This document shows, in pieces, positions 1-64,000 of a stretch of DNA of 64,000 nt. Where the stretch lies: assembly GCF_900099695.1 (NCBI RefSeq), contig NZ_FNCY01000005.1:124001-188000 (forward strand), read 5' to 3'. The notes under the pieces are model-generated. The model had not been told where the DNA came from. It worked only from the letters and a program-made list of their open reading frames with translations, and did no database searches. This stretch comes from Propionivibrio dicarboxylicus (lineage in GTDB: Bacteria > Pseudomonadota > Gammaproteobacteria > Burkholderiales > Rhodocyclaceae). Made by a program: the position numbers and the translations under genes. The first letter of the stretch is position 1, and the number at the start of each line of letters is the position of its first letter.

Positions 1-1016
1 GGTCGGGCAAGTCGGTCGGCATCAACGCGATGATTCTTTCCTTGCTTTACAAGTCGGAGCCGGAGAAGGTCCGGCTGATCCTCGTCGATCCGAAGATGCT
101 TGAACTGTCGATCTACGAAGGAATTCCGCACCTTCTGGCGCCGGTCGTCGTCGACATGAAGCATGCCGCCAACGCACTCAACTGGTGTGTCGCCGAGATG
201 GAGCGCCGCTACAAGCTGATGTCGGCGGTCGGCGTGCGCAACATTGCCGGTCTCAACCACCGCATTCGCGATGCGCAGAAACTCGGCAACCGGCTGCCGA
301 ATCCCTTGTCGCTGACACCGGAGACGCCGGAACCGCTCGAATTGATGCCGAACATCGTCGTCGTGATCGACGAGTTGGCCGACCTGATGATGGTCGCCGG
401 CAAGAAGGTCGAACAGCTGATTGCGCGGCTCGCCCAGAAAGCGCGGGCGGCCGGCATTCACCTGATTCTGGCGACGCAGCGGCCGTCGGTCGACGTGATC
501 ACCGGTCTCATCAAGGCCAATATTCCGACGCGGATTTCTTTCCAGGTGTCGTCGAAGATCGATTCGCGCACGATTCTCGACCAGATGGGCGCCGAAGCGC
601 TGCTCGGACAGGGCGATATGCTTTACCTCGCGCCGGGAGTCGGCTATCCGACGCGTGTTCACGGGGCCTTCGTTGCCGACGAGGAGGTGCATCGCGTCGT
701 CGATTCGCTCAAGAAGGCGGCGGCGCCGCAGTATGTCGAGGGCGTGCTCTCGGGGGGGGGGCTCGATGACGACGGCGACGCCGGCGGCGCGAGCGGCGAG
801 TTGGGGGGCGACGCCGAAGCAGACGCCTTGTACGACCAGGCCGTCGAGGTCGTGATGAAAAATCGCCGCGCCTCGATTTCGTTGGTGCAGCGGCATCTGC
901 GTATCGGCTACAACCGTTCGGCGCGACTGATCGAAGCAATGGAGAAGGCCGGGCTGGTCTCGGCAATGGATGCGCGCGGCGGTCGCGAAGTGCTGGCGCG
1001 CAAGGAAGAGAACTGA
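1..1016 (+). CDS. ftsK: DNA translocase FtsK, C-terminal part (5' end outside window)
   Basis: FtsK is the septum-anchored ATPase that pumps chromosomal DNA and activates XerCD at dif during division. The window opens inside the Walker A loop: codons in the frame starting at base 3 read SGKSVG. They are followed by the conserved VDPKMLELS stretch, the Walker B region [12 protein letters not shown] (about bases 354-390) and the [12 protein letters not shown] segment. A Gly/Asp-rich linker (about bases 750-820) joins the motor to a C-terminal winged-helix gamma domain (about bases 823-1000, with [19 protein letters not shown]), which reads the polar KOPS motifs. The N-terminal membrane part lies upstream of the window. 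The stop overlaps the lolA start as ATGA, so the two are probably translationally coupled. The linker contains a run of ten G residues (752-761). Confidence 0.96.
752..761 (+). repeat. Homopolymer tract of ten G inside ftsK
   Basis: Ten consecutive G residues lie in the coding sequence between the FtsK motor and its gamma domain, where they encode part of a glycine-rich linker. A one-base slip would frameshift the protein and remove the KOPS-reading domain. The run may be a real slippage site or a place where base calling is unreliable. Confidence 0.8.
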
Positions 1017-1622
1017 TGCGGAAATTGTGGTGTGTATTGGCATTGTTGTTGGTGAGCCAGGGAGCGGCGGCCGGCGCGATCGAGCGCTTGCATCAATTCC
1101 TCGATTCGACGCGGACCTTGCGGGCGGGATTCACGCAGATCGTCGTTGCCAAGAATGGCAAGCGACCGCAGCAATCGTCGGGCGTCATGATTTTTGTCCG
1201 TCCGGGAAAATTCCGCTGGCAGATCGAGAAGCCCTACAGTCAGCTCCTGGTTGGCGACGGTGAGAAGATCTGGATCTATGATCCGGACTTGCGCCAGGTG
1301 ACGGTCAAGAAGGCCGGGCAGGCCTTGGGCGGCACACCGGCGTCCTTGCTGGCCGGCGAGAGCGGCGGCAAAGCGACGCTGGAACGCAACTTCAGCTTGC
1401 GCGAAGCCGGCGAGCGGGAAGGGCTGGAATGGGTCGAGGCCTTGCCGAAAACGCAGGAGAGCGGCTTCGAGAAGTTGCGACTGGGTTTTGCCGGCAGCGA
1501 ATTGAAGGCGATGGAACTCTTCGATAACTTCGGCCAGACGACTTCGCTGTATTTCGAAAACCTCGAGCGCAATCCGTCGATTGCGCCGTCCTTATTACGG
1601 TTTACGCCGCCTAGCGGCGTCG

Positions 1623-1639
<17 letters not shown>
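1016..1639 (+). CDS. lolA: Outer-membrane lipoprotein carrier protein LolA
   Basis: LolA is the periplasmic chaperone that takes lipoproteins from LolCDE and hands them to LolB at the outer membrane. The 207-residue product has a basic start, a hydrophobic core and an AAAG end typical of a Sec signal peptide (about residues 1-20). The mature part carries the family pattern: an LRAGFTQ segment, a PGKFRW motif (about residues 62-68), and the WIYDPDLRQVTV strand pair. Length is normal for the family. The ATG overlaps the ftsK stop (ATGA), and the 3' end overlaps rarA by 17 bases. The ftsK-lolA-rarA-serS order is conserved in many Gamma- and Betaproteobacteria and supports the call. Confidence 0.95.
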
Positions 1640-5614
<3,975 letters not shown>

Positions 5615-5650
5615 TGTTCAAAATACTTGTGTTAGAATCTTGCCCCTAAC

Positions 5651-5738
<88 letters not shown>

Positions 5739-5747
5739 CCGGACATC

Positions 5748-5780
5748 AAGCCCTGACCAAAGCGTCAGGGCTTTGTTTTT
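5748..5780 (+). terminator. Rho-independent terminator of tRNA-Ser
   Basis: A 10-bp perfect stem AAGCCCTGAC/GTCAGGGCTT (5748-5757 with 5764-5773) has a 6-base loop and is followed by a T-rich tract interrupted by one G. It lies 10 bases after the tRNA CCA end. Confidence 0.88.
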
Positions 5781-5886
5781 GTGAGCGAAGTTTGCCACAA
5801 GCCTTCGGTGGGCGCACGTTTTTTGCCGGATAAGGCGAAGCGCGTTCGGGGTGGTTCGACGCCGTCGTGATGTTTCGGATGCAATC

Positions 5887-5917
5887 TTGTGACGTTCGCC
5901 AAGGCCAATGGTAGAAT
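5887..5917 (+). promoter_or_regulatory. Possible sigma-70 promoter for the Pit operon
   Basis: TTGTGA (5887-5892) and TAGAAT (5912-5917) resemble -35 and -10 boxes with a 19-base spacer, which is longer than ideal. They lie about 35 bases before the DUF47/Pit pair. This is suggested by pattern only. Confidence 0.35.
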
Positions 5918-5949
5918 GCCGGCCATCTATTACGGCGACCAAATTAAAC

Positions 5950-6588
5950 ATGTTTGCACGATTCATGCCCCAGGAGGGGAAGTTTTTCGAACTTTTCAAC
6001 GCGCATGCCGAGCAAGTGGTGCTCGGCAGCCGGACCTTGGTGAATCTGCTGACCGTCTTCAACCAATCCGATGAAGAAGCCGCCAAACAGTGTGACATCA
6101 TCGACGAGGCGGAAGACCAGGCCGACCGGATCAAGCATGAAACGATGCGGCAGTTGCACAAGTCGTTCATCACACCGCTTGATCGCGAAGAAATCCACCA
6201 ACTGATTACCGGCCTCGACGGCATCCTCGATCTCATTCAGGATGCGGCGCACACCATTTCGCTGTACAACATCCGTCACATCACGGTGGAGTCGGTCCGG
6301 CTCAGCGAACTGATCCTGGCCAGCGCCGAGTTTGTCCAGAAGGCCGTGGCGATGCTGCCGTCGATGGACAATGCTGCTGAAATCCTCAAGCTCTGCCGGG
6401 AGATCGATCAGCTCGAAACCGAAGCCGATCGCGAGATGCGCGGCGCGATGTCGCGTCTGTTCCGCGAGGAGCCGGATGTTCGTGAGCTGATCAAGTACAA
6501 GGCCATCTACGAACTCCTGGAAACCGTGACCGACCGTTGTGAAGATGTGGCGAACCTGATCGAAGGTATCGTCGTCGAAAACTCCTGA
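5950..6588 (+). CDS. DUF47 (PhoU-like) Pit accessory protein
   Basis: This cytoplasmic all-helical PhoU-like protein is usually encoded beside Pit-type phosphate transporters and thought to modulate them. I start it at the ATG at 5950 (212 residues, MFARFMPQEGKFFELF), where the family alignment normally begins. An in-frame ATG 42 bases upstream would add unrelated residues. Features include the N-terminal FFELFNAHA segment, acidic/His metal-binding-like stretches such as DEAEDQAD, and the C-terminal YKAIYELLETVTDRCEDVANLIEGIVV, which is highly characteristic. It is 13 bases upstream of pit. Known for the family: DUF47-Pit pairing. Inferred: regulation of phosphate uptake. Confidence 0.93.
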   Translation: MFARFMPQEGKFFELFNAHAEQVVLGSRTLVNLLTVFNQSDEEAAKQCDIIDEAEDQADRIKHETMRQLHKSFITPLDREEIHQLITGLDGILDLIQDAAHTISLYNIRHITVESVRLSELILASAEFVQKAVAMLPSMDNAAEILKLCREIDQLETEADREMRGAMSRLFREEPDVRELIKYKAIYELLETVTDRCEDVANLIEGIVVENS

Positions 6589-6601
6589 CCGGTTCGCTTC
6601 C

Positions 6602-7612
6602 ATGGAACATCTGAATATCAGCCTGGGAGTGCTGGCCTTCCTGGTCTTTCTGGCGCTCGCCTTCGATTTCATGAACGGGTTTCATGATGCCGCCAATGCG
6701 ATTGCCACGGTCGTCTCAACCCGGGTCCTGAAGCCACACACTGCGGTGATTCTCGCGGCTGTCTGCAACGTCGCGGCGATCTTCATCTTTGAACTCAAGG
6801 TGGCAGCAACGGTCGGCAAGGGCACGATCGAACTCTTCGCCATCGATTATCACGTCGTGTTTGGCGCGCTCGTCGGTGCCATCGCGTGGAACGTCATCAC
6901 CTGGTACTACGGCATTCCGTCATCGTCGTCGCACGCGCTGATCGGTGGACTGATCGGTTCGGCGCTGGCCAAGGCCGGTCCCTCGTCGCTGATTTCGACC
7001 GGCATCATCAAGGTGGTCTCCTTCATCCTCATTTCGCCCTTGCTCGGCATGGTCCTCGGCTCGTTGATGATGATCCTGGTGTCCTGGGCCTTCCGGCACA
7101 CGACGCCGCGCCGCGTCGATACCTGGTCGCGGCGCTTGCAACTCATTTCGGCATCGGCGTATGCGCTTGGCCACGGCGGCAACGATGCACAGAAGACGAT
7201 CGGCATCATCTGGATGTTGCTGATCGCTGCCGGAGTGACCGATGCGCACGCAGCGATGCCGCCGCTGTGGGTCGTGATCTCGTGCTATACGGCGATCGGC
7301 ATCGGCACGGTATTCGGCGGCTGGCGGATCATCAAGCTGATGGGGCAGAAGATCACCAAACTGCGGCCGGTTGGAGGGTTCTGTGCGCAGACCGGCGGTG
7401 CGGCTACGCTGTTTTTCGCGACGGCGCTCGGTATTCCTGTCTCGACGACGCATACCATCACCGGCGCCATCGTTGGCGTGGGCGCTACCAAGCGGCTTTC
7501 GGCCGTGCGCTGGGGGATTGCCGGTACGATCGTCTGGGCGTGGGTGCTGACGATTCCCTGCAGCGCGCTGATCTCGGCGCTGTTCTGGTACCTCGGCGTG
7601 CAATTCCTGTAG
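6602..7612 (+). CDS. pit: Inorganic phosphate transporter, PiT family
   Basis: This low-affinity, cation-coupled inner-membrane transporter takes up phosphate as a metal-phosphate complex. The 336-residue protein has about ten hydrophobic segments. It shows both halves of the PiT signature: NGFHDAANAIAT near residues 24-35 and GHGGNDAQKTIGI near residues 190-202, the tandem-duplicated substrate-binding loops. It also has the PSSSSHALIGGLIG and STTHTITGAIVGVG motifs. It is a little shorter than E. coli PitA and closer to the compact bacterial PiT type. It follows the DUF47 gene by 13 bases and is followed by GC-rich hairpins, then by a convergent gene. Confidence 0.95.
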   Translation: MEHLNISLGVLAFLVFLALAFDFMNGFHDAANAIATVVSTRVLKPHTAVILAAVCNVAAIFIFELKVAATVGKGTIELFAIDYHVVFGALVGAIAWNVITWYYGIPSSSSHALIGGLIGSALAKAGPSSLISTGIIKVVSFILISPLLGMVLGSLMMILVSWAFRHTTPRRVDTWSRRLQLISASAYALGHGGNDAQKTIGIIWMLLIAAGVTDAHAAMPPLWVVISCYTAIGIGTVFGGWRIIKLMGQKITKLRPVGGFCAQTGGAATLFFATALGIPVSTTHTITGAIVGVGATKRLSAVRWGIAGTIVWAWVLTIPCSALISALFWYLGVQFL

Positions 7613-7646
7613 TTGCTACAGAAATGCATCTTCCCAGGCCAGCAGG

Positions 7647-7715
7647 CCCGGGAGTGGTGGCTTCCCGGGGCTCTCTTGTCCCGGGAGTGGTGAATCCCCG
7701 GGCGCTGTCCCCGGG
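7647..7715. repeat. Tandem CCCGGG hairpin repeats between convergent genes
   Basis: The 13-base unit CCCGGGAGTGGTG occurs at 7647-7659 and 7680-7692. Each copy pairs its CCCGGG with a following CCCGGG (7664-7669 and 7697-7702), giving two adjacent hairpins, and another CCCCGGG follows at 7709-7715. The block sits between the 3' ends of pit and the DUF465 gene. It has no T-run, so it may act as a transcript stabiliser or a weak bidirectional terminator. Confidence 0.7.
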
Positions 7716-7726
7716 TCGTTCAAGCG

Positions 7727-7942
7727 TCAGGCGCGGACGTCTGGAACCAGCATCCGTTCGAGTTGATAGATTTTGTCCTTGAGCGAGAGTTTGCGCTTCT
7801 TCAAACGGTGGATGAGGAGTTGATCCTGCTCGGGAATCGGGGTCGCCGACAAATGCTCGACGATCAGGTTGAGATCGCGGTGCTCCACCCGGAGTTCGTT
7901 CAGGGTGGCTTGGGCATTGTTGATTTCTTCCTCGGTCAGCAT
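7727..7942 (-). CDS. Small DUF465 (YdcH-like) protein
   Basis: The 71-residue product is a short helical hairpin typical of the DUF465/YdcH family: an N-terminal amphipathic helix, an HRDLNLIVEHL segment, then DQLLIHRLKKRKLSLKDKIYQLE. The ATG at 7942 gives the usual family length. An in-frame ATG at 7999 would add 19 residues with no family character. No enzymatic function is known for the family. It is convergent with pit across the hairpin block, and nothing around it suggests a specific partner. Confidence 0.85.
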   Translation of the reverse strand: MLTEEEINNAQATLNELRVEHRDLNLIVEHLSATPIPEQDQLLIHRLKKRKLSLKDKIYQLERMLVPDVRA

Positions 7943-8384
7943 GGGTGAAAATCCTCCGTTAGGTTGATGTCGACTTACGTTTAGGCGTGAGCCAGCCATT
8001 CAGAAAAAACCTGCCAAGGGCGACGGCGTTTGACTCGGTGTCGGCTTCGGTTTGTCGGGACCGAGCATTGCAACACGGTCAATCAACGGCGCGTCCGGGA
8101 CTATGGTAGGCGCGCTGCCGAGAAAACACAACGCCATTTGCGTGCACCTGAATATGGTGGGCTTTATTCCTCGCAGGGAGACTTTGCCGGAGGCGTGGCG
8201 GATTCTCCACGTCTTTCGCGCAGAGGCTTCCGGACGATCGCCCAATGAAGATGGCGCAGGAAATTGCGCATAAAATGCGAGGTGAAAAGCGGCTGTCGAA
8301 GTTGTTGTCGGCCGATCTCCCGAGAAGAGTGTTGGCACGATGGCAACGCCAGTGCATCTGCGATTGATTCAGGAGGACTTGTGC
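7943..8384. other. 442-base stretch without a convincing gene
   Basis: The open frames here on both strands have no recognisable protein features and low-complexity or arginine-rich translations. The interval must hold the upstream regions of the divergent DUF465 and greB genes. A TA-rich spot (ATAAAAT near 8271-8277) could be part of a greB promoter, but I cannot pair it with a good -35 box. Confidence 0.6.
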
Positions 8385-8945
8385 ATGAACAAGGCATTCG
8401 TTCGCGAATCCGAAGACGAGGAAGACGAGGAACTCGACGCCTCGCTCAAGCTGCCGCAGGGGACGCGTAACTACATTACGCCGGGAGGCTATGCCCGGAT
8501 CAAGGAAGAGCTCGACCACTTGTTGCGCGTCGAGCGGCCGCACATCGTCGAAGTGGTGCATTGGGCGGCGTCGAACGGCGACCGCTCGGAGAACGGCGAT
8601 TATCTCTACGGCAAGAAGCGCTTGCGTGAAATCGACCGCCGCATCCGCTTCCTGACCCGTCGTCTCGATCTCGCCGAAGTGGTCGATCCGGAGCGGCCGG
8701 GGAATCCCGAGCAGGTATTTTTCGGTGCGACCGTGACGATTTGCGACGAGGCGGGGAACGAGCAGACCTATCAGATTGTCGGTGTCGATGAGACCGATTT
8801 TGCACGTAACCGGATCAGTTGGGTGTCGCCATTGGCGCGCGCCTTGCTGCGCGCCCGCGAGGGCGATCCGGTACGTTTCCAGAGTCCGGCCGGCTGGCGC
8901 GAGGTGGAGGTCGTGACGATCGAATATCGGCGGATCGAGGCATAA
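8385..8945 (+). CDS. greB: Transcription elongation factor GreB
   Basis: GreB inserts its coiled coil into the RNA polymerase secondary channel and stimulates cleavage of backtracked RNA. The ATG at 8385 follows an AGGAGG ribosome-binding site (186 residues). The upstream in-frame ATG at 8340 lacks one. The core carries ITPGGYARIKEELDHL, the GreB-specific VVHWAASNGDRSENGDY with acidic tip residues, and YGKKRLREIDRRIRFL. It ends in the FKBP-like domain with WVSPLARALLRAREGD. An acidic N-terminal extension of about 30 residues (EDEEDEELDAS) makes it longer than E. coli GreB. It stands alone, 87 bases upstream of the FGGY kinase gene. Confidence 0.95.
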   Translation: MNKAFVRESEDEEDEELDASLKLPQGTRNYITPGGYARIKEELDHLLRVERPHIVEVVHWAASNGDRSENGDYLYGKKRLREIDRRIRFLTRRLDLAEVVDPERPGNPEQVFFGATVTICDEAGNEQTYQIVGVDETDFARNRISWVSPLARALLRAREGDPVRFQSPAGWREVEVVTIEYRRIEA

Positions 8946-9032
8946 CATTTCCCGGACAAACTGGCGCAGGAGGCTGGACACAAGCGTGCGGTCGGCGGTT
9001 TAATCGCTTAATGTTCAGGACGGGGAGAGGCA

Positions 9033-10634
9033 ATGGGTCTGATTCTGTCGGTGGATGTCGGGACGACCAATATCAAGGCGGCATTGGTCGATGAGGACGG
9101 GCGCATCGTCAGCGCGCCGTGCAACGTCGGTACCAAGATCGAGGGCGATACGTCCGGACGCGCCGAGCATGATCCGGCCAAGCTCGAAGCCGCCTTGTTC
9201 GAGGTCTGCGAGCGCGCGATCGGCGATCGCGGTGCCGACGTCGATGGACTCGCGCTGACCTCGTACCAGTTCGGTCTGGTGCTCGTCGATGCGGACGATC
9301 GGCCGCTGACGGCGATCTCGACCTTCGTCGATACGCAGGCACAGGCGCACCATCCGAAATTCCTCAAGGCGATCGGCAATGCCGATCAGATGTATCTGCG
9401 CACCGGTTGTCCGCCGATCTTCCAGTACCCGTCGAATCGTCTCCATTTCCTCGCCGCGCGCGATCCCGGCCTGCCGGGTCGGACGGCGCATGTGCTCGAT
9501 TCGAAGGCCTTCCTGATGCACCTCCTGACCGGCGAGTACTTCACCGATTACAGTACCGCCAATTCGCTCGGTTGCCTCGACATCAATGGGCGCTGGGACG
9601 AGGCGATCATTCGCGCCACCGGTTTCGATGCTGGCGCTTTCCCGCGCGTGCTCGATGGTTTCAGCGAAAAGGTGCCGCTGCGCCCAGCTGTCTGTCAGCG
9701 GCTTGGCCTGCGTCCGGGGACGCAGATTTCGGCGGGGCTGTACGACGGTGCGGCGCTGGCCGCCGTGCTGACCGGGTTCTCGCCCGACATCGGTGTCGGC
9801 AATTTTGGCACGTCGGGCATGTTCCGCGTGCCGACCGCCTCGCCGGTCGAGGATCTCGAAGGCGGCGGTATCCAGAGCTGTCTGCTGACGCCGGGATTTT
9901 TCTTCACCGGGTCGGGCATCAACAACTGCACGATCGCCAGCAACCTGCTGCTCAACCTGCTCGGTCTCGAACTCGATTACCTCAAAGGCCAGGCCCTGTC
10001 GGTGCCCGGCTCGCACGGCGTCATGACCTTCCCGTATTTTGCCGGCGAGCGCGACAAGATGATCGGCAATATCGGCACCGGCATGGTCTTCGGTCTCGGT
10101 GTCGCGACCTCGCGTGACGATCTGGCGCGTTCTTTCCTCGAGGGCGTCGCGTTCTCGTATCTCTTCGTCAAGCAGAAGCTCGATCCTTCCGGTCGCATCC
10201 GCGAATTTCGACTGGGTGGCGGCGGTACGTCGAATCTGCCGTGGATGCAGATCATGGCCGATACGCTCAATTTGCCGATCCGGCTGACGCACGATCCCGA
10301 GGTGGGTATCGTCGGTGCCGCCAATCTGGCCCGTTACGGGCGCAGCGACGCGCTGCTTGAAAGCTCGCAGCGGGCGATGAAGGATACGCGGGTGATCGAG
10401 CCGATCGCCGAGAACGTCGCGATCTACGAGGAAATCGCCGGACGGTACTTCGCCATGCGGCAGTCCTTGCGCACGCCGCTGCTGGCGCGGCAGGGGCTCG
10501 CACCGCTGCGTCGCCTCAAGGTCAAACCGGTGCGCAAGGAAATCTCGCTGTCCAAGCGGGCCAAGCGCAAAGTCGCGTCCGAACCGGGCAAACCTGCGCC
10601 TGACCCGAGCAAGCTTGCGACTCAATCAAAATAG
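9033..10634 (+). CDS. FGGY-family carbohydrate kinase (possible gluconokinase type)
   Basis: FGGY kinases phosphorylate sugars or sugar acids with ATP. The 533-residue product has the N-terminal phosphate-1 loop LSVDVGTTNIKAALVD (about residues 4-19). It has the mid-protein GVGNFGTSGMF segment and the C-terminal ATPase-core motif FRLGGGGTSNLPWMQIMADTLNLP. A lysine/arginine-rich tail of about 40 residues after the kinase fold is unusual. The start follows a GGGGAGAGG ribosome-binding site. The next gene is a 2-hydroxyacid dehydrogenase and beyond it convergent gnd makes ribulose-5-phosphate from 6-phosphogluconate. That neighbourhood suggests gluconate as substrate, but the sequence alone does not decide this. 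Xylulose or another polyol remains possible. Confidence 0.82.
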   Translation: MGLILSVDVGTTNIKAALVDEDGRIVSAPCNVGTKIEGDTSGRAEHDPAKLEAALFEVCERAIGDRGADVDGLALTSYQFGLVLVDADDRPLTAISTFVDTQAQAHHPKFLKAIGNADQMYLRTGCPPIFQYPSNRLHFLAARDPGLPGRTAHVLDSKAFLMHLLTGEYFTDYSTANSLGCLDINGRWDEAIIRATGFDAGAFPRVLDGFSEKVPLRPAVCQRLGLRPGTQISAGLYDGAALAAVLTGFSPDIGVGNFGTSGMFRVPTASPVEDLEGGGIQSCLLTPGFFFTGSGINNCTIASNLLLNLLGLELDYLKGQALSVPGSHGVMTFPYFAGERDKMIGNIGTGMVFGLGVATSRDDLARSFLEGVAFSYLFVKQKLDPSGRIREFRLGGGGTSNLPWMQIMADTLNLPIRLTHDPEVGIVGAANLARYGRSDALLESSQRAMKDTRVIEPIAENVAIYEEIAGRYFAMRQSLRTPLLARQGLAPLRRLKVKPVRKEISLSKRAKRKVASEPGKPAPDPSKLATQSK

Positions 10635-10673
10635 CACTGTCATCCCACTTCAACCCCAAAGCGGAAATATGCC

Positions 10674-11705
10674 ATGAGCACCAAGATGCAGATCGCCATT
10701 GTCAATTCAAGTTCTTTTGGAATCTCCTTCCCCGAGCATTTGCGTGCGCTGGAGGCGTTCGCCGAGTTGCGCCGCGTTGAACTTCCCAATGACGCGCCGG
10801 CCTCGCTGTTCCATGAAAAGCTCGCCGATGTCGATGGCATCATCGCCAGCGTCACGCCGAAATATTCGCGCGAGGTCCTGCTGGGGCTGCCGAAGTTGCA
10901 ATTGCTCGCCCGGCACGGCGTCGGCTGCGACAACGTCGATCTGCCGACCTGCACCGAGCTCGGTATCGCCGTGTCGCGCGTCGGGCCGCAGGTCGAGCGC
11001 GAGTCGGTGGCGCAGATGGCGCTCGGTCTGATGGATGCCTCGGCGCGCCGGATCGTCGAGGGCGCGACGATCGTCAAGGCCGGGCAGTGGGCGCGGCGGG
11101 CCAAGCTCTCGCTCGGTGTCGACTTCTGTGGTGCCACCATCGGCATCGTCGGCATCGGCGCGATCGGCAGCACCGTCGCCCGCATCCTCTCGCTCGGTTA
11201 TCGGGCCAATGTCATTGCCTACGATCCCTACGTCGATGCGCAGGAAGTGGCGGCGCGTCACGCGACCAAGGTCAGTTTCGACGAGCTCCTGGCGCGCAGC
11301 GCCATCCTCACGCTGCATTGCCCGCTGACGCCCGAGACCTCGCGCATGTTCGGCGCCGAGCAGTTCGCTGCGATGAATGCCGGGACGATCATCGTCAATA
11401 CCTGCCGCGGCGAGCTGTTCAAGCAGGAGGCGCTGGTGGCCGCGCTCAGTTCGGGCAAACTCGGCGGTTATGCCACCGACGTGGTCGAGGGCGAGCCGAT
11501 CGGTGCCGATCACGTGCTGCTATCGACGCCGAACGTCATCGTCACGCCGCATCTCGGCGGCTATTCGGTGGTGTCGCTGCGCGGCATGGGGCAGACCATG
11601 GTCGACGACATGCGCCGCGTTTTCGTCGAGAAAAGTTATCCCGAGGTGCTGGCCAATCGCGACATCGATCTCGCTGCATCGCGCATTACCCGCTTCCGTC
11701 GGTAG
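10674..11705 (+). CDS. D-isomer-specific 2-hydroxyacid dehydrogenase (PGDH-like)
   Basis: This family catalyses NAD(P)-dependent interconversion of 2-hydroxy and 2-oxo acids. The 343-residue protein has the split catalytic domain and an internal Rossmann domain with GIVGIGAIGSTVARI (about residues 158-172). The catalytic triad is visible: Arg in NTCRGELF, Glu in VVEGEP and His in TPHLGGYS. There is no C-terminal ACT domain, so it is not a long-form SerA. It lies 39 bases after the FGGY kinase and ends in a strong bidirectional terminator shared with gnd. Candidate substrates from context are 2-ketogluconate/gluconate or a related sugar acid. Glycerate/hydroxypyruvate or 3-phosphoglycerate cannot be excluded. 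Confidence 0.87.
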   Translation: MSTKMQIAIVNSSSFGISFPEHLRALEAFAELRRVELPNDAPASLFHEKLADVDGIIASVTPKYSREVLLGLPKLQLLARHGVGCDNVDLPTCTELGIAVSRVGPQVERESVAQMALGLMDASARRIVEGATIVKAGQWARRAKLSLGVDFCGATIGIVGIGAIGSTVARILSLGYRANVIAYDPYVDAQEVAARHATKVSFDELLARSAILTLHCPLTPETSRMFGAEQFAAMNAGTIIVNTCRGELFKQEALVAALSSGKLGGYATDVVEGEPIGADHVLLSTPNVIVTPHLGGYSVVSLRGMGQTMVDDMRRVFVEKSYPEVLANRDIDLAASRITRFRR

Positions 11706-11718
11706 TGGCGCCGCAATG

Positions 11719-11750
11719 AAAAATGGCGTGGATCGCTCCACGCCATTTTT
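11719..11750. terminator. Bidirectional terminator between 2-hydroxyacid dehydrogenase gene and gnd
   Basis: A perfect 14-bp stem (11719-11732 with 11737-11750) has the 4-base loop TCGC and A5/T5 ends on each side. It can terminate transcripts arriving from either direction, which suits the convergent genes. Confidence 0.93.
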
Positions 11751-11768
11751 GTTTGGACGGCCGCGTGT

Positions 11769-13241
<1,473 letters not shown>

Positions 13242-13321
13242 CTATTCCTCTCGCGGTGGTTCGTTACGGGGGTTATTGCATAAGGATAACGCAGATTGGC
13301 CTGACCAGAGTTTCTTTCGGT

Positions 13322-13349
13322 CTTGAAAACGGCACGAGCGTCCCCAGAT
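13322..13349 (+). promoter_or_regulatory. Sigma-32 heat-shock promoter of htpG
   Basis: CTTGAAA (13322-13328), a 13-base spacer and CCCCAGAT (13342-13349) match the RpoH consensus CTTGAAA-N(11-16)-CCCCATNT at all but one specified base. Transcription would start near 13357, leaving a leader of about 70 bases before htpG. HtpG is a known sigma-32 target in Proteobacteria, so context agrees. Confidence 0.87.
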
Positions 13350-13429
13350 AGGCCTTTGTCGCCGGATTGGAGAAAACGTTCCGGCACCGTCTTATCCATC
13401 CGAAGAACAACGTATTTACGGAGTCTCTC

Positions 13430-15340
13430 ATGAGTGCACCCAAGGAAACCCTGGGCTTTCAGGCCGAAGTCAAGCAACTGCTGAATCTGATGATCCACTC
13501 GCTCTACAGCAACAAGGAAATCTTCCTGCGCGAGCTGATCTCGAACGCCTCCGACGCCTGCGACAAGCTGCGTTTCGAGGCCTTGAACAATTCTGCGCTG
13601 TACGGCGACGATGCCGAACTCAAGATCCGCGTCAGTTTCGACAAGGATGCGCGCACGATCACCATTTCCGACAACGGCATCGGCCTGTCGCGCGAAGAGG
13701 CGATCGAGCATCTCGGTACCATCGCCAAGTCGGGGACGCGCGAGTTTTTCTCGGCACTGACCGGCGACCAGGCCAAGGATGCGCATCTGATCGGCCAGTT
13801 CGGCGTCGGTTTCTATTCGTCCTTCATCATCGCCGACAAGGTTACCGTCGTCTCGCGCCGTGCCGGCCTGGAAGCGAATCAGGCAGTGTGCTGGGAGTCG
13901 GCCGGTGAGGGCGATTTCTCGGTCGAGATGGTCGACAAGGCCGGTCGTGGCACCGACGTGATCCTGCATCTGCGCGACGGCGAGGACGAATTCCTGTCGA
14001 GCTGGAAGCTGCGCCAGACGATCCGCAAGTATTCGGACCACATCACGCTGCCGATCGTCATGAAGAAGGAATCCTGGGACGAAGAGAAGAAAGCGCAAGT
14101 CGAAACCGACGAGGACGAGTCGGTCAACAAAGCCTCGGCGCTGTGGGCGCGGCCGAAATCGGAGATCGGCGACGAGGAGTACAAGGAGTTCTACAAGCAC
14201 GTCGCGCACGACTTCGAGGACCCGCTTGCCTACGTGCACGCCAAGGTCGAGGGCAAGCAGGAATACACGCAGCTGCTCTACATCCCGCAGCGCGCGCCCT
14301 TCGATCTCTGGGATCGCAACGCGCGTCACGGCATCAAGCTGTATGTGCGCCGCGTCTTCATCATGGACGATGCCGAGAAGCTGATGCCGGTGTACTTGCG
14401 CTTCGTCCGCGGCGTCGTCGATTCGAACGACCTGCCGCTCAACGTCTCGCGTGAAATCCTGCAGGAATCGAAGGACATCGAGACGATCCGCGGCGGTTGC
14501 GTCAAGAAGGTGCTGTCGATGCTCGAAAGCCTGGCCGACAGCGAGGACGCCGCCGAGAAGGAAAAGTACGCGAACTTCTGGAAGGAATTTGGCCGCGTGC
14601 TCAAGGAAGGCGTCGGCGAGGACTTCGCCAACAAGGATCGCATCGCCAAGCTGCTGCGTTTTGCCTCGACGCAGTCGGATACGCCGGACGAGACGGTCTC
14701 GCTCGCCGATTATGTGTCGCGCATGAAGGAAGGCCAGGAGAAGATCTACTACGTCACCGCCGAAACCTTCACGGCCGCCAAGAACAGCCCGCATCTCGAA
14801 ATCTTCCGCAAGAAGGGCATCGAAGTGCTGCTGCTGTCCGATCGCGTCGATGAGTGGGTGATCGGCTACCTGACCGAGTTCGACGGCAAGTCGCTGCAGT
14901 CCGTCGCCAAGGGCGGGCTCGATCTCGGCAAGCTCGAGGACGAGGCCGAGAAGAAGGAAGCCGAGCAGGCCGCCGACGAGTACAAGGAACTGATCGAGAA
15001 GATCAAGACGGCGCTGGGCGAGAAGGTCAAGGACGTGCGCGTGACGCACCGCCTGACCGATTCGCCGTCCTGCGTCGTTGCCGACGAGAACGACATGGGC
15101 GGCAACCTGGCGCGCATCCTCAAGGCGGCCGGGCAGAAAGCGCCGGAAATGAAGCCGATCCTCGAGATCAACCCGAAGCATCCGGCCGTCATGCGCCTCA
15201 AGTACGAAGAGACGCGCTTCGACGACTGGGCGGCACTGCTGCTCGAGCAGGCGATGCTGGCCGAGGGCGGTACGCTCGACGACCCGGCTGGCTTCGTCCG
15301 TCGTATCAACGACCTGATGATGGCGTTGTCGGCCAAGTAA
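13430..15340 (+). CDS. htpG: Molecular chaperone HtpG (Hsp90)
   Basis: HtpG is the bacterial Hsp90, an ATP-driven dimeric chaperone in the cytosol. I use the ATG at 13430 (636 residues, [16 protein letters not shown]), preceded by a GGAG-type ribosome-binding site. An upstream ATG at 13367 lies close to the mapped promoter and adds non-conserved residues. GHKL ATPase motifs are present: [23 protein letters not shown], and GQFGVGFYS. The middle domain contains the catalytic-loop segment [18 protein letters not shown], and the C-terminal dimerisation domain ends with [10 protein letters not shown]. The sigma-32 promoter upstream supports heat-shock control. Confidence 0.97.
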
Positions 15341-15389
15341 GCGTGGTTTGCGCCGGCAGGAGGCGCAGGCCTCCTCCGGCGCCCATCTC

Positions 15390-15878
15390 ATGCCAACCGA
15401 TTCCGCGCGCCTGGAAGGTTTTTCGCCGATCCTCGATGCCGGCGTCGAGACGCTGGTGCTCGGCAGCTTTCCGTCGCCGGTGTCGCTGGCAGCGCAGGGT
15501 TACTACGCCCATCCGCAGAACCAGTTCTGGCGGATCATGGCGGCGGTGCTCGCGGTGCCGCTCGTCGAGCTCGACTATGCCGACAGGGTCGTGAGCCTGT
15601 TGCGTCATCGTGTCGGCGTCTGGGATGTGTATCGTGGCTGCCAACGCGAAGGCGCGCTCGATTCCGCCATCGAGGCCGCCGAAGCCAACGATTTTTCGCG
15701 CCTCGCCGTCGAGGCGCCGCGCTTGCGCCGTGTCTGTTTCAACGGCAAGACGGCGGCGAAATTCGAGCGGCATTTTGCCGCGCTCGGCTATGAAACCCGG
15801 GTGCTGCCATCGACCAGTCCGGCCTACACGCTGGCGTTCGAGCGCAAGCTCGACGCCTGGCGCGCCGCCTTGTCCTGA
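15390..15878 (+). CDS. DNA-deoxyinosine (hypoxanthine) glycosylase, UDG superfamily
   Basis: This small UDG-fold protein probably excises deaminated purines (hypoxanthine) from DNA in base-excision repair. The ATG at 15390 gives 162 residues, while one at 15348 would add 14 residues close to the htpG stop. Motif 1 is LVLGSFPSPVSLAAQGYYAHPQ, with Asn/Gln-Phe-Trp in the following helix. GVWDVYRGC and VCFNGKTAAKFERHF follow, and the DNA-intercalation-type motif LPSTSPAY lies near the C-terminus. This pattern matches the family-6 (HDG) group rather than Ung or Mug. It lies close behind htpG and its stop codon directly abuts the stop of the convergent ACT gene (TGATCA). Confidence 0.82.
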   Translation: MPTDSARLEGFSPILDAGVETLVLGSFPSPVSLAAQGYYAHPQNQFWRIMAAVLAVPLVELDYADRVVSLLRHRVGVWDVYRGCQREGALDSAIEAAEANDFSRLAVEAPRLRRVCFNGKTAAKFERHFAALGYETRVLPSTSPAYTLAFERKLDAWRAALS

Positions 15879-16355
15879 TCAGATCCCGGGACTGCGCTCG
15901 ATCACGTCGAGACGCACGGCGCCGAAACGGACGGGGGCGTTCTCCGACTGCAACCAGGCGAGCAAGTCGCCCGGCATGCCGATCGCCAGCGCGGTCTGCG
16001 CGTCGATGCTGACGAGATGAACCGATGCGGGCGGTGTCGGACCTGCTGCGACGAGGACCGACAGCCGCAGGCGCGGATCGCCGGCGTCGATCAGTTCGGC
16101 ATCGCGCACGCTGGAGAGGCGCCGCAGCACGCGGGTGACGAGGGCGGCGCGTTCGGGTGTGGCACGGAAAAGGATCAGCAGGGTGGCGTGCCCGTCCGGG
16201 CTGAGGCTGTCCGAGGTTCCCTGGAATGCCTCCATCTGCAGGCCGCGCGCCGAAAAGACGTCGGCGACGCTGTGCGCGGCGCCGGGCCGATCGTGCAGGC
16301 CGATGACGATGACGTGGAGCGGAAAAGCGCTTTTTCTGACGCTGGCCTCAGTCAC
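15879..16355 (-). CDS. ACT-domain protein coupled to the dehydrogenase upstream
   Basis: The best start is the GTG at 16355, which overlaps the stop of the upstream dehydrogenase gene (GTGACTGA). That gives 158 residues and implies translational coupling. The N-terminal half resembles an ACT regulatory domain: HVIVIGLHDRPGAAHSVADVFSARGLQ is a strand-helix unit with the ACT glycine-proline turn. The C-terminal half (about residues 80-158) repeats a similar strand pattern, so a tandem ACT arrangement is possible. ACT domains bind small ligands such as amino acids. No catalytic motif is visible. The function, perhaps allosteric control of its partner, is inference. Confidence 0.72.
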   Translation of the reverse strand: MTEASVRKSAFPLHVIVIGLHDRPGAAHSVADVFSARGLQMEAFQGTSDSLSPDGHATLLILFRATPERAALVTRVLRRLSSVRDAELIDAGDPRLRLSVLVAAGPTPPASVHLVSIDAQTALAIGMPGDLLAWLQSENAPVRFGAVRLDVIERSPGI

Positions 16356-17430
16356 CGATCCACTCCTTGAGCTTGGCGCGGCAGCGCCCGGCGCAGGCCT
16401 GCAGCTGAGCGATTTCCTCGTCACTCAGGTCGTCGCCGGGAACGATGCGGGTGACGGCGCCTTCGAGGATCAGGCGGTTGCCGATCGGACCGTCGATGCC
16501 CATTTCACCGCGGTGTTCGTACTGGGCGCAGATGCCGACGGCGCGGCCTTCGCAGAGTGCCTTGACGAGTTCGACGGTGGCGTTGGCCGTCGCCGAGACG
16601 GTCTTGGCCTGCGAGTAGTGGATCGGGAAAGGTTTCAGTGCGACGCGCAGGTCCGGTGGCAGGCGCGAGACGCGCTCAAGCGCCCTGACCGGGCCGTGGA
16701 TCGGATCGGCGCCCATCTCGGCGATCAGCGCCGCGTGTTCGGCCATCAGCCGCGCCGAGAAATCAGCCGTATGCGTGCCGGCGCGCATGCGGCGAATGGC
16801 GGCGTCGAGTTCGGTGCCGCGCAGCCCCTGGATGCGTACCGTCGACCACAGCGGCACCATGCCGAGGCCGTGTTCGCCGCCCATCGCCGCATGGACGCGC
16901 TGGCGGCCGATGCCGAGCTGACTGGCGATTTCCCAGCGGAAACGCTGCGAGTCGCTGAACGCGCCCATGCCAAGCACGTACTCGCGCGGGAGGTGGCGCG
17001 CAAAGATGTGGACGCCCAGTTCGACCGGATTGCTGACGACGATGACGACGGGCGGGTTGCTGGCGCGATGGCGCGCAACGGCGCGGGCGAAATGCTCGAA
17101 GAGAATGGCGTTGGCGCGCCCGAGGTCGTCGCGGCTCTGCAGCTTGCCAATGTTGCCGGCATCGGTGGGGAAGGTCGTTCCTGCCGCCATGACGACAATG
17201 TCGCCGACGATTTCGTCGGCATCGTCGGAGACGTCGATCTCGGCGATGTTCTCGGCATAGGCGTCCTGCAGGTCGGCGCGCAGGCCATGCAGGTAACTTG
17301 GCCTGCGCGTGCCGGGATTGCCGCCGATCAGTTGCAGCAGTTCGCCGCGTCCGAGAACGCGGGCGCTGACAAGCTGGGTGACGATTTCGCGGCCGCAGCT
17401 GCCGCTGGCGCCGATGACGGAAATATCCAT
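16348..17430 (-). CDS. Lactate/malate dehydrogenase family protein of unclear substrate
   Basis: The 360-residue product has the LDH/MDH Rossmann start VIGASGSCGREIV and the NAD-contact segment VVMAAGTTFPTDAGN. The SNPVEL motif, the SDSQRFR stretch (Asp and Arg of the active site) and GEHGLGMVPLWS with the catalytic His are also present. In malate and lactate dehydrogenases the mobile loop after the AG motif normally reads like PRKPGMSRDDL. Here only the SRDDL-like end remains and the substrate-discriminating Arg of the loop is absent, so a non-standard oxo-acid is likely. It overlaps the downstream ACT gene by 8 bases. The start is the ATG at 17430. Confidence 0.78.
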   Translation of the reverse strand: MDISVIGASGSCGREIVTQLVSARVLGRGELLQLIGGNPGTRRPSYLHGLRADLQDAYAENIAEIDVSDDADEIVGDIVVMAAGTTFPTDAGNIGKLQSRDDLGRANAILFEHFARAVARHRASNPPVVIVVSNPVELGVHIFARHLPREYVLGMGAFSDSQRFRWEIASQLGIGRQRVHAAMGGEHGLGMVPLWSTVRIQGLRGTELDAAIRRMRAGTHTADFSARLMAEHAALIAEMGADPIHGPVRALERVSRLPPDLRVALKPFPIHYSQAKTVSATANATVELVKALCEGRAVGICAQYEHRGEMGIDGPIGNRLILEGAVTRIVPGDDLSDEEIAQLQACAGRCRAKLKEWIGD

Positions 17431-17458
17431 TCCGGGAAACCTGGTCTGGTGCTTTGCC

Positions 17459-17773
17459 TTACTTGCCCTTCGGGAGTTTTTCGTCGAGGCATTGGCGGCG
17501 TTCGGCGCCTGTCAGCGGCTTGCAGGCGTCGCGCGCCTGCCGGCGGGCTTCCTGTCGGGCTTTGCACAGTTCGACATCCTTGGCCTTGGTGCAATCGGCG
17601 CCGGCGCGCTTGCGCGGCTGCGGCGGTTTGCTGTCCTTGACCGGCGCCGGCGGTGGCGCGATCGAGGCGCCGATCAACGGTGCGCCCGGAACGCCCGCCG
17701 GTCCTTGCTGTGCCATGGCCGGAACGGCGAGCAGGGCAGCAATCGAGGCAAGAACAGGCAGTGCGTTTTTCAT
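17459..17773 (-). CDS. Small secreted protein with Cys-containing repeats, unknown function
   Basis: The 104-residue product starts with a clear Sec signal peptide (about residues 1-21, ending AMA). A Pro/Ala-rich linker follows, then a Lys/Arg-rich tail with four cysteines: DCTKAKDVELCKARQ and DACKPLTGAERRQCLDEK. The spacing (C-x8-C and C-x10-C) looks like a paired-cysteine helical hairpin of the kind seen in short periplasmic proteins. I do not recognise a named family. The ATG at 17773 has a GGAG ribosome-binding site upstream. It lies 28 bases from the dehydrogenase gene on the same strand and may be co-transcribed with it. Confidence 0.7.
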   Translation of the reverse strand: MKNALPVLASIAALLAVPAMAQQGPAGVPGAPLIGASIAPPPAPVKDSKPPQPRKRAGADCTKAKDVELCKARQEARRQARDACKPLTGAERRQCLDEKLPKGK

Positions 17774-17915
17774 CGGGGGGCTCCTGGAATAGGTCAGAAA
17801 TTAGGCGGTCGTCGCGAGTCGCTTAGTGTGAACGGAAATGGCATATAAATACAAGCGCAATAATGCAACAATGCGTGACACCCTGTCGCCGGGCGAAGCC
17901 AGACGCTTGCGGGCA

Positions 17916-17945
17916 TTGAGCCGTTTGCGCCTTGTCGGGTATAGT
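17916..17945 (+). promoter_or_regulatory. Possible sigma-70 promoter of the GspE-type ATPase gene
   Basis: TTGAGC (17916-17921) and TATAGT (17940-17945) are separated by 18 bases and lie just upstream of the ATG at 17977. The short leader fits. The call rests on the pattern alone. Confidence 0.5.
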
Positions 17946-17976
17946 TCTCGGATATCATCGCGCTGGATAGTTCGTC

Positions 17977-19770
17977 ATGATCAAGAAAGTCGACGCGTCG
18001 ACACCCGACCACCGTCTCACCGTTGCCGAGTTGCTCGGCATGCTGGTGGCGGATGGGCTGGTGGAACAGCGCGATGCCGATGCGCTGATCGCCGAGAGCC
18101 GCCTCAAGCGCCAGTCGGCGCATCCCTTGCTGGTCGTTGCCGAGCAGAAATGGAAGTCGCGTCGGCCACCGCACCGGCCGCTGACGATCGACGAACTTGG
18201 CGAGTGGCTGGCAAGCCGGGTTGATCTCGAGTACATCCACATCGACCCGCTCAAGATCGATTTCACCGCGGTCACCGATGTGATGTCGAGCGCATATGCC
18301 ACGCGCTTCGGTATCCTGCCGGTCGAGGTCAGTGCTGGTGAGGTCGTCGTGGCGACGATCGAGCCCTTCCTGCGCGATTGGGAGAAGGAGATCGGCGCCA
18401 TCGTCAAGAAGCGCATCCGGCGCGTCCTGGCGAGCCCGGCCGATGTCGCGCGCTATCTCGTCGAGTTCTACAACCTTGCGCGTTCGGTCAAGAAGGCGGC
18501 GCAGACCGGTGGCCAGAGCGGTGGCCTGTCGTCGTTCGAGCAACTCGTCGAACTGGGACGCACCAACCGGCAGTTCGACGCCAACGACCAGCACATCGTC
18601 AATATCGTCGACTGGCTCTGGCAGTATGCCTTCGAGCAACGCGCCAGCGACATCCACATCGAACCGCGGCGGGAGATGGGCATCGTCCGCTTCCGCATCG
18701 ACGGCGTGCTGCATCAGGTTTACCAGATCCCGATGAGCGTCATGGCTGCGATGGTCAGCCGCATCAAGATCCTCGGTCGCATGGATCTCGTCGAGAAACG
18801 CCGCCCGCAGGACGGACGCATCAAGACGCGGACGGCCGACGGGCAGGAAGCCGAGTTGCGCCTGTCGACGCTGCCGACGGCTTTTGGCGAGAAGCTGGTG
18901 ATGCGGATCTTCGACCCTGAAGTGCTGGTGCGCAGCTTCGGCGAACTCGGTTTCGGCGACGACGAACTCGGCCGCTGGCGGACGATGACGGAAAATCCGA
19001 ATGGCATCATCTTCGTGACCGGGCCGACGGGTTCCGGCAAGACGACGACGCTCTATTCGACGCTCAAGCAACTGGCGACGACAGCGGTCAATGTGTGCAC
19101 GATCGAAGACCCGATCGAGATGGTCGAGCCCGCGTTCAACCAGATGCAGGTGCAGACGGCGATCGATCTCGGGTTTGCCGAGGGAGTGCGCGCGCTGATG
19201 CGCCAGGATCCCGACATCATCATGGTCGGCGAGGTGCGCGATCTCGAGACGGCCGAAGTTGCCATCCAGGCGGCATTGACCGGGCATCTCGTGCTGTCGA
19301 CCTTGCACACCAACGATGCGCCGTCGGCGGTGACGCGCCTGCTCGATCTCGGCGTACCCTCGTACCTGCTCGGTGCCACCGTGCTCGGTGTCATGGCCCA
19401 GCGCCTGGTGCGTGTGCTCTGTCCGAGTTGCAAGCGGGCCGCGGCGGCGACGGCCGAGGACGAACTGCTCTGGGATCGTCTCGTCGCGCCGTGGAAAGCC
19501 AATCGTCCGACACAGTTCTTCCATCCGGTCGGCTGTCTCGACTGTCGCATGACCGGCTATCGCGGGCGCATCGGCCTGTACGAGATCCTGACGATGTCGT
19601 CGGAAATCAAGCAGGCGATTGGCGAGGGCGCCGATCTCCCGAAGATTCGCGATCAGGCCTATCGTGAAGGCATGAAGCCCTTGCGTATCGCCGGGGCGAT
19701 GAAAGTCGCCGCCGGTATCACGACACTGGCCGAGGTTTTCAAAGTGGCGCCGCCGTCCGAGCGGTCGTAA
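17977..19770 (+). CDS. GspE/PulE (MshE-like) pilus or secretion assembly ATPase
   Basis: This cytoplasmic hexameric ATPase drives pilin or pseudopilin assembly. The 597-residue protein has an N-terminal domain (about residues 10-170) with a degenerate MshEN-type unit (LLGMLVADGLVEQRDADALI). The second domain includes RASDIHIEPR. Walker A GPTGSGKTTT is at about 348-357, the Asp box at IEDPIE, Walker B at DIIMVGEVRD (about 413), and the His box at LSTLHTNDAPSAVTR. A zinc-binding pair, CPSC near 482 and CLDC near 519, is typical of GspE/PilB. MSHA-type minor pilin genes lie 2 kb downstream on the opposite strand, making a role in that pilus plausible. A general type II secretion role is the alternative. 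Confidence 0.88.
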   Translation: MIKKVDASTPDHRLTVAELLGMLVADGLVEQRDADALIAESRLKRQSAHPLLVVAEQKWKSRRPPHRPLTIDELGEWLASRVDLEYIHIDPLKIDFTAVTDVMSSAYATRFGILPVEVSAGEVVVATIEPFLRDWEKEIGAIVKKRIRRVLASPADVARYLVEFYNLARSVKKAAQTGGQSGGLSSFEQLVELGRTNRQFDANDQHIVNIVDWLWQYAFEQRASDIHIEPRREMGIVRFRIDGVLHQVYQIPMSVMAAMVSRIKILGRMDLVEKRRPQDGRIKTRTADGQEAELRLSTLPTAFGEKLVMRIFDPEVLVRSFGELGFGDDELGRWRTMTENPNGIIFVTGPTGSGKTTTLYSTLKQLATTAVNVCTIEDPIEMVEPAFNQMQVQTAIDLGFAEGVRALMRQDPDIIMVGEVRDLETAEVAIQAALTGHLVLSTLHTNDAPSAVTRLLDLGVPSYLLGATVLGVMAQRLVRVLCPSCKRAAAATAEDELLWDRLVAPWKANRPTQFFHPVGCLDCRMTGYRGRIGLYEILTMSSEIKQAIGEGADLPKIRDQAYREGMKPLRIAGAMKVAAGITTLAEVFKVAPPSERS

Positions 19771-19797
19771 TCGATATCTTTGTCATAGGGGCGAAAA

Positions 19798-20763
19798 ATG
19801 CAATTGTCACGTCGCGATTTCCTGGTGGCCGGCGCTGCGCTGGTCGGTGGCAGCATGCTGGGCGGCTTGAGCGCATGCGCCGGAACGGTGCCGCGGGCGC
19901 AGTCGCTCGTGCCGGGGGTGGCGCGCGTCGATCTGGGTGGCGGTGTGACGGTGACGGCGATTTCGGATGGCTACGGTAGCCGCGCCGTCGATGCCGCGTT
20001 TGTGCGTAACGCCGCGCTCAGCGAGGTGCAGGCGGCGCTGGCCGAGGCCGGTTTACCGACCGATCGTCTGGCGATTCCCTATACGGTGCAGCTCGTCGAT
20101 ATCGGCGGTCAGCGCGTGCTCTTCGATACCGGCAACGGCGAGTTCGGCGCGGCGACCGCCGGCAAGGTGCTGGAAAACATGACGCGCGCCGGGATCGATC
20201 CGGCGTCGGTGACGGCGGTCGTTATTTCGCATTTTCATGGAGATCACATCAACGGTTTGCGCAACAAGGCTGGGCAGCTGGTGTATCCGAACGCGAAGGT
20301 GTTCGTGCCGGCGCCGGAATGGGCCTGGTGGATGGATGACGCACGCATGGCGGCGGCGCCGGCGGCGATGCAGGGCGCGTATGCGGCGCCGCGTCGCGTG
20401 TTTGGGCCGATGGCCGCGAATGTCGTGCGTTTCGAGCCGGGATCCGAAGTGCTGCCAGGGGTCGCTTCGGTCGCTGCCCATGGGCATACGCCGGGACATA
20501 CCGCGTTCATTGTCGCTGGCGGCGATCGGAAGTTGATGCTCTGGGGCGACAACACCAATGTCGCCGCGCTGTTCGTGCGTCACCCTGACTGGTCGGTGGC
20601 CTTCGATCTCGATGCCGAGGTGGCGCGGGCGACGCGTCGGCGTCTTGCCGAACAGGTGCTGGCGCAACGCTTGTTGCTGGCCGGTTATCATCTGCCGGGA
20701 GCGGCGATCGGGACCCTGGTACGACGCGGCGATGGCTACGATTTCTTGCCGCTGAGCGCGTGA
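19798..20763 (+). CDS. Tat-exported MBL-fold metallo-hydrolase, probable lipoprotein
   Basis: The 321-residue protein begins with a twin-arginine signal (SRRDFLVAG) whose hydrophobic core ends in a lipobox-like LSAC, so it may be exported folded and lipidated. The metallo-beta-lactamase fold is shown by SHFHGDHINGL (about residue 145, the HxHxDH metal site), a later His in AAHGHTPGH, and Asp in LWGDNTN. These are consistent with a two-metal site. The family covers lactonases, sulfatases, glyoxalases and others, and I cannot assign a substrate. It lies 27 bases after the ATPase gene on the same strand and 76 before the GGDEF gene. That suggests co-expression but not an obvious shared function. 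Confidence 0.85.
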   Translation: MQLSRRDFLVAGAALVGGSMLGGLSACAGTVPRAQSLVPGVARVDLGGGVTVTAISDGYGSRAVDAAFVRNAALSEVQAALAEAGLPTDRLAIPYTVQLVDIGGQRVLFDTGNGEFGAATAGKVLENMTRAGIDPASVTAVVISHFHGDHINGLRNKAGQLVYPNAKVFVPAPEWAWWMDDARMAAAPAAMQGAYAAPRRVFGPMAANVVRFEPGSEVLPGVASVAAHGHTPGHTAFIVAGGDRKLMLWGDNTNVAALFVRHPDWSVAFDLDAEVARATRRRLAEQVLAQRLLLAGYHLPGAAIGTLVRRGDGYDFLPLSA

Positions 20764-20839
20764 GCGTCAGGGTGTACAGAATGAAGCCTTGCACTAGAGT
20801 GAGTGTTGGAGAGCGGGCCGTTCCGCGACAGAGCTAAGG

Positions 20840-21835
20840 ATGCCGACCAGAGCACAACTTCTCGATATCATTCACTTCCAGAGCGAACTGGCCAGGATCG
20901 GGCTGGATCTGGGGGAGGTGATGACGCACGTCGTTGACCGGGTCATCGCCTTTACCAAGGCCGAGGGGGCGGCGATCGAGCTCGCCGAGGACGGCGACAT
21001 GGTCTATCGCGCGACTTCCGGCATTGCCAAAAAGTACCTGGGACTTCGCCTCAAGCAGTCCGACAGTATCTCCGGTCAGTGCGTCGAACTCGGCGAAACG
21101 CTCTATTGTGCCGACAGCGAACGTGATCCGCGTGTGAATCGTCGGGCGTGCCGCACCATCGGCCTGCGTTCGATGGTCGTCGTGCCGCTCAAGTATCACG
21201 AGCGCACGGTCGGAATTCTCAAGGCGATGTCGACGCGAGTGAGCGGTTTCGGGCGTCGCGACCGGGCACTGCTCGAACTGCTTTCGGAGGTGATCGGCGC
21301 GTCGATTCATTTTGCCGTCGAGTTCGGCGGCAAGGACCTGTTCTACAAGGCGACGCACGATGGTCTGACCGATCTCGCCAACCGCTCGCTGTTCATGGAT
21401 CGCCTGCGCAATGTCTTGACCCGTTGCCAGCGTGAGCGGGGCAAGGCTGCAGTGGCGGTGATCGACATGGACGGTCTCAAGCAGGTCAATGACACCTTCG
21501 GACATCGCTCTGGCGATGCAGTGATCCGCGAATTCGCGGCGCGGATCAAGCGGGTGTCGCGTCAATCGGACACCGTTGCCCGGATTGGTGGCGACGAGTT
21601 CGCCATGATCCTGACGCCGATAGACCTGCCGGTTGGGCCACGGGTGTTTCTGGAACGCTTCGACCGGGAGACGGCAGCCCCCTTCTTTTTCGAGGAGCGC
21701 CGGTTCTCCTTGCGTGGCAGTGTCGGTATCGCCGTTTATCCCGACGACGGCGGCTCGCTCGACAGCTTGATCGAGTCCGCCGACCGACGCATGTATGCGG
21801 CGAAGAAGGCGGCGTATGCGCGGCTGGGGGGGTGA
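20840..21835 (+). CDS. GAF-GGDEF diguanylate cyclase
   Basis: This protein probably makes cyclic-di-GMP from two GTP. The 331-residue product has an N-terminal GAF sensor domain (about residues 5-160, with CVELGETLYCADSERDPRVN). A GGDEF domain follows (about 165-325) with DGLTDLANR, DMDGLKQVND and the canonical RIGGDEF active site. An inhibitory-site RQSD lies five residues before it, so product feedback is expected. No membrane segment is visible, so it is cytosolic. A run of seven G (21826-21832) directly precedes the stop codon. Its position between a pilus ATPase and MSHA pilins, where MshE-type ATPases can respond to c-di-GMP, is suggestive. Confidence 0.92.
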   Translation: MPTRAQLLDIIHFQSELARIGLDLGEVMTHVVDRVIAFTKAEGAAIELAEDGDMVYRATSGIAKKYLGLRLKQSDSISGQCVELGETLYCADSERDPRVNRRACRTIGLRSMVVVPLKYHERTVGILKAMSTRVSGFGRRDRALLELLSEVIGASIHFAVEFGGKDLFYKATHDGLTDLANRSLFMDRLRNVLTRCQRERGKAAVAVIDMDGLKQVNDTFGHRSGDAVIREFAARIKRVSRQSDTVARIGGDEFAMILTPIDLPVGPRVFLERFDRETAAPFFFEERRFSLRGSVGIAVYPDDGGSLDSLIESADRRMYAAKKAAYARLGG

Positions 21836-21859
21836 GGGTGGAGGTCGTGCGCCCGCGCT

Positions 21860-22345
21860 TCAGTTGTCGGTAACCTGCACCCGGCGGGAGCGTTCGACGT
21901 AGCCGGGATTGGCCGCGGTAGCACTTGTGTCCGGGCAAGCGGCGGCATTGCATGCAACAGCGAGAATGGTGTAGATGCGAACGGTTTTGTCGACGCCGGG
22001 AACGGTTTCGCCTTCCTTGTAAAGTTGCGAAGGCGTGCAGGTCACCGTGACCCGGAAACCGGTTTGGGCGGTGAGGTCGAGTTCCGCCTTACGTGTTCCG
22101 GTATCGCAGTTCTCCCCAATATTCGCCGTCCAGTCCGATTTTTTGCGGGCTTTGTACAGCCCCCATTCGTTGCCGGCGCGCGCTGCCTGCCAGGCGTTGG
22201 CAGCGAGCAGGTCTTGGGCTGACGTCACTTGCTGCACCGAACCGACAGTGACCATTGCTGCGCCGAACAGCGCCAGGATAACCAGCACGACGATCGCCAT
22301 GATGGCGCCGAAACCGCGTTGGTTTGTGCGGGTGGCGGCGCTCAT
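21860..22345 (-). CDS. mshP: MSHA biogenesis protein MshP-like (PilX-type minor pilin)
   Basis: The 161-residue product has a short leader ending in QRGFGAIMAIVVLVILALFGA, the atypical prepilin/PilX-type start used by MshP and PilX instead of GFTLIE. After the hydrophobic helix is a small globular part with paired cysteines. It would be processed by prepilin peptidase and incorporated near the pilus tip. The start overlaps the mshO stop (ATGA at 22345-22342), showing coupling, and it is the last gene of the pilin operon. The call rests on the leader, the gene order C-D-O-P and length, so the exact symbol is moderately certain. Confidence 0.8.
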   Translation of the reverse strand: MSAATRTNQRGFGAIMAIVVLVILALFGAAMVTVGSVQQVTSAQDLLAANAWQAARAGNEWGLYKARKKSDWTANIGENCDTGTRKAELDLTAQTGFRVTVTCTPSQLYKEGETVPGVDKTVRIYTILAVACNAAACPDTSATAANPGYVERSRRVQVTDN

Positions 22346-23232
22346 GGCACGTTATCCACGTGTACGCCGTAGTTCAGCGCCACGCTTTCACCGTCGAGGC
22401 CGAGTTCCAGCCGCATCCAGAGCAGACCATTCTGCGATGTCATGCCGGTGCTCGGGCTATAGACGAAAGTGCAGTTGCTCACGTTCGTGGCGACGACGGC
22501 GCCATCCGTAGGGCAGCTATTTGTCGTACCCGTGTCGAAAGTGGCTACGGTTCGATAGAGCGTCCTACCGATGCAGTTATAGAAGACCGTCTGCTCGGCG
22601 TCGGCCACTGTAAAAAAGCGTCCGCCATCGTAGCCGGAGGGGAATTGCTTCGGCGTGACGGTCAGGCGAACCGTGCCGTCGCCAACCCGTGGTGCGCCGT
22701 TTGGCGAGGCCTGAGTGATGGCAGCGATCTGAGCGCGGTTGGTGCCTGCGTAAACATCATCGGCGTTCTGATTGTTGACGACGACCCAGTCGTTCTTTGC
22801 AGGTTGTCTCGGCAAGTCGGAGAGGATGTCGAAAGCGTCGCTCGCCTGCGTCGTATCAAGCGGTGCACTGCAGGTTGTCGGCGTACAGGACGTGACGTCG
22901 CTGGCGCGGTCCGGACCCGTACGATAGCGTCCGCCAACCTGAATCGGAACCAACTGGAAACAGTTGGCGCTGACCGAACGGATAGAATTGGGGACGGCGC
23001 GGCGGATGTCGTCGGCCATGCGCCGCAAGGCGGTATCGGCGGCGTCGGTGAGCGCAGCGCGGTTGCCGACGCTGGCATAGGCGTCGGTCGCAGGTTTCAG
23101 AAACATTGTCAGCGAACTGGCCAGGATACCGGTCAGTACGATGACAACGACGATCTCGACCAGCGTGAAGCCTTTCGGCCTGGCGCGGCCGAAGCGGTGC
23201 GCATCGAGACAATGGGGGCTGAGCGGGTTCAT
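22342..23232 (-). CDS. mshO: MSHA biogenesis protein MshO-like (type IV minor pilin)
   Basis: The best start is the ATG at 23232, overlapping the mshD stop (ATGA), giving 296 residues. The class III signal KGFTLVEIVVVIVLTGILASS starts near residue 20 and is preceded by a basic leader, as prepilin peptidase requires. The conserved PATDAYASVGNRAALTDAADTALRRMADDIRRAVPNS region is typical of MshO. The large C-terminal globular domain has several Cys. An ATG at 23253 would only lengthen the leader. It sits between mshD and mshP in the same operon. Confidence 0.86.
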   Translation of the reverse strand: MNPLSPHCLDAHRFGRARPKGFTLVEIVVVIVLTGILASSLTMFLKPATDAYASVGNRAALTDAADTALRRMADDIRRAVPNSIRSVSANCFQLVPIQVGGRYRTGPDRASDVTSCTPTTCSAPLDTTQASDAFDILSDLPRQPAKNDWVVVNNQNADDVYAGTNRAQIAAITQASPNGAPRVGDGTVRLTVTPKQFPSGYDGGRFFTVADAEQTVFYNCIGRTLYRTVATFDTGTTNSCPTDGAVVATNVSNCTFVYSPSTGMTSQNGLLWMRLELGLDGESVALNYGVHVDNVP

Positions 23233-23720
23233 TGCGCGTAGTTGGTTCGCCAACCGCTGAGCAGAATGTGCTCAGTGCCATGAACGACTGAGACGACCAC
23301 CTGCGCGGCGGCGCCACTTTGTGTTGTGATGTCGCCGAGCGCGTTATCGATCACGGTGACATGGACATTGTAGTTAACAAGCCCGGTGACAGGCTGCCCA
23401 TCAACATCGCAGATGCCAACGGTCTGGTAGTTGTTGTAGTCCTTGATGTCGTCGAACGTGGTGCGGGAGGGGGGGGGAGACACGCCGCAAGCCTTGGCAA
23501 CATTTACCGGCGCGTCACCGGAAACCGCAAAAGGCTTGATCAGCACCTCCTCGAGCATTTCCTCGGCAATTGCCAGCATCTGCTTGCGCACGAGCGGATC
23601 GGCGCTGTTGCGTACCGTGCTGTTGATGGCCATCAGCACGCCGGCAAAGCCGATGCTGATGATGACAATGGCAATCACCATCTCGATTAGCGTGAACCCA
23701 CGTGTTGTCTTAGAACACAC
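23229..23720 (-). CDS. mshD: MSHA biogenesis protein MshD-like (type IV minor pilin)
   Basis: I place the start at the GTG at 23720, giving 163 residues (VCSKTTRGFTLIEMVIAIV). This overlaps the mshC stop by 11 bases and puts the GFTLIE prepilin motif after a normal 7-residue basic leader. Longer in-frame starts would add about 43 residues that lie inside mshC. The hydrophobic helix and a segment like LVRKQMLAIAEEMLEEVLIKPF are typical of PilV/MshD proteins. A run of nine C (coding strand) at 23477-23469 encodes a Ser-Pro-Pro-Pro-Ser segment and could slip. Confidence 0.85.
   Translation of the reverse strand: MCSKTTRGFTLIEMVIAIVIISIGFAGVLMAINSTVRNSADPLVRKQMLAIAEEMLEEVLIKPFAVSGDAPVNVAKACGVSPPPSRTTFDDIKDYNNYQTVGICDVDGQPVTGLVNYNVHVTVIDNALGDITTQSGAAAQVVVSVVHGTEHILLSGWRTNYAQ
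23469..23477. repeat. Homopolymer tract of nine G (C on coding strand) inside mshD
   Basis: Nine consecutive G on the + strand, read as nine C in mshD, encode prolines about halfway through the protein. A one-base length change would truncate this minor pilin, which is the layout of a contingency (phase-variable) tract. Confidence 0.8.
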
Positions 23721-24168
23721 CGCCCGTTGCTCCGACGATGGTAATGCGTGCGCCACCGACGAAATCAATCGTCCGATTGCTCGTTGTGCCATTGGCAGCG
23801 AATGTGAACGATTCCGGTATTTCTGAAAACAGCGCTGTCGCAGCGCCACTGGCGATCTGGTTGCTGTTTGCGCTCGGGATCAGGAGTATGGTTTTGCAAT
23901 CGTCATTTGCAGCGACGTCGATGTTGAGCGACACACTATGCAAACCGGGAAAAGTGACACATACCGGTCGCCGGTGACTGACTGCCGTTTTCTGGGCGTA
24001 GCGCAAGGCCGCAAGAACACGGGTGTGGAATGCCGCCTGTTGAAAGGTCTCGGTTTCCATGCGCGGTATGGCGACGGCGGCGAGGATGCCGAGCACGGTG
24101 ATGACCGAAACGAGTTCGACCAGCGTGAAACCGCGCGCCAGTCGCCGTTCAGAAGGCGTCGTGAACAT
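23710..24168 (-). CDS. mshC: MSHA pilin-like protein MshC
   Basis: The ATG at 24168 gives 152 residues starting MFTTPSERRLARGFTLVELV, with the prepilin cleavage site and hydrophobic helix TVLGILAAVAIPR as in type IV pilins. The globular part is a short pilin head with a Cys pair. It overlaps the end of mshQ by 20 bases and the mshD start by 11, so the genes are tightly coupled. A longer frame reaching 24375 is inside mshQ and is not used. Confidence 0.85.
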   Translation of the reverse strand: MFTTPSERRLARGFTLVELVSVITVLGILAAVAIPRMETETFQQAAFHTRVLAALRYAQKTAVSHRRPVCVTFPGLHSVSLNIDVAANDDCKTILLIPSANSNQIASGAATALFSEIPESFTFAANGTTSNRTIDFVGGARITIVGATGGVF

Positions 24169-26995
24169 AGATGATTCTCCGCGTTTCCGGCGCATACACG
24201 CCGAAGGTTGCACGGGCCCAGGGGTCGCGGTCGTAGCTATTGGCGCAGTCGCCGTTGCGCGAACGCAGCCAGGGCATCGCGGCACCGGTGCCGCCATGGT
24301 TGTTGAGGCAGGAAACGTCGTTGCCCGAACTGCCGAGATTGACCGCGACATCGACACTGCCGGCCTTTCCGTCATTGGGGGCGCTCAATGTGATGTTGGC
24401 ATTGCCCCCGAAGAAGGTGACCGCGGACAGGACGTTGGTATTTGCCGCCAGACCGCCCGAGAGCGCGAAAGCCCCGCTTGGCAGCGCGGTGCAACTGTCG
24501 TCGCTGTTGATCACCCAGGACTTGCCGCTCCAGTATTGCGTCTGGAGCGGCATATTCAGATCGGTCTTGTTCGACCCGAGCGCGCTGAATAGTACGAGGC
24601 GGCCGCTGCGGATCTTGGTCGTTGCCTCGGTGTGGTCGCTTGAGGTCACGCCGTCTGTGTCGATTGCGCGCAGGCCGATGTTTGCCGGCGCACTGAGCTT
24701 GTCGGCGAAGGTATAGGTCGGCTTGAGGGTGGCGACGCCTCCGGCGATGGCGGCTGCCGCAATGGTGTTGTTGATCAGGTGTTGGGTCGAGTCGCTGGTA
24801 TCGGACAGAGTGACAGCCTTGGCCCAGTCTCCGCCATAGTTTCCGGTGGTCTTTCCTTGGCGTTCCCTAGCCGTGACTGTGACGGATTGAATTGCCTGGC
24901 CGGAATAGGTGAAGGCGGTGCCGCAGGCCGGGACGATCGGGGCGACGTCGAAATAGGCCGGCTTGAAGCCCCCGACATTAGCCTTAGTGCCGCTGACGTT
25001 AAGCACCGAGCCGAGATAGGCGGTAGTTGTCGCTGTCAGGTCGACGGTGCCGACCTCTTGCCAGATCGCGTTCGTGCTGGCGCCACCGCTGTTAAAGCCG
25101 GAGAGCGTGGTGCTGATTGCTGCGGCATTACCCTGTGCTGGCAATGGATTGCTCGACGTCAGCGTTGCGGTTGCCGCGCTTGTCTCTTTGCCGAAATTCG
25201 GTGTCACCGTGTTACAGGCGTTTTGCGCGGTGACGGTGACATTGAACGGATCGCCAGCGACCAGCGGTGCCGGTGGGAGGTCGGTGAGGGCGAAGTTGTC
25301 TGGTGCGACGACGAAGGGATTGCTCTTCCCCGAAAGCGATGATGTCTTTGCAAACAGGCTGACTTGTCCGGCATCAGCGTAGTAATTGAAGGTGATCTGT
25401 GCGTTGCCATTGGCGTCGAAATTCAGAGTTTTTGTCGTGGCTTTGGCTGTTAAGCCATTTTCGTTGCCGGCAATAGCGTCGCCGTTCAGAACCATCGCGT
25501 TGGTCAGACTACACGTTGTCGGATTATTACATTGATACCCAAAGTCAACGTTGCTTTGTCCGGTCAGCGCAGCTTTGCAAGTGCCATCGGTTGAACCGTT
25601 CTGTACGGCGCGAAGATAATAGTTCGTGTTGGTTTCGTGACCAGCGCAACCCGCTTTGATTGCCGGCAATGTTGTTGCCATCCCGCCGGGCGTGGACGAA
25701 ATAATGAAACCTGAGGTCTTGAGAATTTCATAGCAACTGCTGGCGGTGGAACAGGTGCTTTCGTCCTGGCAGCATTTGACGGTTTCTGTGACGTCCATCA
25801 GGGATACTTTGGCGGTGGTGTCGTCCGTAGCCGTTGGATAACTGAGCGTTGTACTGGCACTGCCGTTGGCGTCGAAAGTGAGTGATGTCGCGCCAAGTGT
25901 GCCCGCGGTCGTCGTCACTCTCACGCTGGAACCGTTGACAGCCGTGAAAGCGAATATGCAAGGCGCGGTAGCGCTTGCGCAGGCAGTCACCTTGATCGGC
26001 GATTTCTCGCAGGCGATGCCCACCGAAGGGAGTGAGAGTTCGTAGTGATCGGGGGTGTATTGGATACATCCAGGGATCGCTATGCCGCCGATCGCCGATC
26101 GGACAGCGCTGCTGAAATTGATGTCATTCGAGTTGTGGAGAAAGACTGTGCTTCCACTGAGAATAGCACCCGTGATGGTGCTGTTGTCATGAAAAAAAAT
26201 GCAGTTGTTGGAAGTGTCATTGTCGGAACATGAAGCAGCGTTGGGCGCGTAGATCAGGCCGTTGAAGATACCTCTGTCGTGGAAAAAGGCGGTGGCGCCG
26301 GCGTAAAGGTAGAGCTGGAGATTGGCGGTGGCGCCGGCGCTGTTGAAATCAAACGCGTCATGGACGGCAAGGCTGGAACCGATGAAGAGTCGCGTTACGC
26401 CGTTCGTCCTGATCGTAACGTCGTTATTTCCCTGGCCCGAGTCGAAATGCCGGATGAAATAGTCGCCAGCGCCGAGCGTGAGCGTTGTGGTGTTGCTGTT
26501 TATTTTTAATGCGTTGATGTAATAGGTGCCGGTGCCAAATGTGTAGTTGCCACCATTGCTCAGTGTGACCGTGTCGTACGAGCCAGCAGGTAGCGACTGC
26601 CCCGAAGATAGTGAGACATTTGTGTTGCCGGTATTCGGAAATGTACTGGGAGAAAACAGCGGCAAGGTCAGGGTGCCGGTTTGCACACTGGCGTTAACGG
26701 CATCGAGTGATCCTCCGTTTCCTTTCGTAATCTTCGAGTAACTGGTGCCATTGGTGCTGACCGTGTTGTCGTTTTCGGAAATGCTTAATCCGCCGCTTCC
26801 TGCGATGATTGGCGTCAGGACGTCATTGATCGTGATCGGAACCAGACAGGACGTCGCCCAGGCTGACGCAGGCAAACCAACCCCTCCGACAGCGAGCGTC
26901 ACGAGTGTCGCTGTCAGCAATGGGATGCCAAACTGCGCAAGCCGGGCCGAGCAGCCCATCGACATCGGCCGAGAGATACGAAAGATCATGGTCAT
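24149..26995 (-). CDS. mshQ: MshQ-like large secreted adhesin-type protein (DUF6701)
   Basis: This 948-residue protein has an N-terminal signal (about residues 1-46, ending ASAWA). A Thr/Ser/Asn-rich beta-solenoid-like part includes YAPNAASCSDND and GAILSGSTVFLHNSNDINF (about 60-330). Repeated Ig-like segments each contain an FDANG motif followed by a beta strand (for example SLTFDANGSAST and TLNFDANGNAQITFNYYAD). The C-terminal DUF6701-type end carries PWLR, DPWARATFGVYAPETRRIIYV. It matches MshQ of MSHA pilus loci. Here it is first in its operon, before mshC, whereas mshQ is usually last. Base composition is visibly less GC-rich than the rest of the window. The start could be the ATG at 26995 or at 26989. 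Confidence 0.84.
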   Translation of the reverse strand: MTMIFRISRPMSMGCSARLAQFGIPLLTATLVTLAVGGVGLPASAWATSCLVPITINDVLTPIIAGSGGLSISENDNTVSTNGTSYSKITKGNGGSLDAVNASVQTGTLTLPLFSPSTFPNTGNTNVSLSSGQSLPAGSYDTVTLSNGGNYTFGTGTYYINALKINSNTTTLTLGAGDYFIRHFDSGQGNNDVTIRTNGVTRLFIGSSLAVHDAFDFNSAGATANLQLYLYAGATAFFHDRGIFNGLIYAPNAASCSDNDTSNNCIFFHDNSTITGAILSGSTVFLHNSNDINFSSAVRSAIGGIAIPGCIQYTPDHYELSLPSVGIACEKSPIKVTACASATAPCIFAFTAVNGSSVRVTTTAGTLGATSLTFDANGSASTTLSYPTATDDTTAKVSLMDVTETVKCCQDESTCSTASSCYEILKTSGFIISSTPGGMATTLPAIKAGCAGHETNTNYYLRAVQNGSTDGTCKAALTGQSNVDFGYQCNNPTTCSLTNAMVLNGDAIAGNENGLTAKATTKTLNFDANGNAQITFNYYADAGQVSLFAKTSSLSGKSNPFVVAPDNFALTDLPPAPLVAGDPFNVTVTAQNACNTVTPNFGKETSAATATLTSSNPLPAQGNAAAISTTLSGFNSGGASTNAIWQEVGTVDLTATTTAYLGSVLNVSGTKANVGGFKPAYFDVAPIVPACGTAFTYSGQAIQSVTVTARERQGKTTGNYGGDWAKAVTLSDTSDSTQHLINNTIAAAAIAGGVATLKPTYTFADKLSAPANIGLRAIDTDGVTSSDHTEATTKIRSGRLVLFSALGSNKTDLNMPLQTQYWSGKSWVINSDDSCTALPSGAFALSGGLAANTNVLSAVTFFGGNANITLSAPNDGKAGSVDVAVNLGSSGNDVSCLNNHGGTGAAMPWLRSRNGDCANSYDRDPWARATFGVYAPETRRIIYVHDAF

Positions 26996-27295
26996 GATAG
27001 GGAGGGCAAGCTATCATTCCCAGAAAACTTAGACTGTTAATAAAGTCACATCGGAGGTGTGGATCGCCTTCTGCTGAATGTGCTTTCATTTGGCGCACGC
27101 GTGTCCCTCGTCGCGATGAATATGCGTCGGGCATGACGCACTGGGTCATTACACATGCGTCAGGCTGAGGGGCTGCGTTTTTGCACGCACGTCCTGCGCG
27201 GCGCTCAGGAAGATTTAGTCGATGTCGGCTGACCGGCGGCGAACGGCCGGGCGGCGCCGTGGCCTGCGGCGGAGAGTCGTGCGGTATGGGAATCC
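26996..27295. other. 300-base intergenic region upstream of mshQ
   Basis: This region lies between the mshQ start and the end of the DUF1841 gene, both on the minus strand. The part near mshQ is AT-rich (AGACTGTTAATAAAGTCAC at about 27029-27047) and probably holds the mshQ promoter. I cannot define boxes with confidence. No gene or repeat was recognised. Confidence 0.5.
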
Positions 27296-27721
27296 TCAGC
27301 CCGCCGCGCGCCTCACGCACTCAAGATACTGCATGCCGTCCAGCGTGCCGCCGCTGCGCTGGGCGCGCCAGAGCGCTTCGCCCAGGCATTCCATGATCGC
27401 GTGTTCGGCATCGTGCACATCGAGGCGCTGGCGCAACGCCTGGTAGGCGGCGAGGATGCCGGGGGGTTGGTCGATGCTGATCTGCTCGGCGATGGCGAGG
27501 TGCAGCGAGAGGTGCAGGAAAGGATTGGTCTGCCCGCCGTCGGGCGTGAATTCCTTTTCCTGCGCCTCTTCCGGACGCAAGAGCAGCGCGTGGTATTCCG
27601 GATGCTCGGCGATCAGGTCCGCCGCCGTGACCTCGGCGCCGTCGAGCGGCAGTCGCTCGACGTGCTTGCGCCACGCTCCGCAGAAGAACTGGCGAACCTG
27701 TTCGCGCGTCGGATTGAACAT
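27296..27721 (-). CDS. DUF1841 family protein
   Basis: The 141-residue protein starts MFNPTREQVRQFFCGAW and contains the ILAAYQALRQR and DAEHAIMECLGEALWRAQR segments found in the DUF1841 family, which is common in Beta- and Gammaproteobacteria and has no known function. It is soluble and acidic, with no signal peptide. It lies 5 bases downstream of pyrD and is therefore probably the last gene of the pyrimidine operon. Whether it contributes to pyrimidine metabolism or is only co-transcribed is unknown. Confidence 0.86.
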   Translation of the reverse strand: MFNPTREQVRQFFCGAWRKHVERLPLDGAEVTAADLIAEHPEYHALLLRPEEAQEKEFTPDGGQTNPFLHLSLHLAIAEQISIDQPPGILAAYQALRQRLDVHDAEHAIMECLGEALWRAQRSGGTLDGMQYLECVRRAAG

Positions 27722-27726
27722 GTGCG

Positions 27727-28650
27727 TCAGACCTTCAGCGCGCCGATCAGGTTGCGGATGTCGGTCTCGCCCTGCGCCAGCATCCAGGCTTCCATGTCCT
27801 CGACAATTTTTTGCGCCGCGCCCGGATTGATGAAGCTGGCCGTGCCAACCTGAATGGCCGAGGCGCCGGCAAGCAGGAATTCGAGCGCGTCGGTGGCGTT
27901 CATGATGCCGCCGATGCCGATCACCGGCACCTTGACCGACTTGGCGACGAGCCAGACCATGCGCAGCGCGACCGGTTTCACTGCCGGGCCGGAGAGGCCG
28001 CCGGTGACGTTGGCGAGGATCGGCTTGCGCTTGTTGAGATCGATGGCCATGCCGATCAGCGTGTTGATCAACGACAGCGCGTCGGCGCCGGCGTCCTCGC
28101 AGGCCTTTGCCATCGCGACGATGTCAGTGACATTGGGCGAGAGCTTGACGAAGAGCGGCTTCTTCGTCGCCGCGCGGCAGGCCTTGACGATGCTGCCGGC
28201 GCAGTCGGGGTCGGTGCCGAAGATGATGCCGCCCTGGCGTACGTTGGGGCAGGATATGTTCATTTCCAGTGCGGCGACTTCCGGCAGGGCGTCGAGGCGT
28301 GCCGCCATTTCGGCGTATTCCTCGGGTGTCTCGCCGAAGAAGTTGACGATGCACGGCGTGTCGACCGAGCGGATGAAGGGCAGCTTCTTCTCGATGAAGG
28401 CGTCTATGCCGACGTTCTGAAGGCCGATGGCGTTGAGCATGCCGCCAGGGGTCTCGACGATGCGCGGTGTCGGGTTGCCGGTGCGCGGATGCAGGCAGAG
28501 GCCCTTGGTGATGTAGGCGCCGAGCCGGGTGAGGTCGACGTATTCGGAGAACTCTTCGCCGTAGCCGAAGGTGCCGGAGGCGGTCATGACCGGGTTGCGC
28601 AGGTCGAGGCCGGCGACGCGGACATTCATGTTGACGGTCTTCTCGCTCAT
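27727..28650 (-). CDS. pyrD: Dihydroorotate dehydrogenase, class 1B catalytic subunit
   Basis: This FMN enzyme interconverts dihydroorotate and orotate and passes electrons through PyrK to NAD. The ATG at 28650 overlaps the pyrK stop (ATGA) and gives 307 residues. Class 1 features are LRNPVMTASGTFGYGEE near the start, the catalytic Cys in EMNISCPNVRQGG (class 2 enzymes have Ser), KLSPNVTDI, SLINTLIGMAID, GGLSGPAVKP and VIGIGGI for phosphate binding. The partner pyrK directly upstream fixes it as class 1B. Most Betaproteobacteria rely on the quinone-linked class 2 enzyme, so this is unusual. Confidence 0.95.
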   Translation of the reverse strand: MSEKTVNMNVRVAGLDLRNPVMTASGTFGYGEEFSEYVDLTRLGAYITKGLCLHPRTGNPTPRIVETPGGMLNAIGLQNVGIDAFIEKKLPFIRSVDTPCIVNFFGETPEEYAEMAARLDALPEVAALEMNISCPNVRQGGIIFGTDPDCAGSIVKACRAATKKPLFVKLSPNVTDIVAMAKACEDAGADALSLINTLIGMAIDLNKRKPILANVTGGLSGPAVKPVALRMVWLVAKSVKVPVIGIGGIMNATDALEFLLAGASAIQVGTASFINPGAAQKIVEDMEAWMLAQGETDIRNLIGALKV

Positions 28651-29471
28651 GCAGAGGCTCCCCACTTCAGTTCGCTGGATTCGAATACCGGTCCCTCGGC
28701 GCAGACGCAGCGGTAGTCCGGGGTGTGCGCCGAGTGGTTCTTGCCCGGCGTGACGCAACCGAGGCAGGCGCCGACGCCGCAGGCCATCGCTGCTTCGAGC
28801 GAGACCTGGCAAGGCAGCGCACGGTCGGCGGCGATCTTGGCGACGGCGCGCAGCATCGGGTCGGGGCCGCAGGCGTAGAGCGTCGCCTTCTTGCCGGCGA
28901 GTGCATCGAGGTGCTGGTTCAGGGCGACGGTGACGAAGCCGGTGGCGCCGTGCGAGCCGTCTTCGGTCGCCGTGTGGCAGTCGACGCCGAGTCGTTCGAA
29001 CTCGTCGAGGCAGAGCAGGTCGTTGCGGCTGCGACCGCCGGCGAACAGGCGCACCGGCGAGTTGCGCTTGACGAGTTCGCGCGCCAGCAGGTAGAGCGGT
29101 GCAAGGCCGATGCCGCCGCCGACGAGCAGTTTTTCCTCATCGTCATCGCCGAAAACGAAGCCCTGACCGAGCGGACCGAGGATGTCGACGCTGTCGCCGC
29201 CGTGCAGGCGCGAGAGCAGCGTCGTGCCTTTGCCGACGACCTTGTAGAGCATCTCGAAATGGACCGTCGTCGTGCCGTCGGCCTTGGTTGTGCTGCCGAC
29301 GTCATAGACGGCGAAGGGGCGGCGCAGCAGCGGGTCGATGCTGCCGCCGACGCGGACCATGACGAACTGTCCCGGCGTGGCTGCGGCGAAGGCCGCTGGC
29401 GCGGTCAGACGAATGCGCCAGTAATTCGGCGACATCTCGACGTTGGACAGGATTGTCGAATTGAATTCCAT
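28647..29471 (-). CDS. pyrK: Dihydroorotate dehydrogenase electron-transfer subunit PyrK
   Basis: PyrK is the FAD and 2Fe-2S subunit linking PyrD to NAD(H). The 274-residue protein has the flavin-binding RRPFAVYDV motif (about residues 50-58), the NAD-binding LLVGGGIGLAPLY, and YACGPDPMLRAVA. A C-terminal cysteine cluster ACGVGACLGCV...YRCVCAEGPVF matches the PyrK 2Fe-2S loop. Length is normal. It overlaps pyrD by 4 bases. The gap to the upstream small gene is about 100 bases. Confidence 0.95.
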   Translation of the reverse strand: MEFNSTILSNVEMSPNYWRIRLTAPAAFAAATPGQFVMVRVGGSIDPLLRRPFAVYDVGSTTKADGTTTVHFEMLYKVVGKGTTLLSRLHGGDSVDILGPLGQGFVFGDDDEEKLLVGGGIGLAPLYLLARELVKRNSPVRLFAGGRSRNDLLCLDEFERLGVDCHTATEDGSHGATGFVTVALNQHLDALAGKKATLYACGPDPMLRAVAKIAADRALPCQVSLEAAMACGVGACLGCVTPGKNHSAHTPDYRCVCAEGPVFESSELKWGASA

Positions 29472-29573
29472 GAAACTTCTCCAGATGAGGCGTTGCGCGG
29501 CCCCGGCGCGCGACCGGAGCGGGTCCGGGCGGCGCGGTGTTGGCGCGTCTTGCGGAAATGACGTCGGGGTGGC

Positions 29574-29900
29574 TTAGAAACTTGGAACGCGGAACTGGTA
29601 GTCGCTTGCCACTTCGCCGAGCAGCGTCAGCCGCGTCGTCGGGTCGGCGGCGAGCGCCGCGCAGATTTTCTGGCAGAAACCGACCATCGTCGCCTTGGCG
29701 CCTTCGGCAAATTCGGTCGTCACCGCCTGGTCTTCGTAGCGAATGACGTAGGCATGGGCGGCGACGCCGATGACGAAATAGAGCGCGGCGTTGGCGGCGT
29801 CGCTTTTCATGAGTTCGAAGGCGTCCTTGTAGAGGCGCTTGAAATCGTCGGTGCCGCCGCCGGAGCGTTCGAATTGGGCTGCAGTGTCTTGGAAGTTCAT
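29574..29900 (-). CDS. Conserved-looking small protein in the pyr operon, unknown function
   Basis: The ATG at 29900 overlaps the stop of the OPRT-like gene (ATGA), and an AAGGACTCC ribosome-binding site precedes it, giving 108 residues. The product is helical and soluble: an N-terminal DTAAQFERSGG segment, then FKRLYKDAFELM, a mildly hydrophobic helix around YFVIGVAAHAYVIRYED, and a C-terminal QKICAALAADP region. It has no signal peptide, metal motif or known fold that I can name. Tight coupling to the phosphoribosyltransferase gene upstream and pyrK downstream argues that it is real and linked to this pathway. Confidence 0.72.
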   Translation of the reverse strand: MNFQDTAAQFERSGGGTDDFKRLYKDAFELMKSDAANAALYFVIGVAAHAYVIRYEDQAVTTEFAEGAKATMVGFCQKICAALAADPTTRLTLLGEVASDYQFRVPSF

Positions 29901-30616
29901 AGGAGTCCTTTCGTTTCGGTTTTGGCGGATGACTTGCCTCCGTGGACGTGCGACCACTGGATCGGATCGGCCAGGAAGGTTTCCAGTTCGGCCAGTTCGC
30001 GCGTCTGGAAGCTCGCGCTTTCGCGCGCGGCGACGAGGATGTCCTGCCACGTCGCCAACGAGTGGACGGTGACGCCCATCGTGTCGAGTACGTTCCTGGT
30101 CGGGAACGTACCGTAATCGAATATAACGAAAACGTCCTTGACCAGCAATTCGGCTTCGGCGATCGCCAGGCAGCAGTTGACGATCGAGCGTCCGCCCGAC
30201 ATCAGGTCATCGACGAGGACGACCGATTCGCCCGGCCGGACGACGCCGACGACCTGGCGTCCCGGGCCGAGGCCCTTGCGCTGCTTGCGCACGTATTGCA
30301 TCGGCAGTTCGAGCGCGTCGGCGATCCAGGCCGCCAGTGCGATGCCGCTGGCCTCGGCGCCGGCGACCGCGGAGACGCCGTCGAGGCCATGACGTTTGCG
30401 CAGCAGGTTGAGGGCGTAGCCGACCAGCGTGCGGCGGATTTCCGGAAATGAAATCAGGCGGCGGCATTCGATATAGACCGGGCTTGCCCAGCCCGACGGC
30501 AGTCGGAACGGTTCGTCGGTATGAACTTCGATGCAGCCGGTGGACAGCAGGGCGAGCGATACTTCGCGCGCGATGCGGGCGTCTTCGGCGTCTCGGGGCG
30601 GAAGGGCGGATGTCAC
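29897..30616 (-). CDS. pyrE: Orotate phosphoribosyltransferase-like protein (divergent PyrE)
   Basis: OPRT joins orotate to PRPP to give OMP. The start is a GTG at 30616 with a strong GGAGG site about 8 bases upstream, overlapping the regulator's stop (GTGA). The 239-residue product has FRLPSGWASPVYIECRRL near the N-terminus, the VAGAEASGIALAAWIAD helix, and the PRPP motif VVLVDDLMSGGRS (about residues 132-144). The mobile catalytic loop reads VRKQRKGLGPG: the RK..K residues are kept but the His usual in RKxxKxHG is Leu. A C-terminal extension of about 25 residues is present. Substrate is inferred from motifs and the pyrDK neighbourhood. Confidence 0.8.
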   Translation of the reverse strand: MTSALPPRDAEDARIAREVSLALLSTGCIEVHTDEPFRLPSGWASPVYIECRRLISFPEIRRTLVGYALNLLRKRHGLDGVSAVAGAEASGIALAAWIADALELPMQYVRKQRKGLGPGRQVVGVVRPGESVVLVDDLMSGGRSIVNCCLAIAEAELLVKDVFVIFDYGTFPTRNVLDTMGVTVHSLATWQDILVAARESASFQTRELAELETFLADPIQWSHVHGGKSSAKTETKGLL

Positions 30617-31560
30617 GGCATACCTCCGGGGGTGGGTGAAATCGGGTCTCGGGTTCGTTTCAACAGTTTACGCAGTTGCGCCGCGCCCGTCTTGCCTTTC
30701 AGCGCTTCCTGCCAGAGACGGTTGGCCATCGCTTCGTAGAGCCGGACGGCTTCGGGCGCCGCGGTGATCGTCGCGATGCCGTTGCGGATGCTTGGCATTT
30801 CGCCGAGGCGGAAAGGGCTGACGGCGAGCATCGTGCGCTGCGGCGTGGTCAGAAGCTGGAATGAGGTCGCCGGCATGGCTTCCTCGACGAGCGCGATCTG
30901 CGTATTCATCGGGGCGTTTTCCATCAACGTCGCGATGCGCTCGATTTCCTTGCGGGCAGCGAGGATGCGCTGCTGACGGACGGCTTCGTCGAGCGAGAGC
31001 GTGCCGACGAGGCCGGTCTCGAGGAAGCGCTCGAGTTCGCGCAGGCCGATCAGGCTGACGATGTTCGGGTGGCGCGACGAGAACGTGGTCTTGCGCTCGC
31101 GCAGGAGATTGATAATGCCATTGACCTCCTCGCGATGCGGATCGCGCCCGGCTTCCGTCGCCGGGCTCGATTCCATCAGCATCGTGCGAAGATAGTCGAG
31201 ATAGGCGTCGGAGGCGAGCAGGAGGGAGATCGGCTCGAAATGCGCGACGATCCGTTCGGCATTTTCCTCGATCTGGCGCACGCGTTCGAGGAAGCCGAGC
31301 GCGGTCGGGTAATACTCGACTTCGACGCCGAGCAGCGAGGGCATCGAGGTGCCGAGTACTTCGGCGAGTCGCTCCAGCGTCTCGATCTTGACGATCTTGC
31401 CCTGTTCCATGCGGTAGAGCGCGGCGCGCGAGATGCCGAGCTGCGCCGCGACTTCCTCGGCGAGCATCGATGTGCCGATGCGGTGCGCACGCAGGCGGCG
31501 ACCGAGTTCCTCGTAGTCGATCGACGAGGGCGCGGGGTGTTGGGCGGCGGTCGGCGTCAT
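30613..31560 (-). CDS. XRE-family transcriptional regulator with large effector-like domain
   Basis: The 315-residue protein has an N-terminal helix-turn-helix of the XRE/Cro type at about residues 17-72 (LRAHRIGTSMLAEEVAAQ, GISRAALYRMEQGKI). A 240-residue helical domain follows that I do not recognise, presumably sensing a ligand or mediating oligomerisation. It starts 10 bases downstream of the carbamoylase gene and ends overlapping the OPRT-like start, so it is transcribed within the operon it likely controls. A palindrome at 34342-34357 upstream of the first gene is the best operator candidate. Confidence 0.87.
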   Translation of the reverse strand: MTPTAAQHPAPSSIDYEELGRRLRAHRIGTSMLAEEVAAQLGISRAALYRMEQGKIVKIETLERLAEVLGTSMPSLLGVEVEYYPTALGFLERVRQIEENAERIVAHFEPISLLLASDAYLDYLRTMLMESSPATEAGRDPHREEVNGIINLLRERKTTFSSRHPNIVSLIGLRELERFLETGLVGTLSLDEAVRQQRILAARKEIERIATLMENAPMNTQIALVEEAMPATSFQLLTTPQRTMLAVSPFRLGEMPSIRNGIATITAAPEAVRLYEAMANRLWQEALKGKTGAAQLRKLLKRTRDPISPTPGGMP

Positions 31561-31570
31561 CGGCGTATGC

Positions 31571-32827
31571 TCAGCGGATCTCCTGGATGCCCTGATGCAG
31601 TACCTGGACGCCGGCCATGAAGTCGCCGATGTCCATCGCTTCCTCGGGATTGTGCGAGCCGTTCTGGTTGCGCACGAAGACCATGCCGCTCGGGATGCCG
31701 GCGTTGGCGAACATCGAGGCGTCGTGACCGGCGCCGCTCGGCAGAACTTCGAAGGGCGTGCCGAGTTCGGTGCAGACCTTGGACAGCAGCGTGCACAGGC
31801 TGGGGTCCATCGTCGCCGGGCTCGACAGGATGCGGCGGTCGAATTCGAAGCGCACCTGGCGCTCGCGGCTGATCGCCGTGCATTCGGCGCGCATCAGCTG
31901 GTAGAAGGCTTCGAGCGTGTCGATGCTCTTGCTGCGCACTTCGAAGCTGAACTTGACGTGGCCGGGGATGCGCGAGGCGGCATGCTCGGCGGCATTGGTC
32001 GACAGCATGCCGGTGGTGACGACGAGGTCGGTGCCGCGTTCGAGCAGTTCGCTCCAGTGTTCGTCGACGCGCATGATCAGGTCGGCGACGGCGAACATGG
32101 CGTCGCGTCGCAGCCAGCGCGGGATCGCGCCCGAGTGGCCGGAGGCGCCGAAACACTGCACGTGGTTGTGGCGGATATTGCCGCGGATGCCCGAGACGAC
32201 GGCGACCGGCAGCTTGCGCGCTTCCATGACCGGGCCTTGCTCGATATGCAATTCGAGAAAGGCGCGAACCTTCTTCGGATCGAAGAGCAGGCGCTGGGCG
32301 GCGATAGCCTCCATGTCGGCGCCGATGCGTTCCATGCACTGGCCGAGCGTTTCGCCGCTGTCGCGGTGGCGCAGCGCCAGGTCTTCGGCTTCGAGTTGGC
32401 CGAGCAGCGCGCCGGAGCCGACATAGGCTTTGCCGAACCAGGCGCTTTCTTCGCCGCGGAAACCGAGGACCTGCAGCGGGATCGGTGAGCGGACGCCGCT
32501 ACGCTGCTGTTCGAGCAGGCAGAGCAGGCCGGCGACGACGCCGGCGAGGCCATCGAAATTGCCGCCCTGCGGCACCGAGTCGATGTGCGAGCCGCACCAG
32601 ATCGTTGGCGCATCGGCCGGCGTGTCGGCAAAACCGATGACGAGGTTGCCGGCGCGGTCGGCGCTGACCTTGAATCCGGCATCGGTGGCAAAAGCGCGCA
32701 GGAAGTCGGCCGTTGCCGTTTCCTTGGTGCCGTAGCTGTCGCGCGAGACGCCGACGCCGTCGAAACTGAGGGCGCGGATGTCGTCGAAGAGCTTTTCCGC
32801 GATCGGGCGTAGTGTCTTGGTATCCAT
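31571..32827 (-). CDS. M20-family Zn amidohydrolase (carbamoylase/ureidosuccinase type)
   Basis: This family hydrolyses N-carbamoyl amino acids (or allantoate/ureidoglycolate) to amino acid, CO2 and ammonia. The 418-residue protein has all metal ligands in order: His in CGSHIDSV, Asp in GGNFDG, the Glu pair in GEESAWFG, His in LHIEQGP and His in GAGHDASM. The lid-domain GSHNPEEAM segment is also present. These are features of HyuC/AmaB/UAH-like enzymes. Placed in front of OPRT, PyrK and PyrD, the likely substrate is N-carbamoyl-L-aspartate, which would make it a ureidosuccinase. Carbamoyl-beta-alanine or hydantoin-derived substrates are the alternatives. Confidence 0.85.
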   Translation of the reverse strand: MDTKTLRPIAEKLFDDIRALSFDGVGVSRDSYGTKETATADFLRAFATDAGFKVSADRAGNLVIGFADTPADAPTIWCGSHIDSVPQGGNFDGLAGVVAGLLCLLEQQRSGVRSPIPLQVLGFRGEESAWFGKAYVGSGALLGQLEAEDLALRHRDSGETLGQCMERIGADMEAIAAQRLLFDPKKVRAFLELHIEQGPVMEARKLPVAVVSGIRGNIRHNHVQCFGASGHSGAIPRWLRRDAMFAVADLIMRVDEHWSELLERGTDLVVTTGMLSTNAAEHAASRIPGHVKFSFEVRSKSIDTLEAFYQLMRAECTAISRERQVRFEFDRRILSSPATMDPSLCTLLSKVCTELGTPFEVLPSGAGHDASMFANAGIPSGMVFVRNQNGSHNPEEAMDIGDFMAGVQVLHQGIQEIR

Positions 32828-32963
32828 GAAGAGTCCCCGGGAATTTCTCCGCGCTGCGGTCAGTGATGTCGCCGTCCGCCGGCGGCCGGTGTTGGCAAAT
32901 GCGTTGGTAAATGAGTCGGTTGGGCGTTCATGACGTTGATTTCAGGAAACACCGGCCCCGCGG

Positions 32964-32982
32964 GGCAGGCGCGAGGCCTGCC
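32964..32982. other. Hairpin in the MFS-carbamoylase gap
   Basis: A 7-bp stem GGCAGGC/GCCTGCC with a 5-base loop sits in the 185-base gap after the MFS stop codon. It has no T-run, so it is more likely an mRNA-stability or attenuation element than a full terminator. The operon may still read through. Confidence 0.45.
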
Positions 32983-33012
32983 GCCGTCGGGTTCGGCGCG
33001 TTGAAAGTTGGC

Positions 33013-34245
33013 TTACTTGAGTTCGCTGCCCTTGAGTTCGGGAACGAGGAAGATCGTCGCGATCATGTCGATGATGTAGATCGCCGCCAGTGTGCCGATG
33101 GCGATCGGGAACGAGTACGACTGGACCAGCATGCCGACAACAACCGGGCCGAAACCGCCGACACCGCGGCCGATGTTGAACAGCGTATTCTGCGCCGTGG
33201 CGCGGGCTTCGGTCGGGTAGGCCTCGGCCATCAGCGCACCGTAGCCGCCGAGCATGCCGTTGACGAACATGCCGAGCAGGGCGCCGGCCCAGAGCATCGT
33301 GTTCGGGTCGTTCAGGCTCGAATAGAACAGCACCATGACAACGGCGCCGGCCTGGAAGAGCAGGAAGCTCGGCTTGCGGCCGATGCGGTCGGCAAGCTGG
33401 CCGAAAGCCCAGATCCCGGCCATCATGCCGAGGATGGTGACGGCGGTCCACATCGACGAGCGGGTGAGGTTGAAGCCGAGTTGCTTGGACAGGAAATTCG
33501 GCATCCAGATCATGATGCCGTAGTAACCGAAGTTCTGCACCGAGCAGAGTACGACGATGCCGGCACTGATCTTGGTGGTGGCCTTGTCCTTGATCAGCAG
33601 CTTGAAGGACTCGACGAAGGTACGGCGCTTGGCGGTGCTCTTGACGAAGAGTTCCGGCTCATGCAGACGGCTCCGGATGACCCAGGCGATCAAGGCCGGG
33701 ATGACGCCGACGAGGAACATGCCGCGCCAGCCGATGGTTGGCAACAGCGCCGGAGTGATCAGCGCGGCGCCAAGCACGCCGACCTGCCAGCCAAGGCCGA
33801 CGTACGAGGTGGCACGGGCACGGGCGTGGGCCGGCCATGCTTCGGCGGCCAGCGCCATGCCGATGCCGAATTCGCCGCCAAGGCCGATACCGGCGATGGT
33901 GCGATAGACGAGCAGGTCCCAGTAGCCGTTGGCGAAGGCGCAGAGACCGGTGAAGAGGGCGAACATGACGATCGTCCAGGTCAGCACGCGGATACGTCCA
34001 TAGACGTCGCTGAGCGCGCCGAAGATGATGCCGCCGGCAACGGCGCCGATCAGCGTCCAGGTCACCAGCGACCCGGCCTGCGCTGCCGTCAGGTGCAGAT
34101 CGGCCGATATCGCCGAGAGCATGAAGCCGAGAATCAGCAGGTCAAAGCCGTCCATCGCGTACCCGACCGTCGATCCGGCCAGCGCTTTCCAGCCGTAACT
34201 GCTGACCTTGCCGTCGGCGGGCGGAGGATTGGAATTCGTTTCCAT
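33013..34245 (-). CDS. MFS transporter (aromatic-acid:H+ symporter-like)
   Basis: This is a 12-helix inner-membrane major facilitator. The ATG at 34245 (410 residues, METNSNPPPADGK) is preferred, since an upstream ATG at 34329 lies in the probable promoter region. Family features are GYAMDGFDLLILGFMLSAI in helix 1 (with the conserved Asp), GALSDVYGRIRV in the loop between helices 2 and 3, RTIAGIGLGGEFGIGMALAAE in helix 4-5, and a second half-repeat LADRIGRKPSF. The pattern is that of acid symporters such as those for benzoate, sialate or shikimate. In this operon it may import orotate, dihydroorotate or carbamoyl-aspartate (inference). Confidence 0.87.
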   Translation of the reverse strand: METNSNPPPADGKVSSYGWKALAGSTVGYAMDGFDLLILGFMLSAISADLHLTAAQAGSLVTWTLIGAVAGGIIFGALSDVYGRIRVLTWTIVMFALFTGLCAFANGYWDLLVYRTIAGIGLGGEFGIGMALAAEAWPAHARARATSYVGLGWQVGVLGAALITPALLPTIGWRGMFLVGVIPALIAWVIRSRLHEPELFVKSTAKRRTFVESFKLLIKDKATTKISAGIVVLCSVQNFGYYGIMIWMPNFLSKQLGFNLTRSSMWTAVTILGMMAGIWAFGQLADRIGRKPSFLLFQAGAVVMVLFYSSLNDPNTMLWAGALLGMFVNGMLGGYGALMAEAYPTEARATAQNTLFNIGRGVGGFGPVVVGMLVQSYSFPIAIGTLAAIYIIDMIATIFLVPELKGSELK

Positions 34246-34341
34246 GTCGTGTGTCTCCCAAAGAGGTAATGAAATAGTGCCGGTCGGGTGATGCAGGTTA
34301 CGTGCCAATGGAAAGCGCGGCGTGTACAAAAAAAGATACCA

Positions 34342-34357
34342 GTCTAATTTTATAGAC
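34342..34357. promoter_or_regulatory. Palindromic candidate operator upstream of the MFS gene
   Basis: GTCTA-ATTTTA-TAGAC is a dyad with 5-bp arms and a 6-base A/T centre, located about 97-112 bases upstream of the MFS start. On the minus strand its centre reads TATAAAAT, a -10-like sequence, so a bound repressor would cover the promoter. The XRE regulator in the same operon is the natural ligand. Confidence 0.5.
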
Positions 34358-34503
34358 GCAAGTGTCCTATGGCATCTGGATGAGCGAAAGATGCCGGGTA
34401 ATGCGATTCGGATGGACGCGAGTGGCGCCGGATGCCGTCCGGGGGTCGGCGGCGCACCACTTCAGGGCCGCTGCACCGCGGTGGGGCGGGGCTAAGGGGA
34501 AAT

Positions 34504-35121
34504 CTAGGCGAGCGATTCCGGCAGATGGCCGGCCTGGACGGCGGCGTCGATCAGGCGGTTGGCGAGCGCGCCCAGCGCCGGCGCGCCGCGCGTGATCGAT
34601 TCGGCGCGGCGGCGCACCTGGCCGGCGACGACGTGATTGGTGCGCCAGGCGCTGCCCTGGGTCATGACGTTATGGACCATCGGCATCAACCGGTCGATCG
34701 CCAGCGCGAAGCGTGCTTCCGGCGTTTCGTTGGCGGCGAACTCGTCCCAGCGGGCGCGCAGGTGTGCGGCCTGGGTGTCGGGGAGCAGGCCGAAAATGCG
34801 TTGGGCCGCTTCTTCCTCGCGTTGCGCCTGCGTTTCGGCGCCGCGCACGTCGTAGGCGAAGGTGTCGCCGGCGTCGATCTCGACGAGGTCGTGGATCAGC
34901 AGCATCTCGACGACGCGGCCGACATCGATGGCGCTACCGGCGTGTTCGGCGAGGATCGTCGCCATCAATGCCACGTGCCAGCTGTGTTCGGCGCTGTTCT
35001 CGCGTCGGCTGGCGTCGACCAGCGAGTTCTGGCGTAAGACCGATTTCAGGCGGTCGATCTCGAGGATGAAGGCGAACTGGCGGTCGAGCGGGCTGCTTTC
35101 GGGCGTCGGGAGCTGGGTCAT
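34504..35121 (-). CDS. HD-domain phosphohydrolase (HDDC2/YfbR-like)
   Basis: HD-domain nucleotidases of this group dephosphorylate deoxyribonucleoside 5'-monophosphates. The ATG at 35121 overlaps the nth stop (ATGA) and gives 205 residues. The metal-binding motif series is visible: RENSAEHSWHVALMA (first His), LLIHDLVEIDAGD (the HD pair and downstream Glu/Asp), and a later Asp in AIDRLMPMVHN. No signal peptide. It is the last gene of the rsx-nth run, and this coupling to a DNA repair gene is of unknown meaning. Confidence 0.86.
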   Translation of the reverse strand: MTQLPTPESSPLDRQFAFILEIDRLKSVLRQNSLVDASRRENSAEHSWHVALMATILAEHAGSAIDVGRVVEMLLIHDLVEIDAGDTFAYDVRGAETQAQREEEAAQRIFGLLPDTQAAHLRARWDEFAANETPEARFALAIDRLMPMVHNVMTQGSAWRTNHVVAGQVRRRAESITRGAPALGALANRLIDAAVQAGHLPESLA

Positions 35122-35795
35122 GGCAGGGGCGGGAGTGGTGAGGAAGGGGCATCGGACGATTCGCCGACGTTCTTGTCCGGGTATTCGCACAGGTCGGTCA
35201 GGTCGCAGCGCCAGCATTCCGGCTTGCGCGCCTTGCAGACGTAACGACCGTGCAGGATCAACCAGTGGTGGGCGTCGCGCTTGAATTCGTCGGGAACGGC
35301 CTTGAGCAGCTTGAGTTCGACGGCCAGCGGCGTCTTTCCCGGGGCGAGCTTGGTGCGGTTGGCGACGCGGAAAATGTGCGTATCGACAGCGATCGTTGCT
35401 TCGCCGAAGGCAGTGTTGAGCACGACGTTGGCGGTCTTGCGGCCGACGCCGGGCAGCGCTTCGAGCGCCTCGCGGTCGCGCGGCACCTCGCTGCCGTGCT
35501 GTTCGATCAGCTGACGACAGGTGGCGATGACGTTCTTCGCCTTGGTGTTGAAGAGGCCGATGCGGTTGATGTAGGCCGAGAGCCCGGCTTCGCCGAGCGC
35601 CAGGATGTCGGCCGGGCCGGGGGCGTCGGCGAAGAGCTTGCGCGTCGCAAGGTTGACGCTCTTGTCGGTGGCCTGCGCCGAGAGGATGACGGCGATCAGC
35701 AGCTGGAACGGCGTCGCGTACTCGAGTTCGGTCGTCGGCGCCGGATTGGCGGCGCGCAGACGCCGGAAGATTTCGGCGCGACGGGTGGCGTTCAT
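35118..35795 (-). CDS. nth: Endonuclease III
   Basis: Nth is a bifunctional glycosylase/AP lyase removing oxidised pyrimidines from DNA. The ATG at 35795 gives 225 residues, 5 bases after the rsxE stop. Conserved features are SAQATDKSVN near residue 40, the helix-hairpin-helix ALPGVGRKTANVVL with catalytic Lys nearby, AVDTHIFRVANR with the catalytic Asp, and the 4Fe-4S loop C-x6-C-x2-C-x5-C (CKARKPECWRCDLTDLC). A short Ser/Pro tail follows. The rsxABCDGE-nth order is the same as in E. coli. Confidence 0.96.
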   Translation of the reverse strand: MNATRRAEIFRRLRAANPAPTTELEYATPFQLLIAVILSAQATDKSVNLATRKLFADAPGPADILALGEAGLSAYINRIGLFNTKAKNVIATCRQLIEQHGSEVPRDREALEALPGVGRKTANVVLNTAFGEATIAVDTHIFRVANRTKLAPGKTPLAVELKLLKAVPDEFKRDAHHWLILHGRYVCKARKPECWRCDLTDLCEYPDKNVGESSDAPSSPLPPLP

Positions 35796-35800
35796 TTCAT

Positions 35801-36490
35801 TCAGTGACAGCCACCCGCGGACACTGCGGCGGGTGGGGTGTGGCGCTGCCGGTTCGCCTGGCGCGCTTCGAGCCAGTTTTTCGAGGCGACGAGGCAGCCG
35901 AGCAGGATGAAGGCGCCGGGCGGCAGCATGGCGAGCAGGAAGCCCGGATAGTCGGCAGGCAGCAGTTGCAGTGGCGAGAGTCCCGGCACGACGAGGTCGA
36001 TACCCGAGAAGAGCGTGCCGTTGCCGATGAGTTCGCGCAGGCCGCCAAGCAGCGATAGCGTCCACAACATGCCGACGCCCATGAAGACGCCGTCGGCGAT
36101 CGACTGGAGCGGCGGGTTCTTGGCGGCGTAGGCTTCGACGCGGGCGAGCACGATGCAGTTGGTGACGATCAGCGGAATGAAGATGCCAAGAATCAGGTAG
36201 AGCTCGTGCAGCTTGGCGTTGAAGAGCAGATCGATGACTGTGACCAGCGCGGCGACAATCAGGATGAAGACCGGGATGCGGATTTCATGGGGGATGAGGT
36301 TGCGCAGGCTGGCGATGGCAAACCCCGAGAGCGCCATGACGATGATCGTCGCGAGCGAGAGCATGGCACCGTTGACGAGGTTGGTAGTGACGGCCAGCAA
36401 GGGGCACAAGCCGAGGATCTGGACGAGACTGGTGTTTTGTTTCCAGATGCCGTTGAACGCGATCTTGCGGAATTCTTCGCGGGTAATCAT
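35801..36490 (-). CDS. rsxE: Rnf/Rsx electron transport complex subunit E
   Basis: This is an inner-membrane subunit of the ion-pumping NADH:ferredoxin oxidoreductase (or SoxR-reducing complex). The 229-residue product has about six hydrophobic helices and the family motifs NTSLVQILGLCPLLAVT near the N-terminus, LVTNCIVLARVEAYAAKNP, and DGVFMGVGMLWTLSLLGGLREL. It is homologous to RsxA, with which it forms an antiparallel pair in the complex. The start overlaps the rsxG stop (ATGA). Confidence 0.95.
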   Translation of the reverse strand: MITREEFRKIAFNGIWKQNTSLVQILGLCPLLAVTTNLVNGAMLSLATIIVMALSGFAIASLRNLIPHEIRIPVFILIVAALVTVIDLLFNAKLHELYLILGIFIPLIVTNCIVLARVEAYAAKNPPLQSIADGVFMGVGMLWTLSLLGGLRELIGNGTLFSGIDLVVPGLSPLQLLPADYPGFLLAMLPPGAFILLGCLVASKNWLEARQANRQRHTPPAAVSAGGCH

Positions 36491-37137
36491 GGCTGTCCTT
36501 CCTTCCTTGCTGCGGCAAACAGGTCGTCGCGGTGTGCGACGACTTCAAGCACGGCCTTGCGCACGGCCTTGATCACCGCGCGCGGTGTCACGGTGGCGCC
36601 GGCCATCGAGTCGAAGCGTCCGCCATCCTTCTTGACGCGCCATTCCTGCGCGTCGATCTCGGCCGGGTTGGTGCCATCGAACTGGGTGATCCAGGGGTGT
36701 GTCTTGTTCTTGTCCTTCTTCGGTTCGATATAGTCGCCGAGGCCAGGTGTCTCTTTGTGCTCGGTGACGCGAACGCCGAAGAGCGTGCCGCCGGGGGCGA
36801 CGGCGAGCAACAGGCGGATCTTTCCGGCATATCCGTCCGGGGCGACGGCTTCGACCACCAGCGCGACGGCCTTGCCGTCCTTGCGGGCGCGGTAGGCGGT
36901 CAGGCCATTGTCGAGGACGATGCTGTCCTCAAGCAGGGCGTTGTCATAGCGTGAGCGCGGCAGCACTTCGTCGATCAGGCGCATCTGTTCTTCCCTGGCG
37001 GCGGCAGCCAGCGCCGGACGCGTCCACAGATAAGCGGCCGACAGCAGGCCAGTAAAGAGCGTGACGAAGACGAGCAGGATGACGGCCGTGCGGATGGCCA
37101 TTTTCGGGGCGGTGATCGGCTTGTGCGGGGTCGTCAT
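36487..37137 (-). CDS. rsxG: Rnf/Rsx electron transport complex subunit G
   Basis: RsxG is a membrane-anchored flavoprotein with FMN covalently bound to Thr on the periplasmic side. The ATG at 37137 overlaps the rsxD stop (ATGA), giving 216 residues. There is one N-terminal transmembrane helix (about residues 14-36). The soluble FMN domain includes TEHKETPGLGDYIE and the flavinylation motif near AGATVTPRAV, whose Thr is the expected FMN site. A longer frame to 37527 runs antisense to nothing useful and lies inside rsxD. FMN attachment needs an ApbE-type enzyme not seen in this window. Confidence 0.94.
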   Translation of the reverse strand: MTTPHKPITAPKMAIRTAVILLVFVTLFTGLLSAAYLWTRPALAAAAREEQMRLIDEVLPRSRYDNALLEDSIVLDNGLTAYRARKDGKAVALVVEAVAPDGYAGKIRLLLAVAPGGTLFGVRVTEHKETPGLGDYIEPKKDKNKTHPWITQFDGTNPAEIDAQEWRVKKDGGRFDSMAGATVTPRAVIKAVRKAVLEVVAHRDDLFAAARKEGQP

Positions 37138-38147
37138 TTCTTCATGCCAAAAATGGCGGGCTGGGTCGAGTGGTCGATCAGCGGCGCGCAGATGTTGAGC
37201 AGCAGCACCGCGAAGGCGACGCCATCCGGATAGCCGCCGAAGACGCGGATGATGTAGGCGAGCAGTCCGGCCGCAAAACCGAAAATCAGCTTGCCGCGCG
37301 GCGTCGTGCAGCCGGAGACGGGATCGGTGACGATGAAGAAGGCGCCGAGCATCGTGCCGCCCGAGACGAGATGGAAGAGCGGATTGGCGAACTGATCCGG
37401 ATGCAGCAGCCAGAGTGCCGTCGCGATCAGCGCCATGCCGGCGAGGAAAGCGGCTGAGACCTGGCCGCCGATGATCTTGCGTTGCCACATCCAGAGACCG
37501 CCGACGAGGTAGGCGAGCGATACCCATTCCCAGCCTTTGCCGCCGACATGGCCAAAGACGGCGCGATTATCGAGCACTGACGCGACGGTCAGGCCGCTGT
37601 CGGCGCCCTTGAGCGCTGTCTTGAGGGCATCGAGCGGCGTCGCGCCGCTCATCGCGTCGAGGCGCGGCGCCTGGCCGAAGATGAGCGCGAGTTGCTCGCC
37701 GATGCCGTTGCCCGCGTCGACCGGTGGCCACTGCGACATCAGCGACGGATAGGCGACGATGCAGACGGCGAAAGCGATCATCGCCGGGTTGAACGGATTC
37801 TGGCCGAGGCCGCCGTAGAGATGCTTGGCGATGACGATGGCAAACAGCGTGCCGACCGTGATGAGCCACCAGGGCGCCAGCGGCGGGAAGGCCAGCGCCA
37901 CCAGCCAGGCGGTGACGACGGCGCTGCCGTCGCCGAGGAAGAGGGCGAGCGGCTTGTCGCGCAGCTTGAGCATCGCCGCTTCGCCGAGCAGGGCAACCAG
38001 CGTCGCGATGCCGAGTTGCACCAGCACGGCCGGTCCGATCAGCGCGACGTAGACAGCAATCGCCGGCACCAGGGCGGCGAGCACGTGCAGCATGATGCGC
38101 CGGACGCTGACGTCTTGCGTGAGGTAGGGTGGGGTCGTGAACGTCAT
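37134..38147 (-). CDS. rsxD: Rnf/Rsx electron transport complex subunit D
   Basis: RsxD is a polytopic membrane subunit (about nine to ten helices) carrying a second covalent FMN. The 337-residue protein starts with the cytoplasmic SPYLT-like segment (TTPPYLTQDVSVRRIM), has GGLGQNPFNPAMIAFAV, and the FMN site SGATPLDALK, where Thr is flavinylated. The C-terminal DPVSGCTTPRGKLIFG segment is also conserved. It overlaps rsxG by 4 bases and is separated from rsxC by 55 bases. Confidence 0.95.
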   Translation of the reverse strand: MTFTTPPYLTQDVSVRRIMLHVLAALVPAIAVYVALIGPAVLVQLGIATLVALLGEAAMLKLRDKPLALFLGDGSAVVTAWLVALAFPPLAPWWLITVGTLFAIVIAKHLYGGLGQNPFNPAMIAFAVCIVAYPSLMSQWPPVDAGNGIGEQLALIFGQAPRLDAMSGATPLDALKTALKGADSGLTVASVLDNRAVFGHVGGKGWEWVSLAYLVGGLWMWQRKIIGGQVSAAFLAGMALIATALWLLHPDQFANPLFHLVSGGTMLGAFFIVTDPVSGCTTPRGKLIFGFAAGLLAYIIRVFGGYPDGVAFAVLLLNICAPLIDHSTQPAIFGMKK

Positions 38148-38202
38148 CGGTTCAGCCTTCTCGTTTCGAAGCGTACGGGCGTGGGGTCGGGAAGCTCACG
38201 GA

Positions 38203-39918
38203 TCATTGCTCCTGCGCCGGGGGCGGCGCGACGTCGGTCTGTTCCACCGCCTGGTGCGCCGGGGCGCGCGCGCGCCGCGCGTCGATCCGGGCGATTTCCT
38301 CGCGTTGCTCGGTACTCAGGTTGTCGGTGTTCTTGACTTGGGCCGCCTCGCGTTGCAGGCGTGCGCGTTCCATGGCGGCGGCAATCGCGGCCTTCTTGGC
38401 GGCGTCGGCGTCGACCGGCGCGTTTGCCGGCGGCGTTTCCTCTGCCGGTACGGTGGCCGCCGGTTTTTCGGCAGCGGGCTTTTCCGTGGCTTTCGCTGCG
38501 GCAGCGCGCGCCAGCCGTTCGGCTTTTTCCGCCTTTTCGCGTTCGTCGCGCTCATTGCGGAATTCAAAGCGTGACTTGGCGGCGTCGGCCTGGTTCTTGT
38601 CGCGTTCGCGCGCCCAGATCTCGCTCTTGGCGAAGCGGAAATACTGGACCAGCGGAATGTGTGAGGGGCAGACATAGCTGCAGCAGCCACATTCGATGCA
38701 GTCGAAGAGATTGTATTCTTGCGTCTTGCCGAAGTTCCTGGCGCGCGAGAACCAGTACAGTTCGAAAGGCTGCAATTCGTGCGGGCACGCCTCCGCACAG
38801 GCGCCGCAGCGGATACAGGGCATTTCCGGCGCCGGCGGCGGGAACAGCGCCGGCGAGCCGGCGATGATGCAGTTGCTGGCCTTGACGAGCGGCGCCTCGA
38901 GACCGGGCATTTCGAAACCCATCATCGGGCCGCCCATCAGGTAGCGGTCGGTATCGGGTTTGGGGGCGCCCAGCCGGATGAATTCGCCGAGCGGTGTGCC
39001 GAGCAGCGTTTCCCAATTGCGCGGCGTCTCAACGTTGCCGGTCAGCGTGACGATGCGGGAAATGACCGGTTCGCCGAAGGCCAGCGCCCGCCAGGCGGTG
39101 TAGGCGGTGGCGACGTTGAAGCACTGCACGCCCATTTCAGGGGAGCGGCGGCTGGCCGGGACTTCCTTGCCAGTCAGGACGCGGATCAGTTGCTTGGCGC
39201 CACCGGCCGGATAGCGCGTCGGTACGGCGGTGACCGTGAAGTCGACTCCGAGACGGGCGACCGCCTCGCGCATCGACTGGAGCGCTTCGGGCTTGTTGTC
39301 CTCGATGCCGATCAGGACCTTGCGCGGTTCGAGCAGGTCGCGGAAAACGGTGATGCCGCGCACGATTTCCTCGGCGCGTTCGCGCATCAGCAGATCGTCG
39401 CAGGTCATGAACGGCTCGCATTCGGCGCCGTTGATGACGAGTTCTTCCATCGGCACCGATTTGGCCGCCGACAGTTTGGCGTGGCTCGGGAAGACGGCGC
39501 CGCCGAGGCCGACGACACCGGCATCGCGCAGGTGTTCACGCAGACGTTCCGGGGCCAGCGTGTGGTAGTCGACCGGCTGCCGGTCGATCCACTCTTCGCG
39601 GCCGTCCGGGGCGATGACAACCGAAGCGGTCGTGAGTCCCGACGGATGCGCGGCGAGCCGGGGTTCGACGGCGATGACGGTGCCCGAGGTGGGCGCGTGC
39701 ACCGCGGCCGAGACCCACTGGTCGGCAGCGCCGATGCGTTGTCCCTTGAGAACGTGTTGGCCCACTTCGACGAGCGGTTGCGGCACACCGCCGATGCTCT
39801 GATGCAGCGGCACGATCAGCTGTTCGGGCAACGGCGCTTTGGCGATCGGGGCCTGGAGCGACGGTGCCTTGTGCGTTTCGGGCTTGACGCCGCCCTTGAA
39901 TTTGAACAGTTGCAACAT
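38203..39918 (-). CDS. rsxC: Rnf/Rsx electron transport complex subunit C
   Basis: RsxC is the peripheral NADH-oxidising subunit with FMN and two 4Fe-4S clusters. The ATG at 39918 shares one base with the rsxB stop (TGATG) and gives 571 residues. It has FKGGVKPETHK at the start, the SLBB-type fold with GLGGAVFPSHAKL and NGAECEPFMTCDD, and two ferredoxin motifs CIRCGACAEACP and CIECGCCSYVCP (about residues 365-420). The last 130 residues are a charged Ala/Lys/Glu-rich coiled tail, a variable extension known in some RsxC proteins. That tail is low-complexity and its role is unclear. Confidence 0.95.
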   Translation of the reverse strand: MLQLFKFKGGVKPETHKAPSLQAPIAKAPLPEQLIVPLHQSIGGVPQPLVEVGQHVLKGQRIGAADQWVSAAVHAPTSGTVIAVEPRLAAHPSGLTTASVVIAPDGREEWIDRQPVDYHTLAPERLREHLRDAGVVGLGGAVFPSHAKLSAAKSVPMEELVINGAECEPFMTCDDLLMRERAEEIVRGITVFRDLLEPRKVLIGIEDNKPEALQSMREAVARLGVDFTVTAVPTRYPAGGAKQLIRVLTGKEVPASRRSPEMGVQCFNVATAYTAWRALAFGEPVISRIVTLTGNVETPRNWETLLGTPLGEFIRLGAPKPDTDRYLMGGPMMGFEMPGLEAPLVKASNCIIAGSPALFPPPAPEMPCIRCGACAEACPHELQPFELYWFSRARNFGKTQEYNLFDCIECGCCSYVCPSHIPLVQYFRFAKSEIWARERDKNQADAAKSRFEFRNERDEREKAEKAERLARAAAAKATEKPAAEKPAATVPAEETPPANAPVDADAAKKAAIAAAMERARLQREAAQVKNTDNLSTEQREEIARIDARRARAPAHQAVEQTDVAPPPAQEQ

Positions 39919-40460
39919 CAACTCGCTCGCTTGATTTCGAAGATGGGGTAACGCCACTTCCAGGTTTCCAGGCTTTCGCCGATGACTTCCATGCGGATGC
40001 ACTCGACCGGGCAGGGTTTGACGCAGAGTTCGCAGCCGGTACAGAGCGCGCTGACGACGGTATGCATCTGTTTGGCCGCGCCGACGATGGCGTCGACCGG
40101 GCAGGCCTGGATGCAGAGGGTGCAGCCGATGCAGGTGTGCTCGTCGATGATCGCCAATTGCTTGGGCTTTTCCTCGGCGTCGAGCGGCGTGATTTCCCGG
40201 CCGAGCAGGTCGGCGAGCTTGGCAACGCCTTCCTGTCCGCCCGGCGGGCAGCGGTTGATGTCGGCCTCGCCGGCAGCGATCGCTTCGGCGTAGGGCTTAC
40301 ATCCGGCAAAGCCGCACTGGCCGCACTGCGTTTGCGGCAGGATGGCCTCGATCTTTTCGACGAGCGGGTTGCCTTCGGTCTTGAACTTGATTGAGGCAAA
40401 GCCCAGTGCGGCGCCAAGTACAACGGCGCCGAGCGCCATGATGAGGATTGCGGTCAGCAT
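39918..40460 (-). CDS. rsxB: Rnf/Rsx electron transport complex subunit B
   Basis: RsxB is an iron-sulfur subunit anchored by one N-terminal helix. The 180-residue protein has a transmembrane start (about residues 3-24) and then the [15 protein letters not shown] cluster that binds one 4Fe-4S. A bacterial-type ferredoxin domain carries two clusters: [16 protein letters not shown] and [16 protein letters not shown]. Its ATG shares one base with the rsxA stop (TAATG), and its stop shares one base with rsxC. Length is normal. Confidence 0.96.
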
Positions 40461-41044
40461 TATTGGTACTTGTCCAGTCCGGCGAATCCCATGAAGGCCA
40501 GTGACATCAATCCTGCGGTGACGAGGGCGATGGCGACACCACGGAACGGGGGCGGCACGTCGGCGCCATCAATGCGTTCGCGGATGCCGGCGAAGAGCAC
40601 AAGGACCAGCGAGAAGCCGACCGCGCTGCCGGCGCCGAAGAGCAGGGATTCAACAAAATTATGTTTGTTGGCGACGTTGAGCAGTGGGACGCCAAGTACT
40701 GCGCAGTTGGTGGTGATCAGAGGCAGGTAGATGCCGAGCACCTGATGCAGCACCGGGCTGGTTTTCTGGATGACCATTTCGGTCAGTTGCACGATGGCGG
40801 CGATGGTGACGATGAAGGAGATCGTGCGCAGGTAGTCGAGCTCGAAGGGGATGAGCAGGAAATGATCGATCACGTAGCTGGCGCCAGTCGCCAGCGTCAG
40901 CACGAAAGTTGTCGCGGCGCCCATGCCCAGCGCGGTTTCAAGCTTTTTGGAAACGCCCATGAATGGGCACAGGCCGAGGATTCTCACCAGCACGACGTTA
41001 TTGACGAGCACGGCGCCGACGATGAGAAATAAATAGTGGGTCAT
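40460..41044 (-). CDS. rsxA: Rnf/Rsx electron transport complex subunit A
   Basis: RsxA is an inner-membrane subunit with six helices, paralogous to RsxE. The 194-residue product has [19 protein letters not shown] near the N-terminus (Cys for the intramembrane 2Fe-2S site shared with RsxE), [17 protein letters not shown] in the middle and the [20 protein letters not shown] segment. It is the first gene of the rsxABCDGE-nth operon. No clear Shine-Dalgarno precedes its ATG, and a seven-G run (41052-41058) lies just upstream of it. Confidence 0.95.
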
Positions 41045-41179
41045 GTTTTAAGGGGGGGCGAAAGGCGGTGCCCGGAACGGTCAGGGGCGCAAAGGCGGCT
41101 GTAAAACCTGACGATTATCCCATTCCCGGCGAAGGCCTTCAACCATGCCACCGGCGAGGGTTTGGGCCGGGGCCGATGT

Positions 41180-41935
41180 TCAATCCGGCGGTGTGCCGAT
41201 CTCCAGTCGTCGCCAGCGTCCGTTGATCAGGCCCTCGATCGGGCGGTAGTCGGCCTTGTACGCCATCTTGCGGCAATCGGCGATCCAGTAGCCGAGGTAC
41301 AGGTAGGGAAGATCGTTGGCCAGGCACTGGTCGATTTGCCAGAGGATGCCATAACTGCCGAAGCCGGCGCCCGGCAGGTCCGGATCGAAGAAGGTATATA
41401 CCGACGACAGGCCGTCGTCGAGCACGTCGATCAGACTGACCATGCGCAGCGTTGCCGCCGCGTCGGGTTCGCGGAACTCGATCAGGCGCGTCTCGACATG
41501 GCTGCGCAGTAGGAAGTCGGCGTATTGCTCGTGGTCGCCGACGTCCATGCCGCCGCCGGGATGGCGCGTCGATTGGTAGTGCTGGTAGAGGGCGAAATGG
41601 GCCTCGTTCTCGATCAGCGGTTGTTCGCTCGCGCAGAGGTGGGCATTGCGCTTGCGGCAACGCAGCTGACTCCGGTTGGCAACGAATTCAGCGACCGGGA
41701 TGCGCACCGGAACGCAGGCCTGGCAGGCATCGCAGTCGGGACGGTAGGTGAACAGGCCGCTGCGGCGGAACCCGCGGCGAACGAGGTGGCTGTAGATCGG
41801 CGTGTCGATCAGGTACGGCGGCGCCGCGACGAGCGAACGCGCTGGACGGTCGGGCAGATAGCTGCAGGGATAGCCGGCGGTCTGGTAGAACTGCAGCAGC
41901 GAGAAGGGAAGCTCGGAATCGTCAGGGTGCGACAT
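41180..41935 (-). CDS. bpt: Aspartate/glutamate leucyltransferase (Bpt)
   Basis: Bpt transfers Leu from tRNA to N-terminal Asp or Glu of proteins, making them ClpAP/ClpS substrates. The 251-residue product has the ATE-family N-terminal domain with [15 protein letters not shown] and the cysteine motif [15 protein letters not shown]. The C-terminal domain has [21 protein letters not shown] and [19 protein letters not shown]. Both are diagnostic for the bacterial arginyl/leucyl transferase family. It follows aat on the same strand with a 30-base gap, giving a two-gene N-degron unit. Confidence 0.95.
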
Positions 41936-41965
41936 GGTGTCTAGGCGGTTAATTGAGAATACACC

Positions 41966-42673
41966 CTAATTCCAGGGAGCGCGGGTGTCGGCATCGGACC
42001 AGTGCCCGGGTTGGACAGCTTCGGCGGTCAGGGCGTTCACCCGGGCGATGAATTCGCGGCGCGGCATTTCGCGGGCGCCGAGCGAGGCGAGGTGCGCCGT
42101 ACTCATCTGGCAGTCGATCAGGCCGAAGCCTTCGGCGGCGAGATGGCGGGCGAGGTGGGCGAGAGCGATTTTCGAGGCGTCGGTGACGAGCGAGAACATC
42201 GATTCGCCGTAGAACATCCGGCCGATGGCGATGCCGTAGAGACCGCCGACGAGTTCGCCGTCGATCCGGGTTTCGACCGAATGGGCGTAGCCGAGCGCGT
42301 GCAGGCGCCGGTAGGCCGCCTGCATTTCCGGCGTGATCCAGGTGCCGTTCTGGCCGGCGCGCGGAACGCTGGCGCAGGCGAGGATGACATTGGCGAAGTC
42401 GTGGTCGAGACGGACCTCGTAGCCACCCTGGCGCAAGCGCCGGCGTAACGAGCGCGAGATGTTCAATGCCGACGGGTCTAGCGTCATGCGTGGATCGGGC
42501 GACCACCAGAGGATCGGTTCGCCCGGCGAGAACCAGGGGAAGATGCCGCGCCGGTAGGCGAGCAGCAGGCGTTGCGGCGACAGGTCGGCGCCCGCGCACA
42601 GGAGCCCGTTCGGTGCCTGCAGGGCGCGTTCGAGCGGTGGAAAATCGTCGTGGGTGTCAAGCCATGGAATCAT
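41966..42673 (-). CDS. aat: Leucyl/phenylalanyl-tRNA--protein transferase
   Basis: Aat adds Leu or Phe to proteins with N-terminal Arg or Lys, feeding them to ClpS/ClpAP. The ATG at 42673 gives 235 residues ([18 protein letters not shown]), close to the E. coli length. Upstream in-frame starts add non-conserved residues. Motifs include [23 protein letters not shown], the [21 protein letters not shown] stretch and GESMFS. Together with bpt this supplies both transferases of the bacterial N-end rule. clpS and clpA are not in the window. Confidence 0.95.
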
Positions 42674-42744
42674 GGGGCGGTCGCGGTCGTCCGGCGGCGC
42701 CGGTCGTGAGGGTTGACCGCGAGTATAGAGGGTTGCCGCCAAAC

Positions 42745-42770
42745 AAAAAAGGACGCCGCAGCGTCCTTTT
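42745..42770 (-). terminator. Rho-independent terminator of the NlpC/P60 gene
   Basis: A perfect 10-bp stem (42747-42756 with 42761-42770) with a 4-base loop is followed on the minus strand by a T-run. It lies 19 bases past the stop of the NlpC/P60 gene and before aat. Confidence 0.9.
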
Positions 42771-42788
42771 GGGTGGAACGTACGTGTG

Positions 42789-43295
42789 CTATTCCAGGAT
42801 ACGGCGCGCGCCGTTGTAACGCTTGACCCAGTAGCTCTGGCTCATGTCTTCGACGCGGATTTCGGCGCCGGTGCGCGGTGCATGCACGAAACGGTTGTCG
42901 CCGAGGTAGATGCCGACGTGCGAGAAGGCGCGGCGCATCGTGTTGAAGAAGACGAGGTCGCCGGGCTTGAGTTCGTTCCGGTCGATGGCGTCGCCGACCT
43001 GGCTTTGTTCCTTGGCCGTGCGCGGCAGGAGCTTGCCGATCGCTTCCTTGAAGACGACCTGGACATAGCCGCTGCAGTCGAGTCCGATATCCGGATTGGT
43101 GCCGCCGCGGCGATAGTTGATGCCGACAAGCTCCAGTCCCTTGAGGATCAGGTCCTGGGCGCTGGTCGCGTAGCGCTCGAAAATCGAGGGTTCTTCGCGT
43201 GTGGACTGCTGCTCGGTGGCGACGGCGGAACCGGTCGAACCGAGACAGAGGGCAAGCACGCAAAGAAGCGTGGTGAGGGTATGGCGAAAATACAT
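42789..43295 (-). CDS. NlpC/P60-family peptidoglycan endopeptidase (Spr-like)
   Basis: NlpC/P60 enzymes cut peptide bonds in cell-wall stem peptides or cross-bridges. The 168-residue protein has a Sec signal peptide (about residues 1-26), so it is periplasmic or secreted. No lipobox is seen. The domain has catalytic Cys in LDCSGYVQ (about residue 73), His in FSHVGIYLG, and a third polar residue in FVHAPRTG. The KPGDLVFFN strand is typical. Its own terminator follows, and it stands alone between aat and a GGDEF gene. Confidence 0.9.
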
Positions 43296-43397
43296 GGGGC
43301 CGGAATGTAAGGGAATTTGGCCCGTCTGTAAAGCCCTTGTCGTGACGTGGCTATGCGCCGGTCTGCCGTAATTTCCGGTAAGTTATTGACTGAAAGG

Positions 43398-45215
43398 TCA
43401 TTTGTTTTCGATGGGTGGGTCGCCAAAAAAAGTGGGCCGATTGCGTCCGGCGCTCTTGGCGCGGTACATCGCCGTGTCGGCATGCATCGAGAGCGTCTCC
43501 AGGGATTCTCCGTCATCGGGGTAGAGGGCGATGCCGATGGAGGTGGTGCACGCGAGTTCCTGCGCGTCGATCATGAACGGCGTCGAGATGGACGCGATGA
43601 TCTTCTCGGCGACGCTGGCGGCACCGGCTGCGTCGGTGTCGGGCAGCACCAGAATGAATTCGTCGCCGCCGAGCCGGGAGAGCGTGTCCTCCTCGCGCAG
43701 AATGGCGCGCAGTCGTTGCGCGAACTCGATCAGCAACTGGTCGCCGGCGCTGTGGCCGAGCGTGTCGTTGACGCGCTTGAAGCGGTCGATGTCGAGGAAC
43801 AGCACGGCGAATTGGCCGCGCTGGCGTCGGGCGCGGCTGATCGCGGCGCGCAGGCGGTCGTCGAGTACCGTACGATTGGGCAGGCCGGTCAGCGGGTCGT
43901 GGTGGGCCAGTTGCCGGATTGCCGCCTCGGCCTCGCGACGGGCGGTGATGTCGCGCGCAATGACGACGAAGCGGGCGTCGCTGCCGGTGCGATGGCCTTT
44001 CCTCGCGACCGAGAGTTCGATCCAGCGCTTTTCACCGGGGGCATCGAGTTCGATTTCGAAGCCGCCGGCGCGTCCTCGGCGCTCCGCTTCCTTGAGGGCA
44101 TTGAGCCAGATAGTCGCGGCATCCGGTGGCAGGACGGCGTCGACCTTGCGGCCGTCGAGTCTGTTTATCGGTGAGACGGCGGTATGGCCGGTGGGCGTGG
44201 CGGCGAAGCTTTGGTGACAATAGCCGCGGGGGTCGCATTCAAACATCGGATCGGGGATGGCTTCGAGTGTCGCGATGAGTTCTTCGGTGCGCTGCCGGAC
44301 GGCGCGCCGGAGCGAGACGACCCAGACGATCAGCAGGATGCCGGCGCCGGCGAGGCCGTCGAGCGCATAGAGCACTGCCGGTGGCAGGTCGGACGCTTGC
44401 AGCGGCTGGCCCATCCACTTTTCCGCGAGCGCCTGTTTCTCCTGTGGCGAGAATGCGGCGAAGCCGGCTTCGATCCGGGTGCGCATTGCGCTGTCACCCT
44501 TGTGGTAGGCGCGGTGGAATTCGCCACTGTACAGGCGGAAAGCGCGCCGGAAGTCCTGCTCGGCATTTTCGCGGTAGAGCAGGTAGTTGGCTGGCGGTTC
44601 GTCGAGACAGAAAACGCGGATCTCACCGCGGATGGCCGATTGTACGAGCGCTTCGTAGCTCGGATAGGCCTGCAGTGAATTGATCCCTTGCGCGTTGAGC
44701 GTATTGACGCAGGCGTCGCCGTCCTTGACGCCGACGAGGAGACCGCGCAGCGTCTCGATACTGGCGATGCCGCCGATGCCGCGGTGACTGTAGATCGAGA
44801 CGGGGACGTCGGCGTACGGCGGGCCGAAGTCATGAGTTTTCAGGCGTTCGTCGTTCTCGAACATGGTGTCGATGACGTCGGCCTGATGCCGCTGCATGCG
44901 CTGCTGGGCGAGGTTCCAGTCGGAGGCGAGCAGCTGGACGGGCGTTCCGGTCTTCTTCGACCACAGCATCCAGCTGTCGACGAGGTAGCCCTGGAGCGTG
45001 CCCTGGCGGTCGCGGAAAATGTAAGGCGGATAGTTGTCGTCGAGGACGACGGTGATCTCGTTTGGCGTCGTCGGCGAAGCGGACGGTGCGTCGGCGGCGA
45101 GGGCGGCCGAGGCGATGACGAGGGCGGCAAAACAGAGACGTCGCAGCGCACGAGCCCAGCCGGCGGCCGGCGTTGGTTTTGCGGTGGCGTGGCGAGCGGG
45201 GCGGGACGGTCTCAT
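43398..45215 (-). CDS. Periplasmic solute-binding sensor with PAS-GGDEF diguanylate cyclase
   Basis: This is a 605-residue membrane cyclase. It has an N-terminal signal/anchor (about residues 20-40), a periplasmic family-3 solute-binding domain (about 50-275, with DDNYPPYIFRDRQGTLQGYLVD) and a transmembrane helix (about 283-303). A PAS domain (about 315-430) is followed by a GGDEF domain (about 440-595) with DPLTGLPNR, DIDRFKRVNDTLGH and RLGGDEF. An inhibitory-site REED lies five residues before GGDEF, so feedback control is likely. The binding domain suggests that an amino-acid-like ligand sets c-di-GMP level. There is no EAL domain. Confidence 0.92.
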   Translation of the reverse strand: MRPSRPARHATAKPTPAAGWARALRRLCFAALVIASAALAADAPSASPTTPNEITVVLDDNYPPYIFRDRQGTLQGYLVDSWMLWSKKTGTPVQLLASDWNLAQQRMQRHQADVIDTMFENDERLKTHDFGPPYADVPVSIYSHRGIGGIASIETLRGLLVGVKDGDACVNTLNAQGINSLQAYPSYEALVQSAIRGEIRVFCLDEPPANYLLYRENAEQDFRRAFRLYSGEFHRAYHKGDSAMRTRIEAGFAAFSPQEKQALAEKWMGQPLQASDLPPAVLYALDGLAGAGILLIVWVVSLRRAVRQRTEELIATLEAIPDPMFECDPRGYCHQSFAATPTGHTAVSPINRLDGRKVDAVLPPDAATIWLNALKEAERRGRAGGFEIELDAPGEKRWIELSVARKGHRTGSDARFVVIARDITARREAEAAIRQLAHHDPLTGLPNRTVLDDRLRAAISRARRQRGQFAVLFLDIDRFKRVNDTLGHSAGDQLLIEFAQRLRAILREEDTLSRLGGDEFILVLPDTDAAGAASVAEKIIASISTPFMIDAQELACTTSIGIALYPDDGESLETLSMHADTAMYRAKSAGRNRPTFFGDPPIENK

Positions 45216-45344
45216 GGTTGTGCGCGGGTAACGATGCGACGTTGCTTTTCCGGGCTGCAGCCTTGGACGGACCTGGCAATGGCGCCCGGGCCCGCGTTTT
45301 TTTCACTTCCGTTGACAAGACATTGCAAAGTGCTCGGAAGTTCA

Positions 45345-45373
45345 TTGATTTTTGTGTCGTTTTTGGCGTATAA
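45345..45373 (+). promoter_or_regulatory. Sigma-70 promoter of the rpsF operon
   Basis: TTGATT (45345-45350), a 17-base spacer and a perfect TATAAT (45368-45373) stand about 65 bases upstream of rpsF. A strong promoter is expected for a ribosomal-protein operon. A second TTGACA at 45312-45317 has no matching -10. Confidence 0.82.
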
Positions 45374-45437
45374 TCCGCGCCTTTTCCACCTTGCTCCACC
45401 GTTGCATGGCGGGGGGCTTCAACCATGAGGAGTGTTC

Positions 45438-45824
45438 ATGCGTCATTACGAGATTGTTTTTATTGTTCATCCGGACCAGAGTGAACAAGTGCCGGCGATG
45501 GTCGAGCGCTACAAGGCGCTGGTGACCTCGCGCAACGGTCAGATTCACCGCCTGGAAGACTGGGGCCGCCGTCAACTGGCCTACCCGATCCAGAAGCTGC
45601 ACAAGGCACACTATGTGCTGATGAACATCGAGTGCGACGGTGAGACCCTGGCCGAGCTCGAGCACGGCTTCAAGTTCAACGACGCCATTCTGCGCCACCT
45701 GACCATCAAGATGAAGCGCGCCATCACGACGCCTTCGCCGATGATGAAGGAAGAGAAGTCGAAGTCGATGCTGCCGACCCAAGAAGGCGCGGCTGAGGCG
45801 ACGACCGAGCAGGCAGCGGTCTGA
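45438..45824 (+). CDS. rpsF: 30S ribosomal protein S6
   Basis: S6 binds the central domain of 16S rRNA with S18. The ATG at 45438 follows a GAGGAG site (128 residues). An ATG 6 bases earlier is less well placed. It has [17 protein letters not shown], the [27 protein letters not shown] core and HYVLMNIE, with an acidic C-terminal tail after the ferredoxin-like fold. First gene of the rpsF-priB-rpsR-rplI operon. Confidence 0.97.
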
Positions 45825-46168
45825 TTGTCGAGACTCAGCTGAATCGCGTCGAACTGACCGGAACCCTGATCGAGCGCCAGTCTGTCCGTTATACCCCGGC
45901 CGGTGTGCCAGTGACCGAATGCGTCATTCACCATGTGTCGGAGCAAACGGAAGCAGCAGTCCCGCGCAGGGTCGAGTGTGACATCCAGGCTGTTGGCCTG
46001 GGAGACGCCGCCAACTGGTTGCAGGCGGCAGCACCCGGAGCAGAAATTCGCGTGAAGGGCTTCCTGGCGGCGAAAAGCCAGAAGAGCCGGCAGCTGAGAT
46101 TGCATGTAACGAATATTGAATTTGTTGAAGGAAACCAAAATGGCCAGATTCTTCAAGAAGAAGGATGA
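45824..46168 (+). CDS. priB: Primosomal replication protein N (PriB), non-canonical start codon
   Basis: PriB is a small OB-fold ssDNA-binding protein of the PriA-dependent replication restart primosome. The conserved N-terminal strand ([25 protein letters not shown]) is in frame only upstream of the first GTG (45905). An in-frame stop at 45794 leaves no ATG, GTG or TTG between. The most plausible start is therefore ATT at 45824, overlapping the rpsF stop, or CTG at 45821. Starting at 45824 gives 114 residues, near the usual length. The body ends [12 protein letters not shown] with a tail overlapping rpsR by 29 bases. The gene order rpsF-priB-rpsR-rplI is classical. Confidence 0.88.
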
Positions 46169-46415
46169 CAAGAACGTCAAAAAGCGCGGCGGCGGTATGT
46201 TCAAGCGTCGCAAGTTCTGCCGCTTCTCGGCGGAAAAGATGGAATACATCGACTACAAGGATGTCGATCTGTTCAAGGAATACATCGCCGAAAACGCCAA
46301 GATCATGCCGGCTCGTCTGACCGGTACCAAGGCGGGTTATCAGCGCATGCTGTCGGTCGCGATCAAGCGCGCACGCTTCCTGGCGCTGCTGCCGTACACC
46401 GATAACCACCAATAA
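46140..46415 (+). CDS. rpsR: 30S ribosomal protein S18
   Basis: S18 binds the 30S platform together with S6. The ATG at 46140 gives 91 residues beginning [13 protein letters not shown]. The core has [13 protein letters not shown] and the helix LKEYIAEN-type stretch, followed by [28 protein letters not shown], which is highly conserved. The single N-terminal Cys near FCRF may bind zinc in some versions. The basic N-terminal extension is typical of Betaproteobacteria. It overlaps the end of priB by 29 bases. Confidence 0.97.
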
Positions 46416-46429
46416 GCGAGGAGACGACG

Positions 46430-46879
46430 ATGCAAATTATTCTGATGGAAAAGGTCGTCAATCTCGGCAACCTCGGCGACCTCGTCAAGGTCAAGGACGG
46501 CTACGCCCGTAACTTCCTGATCCCGCAAGGCAAGGCCAAGCGTGCGACGCCGGCGGCCAAGGCCGAGTTCGAAGCGCGCCGCGCCGATCTCGAGAAGGCT
46601 GCTGCCGACAAGCTGGTGGCAGCGCAGGAATTTGCCGCCAAGCTCGAAGGCGTCGATGTGACCGTTGCCCGCAAGGCCGGTGTCGATGGCCGTCTGTTCG
46701 GCTCGGTGACCAACTACGACGTCGCCGAAGCGCTGAAGACGGTCGGTTTCGAGGTCGAGAAGTCGTCGATCCGTATGCCGATGGGTCCGCTCAAGGCAGT
46801 CGGCGAGACTGTTCTCGAAGTCGCGCTGCACACTGACGTGCTTGCCAACATCAAGGTCCACGTCGTCGGCGAGCAGTAA
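46430..46879 (+). CDS. rplI: 50S ribosomal protein L9
   Basis: L9 has two RNA-binding domains joined by a long helix and limits frameshifting. The 149-residue product has [35 protein letters not shown] and the C-terminal domain [19 protein letters not shown]. Start has a GAGGAG site. It is the last gene of the ribosomal operon and is followed by a strong terminator. Confidence 0.97.
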
Positions 46880-46908
46880 TCGTCGGCCTTTCCGGGCCTG
46901 ACCGAAAG

Positions 46909-46938
46909 AGCCTTGCCTTTGGGCAAGGCTTTTTTTTG
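46909..46938 (+). terminator. Rho-independent terminator of the rpsF-rplI operon
   Basis: A 9-bp stem AGCCTTGCC/GGCAAGGCT (46909-46917 with 46922-46930) with a 4-base loop is followed by an eight-T run. It lies about 30 bases after the rplI stop and separates the operon from dnaB. Confidence 0.94.
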
Positions 46939-46999
46939 TCGACACGGCCCGGCAAGAGTAAACTCGCGCTCTTGTTGCCAAAAAAATCTGATTGCGTTT

Positions 47000-48409
47000 A
47001 TGGCCAGACCACCTTTCAAAAAATATTCCGATAACGCGCCGCCCAGCGATCCGATGCTGGCGCAGATGCGCATTCCGCCGCATTCGCTCGAGGCCGAACA
47101 GTCGGTGATCGGCGGGCTGCTGCTCGATAATGCCGCTTTCGACAAGATCGCCGACCGCATCAGCGAGAGCGATTTCTATCGTGACGAGCACCGGCGGATC
47201 TTCCGTCAGATCCAGCGCATGCTGGAACGGGGCAAGCCGGTCGATGCCGTGACCGTGGCCGAGGGGCTCGATATTGCCGGAGAGGCCAGCGAGACCGGCG
47301 GCCTCGCTTATCTCGGCGAGCTCGCTTCAAACACGCCGTCGGCGGCGAACATCGTGCGCTATGCCGAAATCGTCCGCGATCGGGCGCTGCTGCGGCAGTT
47401 GGTGACGGCCGGCGACGAGATCGCCGACAGCGCCCTGAATCCGGTCGGGCGCGATCCGAAGCAGCTGCTCGACGAGGCCGAGGCCAAGGTCTTTGCCATC
47501 GCCGAGGGCGGTTTCCGTCACCAGTCCGGCTTCCAGCACATCAATCCGTTGCTGACCCAGGTCGTCGAGCGGATCCAGGAATTGCACGACCGCGACAACC
47601 CGTCCGAAATCACCGGTATTCCGACCGGGTATCACGATCTCGATGCGCGCACTTCAGGGCTGCAGCCGGGCGACCTTTTGATCGTCGCCGGCCGGCCGTC
47701 GATGGGCAAGACTTCGTTCGCGCTGAACATGGCCGAACACGTGGCGATCGAGGTCGGTCTGCCGGTGGCGGTGTTCTCGATGGAAATGGGCGGCGCCCAG
47801 TTGGCGATGCGTATGCTCTCGTCGGTCGGTCGGCTCGACGCGCACCGTGTGCGGACGGGGCGGCTCAACGACGACGAGTGGGCGCGGCTGTCGTTTGCGC
47901 TCGGCAAGATGCACGAGGCGCCGATGTACATCGACGAGACGCCGGCGCTGAATCCGATCGACCTGCGCGCGCGGGCACGCCGTCTGGCCCGCCAGTGCGG
48001 CAAGCTCGGCCTGATCGTCATCGACTACCTGCAGCTGATGTCCTCGGCCAACGGTAACGGCGAGAACCGGGCGACCGAAATTTCCGAGATCTCGCGTTCG
48101 CTGAAGGGCTTGGCCAAGGAGCTGGGGGTGCCGCTGATCGCGCTGTCGCAGCTCAACCGCTCGCTGGAACAGCGGCCGAACAAGCGGCCGGTGATGTCCG
48201 ATTTGCGCGAATCCGGCGCTATCGAACAGGATGCCGACGTGATCATGTTCATCTATCGCGACGAAGTCTACCACCCCGATTCGCCAGACAAGGGGTCGGC
48301 CGAGATCATCATCGGCAAGCAGCGTAACGGTCCGATCGGCACTGTGCGGCTCGCCTTCCTCGGCGAGTACACGCGCTTCGAGAATTTCGCTGCGCAGGGG
48401 TCGTATTAA
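47000..48409 (+). CDS. dnaB: Replicative DNA helicase DnaB
   Basis: DnaB is the hexameric 5'-3' helicase of the replication fork. The ATG at 47000 gives 469 residues (MARPPFKKYSDNAPPSD), while an earlier frame start lies inside the terminator. The N-terminal primase-binding domain starts PPHSLEAEQSVIGGLLLDN. The RecA-like domain has Walker A GRPSMGKTSFALN, Walker B LIVIDYLQLM, the LSQLNRSLEQRPNKRP segment and SDLRESGAIEQDADVIMFIYRDE. Length is normal and no intein is present. Confidence 0.97.
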   Translation: MARPPFKKYSDNAPPSDPMLAQMRIPPHSLEAEQSVIGGLLLDNAAFDKIADRISESDFYRDEHRRIFRQIQRMLERGKPVDAVTVAEGLDIAGEASETGGLAYLGELASNTPSAANIVRYAEIVRDRALLRQLVTAGDEIADSALNPVGRDPKQLLDEAEAKVFAIAEGGFRHQSGFQHINPLLTQVVERIQELHDRDNPSEITGIPTGYHDLDARTSGLQPGDLLIVAGRPSMGKTSFALNMAEHVAIEVGLPVAVFSMEMGGAQLAMRMLSSVGRLDAHRVRTGRLNDDEWARLSFALGKMHEAPMYIDETPALNPIDLRARARRLARQCGKLGLIVIDYLQLMSSANGNGENRATEISEISRSLKGLAKELGVPLIALSQLNRSLEQRPNKRPVMSDLRESGAIEQDADVIMFIYRDEVYHPDSPDKGSAEIIIGKQRNGPIGTVRLAFLGEYTRFENFAAQGSY

Positions 48410-48412
48410 GCG

Positions 48413-48466
48413 CCTGTTTCGGTAGGGGGCGTGGGGCGCGTCGGCGGCCGGGCGGAAACGCCCGGC
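48413..48466. repeat. Partial copy of the dispersed palindromic element plus hairpin
   Basis: Bases 48413-48449 match 56351-56387 at 31 of 37 positions by eye (shared CCTxTTTCGGTAGGG core). They are followed by a perfect 8-bp GC hairpin with GAAA loop (48447-48454 with 48459-48466). The element sits between the 3' ends of convergent dnaB and the transglutaminase-like gene and may serve as a terminator. Confidence 0.6.
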
Positions 48467-48467
48467 G

Positions 48468-49700
48468 TCAGGGCGTGTCGATGCGCGTCGCGGTGACGCT
48501 GTAGTTCATCCGGCTGGTGTCGAGGCTGCTGTAGCGGCCTTCGCCGGTTTCGACCACCGGCATGATCAGGTTGGGCAAGGTTTCGGCGGCGCCGCCGCGC
48601 AGCGTGACGTCCTGGGCGGCGTTGAAGCCGATCCAGTTCATTTCCCAGAAACCGAACAGCAGCTTCTTGAGCACGTTGAGCTTGGGGTCGAAGTTGCTCA
48701 GATTTTCTTCGCGAATCGCCTTGCGTACGTCGGCGGGGTCGACGCCGATCCAGCTGTAGCCGGGGATGTAGAGTTCGGCACGGCAGTGTTGCGCGGCGTT
48801 GAGCTCGCCGAGGATGCCGAGGCTGCCGAAAAGCCGCGAGGTGCCGTTGCGCAGCCCGAACACCGGTCGTGCCGGAATGCCGACCGAGCGGCAGAGCGCG
48901 ACGAAGAGCTGAGCGATGTCGGCGCTGCGGCCGCTCAGATTGCCGCTTTCGAGCATCTGCGCGATGTTGGCGTTGCCAAGGCCGGTGCCGTTGCTGTCGA
49001 ATTCGGTGCGCTCGACAACCCAGTCGTAGAGGGCCTTGCCCATCGCCAGCGGGTCGCGGATGCGGCCGATGGCGCGTTCGGCGGTGCGCCGGACGATACC
49101 GTCGATCGGGATCTGGCTGGTCGGCTGCAGGCAGCGGCGCAGAACTTCGGTGCGTTCGGCGATGGCGCCGCGTCGGGTGACGTCGAAGTGGCGGTCCTGG
49201 GTCGCGATCTGGCTCGAAAACTGGAGTCGCGGACTGTCGGTGCCTTCGGCCCATTCGGCGACGAAGACTTCCATTTCGGCGACCGGATCGCGGTAGATGC
49301 CGGCGCTGGTGAAATTGCCTTCCCAGGTGTGGCCGAGCGAGCGCTGCCACGGGGTGTCCTTGTACTGGGCGAGTGGCAGCCAGAGCTTGGCGGCGCCCTT
49401 GACGTGTCGAAGCCCGATCTGCGTCTGCAGGTCGACGGTGCGCCAGCGCGCCGGCGGTTCTTCCGGCAGGCTGATGACGTTATGCGGTTCGTGGATGGCG
49501 CTCGCTGCGCCGTTCTCTGGCGTGGCCGCGTGCCGGATGCCGGGCTTGGCGACGGTCTTGCCGGCGGGCTTCGCCCCCGGTTTCGTCGCGGGTTTGGCGG
49601 GCGGTTTCTTGGCCGGTGGCGGGTTCTTGACCGCCTGTGCGGCGGGCGAGGCCAACAGCGATAGCACTGCCGAGGCAGCCAGGAAATCCCGTCGTTTCAA
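48468..49700 (-). CDS. Transglutaminase-like protein with the usual catalytic Cys replaced
   Basis: The 410-residue protein starts with a twin-arginine-like signal (MKRRDFLAAS) and a Pro/Lys/Ala-rich linker (about residues 25-65), so it is exported. The C-terminal transglutaminase-like fold has the expected helix LSGRSADIAQLFVALCRSVGIPARPV and the strand QHCRAELYIPGYSWIGVDPAD, giving His 305 and Asp 321. At the position where active members have Cys (G-x-C-x-D-x-A), this protein has Ser 259. It may be a non-catalytic or altered member. It is followed by PhoH on the same strand. Confidence 0.78.
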   Translation of the reverse strand: MKRRDFLAASAVLSLLASPAAQAVKNPPPAKKPPAKPATKPGAKPAGKTVAKPGIRHAATPENGAASAIHEPHNVISLPEEPPARWRTVDLQTQIGLRHVKGAAKLWLPLAQYKDTPWQRSLGHTWEGNFTSAGIYRDPVAEMEVFVAEWAEGTDSPRLQFSSQIATQDRHFDVTRRGAIAERTEVLRRCLQPTSQIPIDGIVRRTAERAIGRIRDPLAMGKALYDWVVERTEFDSNGTGLGNANIAQMLESGNLSGRSADIAQLFVALCRSVGIPARPVFGLRNGTSRLFGSLGILGELNAAQHCRAELYIPGYSWIGVDPADVRKAIREENLSNFDPKLNVLKKLLFGFWEMNWIGFNAAQDVTLRGGAAETLPNLIMPVVETGEGRYSSLDTSRMNYSVTATRIDTP

Positions 49701-49800
49701 TCGATTCTCCGGAGCATGTCACAGGCCGAACGAACGCTATCGTTCCGGCGGGCAAAAACGACCGGGCCGCGTCCTGTGACACGGCCCGACAAGGCGCGGA

Positions 49801-51231
49801 TTATAGCACTTCGGCGGCGTAGTCCGCCAAACGCGAGCGCTCGCCGCGCTGCAGCGTGACATGGCCGGAATGCGGCCAGCCCTTGAAGCGGTCGACGACG
49901 TAGGTGAGGCCCGAACTGCCTTCGGTCAGGTAGGGCGTGTCGATCTGCGCGATGTTGCCCATGCAGACGACCTTGGTGCCCGGACCGGCGCGCGTGATCA
50001 GCGTCTTCATCTGTTTTGGCGTCAGGTTCTGCGCCTCGTCGATGATCAGGAACTTGTTGAGGAAGGTGCGGCCGCGCATGAAATTCAGCGACTTGATCTT
50101 GATCCGGTTGCGGATCAGGTCGTGCGTCGCCGCGCGGCCCCATTCGCCGCCCTCGCTTTCCGTGTGGTTGAGCACATCGAGGTTGTCCTCGAGCGCGCCC
50201 ATCCACGGCCCCATCTTTTCCTCTTCGGTACCGGGCAGGAAGCCGATATCCTCGCCGACCGGCACGGTCACGCGGGTCATGATGATTTCGGCGTAGCGTT
50301 TGCTTTCGAGCACCTGGGTGAGGCCGGCGGCGAGCGTCAGCAGGGTCTTGCCGGTGCCGGCCTGGCCGAGCAGCGTGACGAAGTCGATGTCGGGATTCAT
50401 CAGCAGGTTGAGCGCGAAATTCTGCTCGCGGTTGCGCGCCGAAATGCCCCAGACGGCGTTCTTCGGGTGTGTGTAGTCGGTCAGCGTTTCGAACACCGCG
50501 GTCTTGCCGCTGACTTCGCGGACGATCGCGTAAAGCGGCTGCGCGCCTTCGAGGTAGAGAAACTCATTGACGAGCAGCTTCGGGACCAGCGGGCCCTTGA
50601 TGCGATAGAGCGTACGACCTTCCTGCTTCCACGATTCGAGGCCCTGGCCGTGCTTGTCCCAGAAATCGGCCGGGAGTTCGCGCGTGCCGGTGTAGAGCAG
50701 GTCGGTGTCCTCGAGCACCTTGTCGTTGAAGTAGTCCTGTGCCGCGAGGCCCAGCGCCCGCGCCTTGATGCGCATGTTGATGTCCTTGGACACCAGGATG
50801 ACGGCGCGGTTGGGATTGAGGCGCTGCAGGTGGAGGACGACGGCGAGGATCTGATTGTCCGACTTGGCCGTCGGCAGGCCGCTCGGCAGTTCATGGTTGA
50901 TCGCTTCGGTCTGCAGCAGCAGGCGTCCGGTCGCGAGCCGGTTCGACAACTGAGTCAGCGGAATGCCGTTCTGGATGCCATCGTCCTGGCTGCTGACGAT
51001 CTCGTCGAGCGTGCGCGAGACTTGCCGGGCGTTGCGCGAGACGTCGGACAGGCCCTTCTTGTTGTTGTCGAGTTCTTCGAGCGTCTTGATCGGCAGGTAA
51101 ACATCGTGCTCTTCGAAGCGATAGACGCTGGTAGGGTCATGCAGGAGGACGTTGGTGTCGAGGACGAAGAGTTTGGTCGCCGCGCCTGCGCTCTTGCGGG
51201 ATTTGCCGTGTTGGGCCACTTGTTTCACCAT
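49801..51231 (-). CDS. PIN-PhoH fusion ATPase/ribonuclease (YlaK-like)
   Basis: The 476-residue protein joins an N-terminal PIN-type ribonuclease domain (about residues 20-150) to a PhoH ATPase/helicase domain (about 230-470). The PIN part has VLDTNVLLHDP, then acidic residues in KSDNQILAV and SKDINMRIKA. The PhoH part has Walker A GQAGTGKTLLTLAAG and Walker B FLIIDEAQNLTPKQMKTLITR. Fusions of this type are widespread and are thought to unwind and cleave RNA. Neighbours give no further hint. Confidence 0.93.
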   Translation of the reverse strand: MVKQVAQHGKSRKSAGAATKLFVLDTNVLLHDPTSVYRFEEHDVYLPIKTLEELDNNKKGLSDVSRNARQVSRTLDEIVSSQDDGIQNGIPLTQLSNRLATGRLLLQTEAINHELPSGLPTAKSDNQILAVVLHLQRLNPNRAVILVSKDINMRIKARALGLAAQDYFNDKVLEDTDLLYTGTRELPADFWDKHGQGLESWKQEGRTLYRIKGPLVPKLLVNEFLYLEGAQPLYAIVREVSGKTAVFETLTDYTHPKNAVWGISARNREQNFALNLLMNPDIDFVTLLGQAGTGKTLLTLAAGLTQVLESKRYAEIIMTRVTVPVGEDIGFLPGTEEEKMGPWMGALEDNLDVLNHTESEGGEWGRAATHDLIRNRIKIKSLNFMRGRTFLNKFLIIDEAQNLTPKQMKTLITRAGPGTKVVCMGNIAQIDTPYLTEGSSGLTYVVDRFKGWPHSGHVTLQRGERSRLADYAAEVL

Positions 51232-51267
51232 GAAAGAAGAGTCTCCGATCGTTAGAGTGGGCTGCCG

Positions 51268-51723
51268 TCAAAGGGTTCTGACAAAATCGAGCACTTCCTG
51301 CGCGTGGCCGGGCGCCTTGACGCCGCGCCACTCGCCCCGAAGTGCGCCGTTGGCATCGATGACGAAGGTGCTGCGCTCGATGCCGCGGACGAGCTTGCCG
51401 TAGAGTTTTTTCTCCTTGATGACGGCAAAGCGGGTGCACAGGGCTTCGTCGGCGTCGCTGAGCAGCGCGAAGGGCAGTTCCTGCTTGGCCTTGAAGTTCT
51501 CGTGCGACTTGATGCTGTCGCGCGAGACGCCGGCGATGATGCAGTTGGCCTCGGCGAAGGCGGCGGCGAGGTCGCGGAATTGCTGCGCTTCGGTCGTGCA
51601 GCCGGGCGTGCTGTCCTTCGGGTAGAAGTAGAGCACGATGATCTTGCCGCGCTGTTCGGACAGGCGGAAGGTCTCGCCCCCCGTGGCGGCGACGGCGAAA
51701 TCGGGGATGGGTGCGGTGTTCAT
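51268..51723 (-). CDS. bcp: Thioredoxin-dependent peroxiredoxin Bcp (PrxQ)
   Basis: Bcp reduces hydroperoxides using thioredoxin. The ATG at 51723 gives 151 residues. The peroxidatic Cys 42 lies in the motif YPKDSTPGCTTEA. The usual Bcp resolving Cys five residues later is Gln 47 here. Other cysteines occur at 61 and 96 and one may act as an alternative resolver. The remainder (AGVSRDSIKSHENF, LLSDADEAL, GIERSTFVIDANG) fits the family. It lies 13 bases downstream of the chemoreceptor gene on the same strand. Confidence 0.93.
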   Translation of the reverse strand: MNTAPIPDFAVAATGGETFRLSEQRGKIIVLYFYPKDSTPGCTTEAQQFRDLAAAFAEANCIIAGVSRDSIKSHENFKAKQELPFALLSDADEALCTRFAVIKEKKLYGKLVRGIERSTFVIDANGALRGEWRGVKAPGHAQEVLDFVRTL

Positions 51724-51736
51724 CGCGATGGGGCTC

Positions 51737-53365
51737 CTAAAGGTGGAAGCGGGAAACGGTCGTCTTGAGCGCGTTGGAGAGTTCGACGAGTTGCTGTACC
51801 GTTTGTGCGACCGATTCGACCGCGACGGAATTCTCTTCCGACATCTGGGCGATCGCTTCGACGTTGCGTGCAAGTTCGGTCGAACTGGTCTTCTGTTCGC
51901 GCAGCGCGTCGGAGATGCTCTCGATGGCGTGCCGGACGTTATCGGCGGAAGCGCGAATTTCGCCCATCGAGATGCTGGCATCCCTCGCCGTGGTGACGAC
52001 GTCGGTGACGACGTGGCGGCTTGTCTGCATGCTGTCGACCGCTGCCGTTGCGCCTTCCTGGATGCGTCCGATAACCTCGCTGATCTCCTGGATCGAGGCG
52101 GTGGTGCGTTCGGCCAGTTTGCGTACTTCGTCGGCGACGACGGCGAAGCCGCGGCCCTGTTCGCCGGCGCGTGCGGCCTCGATGGCGGCGTTGAGCGCCA
52201 GCAGGTTGGTCTGGTCGGCGACTTCGCGGATGACGACGGTGATGCTGCCGATCTGCTGGACTTGCTCCGACAGCGTCTGCAACTGCTGTGCCGTGTGTTC
52301 GACGTGCTCGGCAACGTCGCTGATGCGTTGCGCTGCGGTTTCGACGCCGCTGCCGCTTTGCTCGGCCTGGTGCCCGGCGTCGAGCGCGCGTTGGCTGGCG
52401 TCGCCGGCACTGTTGCCGATGTGGTCGATGCTGACGGTCATCTCCTCGACCGCGGCCGCTGCCGAGGTGGTCGCGGATGATTGCTGTTCGGTGCTTGAGG
52501 CTACCTGCTTGGCCGAGGCCGAGAGTTGGTCGGCGCCATTGGCGACGCTTTCGGCGTTGGCGATGATCTCGCCGATGGTGATGGCGAGATCGTGGCGCAT
52601 TTTTTCGAGCGAGCCTAACAGGTGCCCGATTTCGTCGTTGCTGGTCCGGTCGGCGGTCGCCCGCGCCCCCAGGTTGCCGTTGGCGATCTGCTCGGCGATG
52701 GTGTTCGCTTCAGCCAATCGGGTGTTCATGGAGCGCAGGATAGTGAAGCCGATGCCGCCCAGGATCACCGCGGCGCCGAGCAGGACGAGCAGGGCGGTCA
52801 GTGTCGAGGTGCTCTTGGCCGACTGCGCTTCGGCAGCTTCCTTGTTGCCGAGGTCGGTATTGAACTTGACGTGCATGTTGAGTGCGTCGGCAACTTTGCG
52901 CGGGGCGTCGCTGGCCTTCTTGACTTCCTCCATGGCCGCGTCGGTCCGGTATTCGCTCGACGCGGCCAGAATCGGTTCGTTGGCGCGTTTGTAGCCGGCC
53001 AGGGCGGCGCGGTCGGCCTCGAGCAGTTTGCGGTCCTCGTCGTTGGAGATCAGGGCTTCGTAGTCCTTCAGGGCTTTTTCCGTTTCGACGAAAGCGTCGT
53101 CGATTTTCTTCTGGATCTCGGCCTTGATGTCCGGGCTGTCGCTCTGCATGTGGCTCGACAGAATGTGGTACAGCACCTGCACGCGAATCTGGCTGAATCC
53201 GGCGATTGCCCGGTGGAGCGTTTCGACGCTGGGGACCGTGTTTTCGTTGCCGTAATTGGCTTTTTCGTAGACCTTGGAAGTCAATACGTAGCCGACGCCG
53301 GTGAGGACAGCAAGGCATACCATGGCCGCGGCGATCAGCGCGAGGATGCGTTGCGAGAGGGTCAT
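51737..53365 (-). CDS. Methyl-accepting chemotaxis protein (four-helix-bundle sensor)
   Basis: This membrane receptor controls CheA. The 542-residue protein has TM1 (about 8-30), a periplasmic helical sensor (about 35-190) of 4HB type, TM2 (about 192-213), a HAMP domain (about 214-268) and a long cytoplasmic coiled coil. The conserved signalling tip [21 protein letters not shown] and [16 protein letters not shown] lies near residues 370-405. No C-terminal CheR-docking pentapeptide is visible. No other chemotaxis genes are nearby, so it is an isolated receptor gene. Confidence 0.94.
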
Positions 53366-53598
53366 GGAAGAACTCCCTGTTTATTGTTAGATGGCCGCCA
53401 ATATAGCATTGGCGCATCTCGCCCGGGGCGGGCGCTTGGCCTATCCCGTCGAGGCGAGTGCCATGGGCGTCGTCATTGTCATTTTTTCGTCGGCTCTTTG
53501 CTTGCGGGGCGTCGCCCGGGTGGACTTTTTTCGTGCGTTTTTTCACGTTTTCCGCTAACCTTGGCAGGTTTGTCCTAATCGCGCCCGGAGGCCCCACC

Positions 53599-54225
53599 AT
53601 GTCGGTGATCGAAGTCAATCATCCCCTCGTCAAACATAAGATCGGGCTTCTCCGTGAAGTCGATATCAGTACCAAGAAATTCCGCGAGCTCACCGCCGAA
53701 CTCGCCCGTCTTCTGACCTACGAGGCTTGTCGCGACTTCGAACTCGAGGATTGCACGATCAAGGGCTGGGCTGGCGATGTCTGCATCCAGCAGATCAAGG
53801 GCAAGAAAGTGTCGGTGGTGCCGATCCTGCGCGCCGGCCTCGGCATGCTCGACGGCGTGCTCGACCTGATTCCAAGCGCCAAGGTCAGCGTCGTCGGCAT
53901 CGCCCGCAACCATGAAACGCTGATGCCGGAACCCTATTTCGAGCGTTTCGTCGGCCAGCTCGACGAGCGCATGGCGCTGATCATCGACCCGATGCTGGCG
54001 ACCGGCGGCTCGCTGATCGCCACCATCGACATGCTCAAGCGCAACGGCTGCAAGCAGGTCCGTGCGATCGTCCTGGTCGCCGCGCCGGAAGGCATCGATG
54101 CGCTCAAGGCCGCTCATCCCGATGTTGACGTTTATACCGCGGCGATCGACAGCCATCTCAACGAGGTCGGCTACATCATCCCGGGTCTCGGCGACGCCGG
54201 CGACAAGATTTTTGGCACGAAATAA
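53599..54225 (+). CDS. upp: Uracil phosphoribosyltransferase
   Basis: Upp salvages uracil to UMP with PRPP. The ATG at 53599 gives 208 residues ([18 protein letters not shown]). An earlier in-frame start at 53458 is rejected because the family begins here. It has [14 protein letters not shown], the PRPP loop [15 protein letters not shown] and the C-terminal uracil-binding [18 protein letters not shown]. It is followed after 12 bases by uraA, forming a salvage unit. Confidence 0.97.
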
Positions 54226-54237
54226 GGAGCGGAATCC

Positions 54238-55494
54238 ATGAATACAAGCACGGGCGCGGCGGACTTGCCGGCCACTGAACCGGTCTGGCGGACGGCGCTG
54301 TCGGGCGCGCAGATCCTGTTCGTCGCCTTTGGCGCGACAGTCCTGGTGCCGCTCCTGACCGGGCTCAATCCGAGCCTGGCGCTGCTCGGCGCCGGCATCG
54401 GCACGCTGGTCTTCCAGATCTGCACCCGTCGCGAAGTGCCGATCTATCTCGGCTCCAGCTTCGCCTTCATCGCGCCGGTGATCTATTCGGTTCAGACCTG
54501 GGGCATGCCGGCGACGCTTGGCGCGCTGGCCTCGGCGAGCTTCTTCTACTACGTCGCCGCCGCGCTCGTGAAGTGGCGCGGCGTCGGCTTCATCCATCAC
54601 CTGCTGCCGCCGGTCGTCATCGGCCCGGTGGTCATGGTGATCGGTCTCGGTCTCGCCCAGGTGGCGGTGAGCATGGCTACCGGCAAGGCCGGCGACCAGC
54701 AGATCATGCCCTATGGCACGGCGCTGTCGGTGGCGACGGTGTCGCTGCTGGCGACGATGCTGACCGCCATCCGCGCGCGTCGCCTGCTCAAGCTGGTGCC
54801 GATCCTGATCGGCGTTGCTGTCGGTTACGCCTATTCGCTGTTCCTCGGCATCGTCGATTTTTCCAAGGTGATGAACGCCGCCTGGATCGCCATGCCGGAA
54901 TTTGGCAAGCCCGAGTTCAACATGGCCGCCATCCTGTTCATGATCCCGGTCGCCATCGCACCGATCGTCGAGCATGTCGGCGGCATCCTGGCGATCGGTT
55001 CCGTGACCGGCAAGGACTTCACCGAAACGCCTGGCCTGCACCGGACGCTGCTGGGCGACGGTCTCGCCGTCAACATCGCCGGCCTCTTCGGCGGCCCGCC
55101 GGTAACGACCTACGGCGAGGTGACCGGTGCGGTCATGCTGACCAAGAACTTCAACCCGGTGGTGATGACCTGGGCGGCCGGCTTCGCCATCCTGATGGCC
55201 TTCGTCGGCAAGTTCGGCGCTTTCCTGCAGACGATTCCGATGCCGGTCATGGGCGGCATCATGGTGCTGCTGTTCGGTTCGATCGCCGGCATCGGCCTGA
55301 AAACGATCATGGACGGTCGCGTCGATCTTTCCAGCGCGCGCAATCTCTGTATCGTTTCAGTGACCCTGGTCGTCGGTATCGGCGGACTGGGCGTGACGAT
55401 CGGCAATTTCTCGCTGCAGGGCATCAGCCTCTGTGGCGTCCTGGCGGTGCTGCTCAACCTGCTGCTGCCCCGCGAACCGGCCCCCGAGGCCTGA
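54238..55494 (+). CDS. uraA: Uracil permease UraA
   Basis: UraA is a proton symporter of the NAT/NCS2 family for uracil. The 418-residue protein has about 14 hydrophobic segments. Family motifs include PIYLGSSFAFIAPVI near residues 75-90, the conserved Glu/His region PIVEHVGGILAIG, and GGPPVTTYGEVTGAVMLTKNFNP. The start is 12 bases after upp. A second pyrimidine-linked gene set lies 20 kb away (27.7-34.2 kb). Confidence 0.96.
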   Translation: MNTSTGAADLPATEPVWRTALSGAQILFVAFGATVLVPLLTGLNPSLALLGAGIGTLVFQICTRREVPIYLGSSFAFIAPVIYSVQTWGMPATLGALASASFFYYVAAALVKWRGVGFIHHLLPPVVIGPVVMVIGLGLAQVAVSMATGKAGDQQIMPYGTALSVATVSLLATMLTAIRARRLLKLVPILIGVAVGYAYSLFLGIVDFSKVMNAAWIAMPEFGKPEFNMAAILFMIPVAIAPIVEHVGGILAIGSVTGKDFTETPGLHRTLLGDGLAVNIAGLFGGPPVTTYGEVTGAVMLTKNFNPVVMTWAAGFAILMAFVGKFGAFLQTIPMPVMGGIMVLLFGSIAGIGLKTIMDGRVDLSSARNLCIVSVTLVVGIGGLGVTIGNFSLQGISLCGVLAVLLNLLLPREPAPEA

Positions 55495-55532
55495 TACTGA
55501 ATCACGACAACAACGACTATCGAGGAGTGTTA

Positions 55533-56333
55533 ATGAATAAGATTTCCCTGTTGATGGCGGCGCTGCTGAGCAGTGCCCTGCTGGTTGCCTGTGGCAAGTC
55601 GGAGGCGCCGCAGGCAGCGGCACCGGCCGCACCGGCGGCCCCGGCCAGCATCGTCGTCGGTCTCGACGATCACTTCCCGCCGATGGGCTTCCGCGACGAC
55701 AAGAACGAGATCGTCGGCTTCGACATCGATCTCGCCAAGGAAGTCGCCAAGCGTCTCGGTATGCAGGTGAGCTTCAAGCCGATCGACTGGAGCGCGAAGG
55801 AAGCCGAACTCAACGGCAAGCGCATCGACGTGCTGTGGAACGGCCTGACGATCACCGAAGAGCGCAAGGCCAACATCCTGTTCACGACGCCGTATCTGGA
55901 AAACCACCAGATCATCGTCGTCACCGACAAGTCGCCGATCAAGGCCAAGGCCGAACTCGCCGGCAAGATCGTCGGCGTGCAGGACGGTAGCAGCGCCGTC
56001 GATGCGATCCAGAAGGACGAGAAGGCTGCCAAGTCGATCAAGGAACTCAAGAAGTTCTCCGACAACGTGACTGCGCTGATGGACCTGTCCACCGGCCGTC
56101 TCGATGCCATCGTCGTCGATGAGGTCGTCGGTCGCTACTACATCGCCAAGAAGCCGGGCGAGTACCGCGTCCTCGACGAGAACTTCGGCACCGAGGATTA
56201 CGGCGTCGGCACGCGCAAGGATGACACCGCGCTGATGGGCAAGCTGCAGAAGGCGATGGACGACATGAAGGCCGATGGCACCGCCGCGACGATCTCGACG
56301 CGCTGGTTCGGCAAGGACATCGTCAAGAAGTAA
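55533..56333 (+). CDS. Amino-acid ABC transporter substrate-binding lipoprotein
   Basis: The 266-residue protein has a lipoprotein signal ending LLVAC (Cys about residue 21) and an Ala/Pro-rich spacer. It then has a family-3 solute-binding fold: VGLDDHFPPMGFRDDKNEIVGFDIDLAKEVAKR, RIDVLWNGLTITEERK, and LSTGRLDAIVVDEVVG. These point to a polar amino acid or related ligand. The permease and ATPase genes follow after a 178-bp palindrome, making a three-gene ABC transporter. The substrate is unassigned. Confidence 0.92.
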   Translation: MNKISLLMAALLSSALLVACGKSEAPQAAAPAAPAAPASIVVGLDDHFPPMGFRDDKNEIVGFDIDLAKEVAKRLGMQVSFKPIDWSAKEAELNGKRIDVLWNGLTITEERKANILFTTPYLENHQIIVVTDKSPIKAKAELAGKIVGVQDGSSAVDAIQKDEKAAKSIKELKKFSDNVTALMDLSTGRLDAIVVDEVVGRYYIAKKPGEYRVLDENFGTEDYGVGTRKDDTALMGKLQKAMDDMKADGTAATISTRWFGKDIVKK

Positions 56334-56346
56334 GCGTCCGCTTCTT

Positions 56347-56524
56347 AGAGCCTATTTCGGTAGGGATCGTGTGCCGCGCCGGCGGCCCTCCGGGTTGCCG
56401 ATACGGGCGGTGTCTGCGGCGTTGCTCTGCTTGCGCATGGAATAACCATGCGCTGCGCCTCGCGCCTTGCATCCATCCGCCCGTATCGACAACGCGGCTC
56501 GCGAGCCCTGCCGAAATAGGCTCT
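56347..56524. repeat. 178-bp nested palindromic element
   Basis: The outer arms AGAGCCTATTTCGGTAGGG (56347-56365) and its inverse (56506-56524) match at 18 of 19 positions. An inner pair CGATACGGGCGG (56399-56410 with 56477-56488) and a central perfect stem GCGCATGG/CCATGCGC (56433-56440 with 56446-56453) nest inside. The whole block can fold into one long hairpin. A 37-bp relative lies at 48413-48449. It interrupts the ABC transporter between its binding-protein and permease genes. It resembles a REP or MITE-type element. Confidence 0.85.
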
Positions 56525-56598
56525 TAATCTCCAGCCTGGAAGGCAGTCAAAACGCCTCCCGGCCGGATTTGTTTTTGGCTCATGCGATTCGGAACCTC

Positions 56599-57252
56599 AT
56601 GGATTACGTCCTGAACATCCTGCCGCCCCTGATCGAAGGCACCGGGGTGACGCTCCAGGTCTTCGTCATTACGCTCATGTTGTCGGTGCCGCTGGGGCTG
56701 GCGCTGGCGCTCCTGCGCCTGTCGCGCATCGCGCCCGTGCGCGCGGCGGTCGGCGGTTATATCTGGCTGATGCGCGGCACACCGCTGATGCTGCAGATGC
56801 TGTTCATCTATTTCGCGCTGCCCTTCGTGCCGGTGATCGGCGTGCGGCTGCCGGATTTCCCCGCAGCGATCGTCGCCTTCGTGCTCAATTACGCGGCCTA
56901 TTTCGCGGAGATCTTCCGCGCCGGCATCCAGTCGATCGAGCGCGGCCAGTACGAGGGCGCGAAGGTGCTCGGCCTCTCGTATGCGCAGACGATGCGGCGC
57001 ATCGTCCTGCCGCAGGTGATCAAGCGCATCTTGCCGCCCGTCAGCAACGAAACGATCACGCTGATCAAGGACACCTCGCTGATCTACGTGCTGGCGATGA
57101 ACGATCTCTTGCGCGCGGCGCGCGGCATCGTCCAGCGCGACTTCACGACGAGTCCCTTCGTCGTCGCCGCGGCTTTCTACCTGATCATGACGCTGGTGTT
57201 GACCTACGGCTTCCAGCATCTGGAAAAAAAATATGCAGTCTATGACGAATGA
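56599..57252 (+). CDS. Amino-acid ABC transporter permease
   Basis: The ATG at 56599 gives 217 residues. The inner-membrane protein has about five hydrophobic segments and the HisMQ-type conserved loop EIFRAGIQSIERGQYEGAKVLGLSYAQTMRRIVLPQVIKRILPP, which contacts the ATPase. Longer in-frame starts lie inside the palindromic element. It overlaps the ATPase gene by 20 bases and belongs with the binding protein upstream. Confidence 0.94.
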   Translation: MDYVLNILPPLIEGTGVTLQVFVITLMLSVPLGLALALLRLSRIAPVRAAVGGYIWLMRGTPLMLQMLFIYFALPFVPVIGVRLPDFPAAIVAFVLNYAAYFAEIFRAGIQSIERGQYEGAKVLGLSYAQTMRRIVLPQVIKRILPPVSNETITLIKDTSLIYVLAMNDLLRAARGIVQRDFTTSPFVVAAAFYLIMTLVLTYGFQHLEKKYAVYDE

Positions 57253-58027
57253 GGCGACGCCGGCGCCGACGCCTATGTTGCGCGCCGTCGATCTGCACAA
57301 GCGCTTCGGCGCGATCGAAGTGCTCAAGGGCGTGTCGCTCGAGGTCGGCCGGGGCGAGGTGATCGCCATCATCGGGCCGTCCGGGTCGGGCAAGAGCACC
57401 TTCCTGCGCTGCCTGATCCATCTCGAAACGGTGCAGCGCGGTTGTATCGAGGTCGAAGGCAGGACGTTGGTCAGCACCGATACCGGCGGCGAGTGCCGCT
57501 ATGTGGCCGACGCCGAGATCCGCACGATCTGCGGCGCCATGGGCATGGTCTTCCAGCATTTCAACCTGTTCCCGCACCTGACCGTCCTCGAAAATCTGAT
57601 CGAGGCGCCGATGACGGTCAAGGGCCTGCGCCGCGAGGACGTCGTGCCGAAAGCCGAGGCGCTGCTCGCCAAGGTCGGCCTCGCCGACAAGCGCGACGCC
57701 TATCCCTCCCGCTTGTCGGGTGGGCAGAAGCAGCGCGTGGCGATCGCCCGCGCGCTGGCGATGGAACCCGACATCCTGCTCTTCGACGAACCGACTTCCG
57801 CACTCGATCCGGAACTCACCGGCGAAGTGCTGCGGACGATGCGCGAACTCGCCGACGAGCATATGACGATGATCGTCGTCACGCACGAAATGGCGTTCGC
57901 GCGCGAGGTAGCGAGCCGCGTCATCTTCATGGACGGCGGTCTCGTCGTCGAAGCGCGTCCGGCGCGCGAGCTGTTCGCGTCGCCCGAGCATCCGCGCACG
58001 CGGGCCTTCCTGGAGAATATGCTGTAG
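57233..58027 (+). CDS. Amino-acid ABC transporter ATP-binding protein
   Basis: This 264-residue ATPase powers the transporter. It has Walker A GPSGSGKSTFLR, the Q-loop VFQHFNLFPHLTVLEN, the signature LSGGQKQRVAIARALA and Walker B ILLFDEPTSALDPE, with the switch His in VTHEMAFA. This pattern is that of the GlnQ/HisP class. The start overlaps the permease by 20 bases. A second ATG nine bases downstream is possible. Confidence 0.95.
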   Translation: MQSMTNEATPAPTPMLRAVDLHKRFGAIEVLKGVSLEVGRGEVIAIIGPSGSGKSTFLRCLIHLETVQRGCIEVEGRTLVSTDTGGECRYVADAEIRTICGAMGMVFQHFNLFPHLTVLENLIEAPMTVKGLRREDVVPKAEALLAKVGLADKRDAYPSRLSGGQKQRVAIARALAMEPDILLFDEPTSALDPELTGEVLRTMRELADEHMTMIVVTHEMAFAREVASRVIFMDGGLVVEARPARELFASPEHPRTRAFLENML

Positions 58028-58177
58028 TGGTATCCGGCCGACCAAGCAACATGAACACCTGTCCTTGTCCTGCCGGCATTGATGCGCATCTTCGCGATCG
58101 CTGCGGTTCGTGCCGCGCCGGAAGAATTCATCCGGCATTTTCGTCGTGTTCAGCCATCGACGGGGCGGAGCGCTAGC

Positions 58178-60112
58178 ATGCCGTCGCTTCAGGACGTCTT
58201 TTCGCCCGAAGGCCTGCTGGCAAGCAAGATTCCGGGCTATCGGCTGCGGCCGCAACAGCTCGAGATGGCCGAGCGCATCGCCGCGGCGATTGCCGGCAAT
58301 TCGGTGCTCGTGGCCGAAGCCGGAACCGGTACCGGCAAGACCTTCGCCTATCTCGTCCCGGCACTGCTGTCCGGCGGCAAGGTGATCGTCTCGACCGGGA
58401 CGAAGAACCTGCAGGACCAGCTGTTCTCGAAGGACATCCCGACCGTGCGCACGGCGCTCGGTTCACCGGTACAGGCTGCGCTGCTCAAGGGACGCGCCAA
58501 TTACGTCTGTCATTACCACCTCGAACGCGCGCTCGCCGACGGACGCTTCCTGACGCGCGAGGATGCCGCCGACGCGCACCGCGTCGCGCGTTTTGCCCGC
58601 ATCAGCAAGACCGGCGACAAGAGCGAATGCGCCGATGTCGCCGAGAATTCCGGCGTCTGGCCGCTGGTGACCTCGACGCGGGAGAACTGCCTCGGCCAGG
58701 AGTGCCCGTCGCACAAGGACTGCTTCGTGCTGGCCGCGCGGCGCGAGGCGCTGGCCGCCGATCTCGTCGTCGTCAATCATCACCTGTTCTTTGCCGATGT
58801 CATGTTGCGCGACGAAGGCACGGCCGAACTTTTGCCCGCCTGCAACACCGTGATCTTCGACGAAGCGCATCAACTGCCGGAGACCGCCAGCCTGTTTTTC
58901 GGCGACAACGTGTCGACTTCGCAGGTGCTCGATCTGGCGCGCGACGCGCGCCTTGAAGGCATCGCCTCGGCGAAGGATTGCCTCGACCTGCCCAAGCTCT
59001 GCGGCGTCGTCGAGAAGGCGGCCAAGGATTTGCGGCTGACGCTGCCGGTCGAGCCGGCCCGCTTCGCGCTGGCGCAGCTTCAGGAACGCGCCGGTTTCGA
59101 CAACAACCTCGTCGGGCTGATCCGAGAACTCGACACGCTGGGGGCGCTGCTCGAAACGCAGGCAGCACGCTCGGAAGGCCTTGAATCGTGCTGGCGACGT
59201 GCCGGCGAACTCGTCGCCGCCTTGCGCCGCTGGCAGAACGGACGCGCCGACGACGGCGGCACCGATTACGTGCGCTGGGGCGAGACTTACACCCATTCGC
59301 TGCAACTCAATGCGACGCCGCTGATCGTTGCCGGCATCATGCAAAAGCAGATGAGCGGCCACCCGCGCGCCTGGATCTTCACTTCGGCGACGCTGGCGGT
59401 GCAGCAGAACTTCGATCACTACTGCGGCGAGATGGGGCTGGTCGGCGCCGAATCGGCGTCCTGGGAAAGTCCCTTCGACTACGCGCGTCAGGCCGTGCTC
59501 TACGCGCCGCTTGGCATGCCCGAGCCGAACACCTACGCCTACACCGAGGCGGTCGTTCATGCCGCCTTTCCGGTCGTGCAGGCGAGCGGCGGGCGCGCCT
59601 TCTTCCTATGCACCTCGCTGCGGGCAATGCGCCGCACACGCGAGTTGCTCGAAGAAGCCCTCGAACGCGCCGGTCTCGAATTCCCGCTGCTGATGCAGGG
59701 CGAAGGCAGCAAGAACGAACTGCTCGAACGCTTTCGCCGGCTCGGCAACGCGATCCTCGTCGGCAGCCAGAGTTTCTGGGAGGGCGTCGATGTGCGCGGC
59801 GAGGCGCTGTCGCTCGTCGTCATCGACAAGCTGCCCTTCGCGCCGCCGGACGATCCGGTGCTGTCGGCGCGCATCGAGCGGATGAAGCAGGATGGGCTGA
59901 ATGCCTTCATGGATTACCAGCTGCCGCGTGCCGTCATCAACGTCAAGCAGGGCGCCGGGCGGCTGATCCGTGACGAGACCGATCGCGGCGTGCTGATGAT
60001 CTGCGACCCCCGCCTGATTGGCAAGCATTATGGCAAACGCATCTGGCGCAGCCTGCCGCCGATGAAGCGGACGCGCGAGCTCGCGGAAGTCCTCGCTTTT
60101 TTCAAACCCTGA
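58178..60112 (+). CDS. DinG/YoaA-family ATP-dependent DNA helicase
   Basis: This XPD-like superfamily 2 helicase acts in DNA repair. The ATG at 58178 gives 644 residues (MPSLQDVFSPEGLLASK). An earlier in-frame start at 58079 lacks family similarity. Walker A is EAGTGTGKTFAYLVPALL (about residues 49-57). An iron-sulfur cysteine set lies at C...ENCLGQECPSHKDC, the DEAH box at VIFDEAHQLPE, and the C-terminal motifs at GSQSFWEGVDVRGEALSLVVIDKLPF and GAGRLIRDETDRG. The Fe-S residues and length fit YoaA better than the non-Fe-S members. Confidence 0.9.
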   Translation: MPSLQDVFSPEGLLASKIPGYRLRPQQLEMAERIAAAIAGNSVLVAEAGTGTGKTFAYLVPALLSGGKVIVSTGTKNLQDQLFSKDIPTVRTALGSPVQAALLKGRANYVCHYHLERALADGRFLTREDAADAHRVARFARISKTGDKSECADVAENSGVWPLVTSTRENCLGQECPSHKDCFVLAARREALAADLVVVNHHLFFADVMLRDEGTAELLPACNTVIFDEAHQLPETASLFFGDNVSTSQVLDLARDARLEGIASAKDCLDLPKLCGVVEKAAKDLRLTLPVEPARFALAQLQERAGFDNNLVGLIRELDTLGALLETQAARSEGLESCWRRAGELVAALRRWQNGRADDGGTDYVRWGETYTHSLQLNATPLIVAGIMQKQMSGHPRAWIFTSATLAVQQNFDHYCGEMGLVGAESASWESPFDYARQAVLYAPLGMPEPNTYAYTEAVVHAAFPVVQASGGRAFFLCTSLRAMRRTRELLEEALERAGLEFPLLMQGEGSKNELLERFRRLGNAILVGSQSFWEGVDVRGEALSLVVIDKLPFAPPDDPVLSARIERMKQDGLNAFMDYQLPRAVINVKQGAGRLIRDETDRGVLMICDPRLIGKHYGKRIWRSLPPMKRTRELAEVLAFFKP

Positions 60113-60118
60113 AAACAC

Positions 60119-60177
60119 ACCGGCCCGACCGCGCTGAACGGTCGGGCCGGTGAACGACTGCGGTACGTGACCGCAGT
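60119..60177. terminator. Two hairpins between the YoaA-like helicase and the symporter
   Basis: A perfect 13-bp stem ACCGGCCCGACCG/CGGTCGGGCCGGT (60119-60131 with 60139-60151) is followed by an 8-bp stem ACTGCGGT/ACCGCAGT (60157-60164 with 60170-60177). Both lie between convergent genes. They lack a T-run but are strong enough to block read-through from either side. Confidence 0.7.
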
Positions 60178-60188
60178 GGTCAAGAGGA

Positions 60189-61493
60189 TCAGGCGCGTGC
60201 GGCGCTGGCGATGAGTTCGCCTTCGGACGCGTCGCCGAGGTCGGCGTCGATGGCTTCGCCGGATTCGGCGAGCTGGCCTTCCCAGCGTGCGACGACGGCG
60301 GTGGCGATGCTGTTGCCGACGACGTTGATGGCGGTACGGCCCATGTCGAGGAACTGGTCGATCGCCATGATCAGCAGCAGGCCGGACTCAGGCAGATTGA
60401 ACATCGGCAGCACGGCGGCGACGACAACCAGCGAGGCGCGGGCGACGCCGGCCATGCCCTTGCTCGAGACCATCAGCACGGCGAGCATGACGAGCTGCTG
60501 CGAGATCGGCATGTCGATGCCGAAGGCCTGGGCGATGAAGAGGATCGCGAAGGACTGGTAGAGCATCGAGCCGTCGAGGTTGAACGAGTAGCCGAGCGGC
60601 AGCACGAAGCTGGTGATGCGGTTGTTGGCGCCGAACTTGGCGAGCTGTTCCATCGTCTTCGGATAAGCGGCTTCGCTGCTCGCCGTCGAGAAGGCCAGCA
60701 GCATGACGCTGCGCATCATCTGCATCAGCGTGAACACGCGGCGGCCGAGGAAGAGCCAACCGGCGAAGATGAGCAGGAAGGTCAGGATGACGAGGCCGGC
60801 GTAGAAAGCGCCGATCAGCTTGCCGTAGGTGCCGAGCACGCCGAGACCCTGCGTCGCGATCGCGGCGCTCATCGCGGCGAAAACGCCGACCGGTGCGAAC
60901 TGCATGACGAAGTCGGTGACCTTGATCATGACGTGCACGGCTTCGTCGGTCATCGACTTCAGCGTCTTCGTCTGCGCGTCCGGCAGCGAGGCGAGCGCCA
61001 GGCCGAAGAAGATCGAGAAGATCAGGATCTGCAGGATCTGGTTGGTGGCGAAGGCTTCGAAGATGCTCTTCGGGAAGACATTGACGAGGAAGTTGCCGAC
61101 CGTCAGCGACTTGGTCGCGAGGTTGGTGCTGGCGTGCGCGTCCGGCAGCGCCATGCCGAGGCCGACGCCCGGCTGGAGCACGTTGGCGAGCAGGCAGCCG
61201 AGCAGCAGCGAGACGATCGAGGCGCTGATGAACCAGAGCAGCGCCTTGGCGCCGACGCGGCCGACCGATTTGCTGTCGCCCATGTTGGCGATGCCCGAGA
61301 CGACGGTGCTGAAGACGAGTGGGGCGATGATCATCTTGATCATGCGCAGGAAGATGTCGCTCAGGATCGAGAAGTAGCTGGCGATCTCCTTGGCATGTCC
61401 AGGCGAGTTCGCCCATTCGTGGGCGGCGTAGCCGGCGAGGATGCCCAGCACCATGCCAATCATGATGCGCAGGGTCAGTTTGTTTGCATTCAT
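60189..61493 (-). CDS. Dicarboxylate/glutamate:cation symporter (DAACS family)
   Basis: The 434-residue inner-membrane transporter has about eight helices and two re-entrant loops. The first hairpin is FSTASSEAAYPKTMEQL and the second is near NLDGSMLYQSFAILFIAQ. The substrate-binding MGRTAINVVGNSIATAVVARWE at the C-terminal end is typical of GltP/DctA. A variable acidic tail follows. The likely substrates are C4-dicarboxylates or glutamate/aspartate. Sequence alone does not separate these. The 5' region contains a hairpin (61530-61547). Confidence 0.92.
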   Translation of the reverse strand: MNANKLTLRIMIGMVLGILAGYAAHEWANSPGHAKEIASYFSILSDIFLRMIKMIIAPLVFSTVVSGIANMGDSKSVGRVGAKALLWFISASIVSLLLGCLLANVLQPGVGLGMALPDAHASTNLATKSLTVGNFLVNVFPKSIFEAFATNQILQILIFSIFFGLALASLPDAQTKTLKSMTDEAVHVMIKVTDFVMQFAPVGVFAAMSAAIATQGLGVLGTYGKLIGAFYAGLVILTFLLIFAGWLFLGRRVFTLMQMMRSVMLLAFSTASSEAAYPKTMEQLAKFGANNRITSFVLPLGYSFNLDGSMLYQSFAILFIAQAFGIDMPISQQLVMLAVLMVSSKGMAGVARASLVVVAAVLPMFNLPESGLLLIMAIDQFLDMGRTAINVVGNSIATAVVARWEGQLAESGEAIDADLGDASEGELIASAARA

Positions 61494-61770
61494 TACCGAT
61501 TCCAGTTTGATTAAAGGTCTTTCACGGTGTCCGGGCGATTGCCCGGATACGATGTGTCCGCTTCCTTAGCAGGGAGCGTGCCTGTTTTTTTGTGTGTTTA
61601 AGTTGCTGATATTTATGTGTTTGTTTTTGATCGTGAAAAAGGCGTTGGTCGGATTGCCGGATGGAAGGCTCTGGCAGCGGTCGGAAACCCGGAAAAAGTG
61701 CGGACGACCCGCCGCCCGGATTGGGGGGATTCCCTTTGCAGTCGTTGCGCGATTCGGGTAGCCTCCGCGG
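61494..61770. other. Divergent intergenic region of the symporter and ATP-grasp genes
   Basis: This region holds a 7-bp hairpin TCCGGGC/GCCCGGA (61530-61536 with 61541-61547) in the symporter leader. An AT/T-rich stretch (about 61580-61640) probably includes promoter sequences for both genes. I cannot assign boxes. Confidence 0.5.
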
Positions 61771-63060
61771 ATGATCGATTCCCCCTGCGAGAGTGCGTCC
61801 GCCGAGACCGTCAGCGAGGACTGGCAGCAGGCGCAGCAATTCAACGAGCATTGCGACTGCGTCGCGCTCGATCGTCCGCGCTTGCGCCGGGCGCTCGAAA
61901 TGGAAGGCCTGACGCCGTCGGTATTACGCCAGACGCATCCGCACCTGTTTTCGGATGCGCGTGTGTATGTGGCGCATTCCCAACTCGATTTCATGGCGCG
62001 CTTGGCCGAGACGGTCGAGCGCATCGTCGCGCTGCCGGCCTGGCAGGAACGCGTGCTTGCCTACGCGCCCGAAAGTGCCCGTCATGTGCCGCAGGCGGCC
62101 GGCGTTTTTCTCGGCTACGATTTCCACCTGTGCGGCGGACAGCCTCGGCTGATCGAAATCAACACCAATGCCGGCGGCGGCATGCTCAACGCCAAGCTGC
62201 TTGGGGCTCAGCGCAGCGATTGCGCACATGCGGCCTCGTCGCTGCAGTCGCGGGCGTCGGTCGAGGCGGCGTTCGTCGCGATGTTTCGCGAGGAGTGGCG
62301 ATTGGCGCGCGGTGAACGTCCGCTGCGCCGTATCGCCATCGTCGATACGGCGCCCGAGGCCCAGTTCCTGGCACCCGAATTCGAATTGTTCCGCCGCCTG
62401 TTCGAGGCGAACGGCATCGCCGCCGAGATCGTCGATCCGTCGGCGCTACGTTGGGAGGATGGCGTCTTGCGTTGCGGCGAGGCGGTGGTCGACCTCGTCT
62501 ACAACCGTCTCACCGATTTTTCCCTGGACGAGCCGGCACATGCCGCCTTGCGCGAGGCCTGGCTCGCCGATGCCGTCGTCCTGACGCCGCATCCGCGCGC
62601 GCACGCCTGCTACGCTGACAAACGCAACCTGATCGCGCTCAGCGATGACGCGTGGTTACAAGCGATCGGCGTTGGCGAGGACGATCGCGCCCGGTTGCGC
62701 GACGGGGTGCCGGCGACGCGCCTGGTCACGGCCGAGAATGCGGACTCCTTCTGGGCGGCGCGGCGGCAGTGGTTCTTCAAGCCGGCCGGCGGTTATGGCG
62801 GCAAAGCCGCGTATCGCGGCGACAAGGTGACGCGGCGCGTGTTCGACATGGTTGCACAGGGCGGCTACATCGCACAGGCGCTGGTACCGCCGTCGGAGCG
62901 TCGGCTGTGGATCGAGGGGACGCCGCGGCATCTCAAGCTGGATGTCCGCAATTTCGTCTATCGCGGCCGCGTGCAACTGGTATCGGCCCGGCTTTACCAG
63001 GGACAGACGACGAATTTTCGCACGCATGGCGGCGGGTTCGCGGCCGTGCAGGCGGTGTAA
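61771..63060 (+). CDS. ATP-grasp-like protein of unknown function
   Basis: The 429-residue protein has features of an ATP-grasp ligase. In the middle it carries LIEINTNAGGGMLNAKLL, a Glu/Asn metal-site pattern. Near residues 325-375 is WFFKPAGGYGGKAAYRGDKV, a glycine-rich loop followed by VAQGGYIAQALVPPSERRLW, like the central lid and hinge of such enzymes. The N-terminal third is a helical domain. It is not close to glutathione synthase or D-Ala-D-Ala ligase and I cannot name a substrate. No operon partner exists. It is divergent from the symporter. Confidence 0.62.
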   Translation: MIDSPCESASAETVSEDWQQAQQFNEHCDCVALDRPRLRRALEMEGLTPSVLRQTHPHLFSDARVYVAHSQLDFMARLAETVERIVALPAWQERVLAYAPESARHVPQAAGVFLGYDFHLCGGQPRLIEINTNAGGGMLNAKLLGAQRSDCAHAASSLQSRASVEAAFVAMFREEWRLARGERPLRRIAIVDTAPEAQFLAPEFELFRRLFEANGIAAEIVDPSALRWEDGVLRCGEAVVDLVYNRLTDFSLDEPAHAALREAWLADAVVLTPHPRAHACYADKRNLIALSDDAWLQAIGVGEDDRARLRDGVPATRLVTAENADSFWAARRQWFFKPAGGYGGKAAYRGDKVTRRVFDMVAQGGYIAQALVPPSERRLWIEGTPRHLKLDVRNFVYRGRVQLVSARLYQGQTTNFRTHGGGFAAVQAV

Positions 63061-63255
63061 ACGCGGGAAGTAAAACGGAAGGAAGAAGCTGGAACGAAAA
63101 ACCGGTTCAGTCGGCTACCGCCCAGCGCGGTCAGCAATTGCGACTGAGCCGACCGGAGCAGGGCCGCGACGTTCCGGACAGGCCGGGTGACGACGGGCAT
63201 TCGCACGCAAGGTGCTGGGCTCCGGTCGGGGGCTGGCCACACATGGTGGTGTGGC

Positions 63256-63516
63256 TCAGTGGGCGGCGAGGGCGCTGGTGCGGAGCGTCGTCAGGCCGGC
63301 GCGGGCAGGCTTGGCAGCACTGTTTGCGGCGTCGTTGACGTTGGCCAGATAGACATGCAGGAACGGCCAGCCGTAGGCGAGCAGACCGCTGACCAGAAGC
63401 AGCGGCAGCGAGACGGTGGCGATGCCGGCAATCAGCGTGGCCAGCGAGACGGACGACGACAGCAGACGGTTCGCGGTCAGACGTTCGATCAGCTGGGTGG
63501 TAGGACTTGCACTCAT
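63256..63516 (-). CDS. Small hydrophobic membrane protein, unknown function
   Basis: The ATG at 63516 has a GAAAGGAATC ribosome-binding site and gives 86 residues. A short polar start (SASPTTQLIERLTANR) precedes one long or two short hydrophobic segments (about residues 18-50, SLATLIAGIATVSLPLLL and VSGLLAYGWPFLHVYLANV). An Ala-rich tail follows. I recognise no family. A longer frame to 63552 would add 12 residues without a ribosome-binding site. It is isolated at the window edge. Confidence 0.6.
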   Translation of the reverse strand: MSASPTTQLIERLTANRLLSSSVSLATLIAGIATVSLPLLLVSGLLAYGWPFLHVYLANVNDAANSAAKPARAGLTTLRTSALAAH

Positions 63517-64000
63517 GATGATTCCTTTCATAGCAGGTTGATATTTTGCCACATAGTGAAATTAATCACCATCTGACGGAAATCATACTATCGGGAATCG
63601 CGGCTGAAGTATGTTCTGATTATTGGCGCCTTTTGTAGCAGCGCGTATCACCATGGAACCATTTTGATGGGAATCGTTCTTAGTACGACGGCCGCAACGC
63701 GGCGGCTGCAGCCTGATGCGACAGGGCTGGCCACGTGCACCCGTTGGTGCAGCGCCCGTCGGTTCCCGGGTGGCAGCATGCGACCGCCGCCGCTTCTGTC
63801 AGTTCGGCCAGTTGATCTCATCTGCGTTGCGATGGCATGATGGCCGCCATCGGGGCTCTGAGTCCGCCACCGCGCCGGATTCGACAAAAACACACACAGG
63901 GTCCGCACAAGAAGCTTCCGCCTCCAGAACGCCTTAACACCGCAACGCGGGCGGTGACAACGCACAAATAACCAAAGCAGCACCTTCGCCGACTGGCGTC
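63517..64000. other. Terminal stretch with no convincing gene
   Basis: Open frames here on either strand are arginine- and proline-rich without family features. No RNA gene or repeat was recognised. The region reaches the window edge, so a gene may begin beyond it. Confidence 0.5.

Follow-up and report, generated by a model that had tools for sequence, protein, structure and literature searches.

We present here a gene block in Propionivibrio dicarboxylicus that is probably an orotate-utilisation operon, with enzyme functions predicted from sequence and an M20-family carbamoylase as its candidate ureidosuccinase. The block lies in a stretch of 64,000 nucleotides (hereafter the window) of contig NZ_FNCY01000005.1. 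Breakdown of orotate to aspartate has long been known biochemically, and Clostridium (Zymobacterium) oroticum ferments orotate by way of dihydroorotate and ureidosuccinate to aspartate; to our knowledge, the classic ureidosuccinase (EC 3.5.1.7) has no sequence or assigned gene. Our reading rests on the recurrence of an importer, PyrK, PyrD and M20 on plasmids and of dihydroorotase genes in cis, on the redundancy of the block with a class 2 PyrD and a canonical PyrE in two genomes (G613 and G122), on the varied importers and two PyrK lineages that accompany the same enzymes, and on the linkage of M20 residue Arg286 to pyrimidine genes, the lack of a PydA/PreA candidate and the enrichment of a promoter palindrome. 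Counting against it are six loci with M20, PyrC and PyrE but without the PyrKD that an orotate route needs, the standing of PyrDK as sole dihydroorotate dehydrogenase (DHODH) in the genus, a partial block in one genome (G052), block M20s that do not form one clade, MFS relatives without a block, and a palindrome that falls off-promoter in four loci and scores 3.8 when idealised.

The run of same-strand genes listed in the preliminary description was confirmed, with all eight open reading frames intact and families assigned; the order on the minus strand is MFS importer, M20 carbamoylase, XRE regulator, OPRT-like protein, ORF5, PyrK, PyrD and then DUF1841 (Table 1). From MFS to DUF1841 the junctions measure +185, +10, -4, -4, +102, -4 and +5 bases, including three 4-base overlaps. 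The statement that most are such overlaps or gaps shorter than about 100 bases thus holds for five of the seven, ORF5-PyrK (102) coming close and MFS-M20 (185) being longer. Inverted repeats in the window's MFS-M20 gap were absent from L003 and L004, and one was common to L051. Block order is kept in L051 at 96-99% protein identity and in L003 and L004 at 66-83% (the L003 contig stops within PyrK), which argues that the block is more than a chance arrangement. The inclusion of DUF1841 did not survive: in six of ten relatives read around class 2 pyrD, this gene stands near nth, downstream of rnf, and on this synteny we rejected it as a pathway gene and regard it as an ancestral, resident neighbour, probably outside the pathway.

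Table 1. Features of the block (feature, window positions, strand, length and assignment)
MFS importer (proposed)	33013-34245	minus	410 aa; AAHS-like, aromatic acid/H+ symporter-like
M20 carbamoylase	31571-32827	minus	418 aa; TIGR01879 over cut-off; Arg286 signature
XRE regulator	30613-31560	minus	315 aa; HTH_31/HTH_3
OPRT-like, second copy, alphaproteobacterial type	29897-30616	minus	239 aa, GTG start; Pribosyltran
ORF5	29574-29900	minus	108 aa; all-helical predicted; found with many blocks
PyrK, FAD/NAD/2Fe-2S subunit	28647-29471	minus	274 aa; PF10418 + PF00175
PyrD, class 1B dihydroorotate dehydrogenase	27727-28650	minus	307 aa; NF005574 over cut-off
DUF1841 protein, resident neighbour	27296-27721	minus	141 aa; PF08897
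Promoter-like stretch TTGCGT-N17-TATCTT, upstream of MFS	34332..34361	minus	conserved in L051, L003, L004
Palindrome GTCTATAAAATTAGAC, 5-base arms, proposed XRE operator	34342..34357	minus	motif matches across block promoters

In the mechanism that we propose, XRE would bind the promoter palindrome and respond to a pathway metabolite, and the MFS carrier would bring in orotate or a closely related compound, for instance dihydroorotate. PyrDK, a class 1B enzyme by family, would presumably run from orotate to dihydroorotate with NADH; a dihydroorotase, encoded elsewhere in this genome and in the operon in many relatives, would open the ring to N-carbamoyl-L-aspartate, which M20 would hydrolyse to aspartate, ammonia and CO2. 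The second OPRT may convert some orotate to OMP and UMP, and PyrDK, at gene level the only DHODH found in the window's lineage, where relatives have class 2, must also run biosynthetically. NAD-linked orotate reduction, dihydroorotase and the ureidosuccinase proposed here are shared with the C. oroticum route, whereas the block is found in Proteobacteria, is often plasmid-borne, carries an importer, XRE and often ORF5 and OPRT, and has an M20 enzyme as its ureidosuccinase candidate. The logic of reductase, cyclic amidohydrolase and carbamoylase also parallels reductive uracil breakdown (PydA, PydB, PydC/beta-ureidopropionase), but the reductase here is a type 1B DHODH and the genome holds no PreA/PydA candidate.

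The block recurs on chromosomes and plasmids of varied bacteria, and was rare in a random draw. Of the 16 plasmid records opened, 11 hold importer, PyrK, type 1B PyrD and M20 together (ten of them with XRE), and the hosts of plasmid blocks, as evidenced by plasmid records rather than host chromosomes, span alpha-, beta- and gammaproteobacteria (Klebsiella, Variovorax, Cupriavidus, P. putida, Agrobacterium, Nitratireductor, Paracoccus, Roseicitreum and Roseomonas). Klebsiella accounts for 53 of the 77 plasmid records with a block M20, one of these 53 having been opened, and its M20 gene had no near DNA match in E. coli genomes. On a Klebsiella plasmid from milk, which is rich in orotate, the block lies next to lactose genes; patients and waste water were the sources of other Klebsiella records. 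No such operon was found in the literature as far as its text was available to us, including PMC1940265, PMC10952681, PMC6805499, PMC4016543 and PMC13328217. Besides the block, G613 and G122 encode a class 2 PyrD (421.9 and 351.8 bits, respectively) and a canonical PyrE (178 and 187.3 bits), so that the block is accessory there.

The class 1B assignment of PyrDK was upheld: PyrD scored 448.8 bits against NF005574 (type 1B; cut-off 269) and has the motifs NISCPN, with the active-site Cys, and GMLN, and PyrK has PF10418 and PF00175 over cut-off and Fe-S cysteines spaced C-x4-C-x2-C-x15-C, reaching none of the PyrK equivalog cut-offs (best 195.8 against 314). A type 1B PyrD and a PyrK with FAD/NAD and 2Fe-2S domains are likewise found in Lactococcus-type PyrDK, but here their genes stand with those of an importer and a carbamoylase. 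Window PyrK is 70-72% identical within its own group, 27-32% to G613 and alphaproteobacterial blocks and 29-36% to plasmid blocks; by these identities, the block enzymes pair with two distinct PyrK lineages. In the window's genome PF01180 has one full-length match, the window PyrD, and a second that spans 43 positions. PyrDK is the only DHODH found in this genome and in its genus, the usual site of class 2 pyrD no longer holding that gene, and must therefore also serve biosynthesis, which means that the window by itself does not tell catabolic from biosynthetic use. A separate class 2 pyrD thus exists in G613 and G122 but was not found in the window's genus.

This standing of PyrDK would suit a de novo pyrimidine operon, in which PyrDK and OPRT make UMP and M20 and MFS are passengers, or M20 is an overflow valve for excess carbamoyl-aspartate, and so would G052, where PyrK-PyrD-DUF1841 is kept without the other block genes, and several alphaproteobacteria in which M20 lies beside apparently the sole PyrC and PyrE. 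We nevertheless consider such an operon unlikely, since G613 and G122 have the block on top of a class 2 PyrD and a canonical PyrE, and since, in the stretches read, the plasmid blocks of Klebsiella, P. putida and Agrobacterium have no OPRT but retain importer, PyrDK and M20; the conserved importer also fits an overflow valve poorly. Whole-operon biosynthesis was rejected as the main reading on these two genomes and the plasmid copies.

The reading as orotate use draws further on the importers and on dihydroorotase. The MFS protein scored 354.9 bits against TIGR00895, below the cut-off of 418.55, and its counterparts in the blocks of Klebsiella, Variovorax and Cupriavidus share 74-78% identity with it. 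With the same enzymes, importer type varies from MFS to TRAP (L091, L092, L095) and NMT1-type ABC (L015 and also L020, where an inosine-uridine-type nucleoside hydrolase accompanies it). MFS relatives stand without a block, in the stretch read, in Burkholderia (L100, 69%, by gallate genes) and Caballeronia (L102, 64%), so the family is not tied to orotate; the window's MFS is proposed as an orotate importer. That the window holds no dihydroorotase, as first described, fits the stretches read, and two candidates lie elsewhere in the genome: pyrC_multi beside pyrB (C29:706953-708131) and a dimeric-type PyrC on C23 (L052), 55% identical to L006 PyrC. The genome thus encodes PyrDK, two dihydroorotase candidates and an M20 of presumed substrate. 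A dihydroorotase is in cis in 17 of the 29 M20 loci tallied (L087-L090, L099, L093, L010, L012, L015, L016, L005-L009, L017 and L018; that of L093 is annotated and of another type), and L087-L089 unite PyrDK, M20 and dihydroorotase in one block.

Six alphaproteobacterial loci (L005-L009 and L018) have M20, PyrC and PyrE without PyrKD in the stretch. Of the five genomes of this set that were searched, none had a TIGR00336 match above 40 bits other than the block PyrE, and in three no pyrC_multi exceeded the cut-off, so that the block PyrE, and in those three the PyrC, look like housekeeping copies. These six loci would fit substrates below orotate, dihydroorotate and N-carbamoyl-aspartate both being imported, the one oxidised by PyrDK and the other hydrolysed by M20, and TRAP importers suit small organic acids. 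Such use is quite improbable, however, given that 21 of the 29 pyrimidine-linked M20 loci carry PyrK together with PyrD (of the others, L003 stops within PyrK and L010 starts within M20) and that an MFS of the aromatic-acid family fits orotate better.

M20 scored 275.6 bits against TIGR01879 (cut-off 204) and has GSHIDS, GGNFDG, GEES, HIEQGP and GAGHDA, which we take to be its metal-site motifs; it is thus of the carbamoyl-amino-acid hydrolase type, as originally proposed. It matches 18 solved sequences in the PDB. With M20 L-N-carbamoylases, allantoate amidohydrolases and beta-ureidopropionases (3n5f, 1z2l, 8c46, 1r3n) it shares the family, these motifs and the Arg at 298, but in five alignments with solved M20s its S285, followed by Arg286, replaces the Asn of the N-[VTS]-I-P stretch. 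Arg286 is present in each of the 29 M20s tallied next to PyrK/PyrD or PyrC/PyrE genes, the most distant at 45% identity, and, bar one unclear case, in none of the six that are not pyrimidine-linked; three closer relatives (52-54%) have Val at this position and two others have Lys, all in other gene contexts. Context and Arg286 together suggest that the block M20 is a candidate ureidosuccinase (N-carbamoyl-L-aspartate amidohydrolase). A tree of 21 rows (16 block and 5 other M20s, plasmid M20s left out) did not give one clean clade of block M20s; pyrimidine linkage needs two changes on it, and may still have a single origin. That M20 serves another pathway, the breakdown of hydantoin, beta-ureidopropionate or allantoate, with its linkage due to chance, is very improbable: its best NCBIfam model is named 'allantoate amidohydrolase' (NF006771; 399.3 bits, cut-off 399) and the genome has a dihydropyrimidinase-type hydantoinase (C29:679792-681057), but the AllC equivalog TIGR03176 gave 188.8 bits where its cut-off is 597.75, many genera repeat the linkage to PyrDK, PyrC or PyrE, and a genome-wide PF01180 search found no PydA/PreA candidate (window PyrD scored 144.9 bits against the PreA model, cut-off 335), on which ground a beta-ureidopropionase role was rejected.

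The OPRT-like protein missed the cut-offs of both NF001729 (227.5 bits, cut-off 245) and TIGR00336 (96, cut-off 106.8), and its SGWASPVY, VRKQRKG and VVLVDDLMSGG, presumably orotate/PRPP motifs and catalytic-loop lysines, align with alphaproteobacterial PyrE; a canonical PyrE is also encoded elsewhere in the genome. The suggested diversion of orotate to UMP is supported as part of the comparative picture, but the gene is optional across blocks, which makes catabolism, not salvage, the likely constant element. ORF5, initially called an unknown protein, matched nothing in Pfam or NCBIfam at E<=0.001. Its counterparts in the blocks of Klebsiella, G613 and two Variovorax are 47-58% identical to it and that of P. 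putida 29% over 84 aa, with no match in L091, L092 and L095; its predicted model is a helical bundle (mean pLDDT 83.5) with 62 PDB matches at E<=10, none at E<=0.001.

XRE scored 46.3 bits against HTH_31 and lacks the HxK motif; its C-terminal domain, by model and Foldseek, gave weak PLD-like matches, two at E<=0.001, and TrmBL2 at 0.004. The 17-base spacing of TTGCGT-N17-TATCTT is the same in L051, L003 and L004, where the surrounding intergenic DNA aligns poorly. The palindrome GTCTATAAAATTAGAC, a possible XRE operator, is the sole match at <=3 mismatches in the window (0.06 expected), and the block promoter of alphaproteobacterium L020 has it with 2 mismatches (0.01 expected in that locus). 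It recurs in block promoters of three classes, though not in all blocks, with identities of 16 out of 16 in L051, 15 in L004, 14 in L020 and L093, 13 in L003, L090 and L091, and 12 in L071, L087 and L092; matches in- and outside promoters tie in L094 and L095, and the best lie outside in L088, L089, L096 and L099. Best matches in block promoters, in intervals set by hand, sum to a share of 7.7 of 13 loci, against a mean of 1.4 for shuffled motifs (0 of 300 reach 7.7), L020 not being independent here since the motif was fixed after inspection of the window group and L020. The idealised GTCTATAA/TTATAGAC reached only 3.8.

To conclude, of the orotate import, breakdown or salvage that the preliminary description suggested, the core is well supported by the plasmid sets, the retained housekeeping genes and dihydroorotase in cis, but PyrDK must also serve biosynthesis here, DUF1841 is an ancestral neighbour and OPRT is optional. 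On balance, we lean towards an undescribed, horizontally spread orotate-catabolic module of Proteobacteria, on chromosomes and plasmids, with a dedicated importer, an Arg286-marked M20 ureidosuccinase branch, its own XRE and operator and a helical ORF5, the entry of which into one genus would have been followed by loss of class 2 pyrD. The genus of the window is known for anaerobic/aerobic cycling, and its lineage is a clear case of an NAD-linked DHODH standing where relatives have a quinone-linked one. The proposed trait of orotate use occurs on plasmids, such as that of the milk Klebsiella. The block offers a concrete ureidosuccinase candidate with a residue signature, importer, regulator and possible operator that are jointly testable and, if our reading is true, it would give a gene to an enzyme activity that has long been without one.

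The gene block that the preliminary description had reported on the minus strand was confirmed. Eight intact ORFs encode, in order, an MFS importer, an M20 carbamoylase, an XRE regulator, an OPRT-like protein, ORF5 (108 aa, helical, without a match in the family search), PyrK, class 1B PyrD and DUF1841, with junctions of +185, +10, -4, -4, +102, -4 and +5 bases. Several ORFs in the neighbouring stretch have pilin-like N-termini (GFTLVE); together with a gene for a 948-aa protein they may form a pilus biogenesis cluster.

Features of the block, its surroundings and the stretches compared
Feature	Location	Strand	Assignment or remark
Whole block	window 27296-34245	minus	eight genes
MFS		minus	AAHS-like; TIGR00895, 354.9 bits (below cut-off, 418.55)
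M20 carbamoylase		minus	TIGR01879, 275.6 bits (above cut-off, 204)
XRE regulator		minus	by family search
OPRT-like		minus	NF001729, 227.5 bits (below cut-off, 245)
PyrK		minus	by family search
PyrD, class 1B		minus	NF005574, 448.8 bits (above cut-off, 269)
DUF1841		minus	by family search
Promoter-like stretch	window 34332-34361		upstream of MFS; fixed 17-base spacing
Palindrome GTCTATAAAATTAGAC	window 34342..34357	minus	upstream of MFS
bpt-rnfA spacing	window 41045-41179		135 bases
Pilin-like ORFs, 948-aa protein	window 21860-26995
YgfK-like cluster	C29:656-682 kb (L046, L047, L049)
Molybdopterin oxidoreductase set	L088:13455-16795; L089:12412-15774		Variovorax
Two-piece M20	L097:3810-5023		Paraburkholderia
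TPP subunit pair	L006:2769-4423
XRE relative	L068:8925-12574		G479

The genome of the window (G000; 4.53 Mb, 98.6% complete) has a canonical PyrE elsewhere (182 bits), as well as pyrB with a multifunctional-type pyrC and a dimeric-type PyrC. The window PyrD is the only full-length PF01180 protein found in it, the second match covering 43 positions. The OPRT-like gene is therefore a second copy, whereas PyrDK is not; the OPRT would act in salvage. This protein is 81% identical to the OPRT of an Accumulibacter-type block (L003), which places the genome close to Accumulibacter. A separate cluster of YgfK-like, SsnA-like and dihydropyrimidinase-type genes in the same genome resembles a purine or hydantoin breakdown set.

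Class 2 PyrD (TIGR01036) scored above the cut-off in 115 of the 121 family genomes searched. The remaining six were all three members of the genus (G000, G052 and G105), G065 (fragment of 78 bits at the edge of a contig), G074 (no more than 67 bits) and G093 (no match; genome 52% complete). In 10 single-contig family members, the stretch of roughly 19 kb read on either side of and including class 2 pyrD contained none of the block genes. Upstream of pyrD lies bpt in eight (at a distance of 1.7 kb in one) and downstream rnfA in seven (at 1.3 kb in one); rnf is followed by nth and DUF1841 in six. At the place where these relatives hold class 2 pyrD, the window has bpt and rnfA with no pyrD between them, which looks like a clean loss. 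The block itself sits between nth/HD and DUF1841, at the opposite end of rnf from bpt. The relative G122 (L053, L054) has both class 2 pyrD beside rnfA and a block beyond nth/HD. It looks as though the block was gained and class 2 pyrD was then lost, an order of events that we infer. In G052, a member of the window's genus, PyrK-PyrD-DUF1841 is retained (70-77% identical), and the five other block genes are absent from the stretch read. Compared with other blocks, the window PyrK is 27-36% and PyrD 39-51% identical; judged by sequence, the pair belongs to another lineage, and it may therefore have been exchanged in the lineage of the window. In one study, P. putida was given a Lactococcus class 1 pyrK-pyrD pair so that its pyrimidine synthesis would no longer depend on the electron transfer chain; the strain carrying the pair alone underperformed, and a strain with two further gene sets did better (PMC6805499). 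This is consistent with, though no proof of, an advantage gained when class 2 PyrD is replaced.

The preliminary description had also suggested looking for the same block and a separate class 2 pyrD in relatives, and both were indeed found, for example in G613 and G122. G613, from another family of the order, carries MFS-PyrK-PyrD-M20-XRE-OPRT-ORF5 together with canonical PyrE and a class 2 PyrD; the profile match of the latter continues beyond a stop close to its end (residue 336 of 341). A single scan of genome contigs for the OPRT-like protein yielded 37 loci; M20 was present in 14 and undetected in 23. Besides the Accumulibacter-type blocks (L003, L004), the 14 include Rhodospirillaceae-type M20-PyrC-PyrE loci, with PyrKD present in L017 and absent in L005-L009 and L018. 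Defluviicoccus loci (L012, L015, L016) read PyrK-PyrD-M20-PyrC-PyrE, L010 starting inside M20, and an NMT1-type ABC importer lies next (by family scan in L015, by look in L010, L012 and L016). Ferrovibrio L020 has PyrK-PyrD-M20-PyrE-XRE, with genes for an NMT1 ABC importer and a nucleoside hydrolase of the inosine-uridine type nearby. In Rhodospirillaceae-type genomes a sulfopyruvate-decarboxylase-like TPP subunit pair precedes XRE-M20-PyrC-PyrE or PyrC-PyrE (L006, with a rhodanese; also L005, L007-L009, L011 and L017). The block genes are rare: among 398 evenly drawn Pseudomonadota genomes, six carried M20 (E<=1e-90), namely the genome of the window and five others, where the stretches read place it outside any such block; two carried XRE (E<=1e-30), the non-window one adjoining unrelated genes. 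Within the order, ORF5 was detected in two of the 300 genomes searched, its own and G613.

The block also travels on plasmids. In PLSDB, M20 (E<=1e-80) matched 77 records, XRE (E<=1e-25) 73 and MFS (E<=1e-100) 72, each with 53 from Klebsiella; OPRT (E<=1e-20) matched 21, none from Klebsiella. Importer, PyrK, PyrD and M20 occur together in 11 of the 16 records opened: Klebsiella (L087), Variovorax (L088, L089, L099), Cupriavidus (L090), Roseicitreum (L091), Nitratireductor (L092), P. putida (L093), Agrobacterium (L094), Paracoccus (L095) and Roseomonas (L101). XRE accompanies them in all of these except Roseomonas. Among the other five, no importer was matched in Neorhizobium (L096), which has XRE, PyrK, PyrD and M20. 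XRE is also present in L097, with M20 in two pieces and a weak MFS match, and in L098, with a distant M20 (30%). MFS stands alone in Burkholderia L100 and Caballeronia L102. The two-piece M20, from Paraburkholderia, may be broken. The stretches read from Klebsiella, P. putida and Agrobacterium contain no OPRT. Identity to ORF5 is 47-58% in Klebsiella, Variovorax (L088, L089) and G613, and in P. putida 29% across an alignment of 84 residues; small genes at its position in L091, L092 and L095 gave no ORF5 match at E 1. In two of the Variovorax plasmids (L088, L089), molybdopterin oxidoreductase and reductase genes and a GntR regulator adjoin the block.

We compared every M20 in these loci, leaving out same-gene copies (L041, L053, L055, L061, L063-L067, L073). 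Window residues S285-R286 align with N then V, T or S in solved M20 enzymes (5 alignments shown of 18 matched). Arg286 is present in all 29 M20s beside PyrK/PyrD or PyrC/PyrE (window, L003-L010, L012, L015-L018, L020, L051, L071, L087-L096, L099, L101). Seven others were compared: L056-L058 (52-54% identical, beside genes that by eye resemble an amino-acid ABC importer) and L098 have Val, L059 and L060, near 5-oxoprolinase subunit-looking genes (by eye), have Lys, and L097, with PyrKD undetected in its stretch, has Arg. Arg286 would bind the second carboxylate of carbamoyl-aspartate, the putative substrate of the M20 enzyme. In a tree, the block M20s were not united in one clade. M20 relatives without Arg286 lie beside amino-acid ABC importer-looking genes in L063-L065, where a different carbamoyl amino acid may be the substrate.

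The XRE protein would control the block by binding the palindrome upstream of MFS. We scored this motif in 13 other block loci as the summed share of best matches within block promoters, L020 having been seen before the motif was fixed. The score was 7.7: the sole best match fell within the block promoter in seven (L020, L071, L087, L090-L093), tied in L094 and L095, and fell outside in four. None of 300 shuffled motifs (mean 1.4, maximum 6.25) or 300 palindromic shuffles (mean 1.2, maximum 6.1) reached this score. Of two idealised palindromes, that with GTCTAAAA arms reached 7.3 and that with GTCTATAA arms only 3.8. In structure, the model of XRE (mean pLDDT 81.5) weakly resembles PLD-like folds and TrmBL2. 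In G479, the genes that follow an XRE relative (40%) look by eye like a sulfurtransferase and a cystathionine lyase; the family may therefore serve further pathways.

In E. coli and Salmonella, external orotate is reported to enter via DctA and to be used via OPRT (PMC13328217). Here the MFS protein would import orotate, and PyrDK would run in the reductive direction. The chemistry is known; for its genetic form, the one open-access library searched yielded no account of such an operon, and a description may still be in print. Gene content, families, conservation, the redundancy seen in both G613 and G122, the occurrence on plasmids and the residue signature were counted as demonstrated. The block is a real, conserved and mobile unit, and it most likely serves orotate use.
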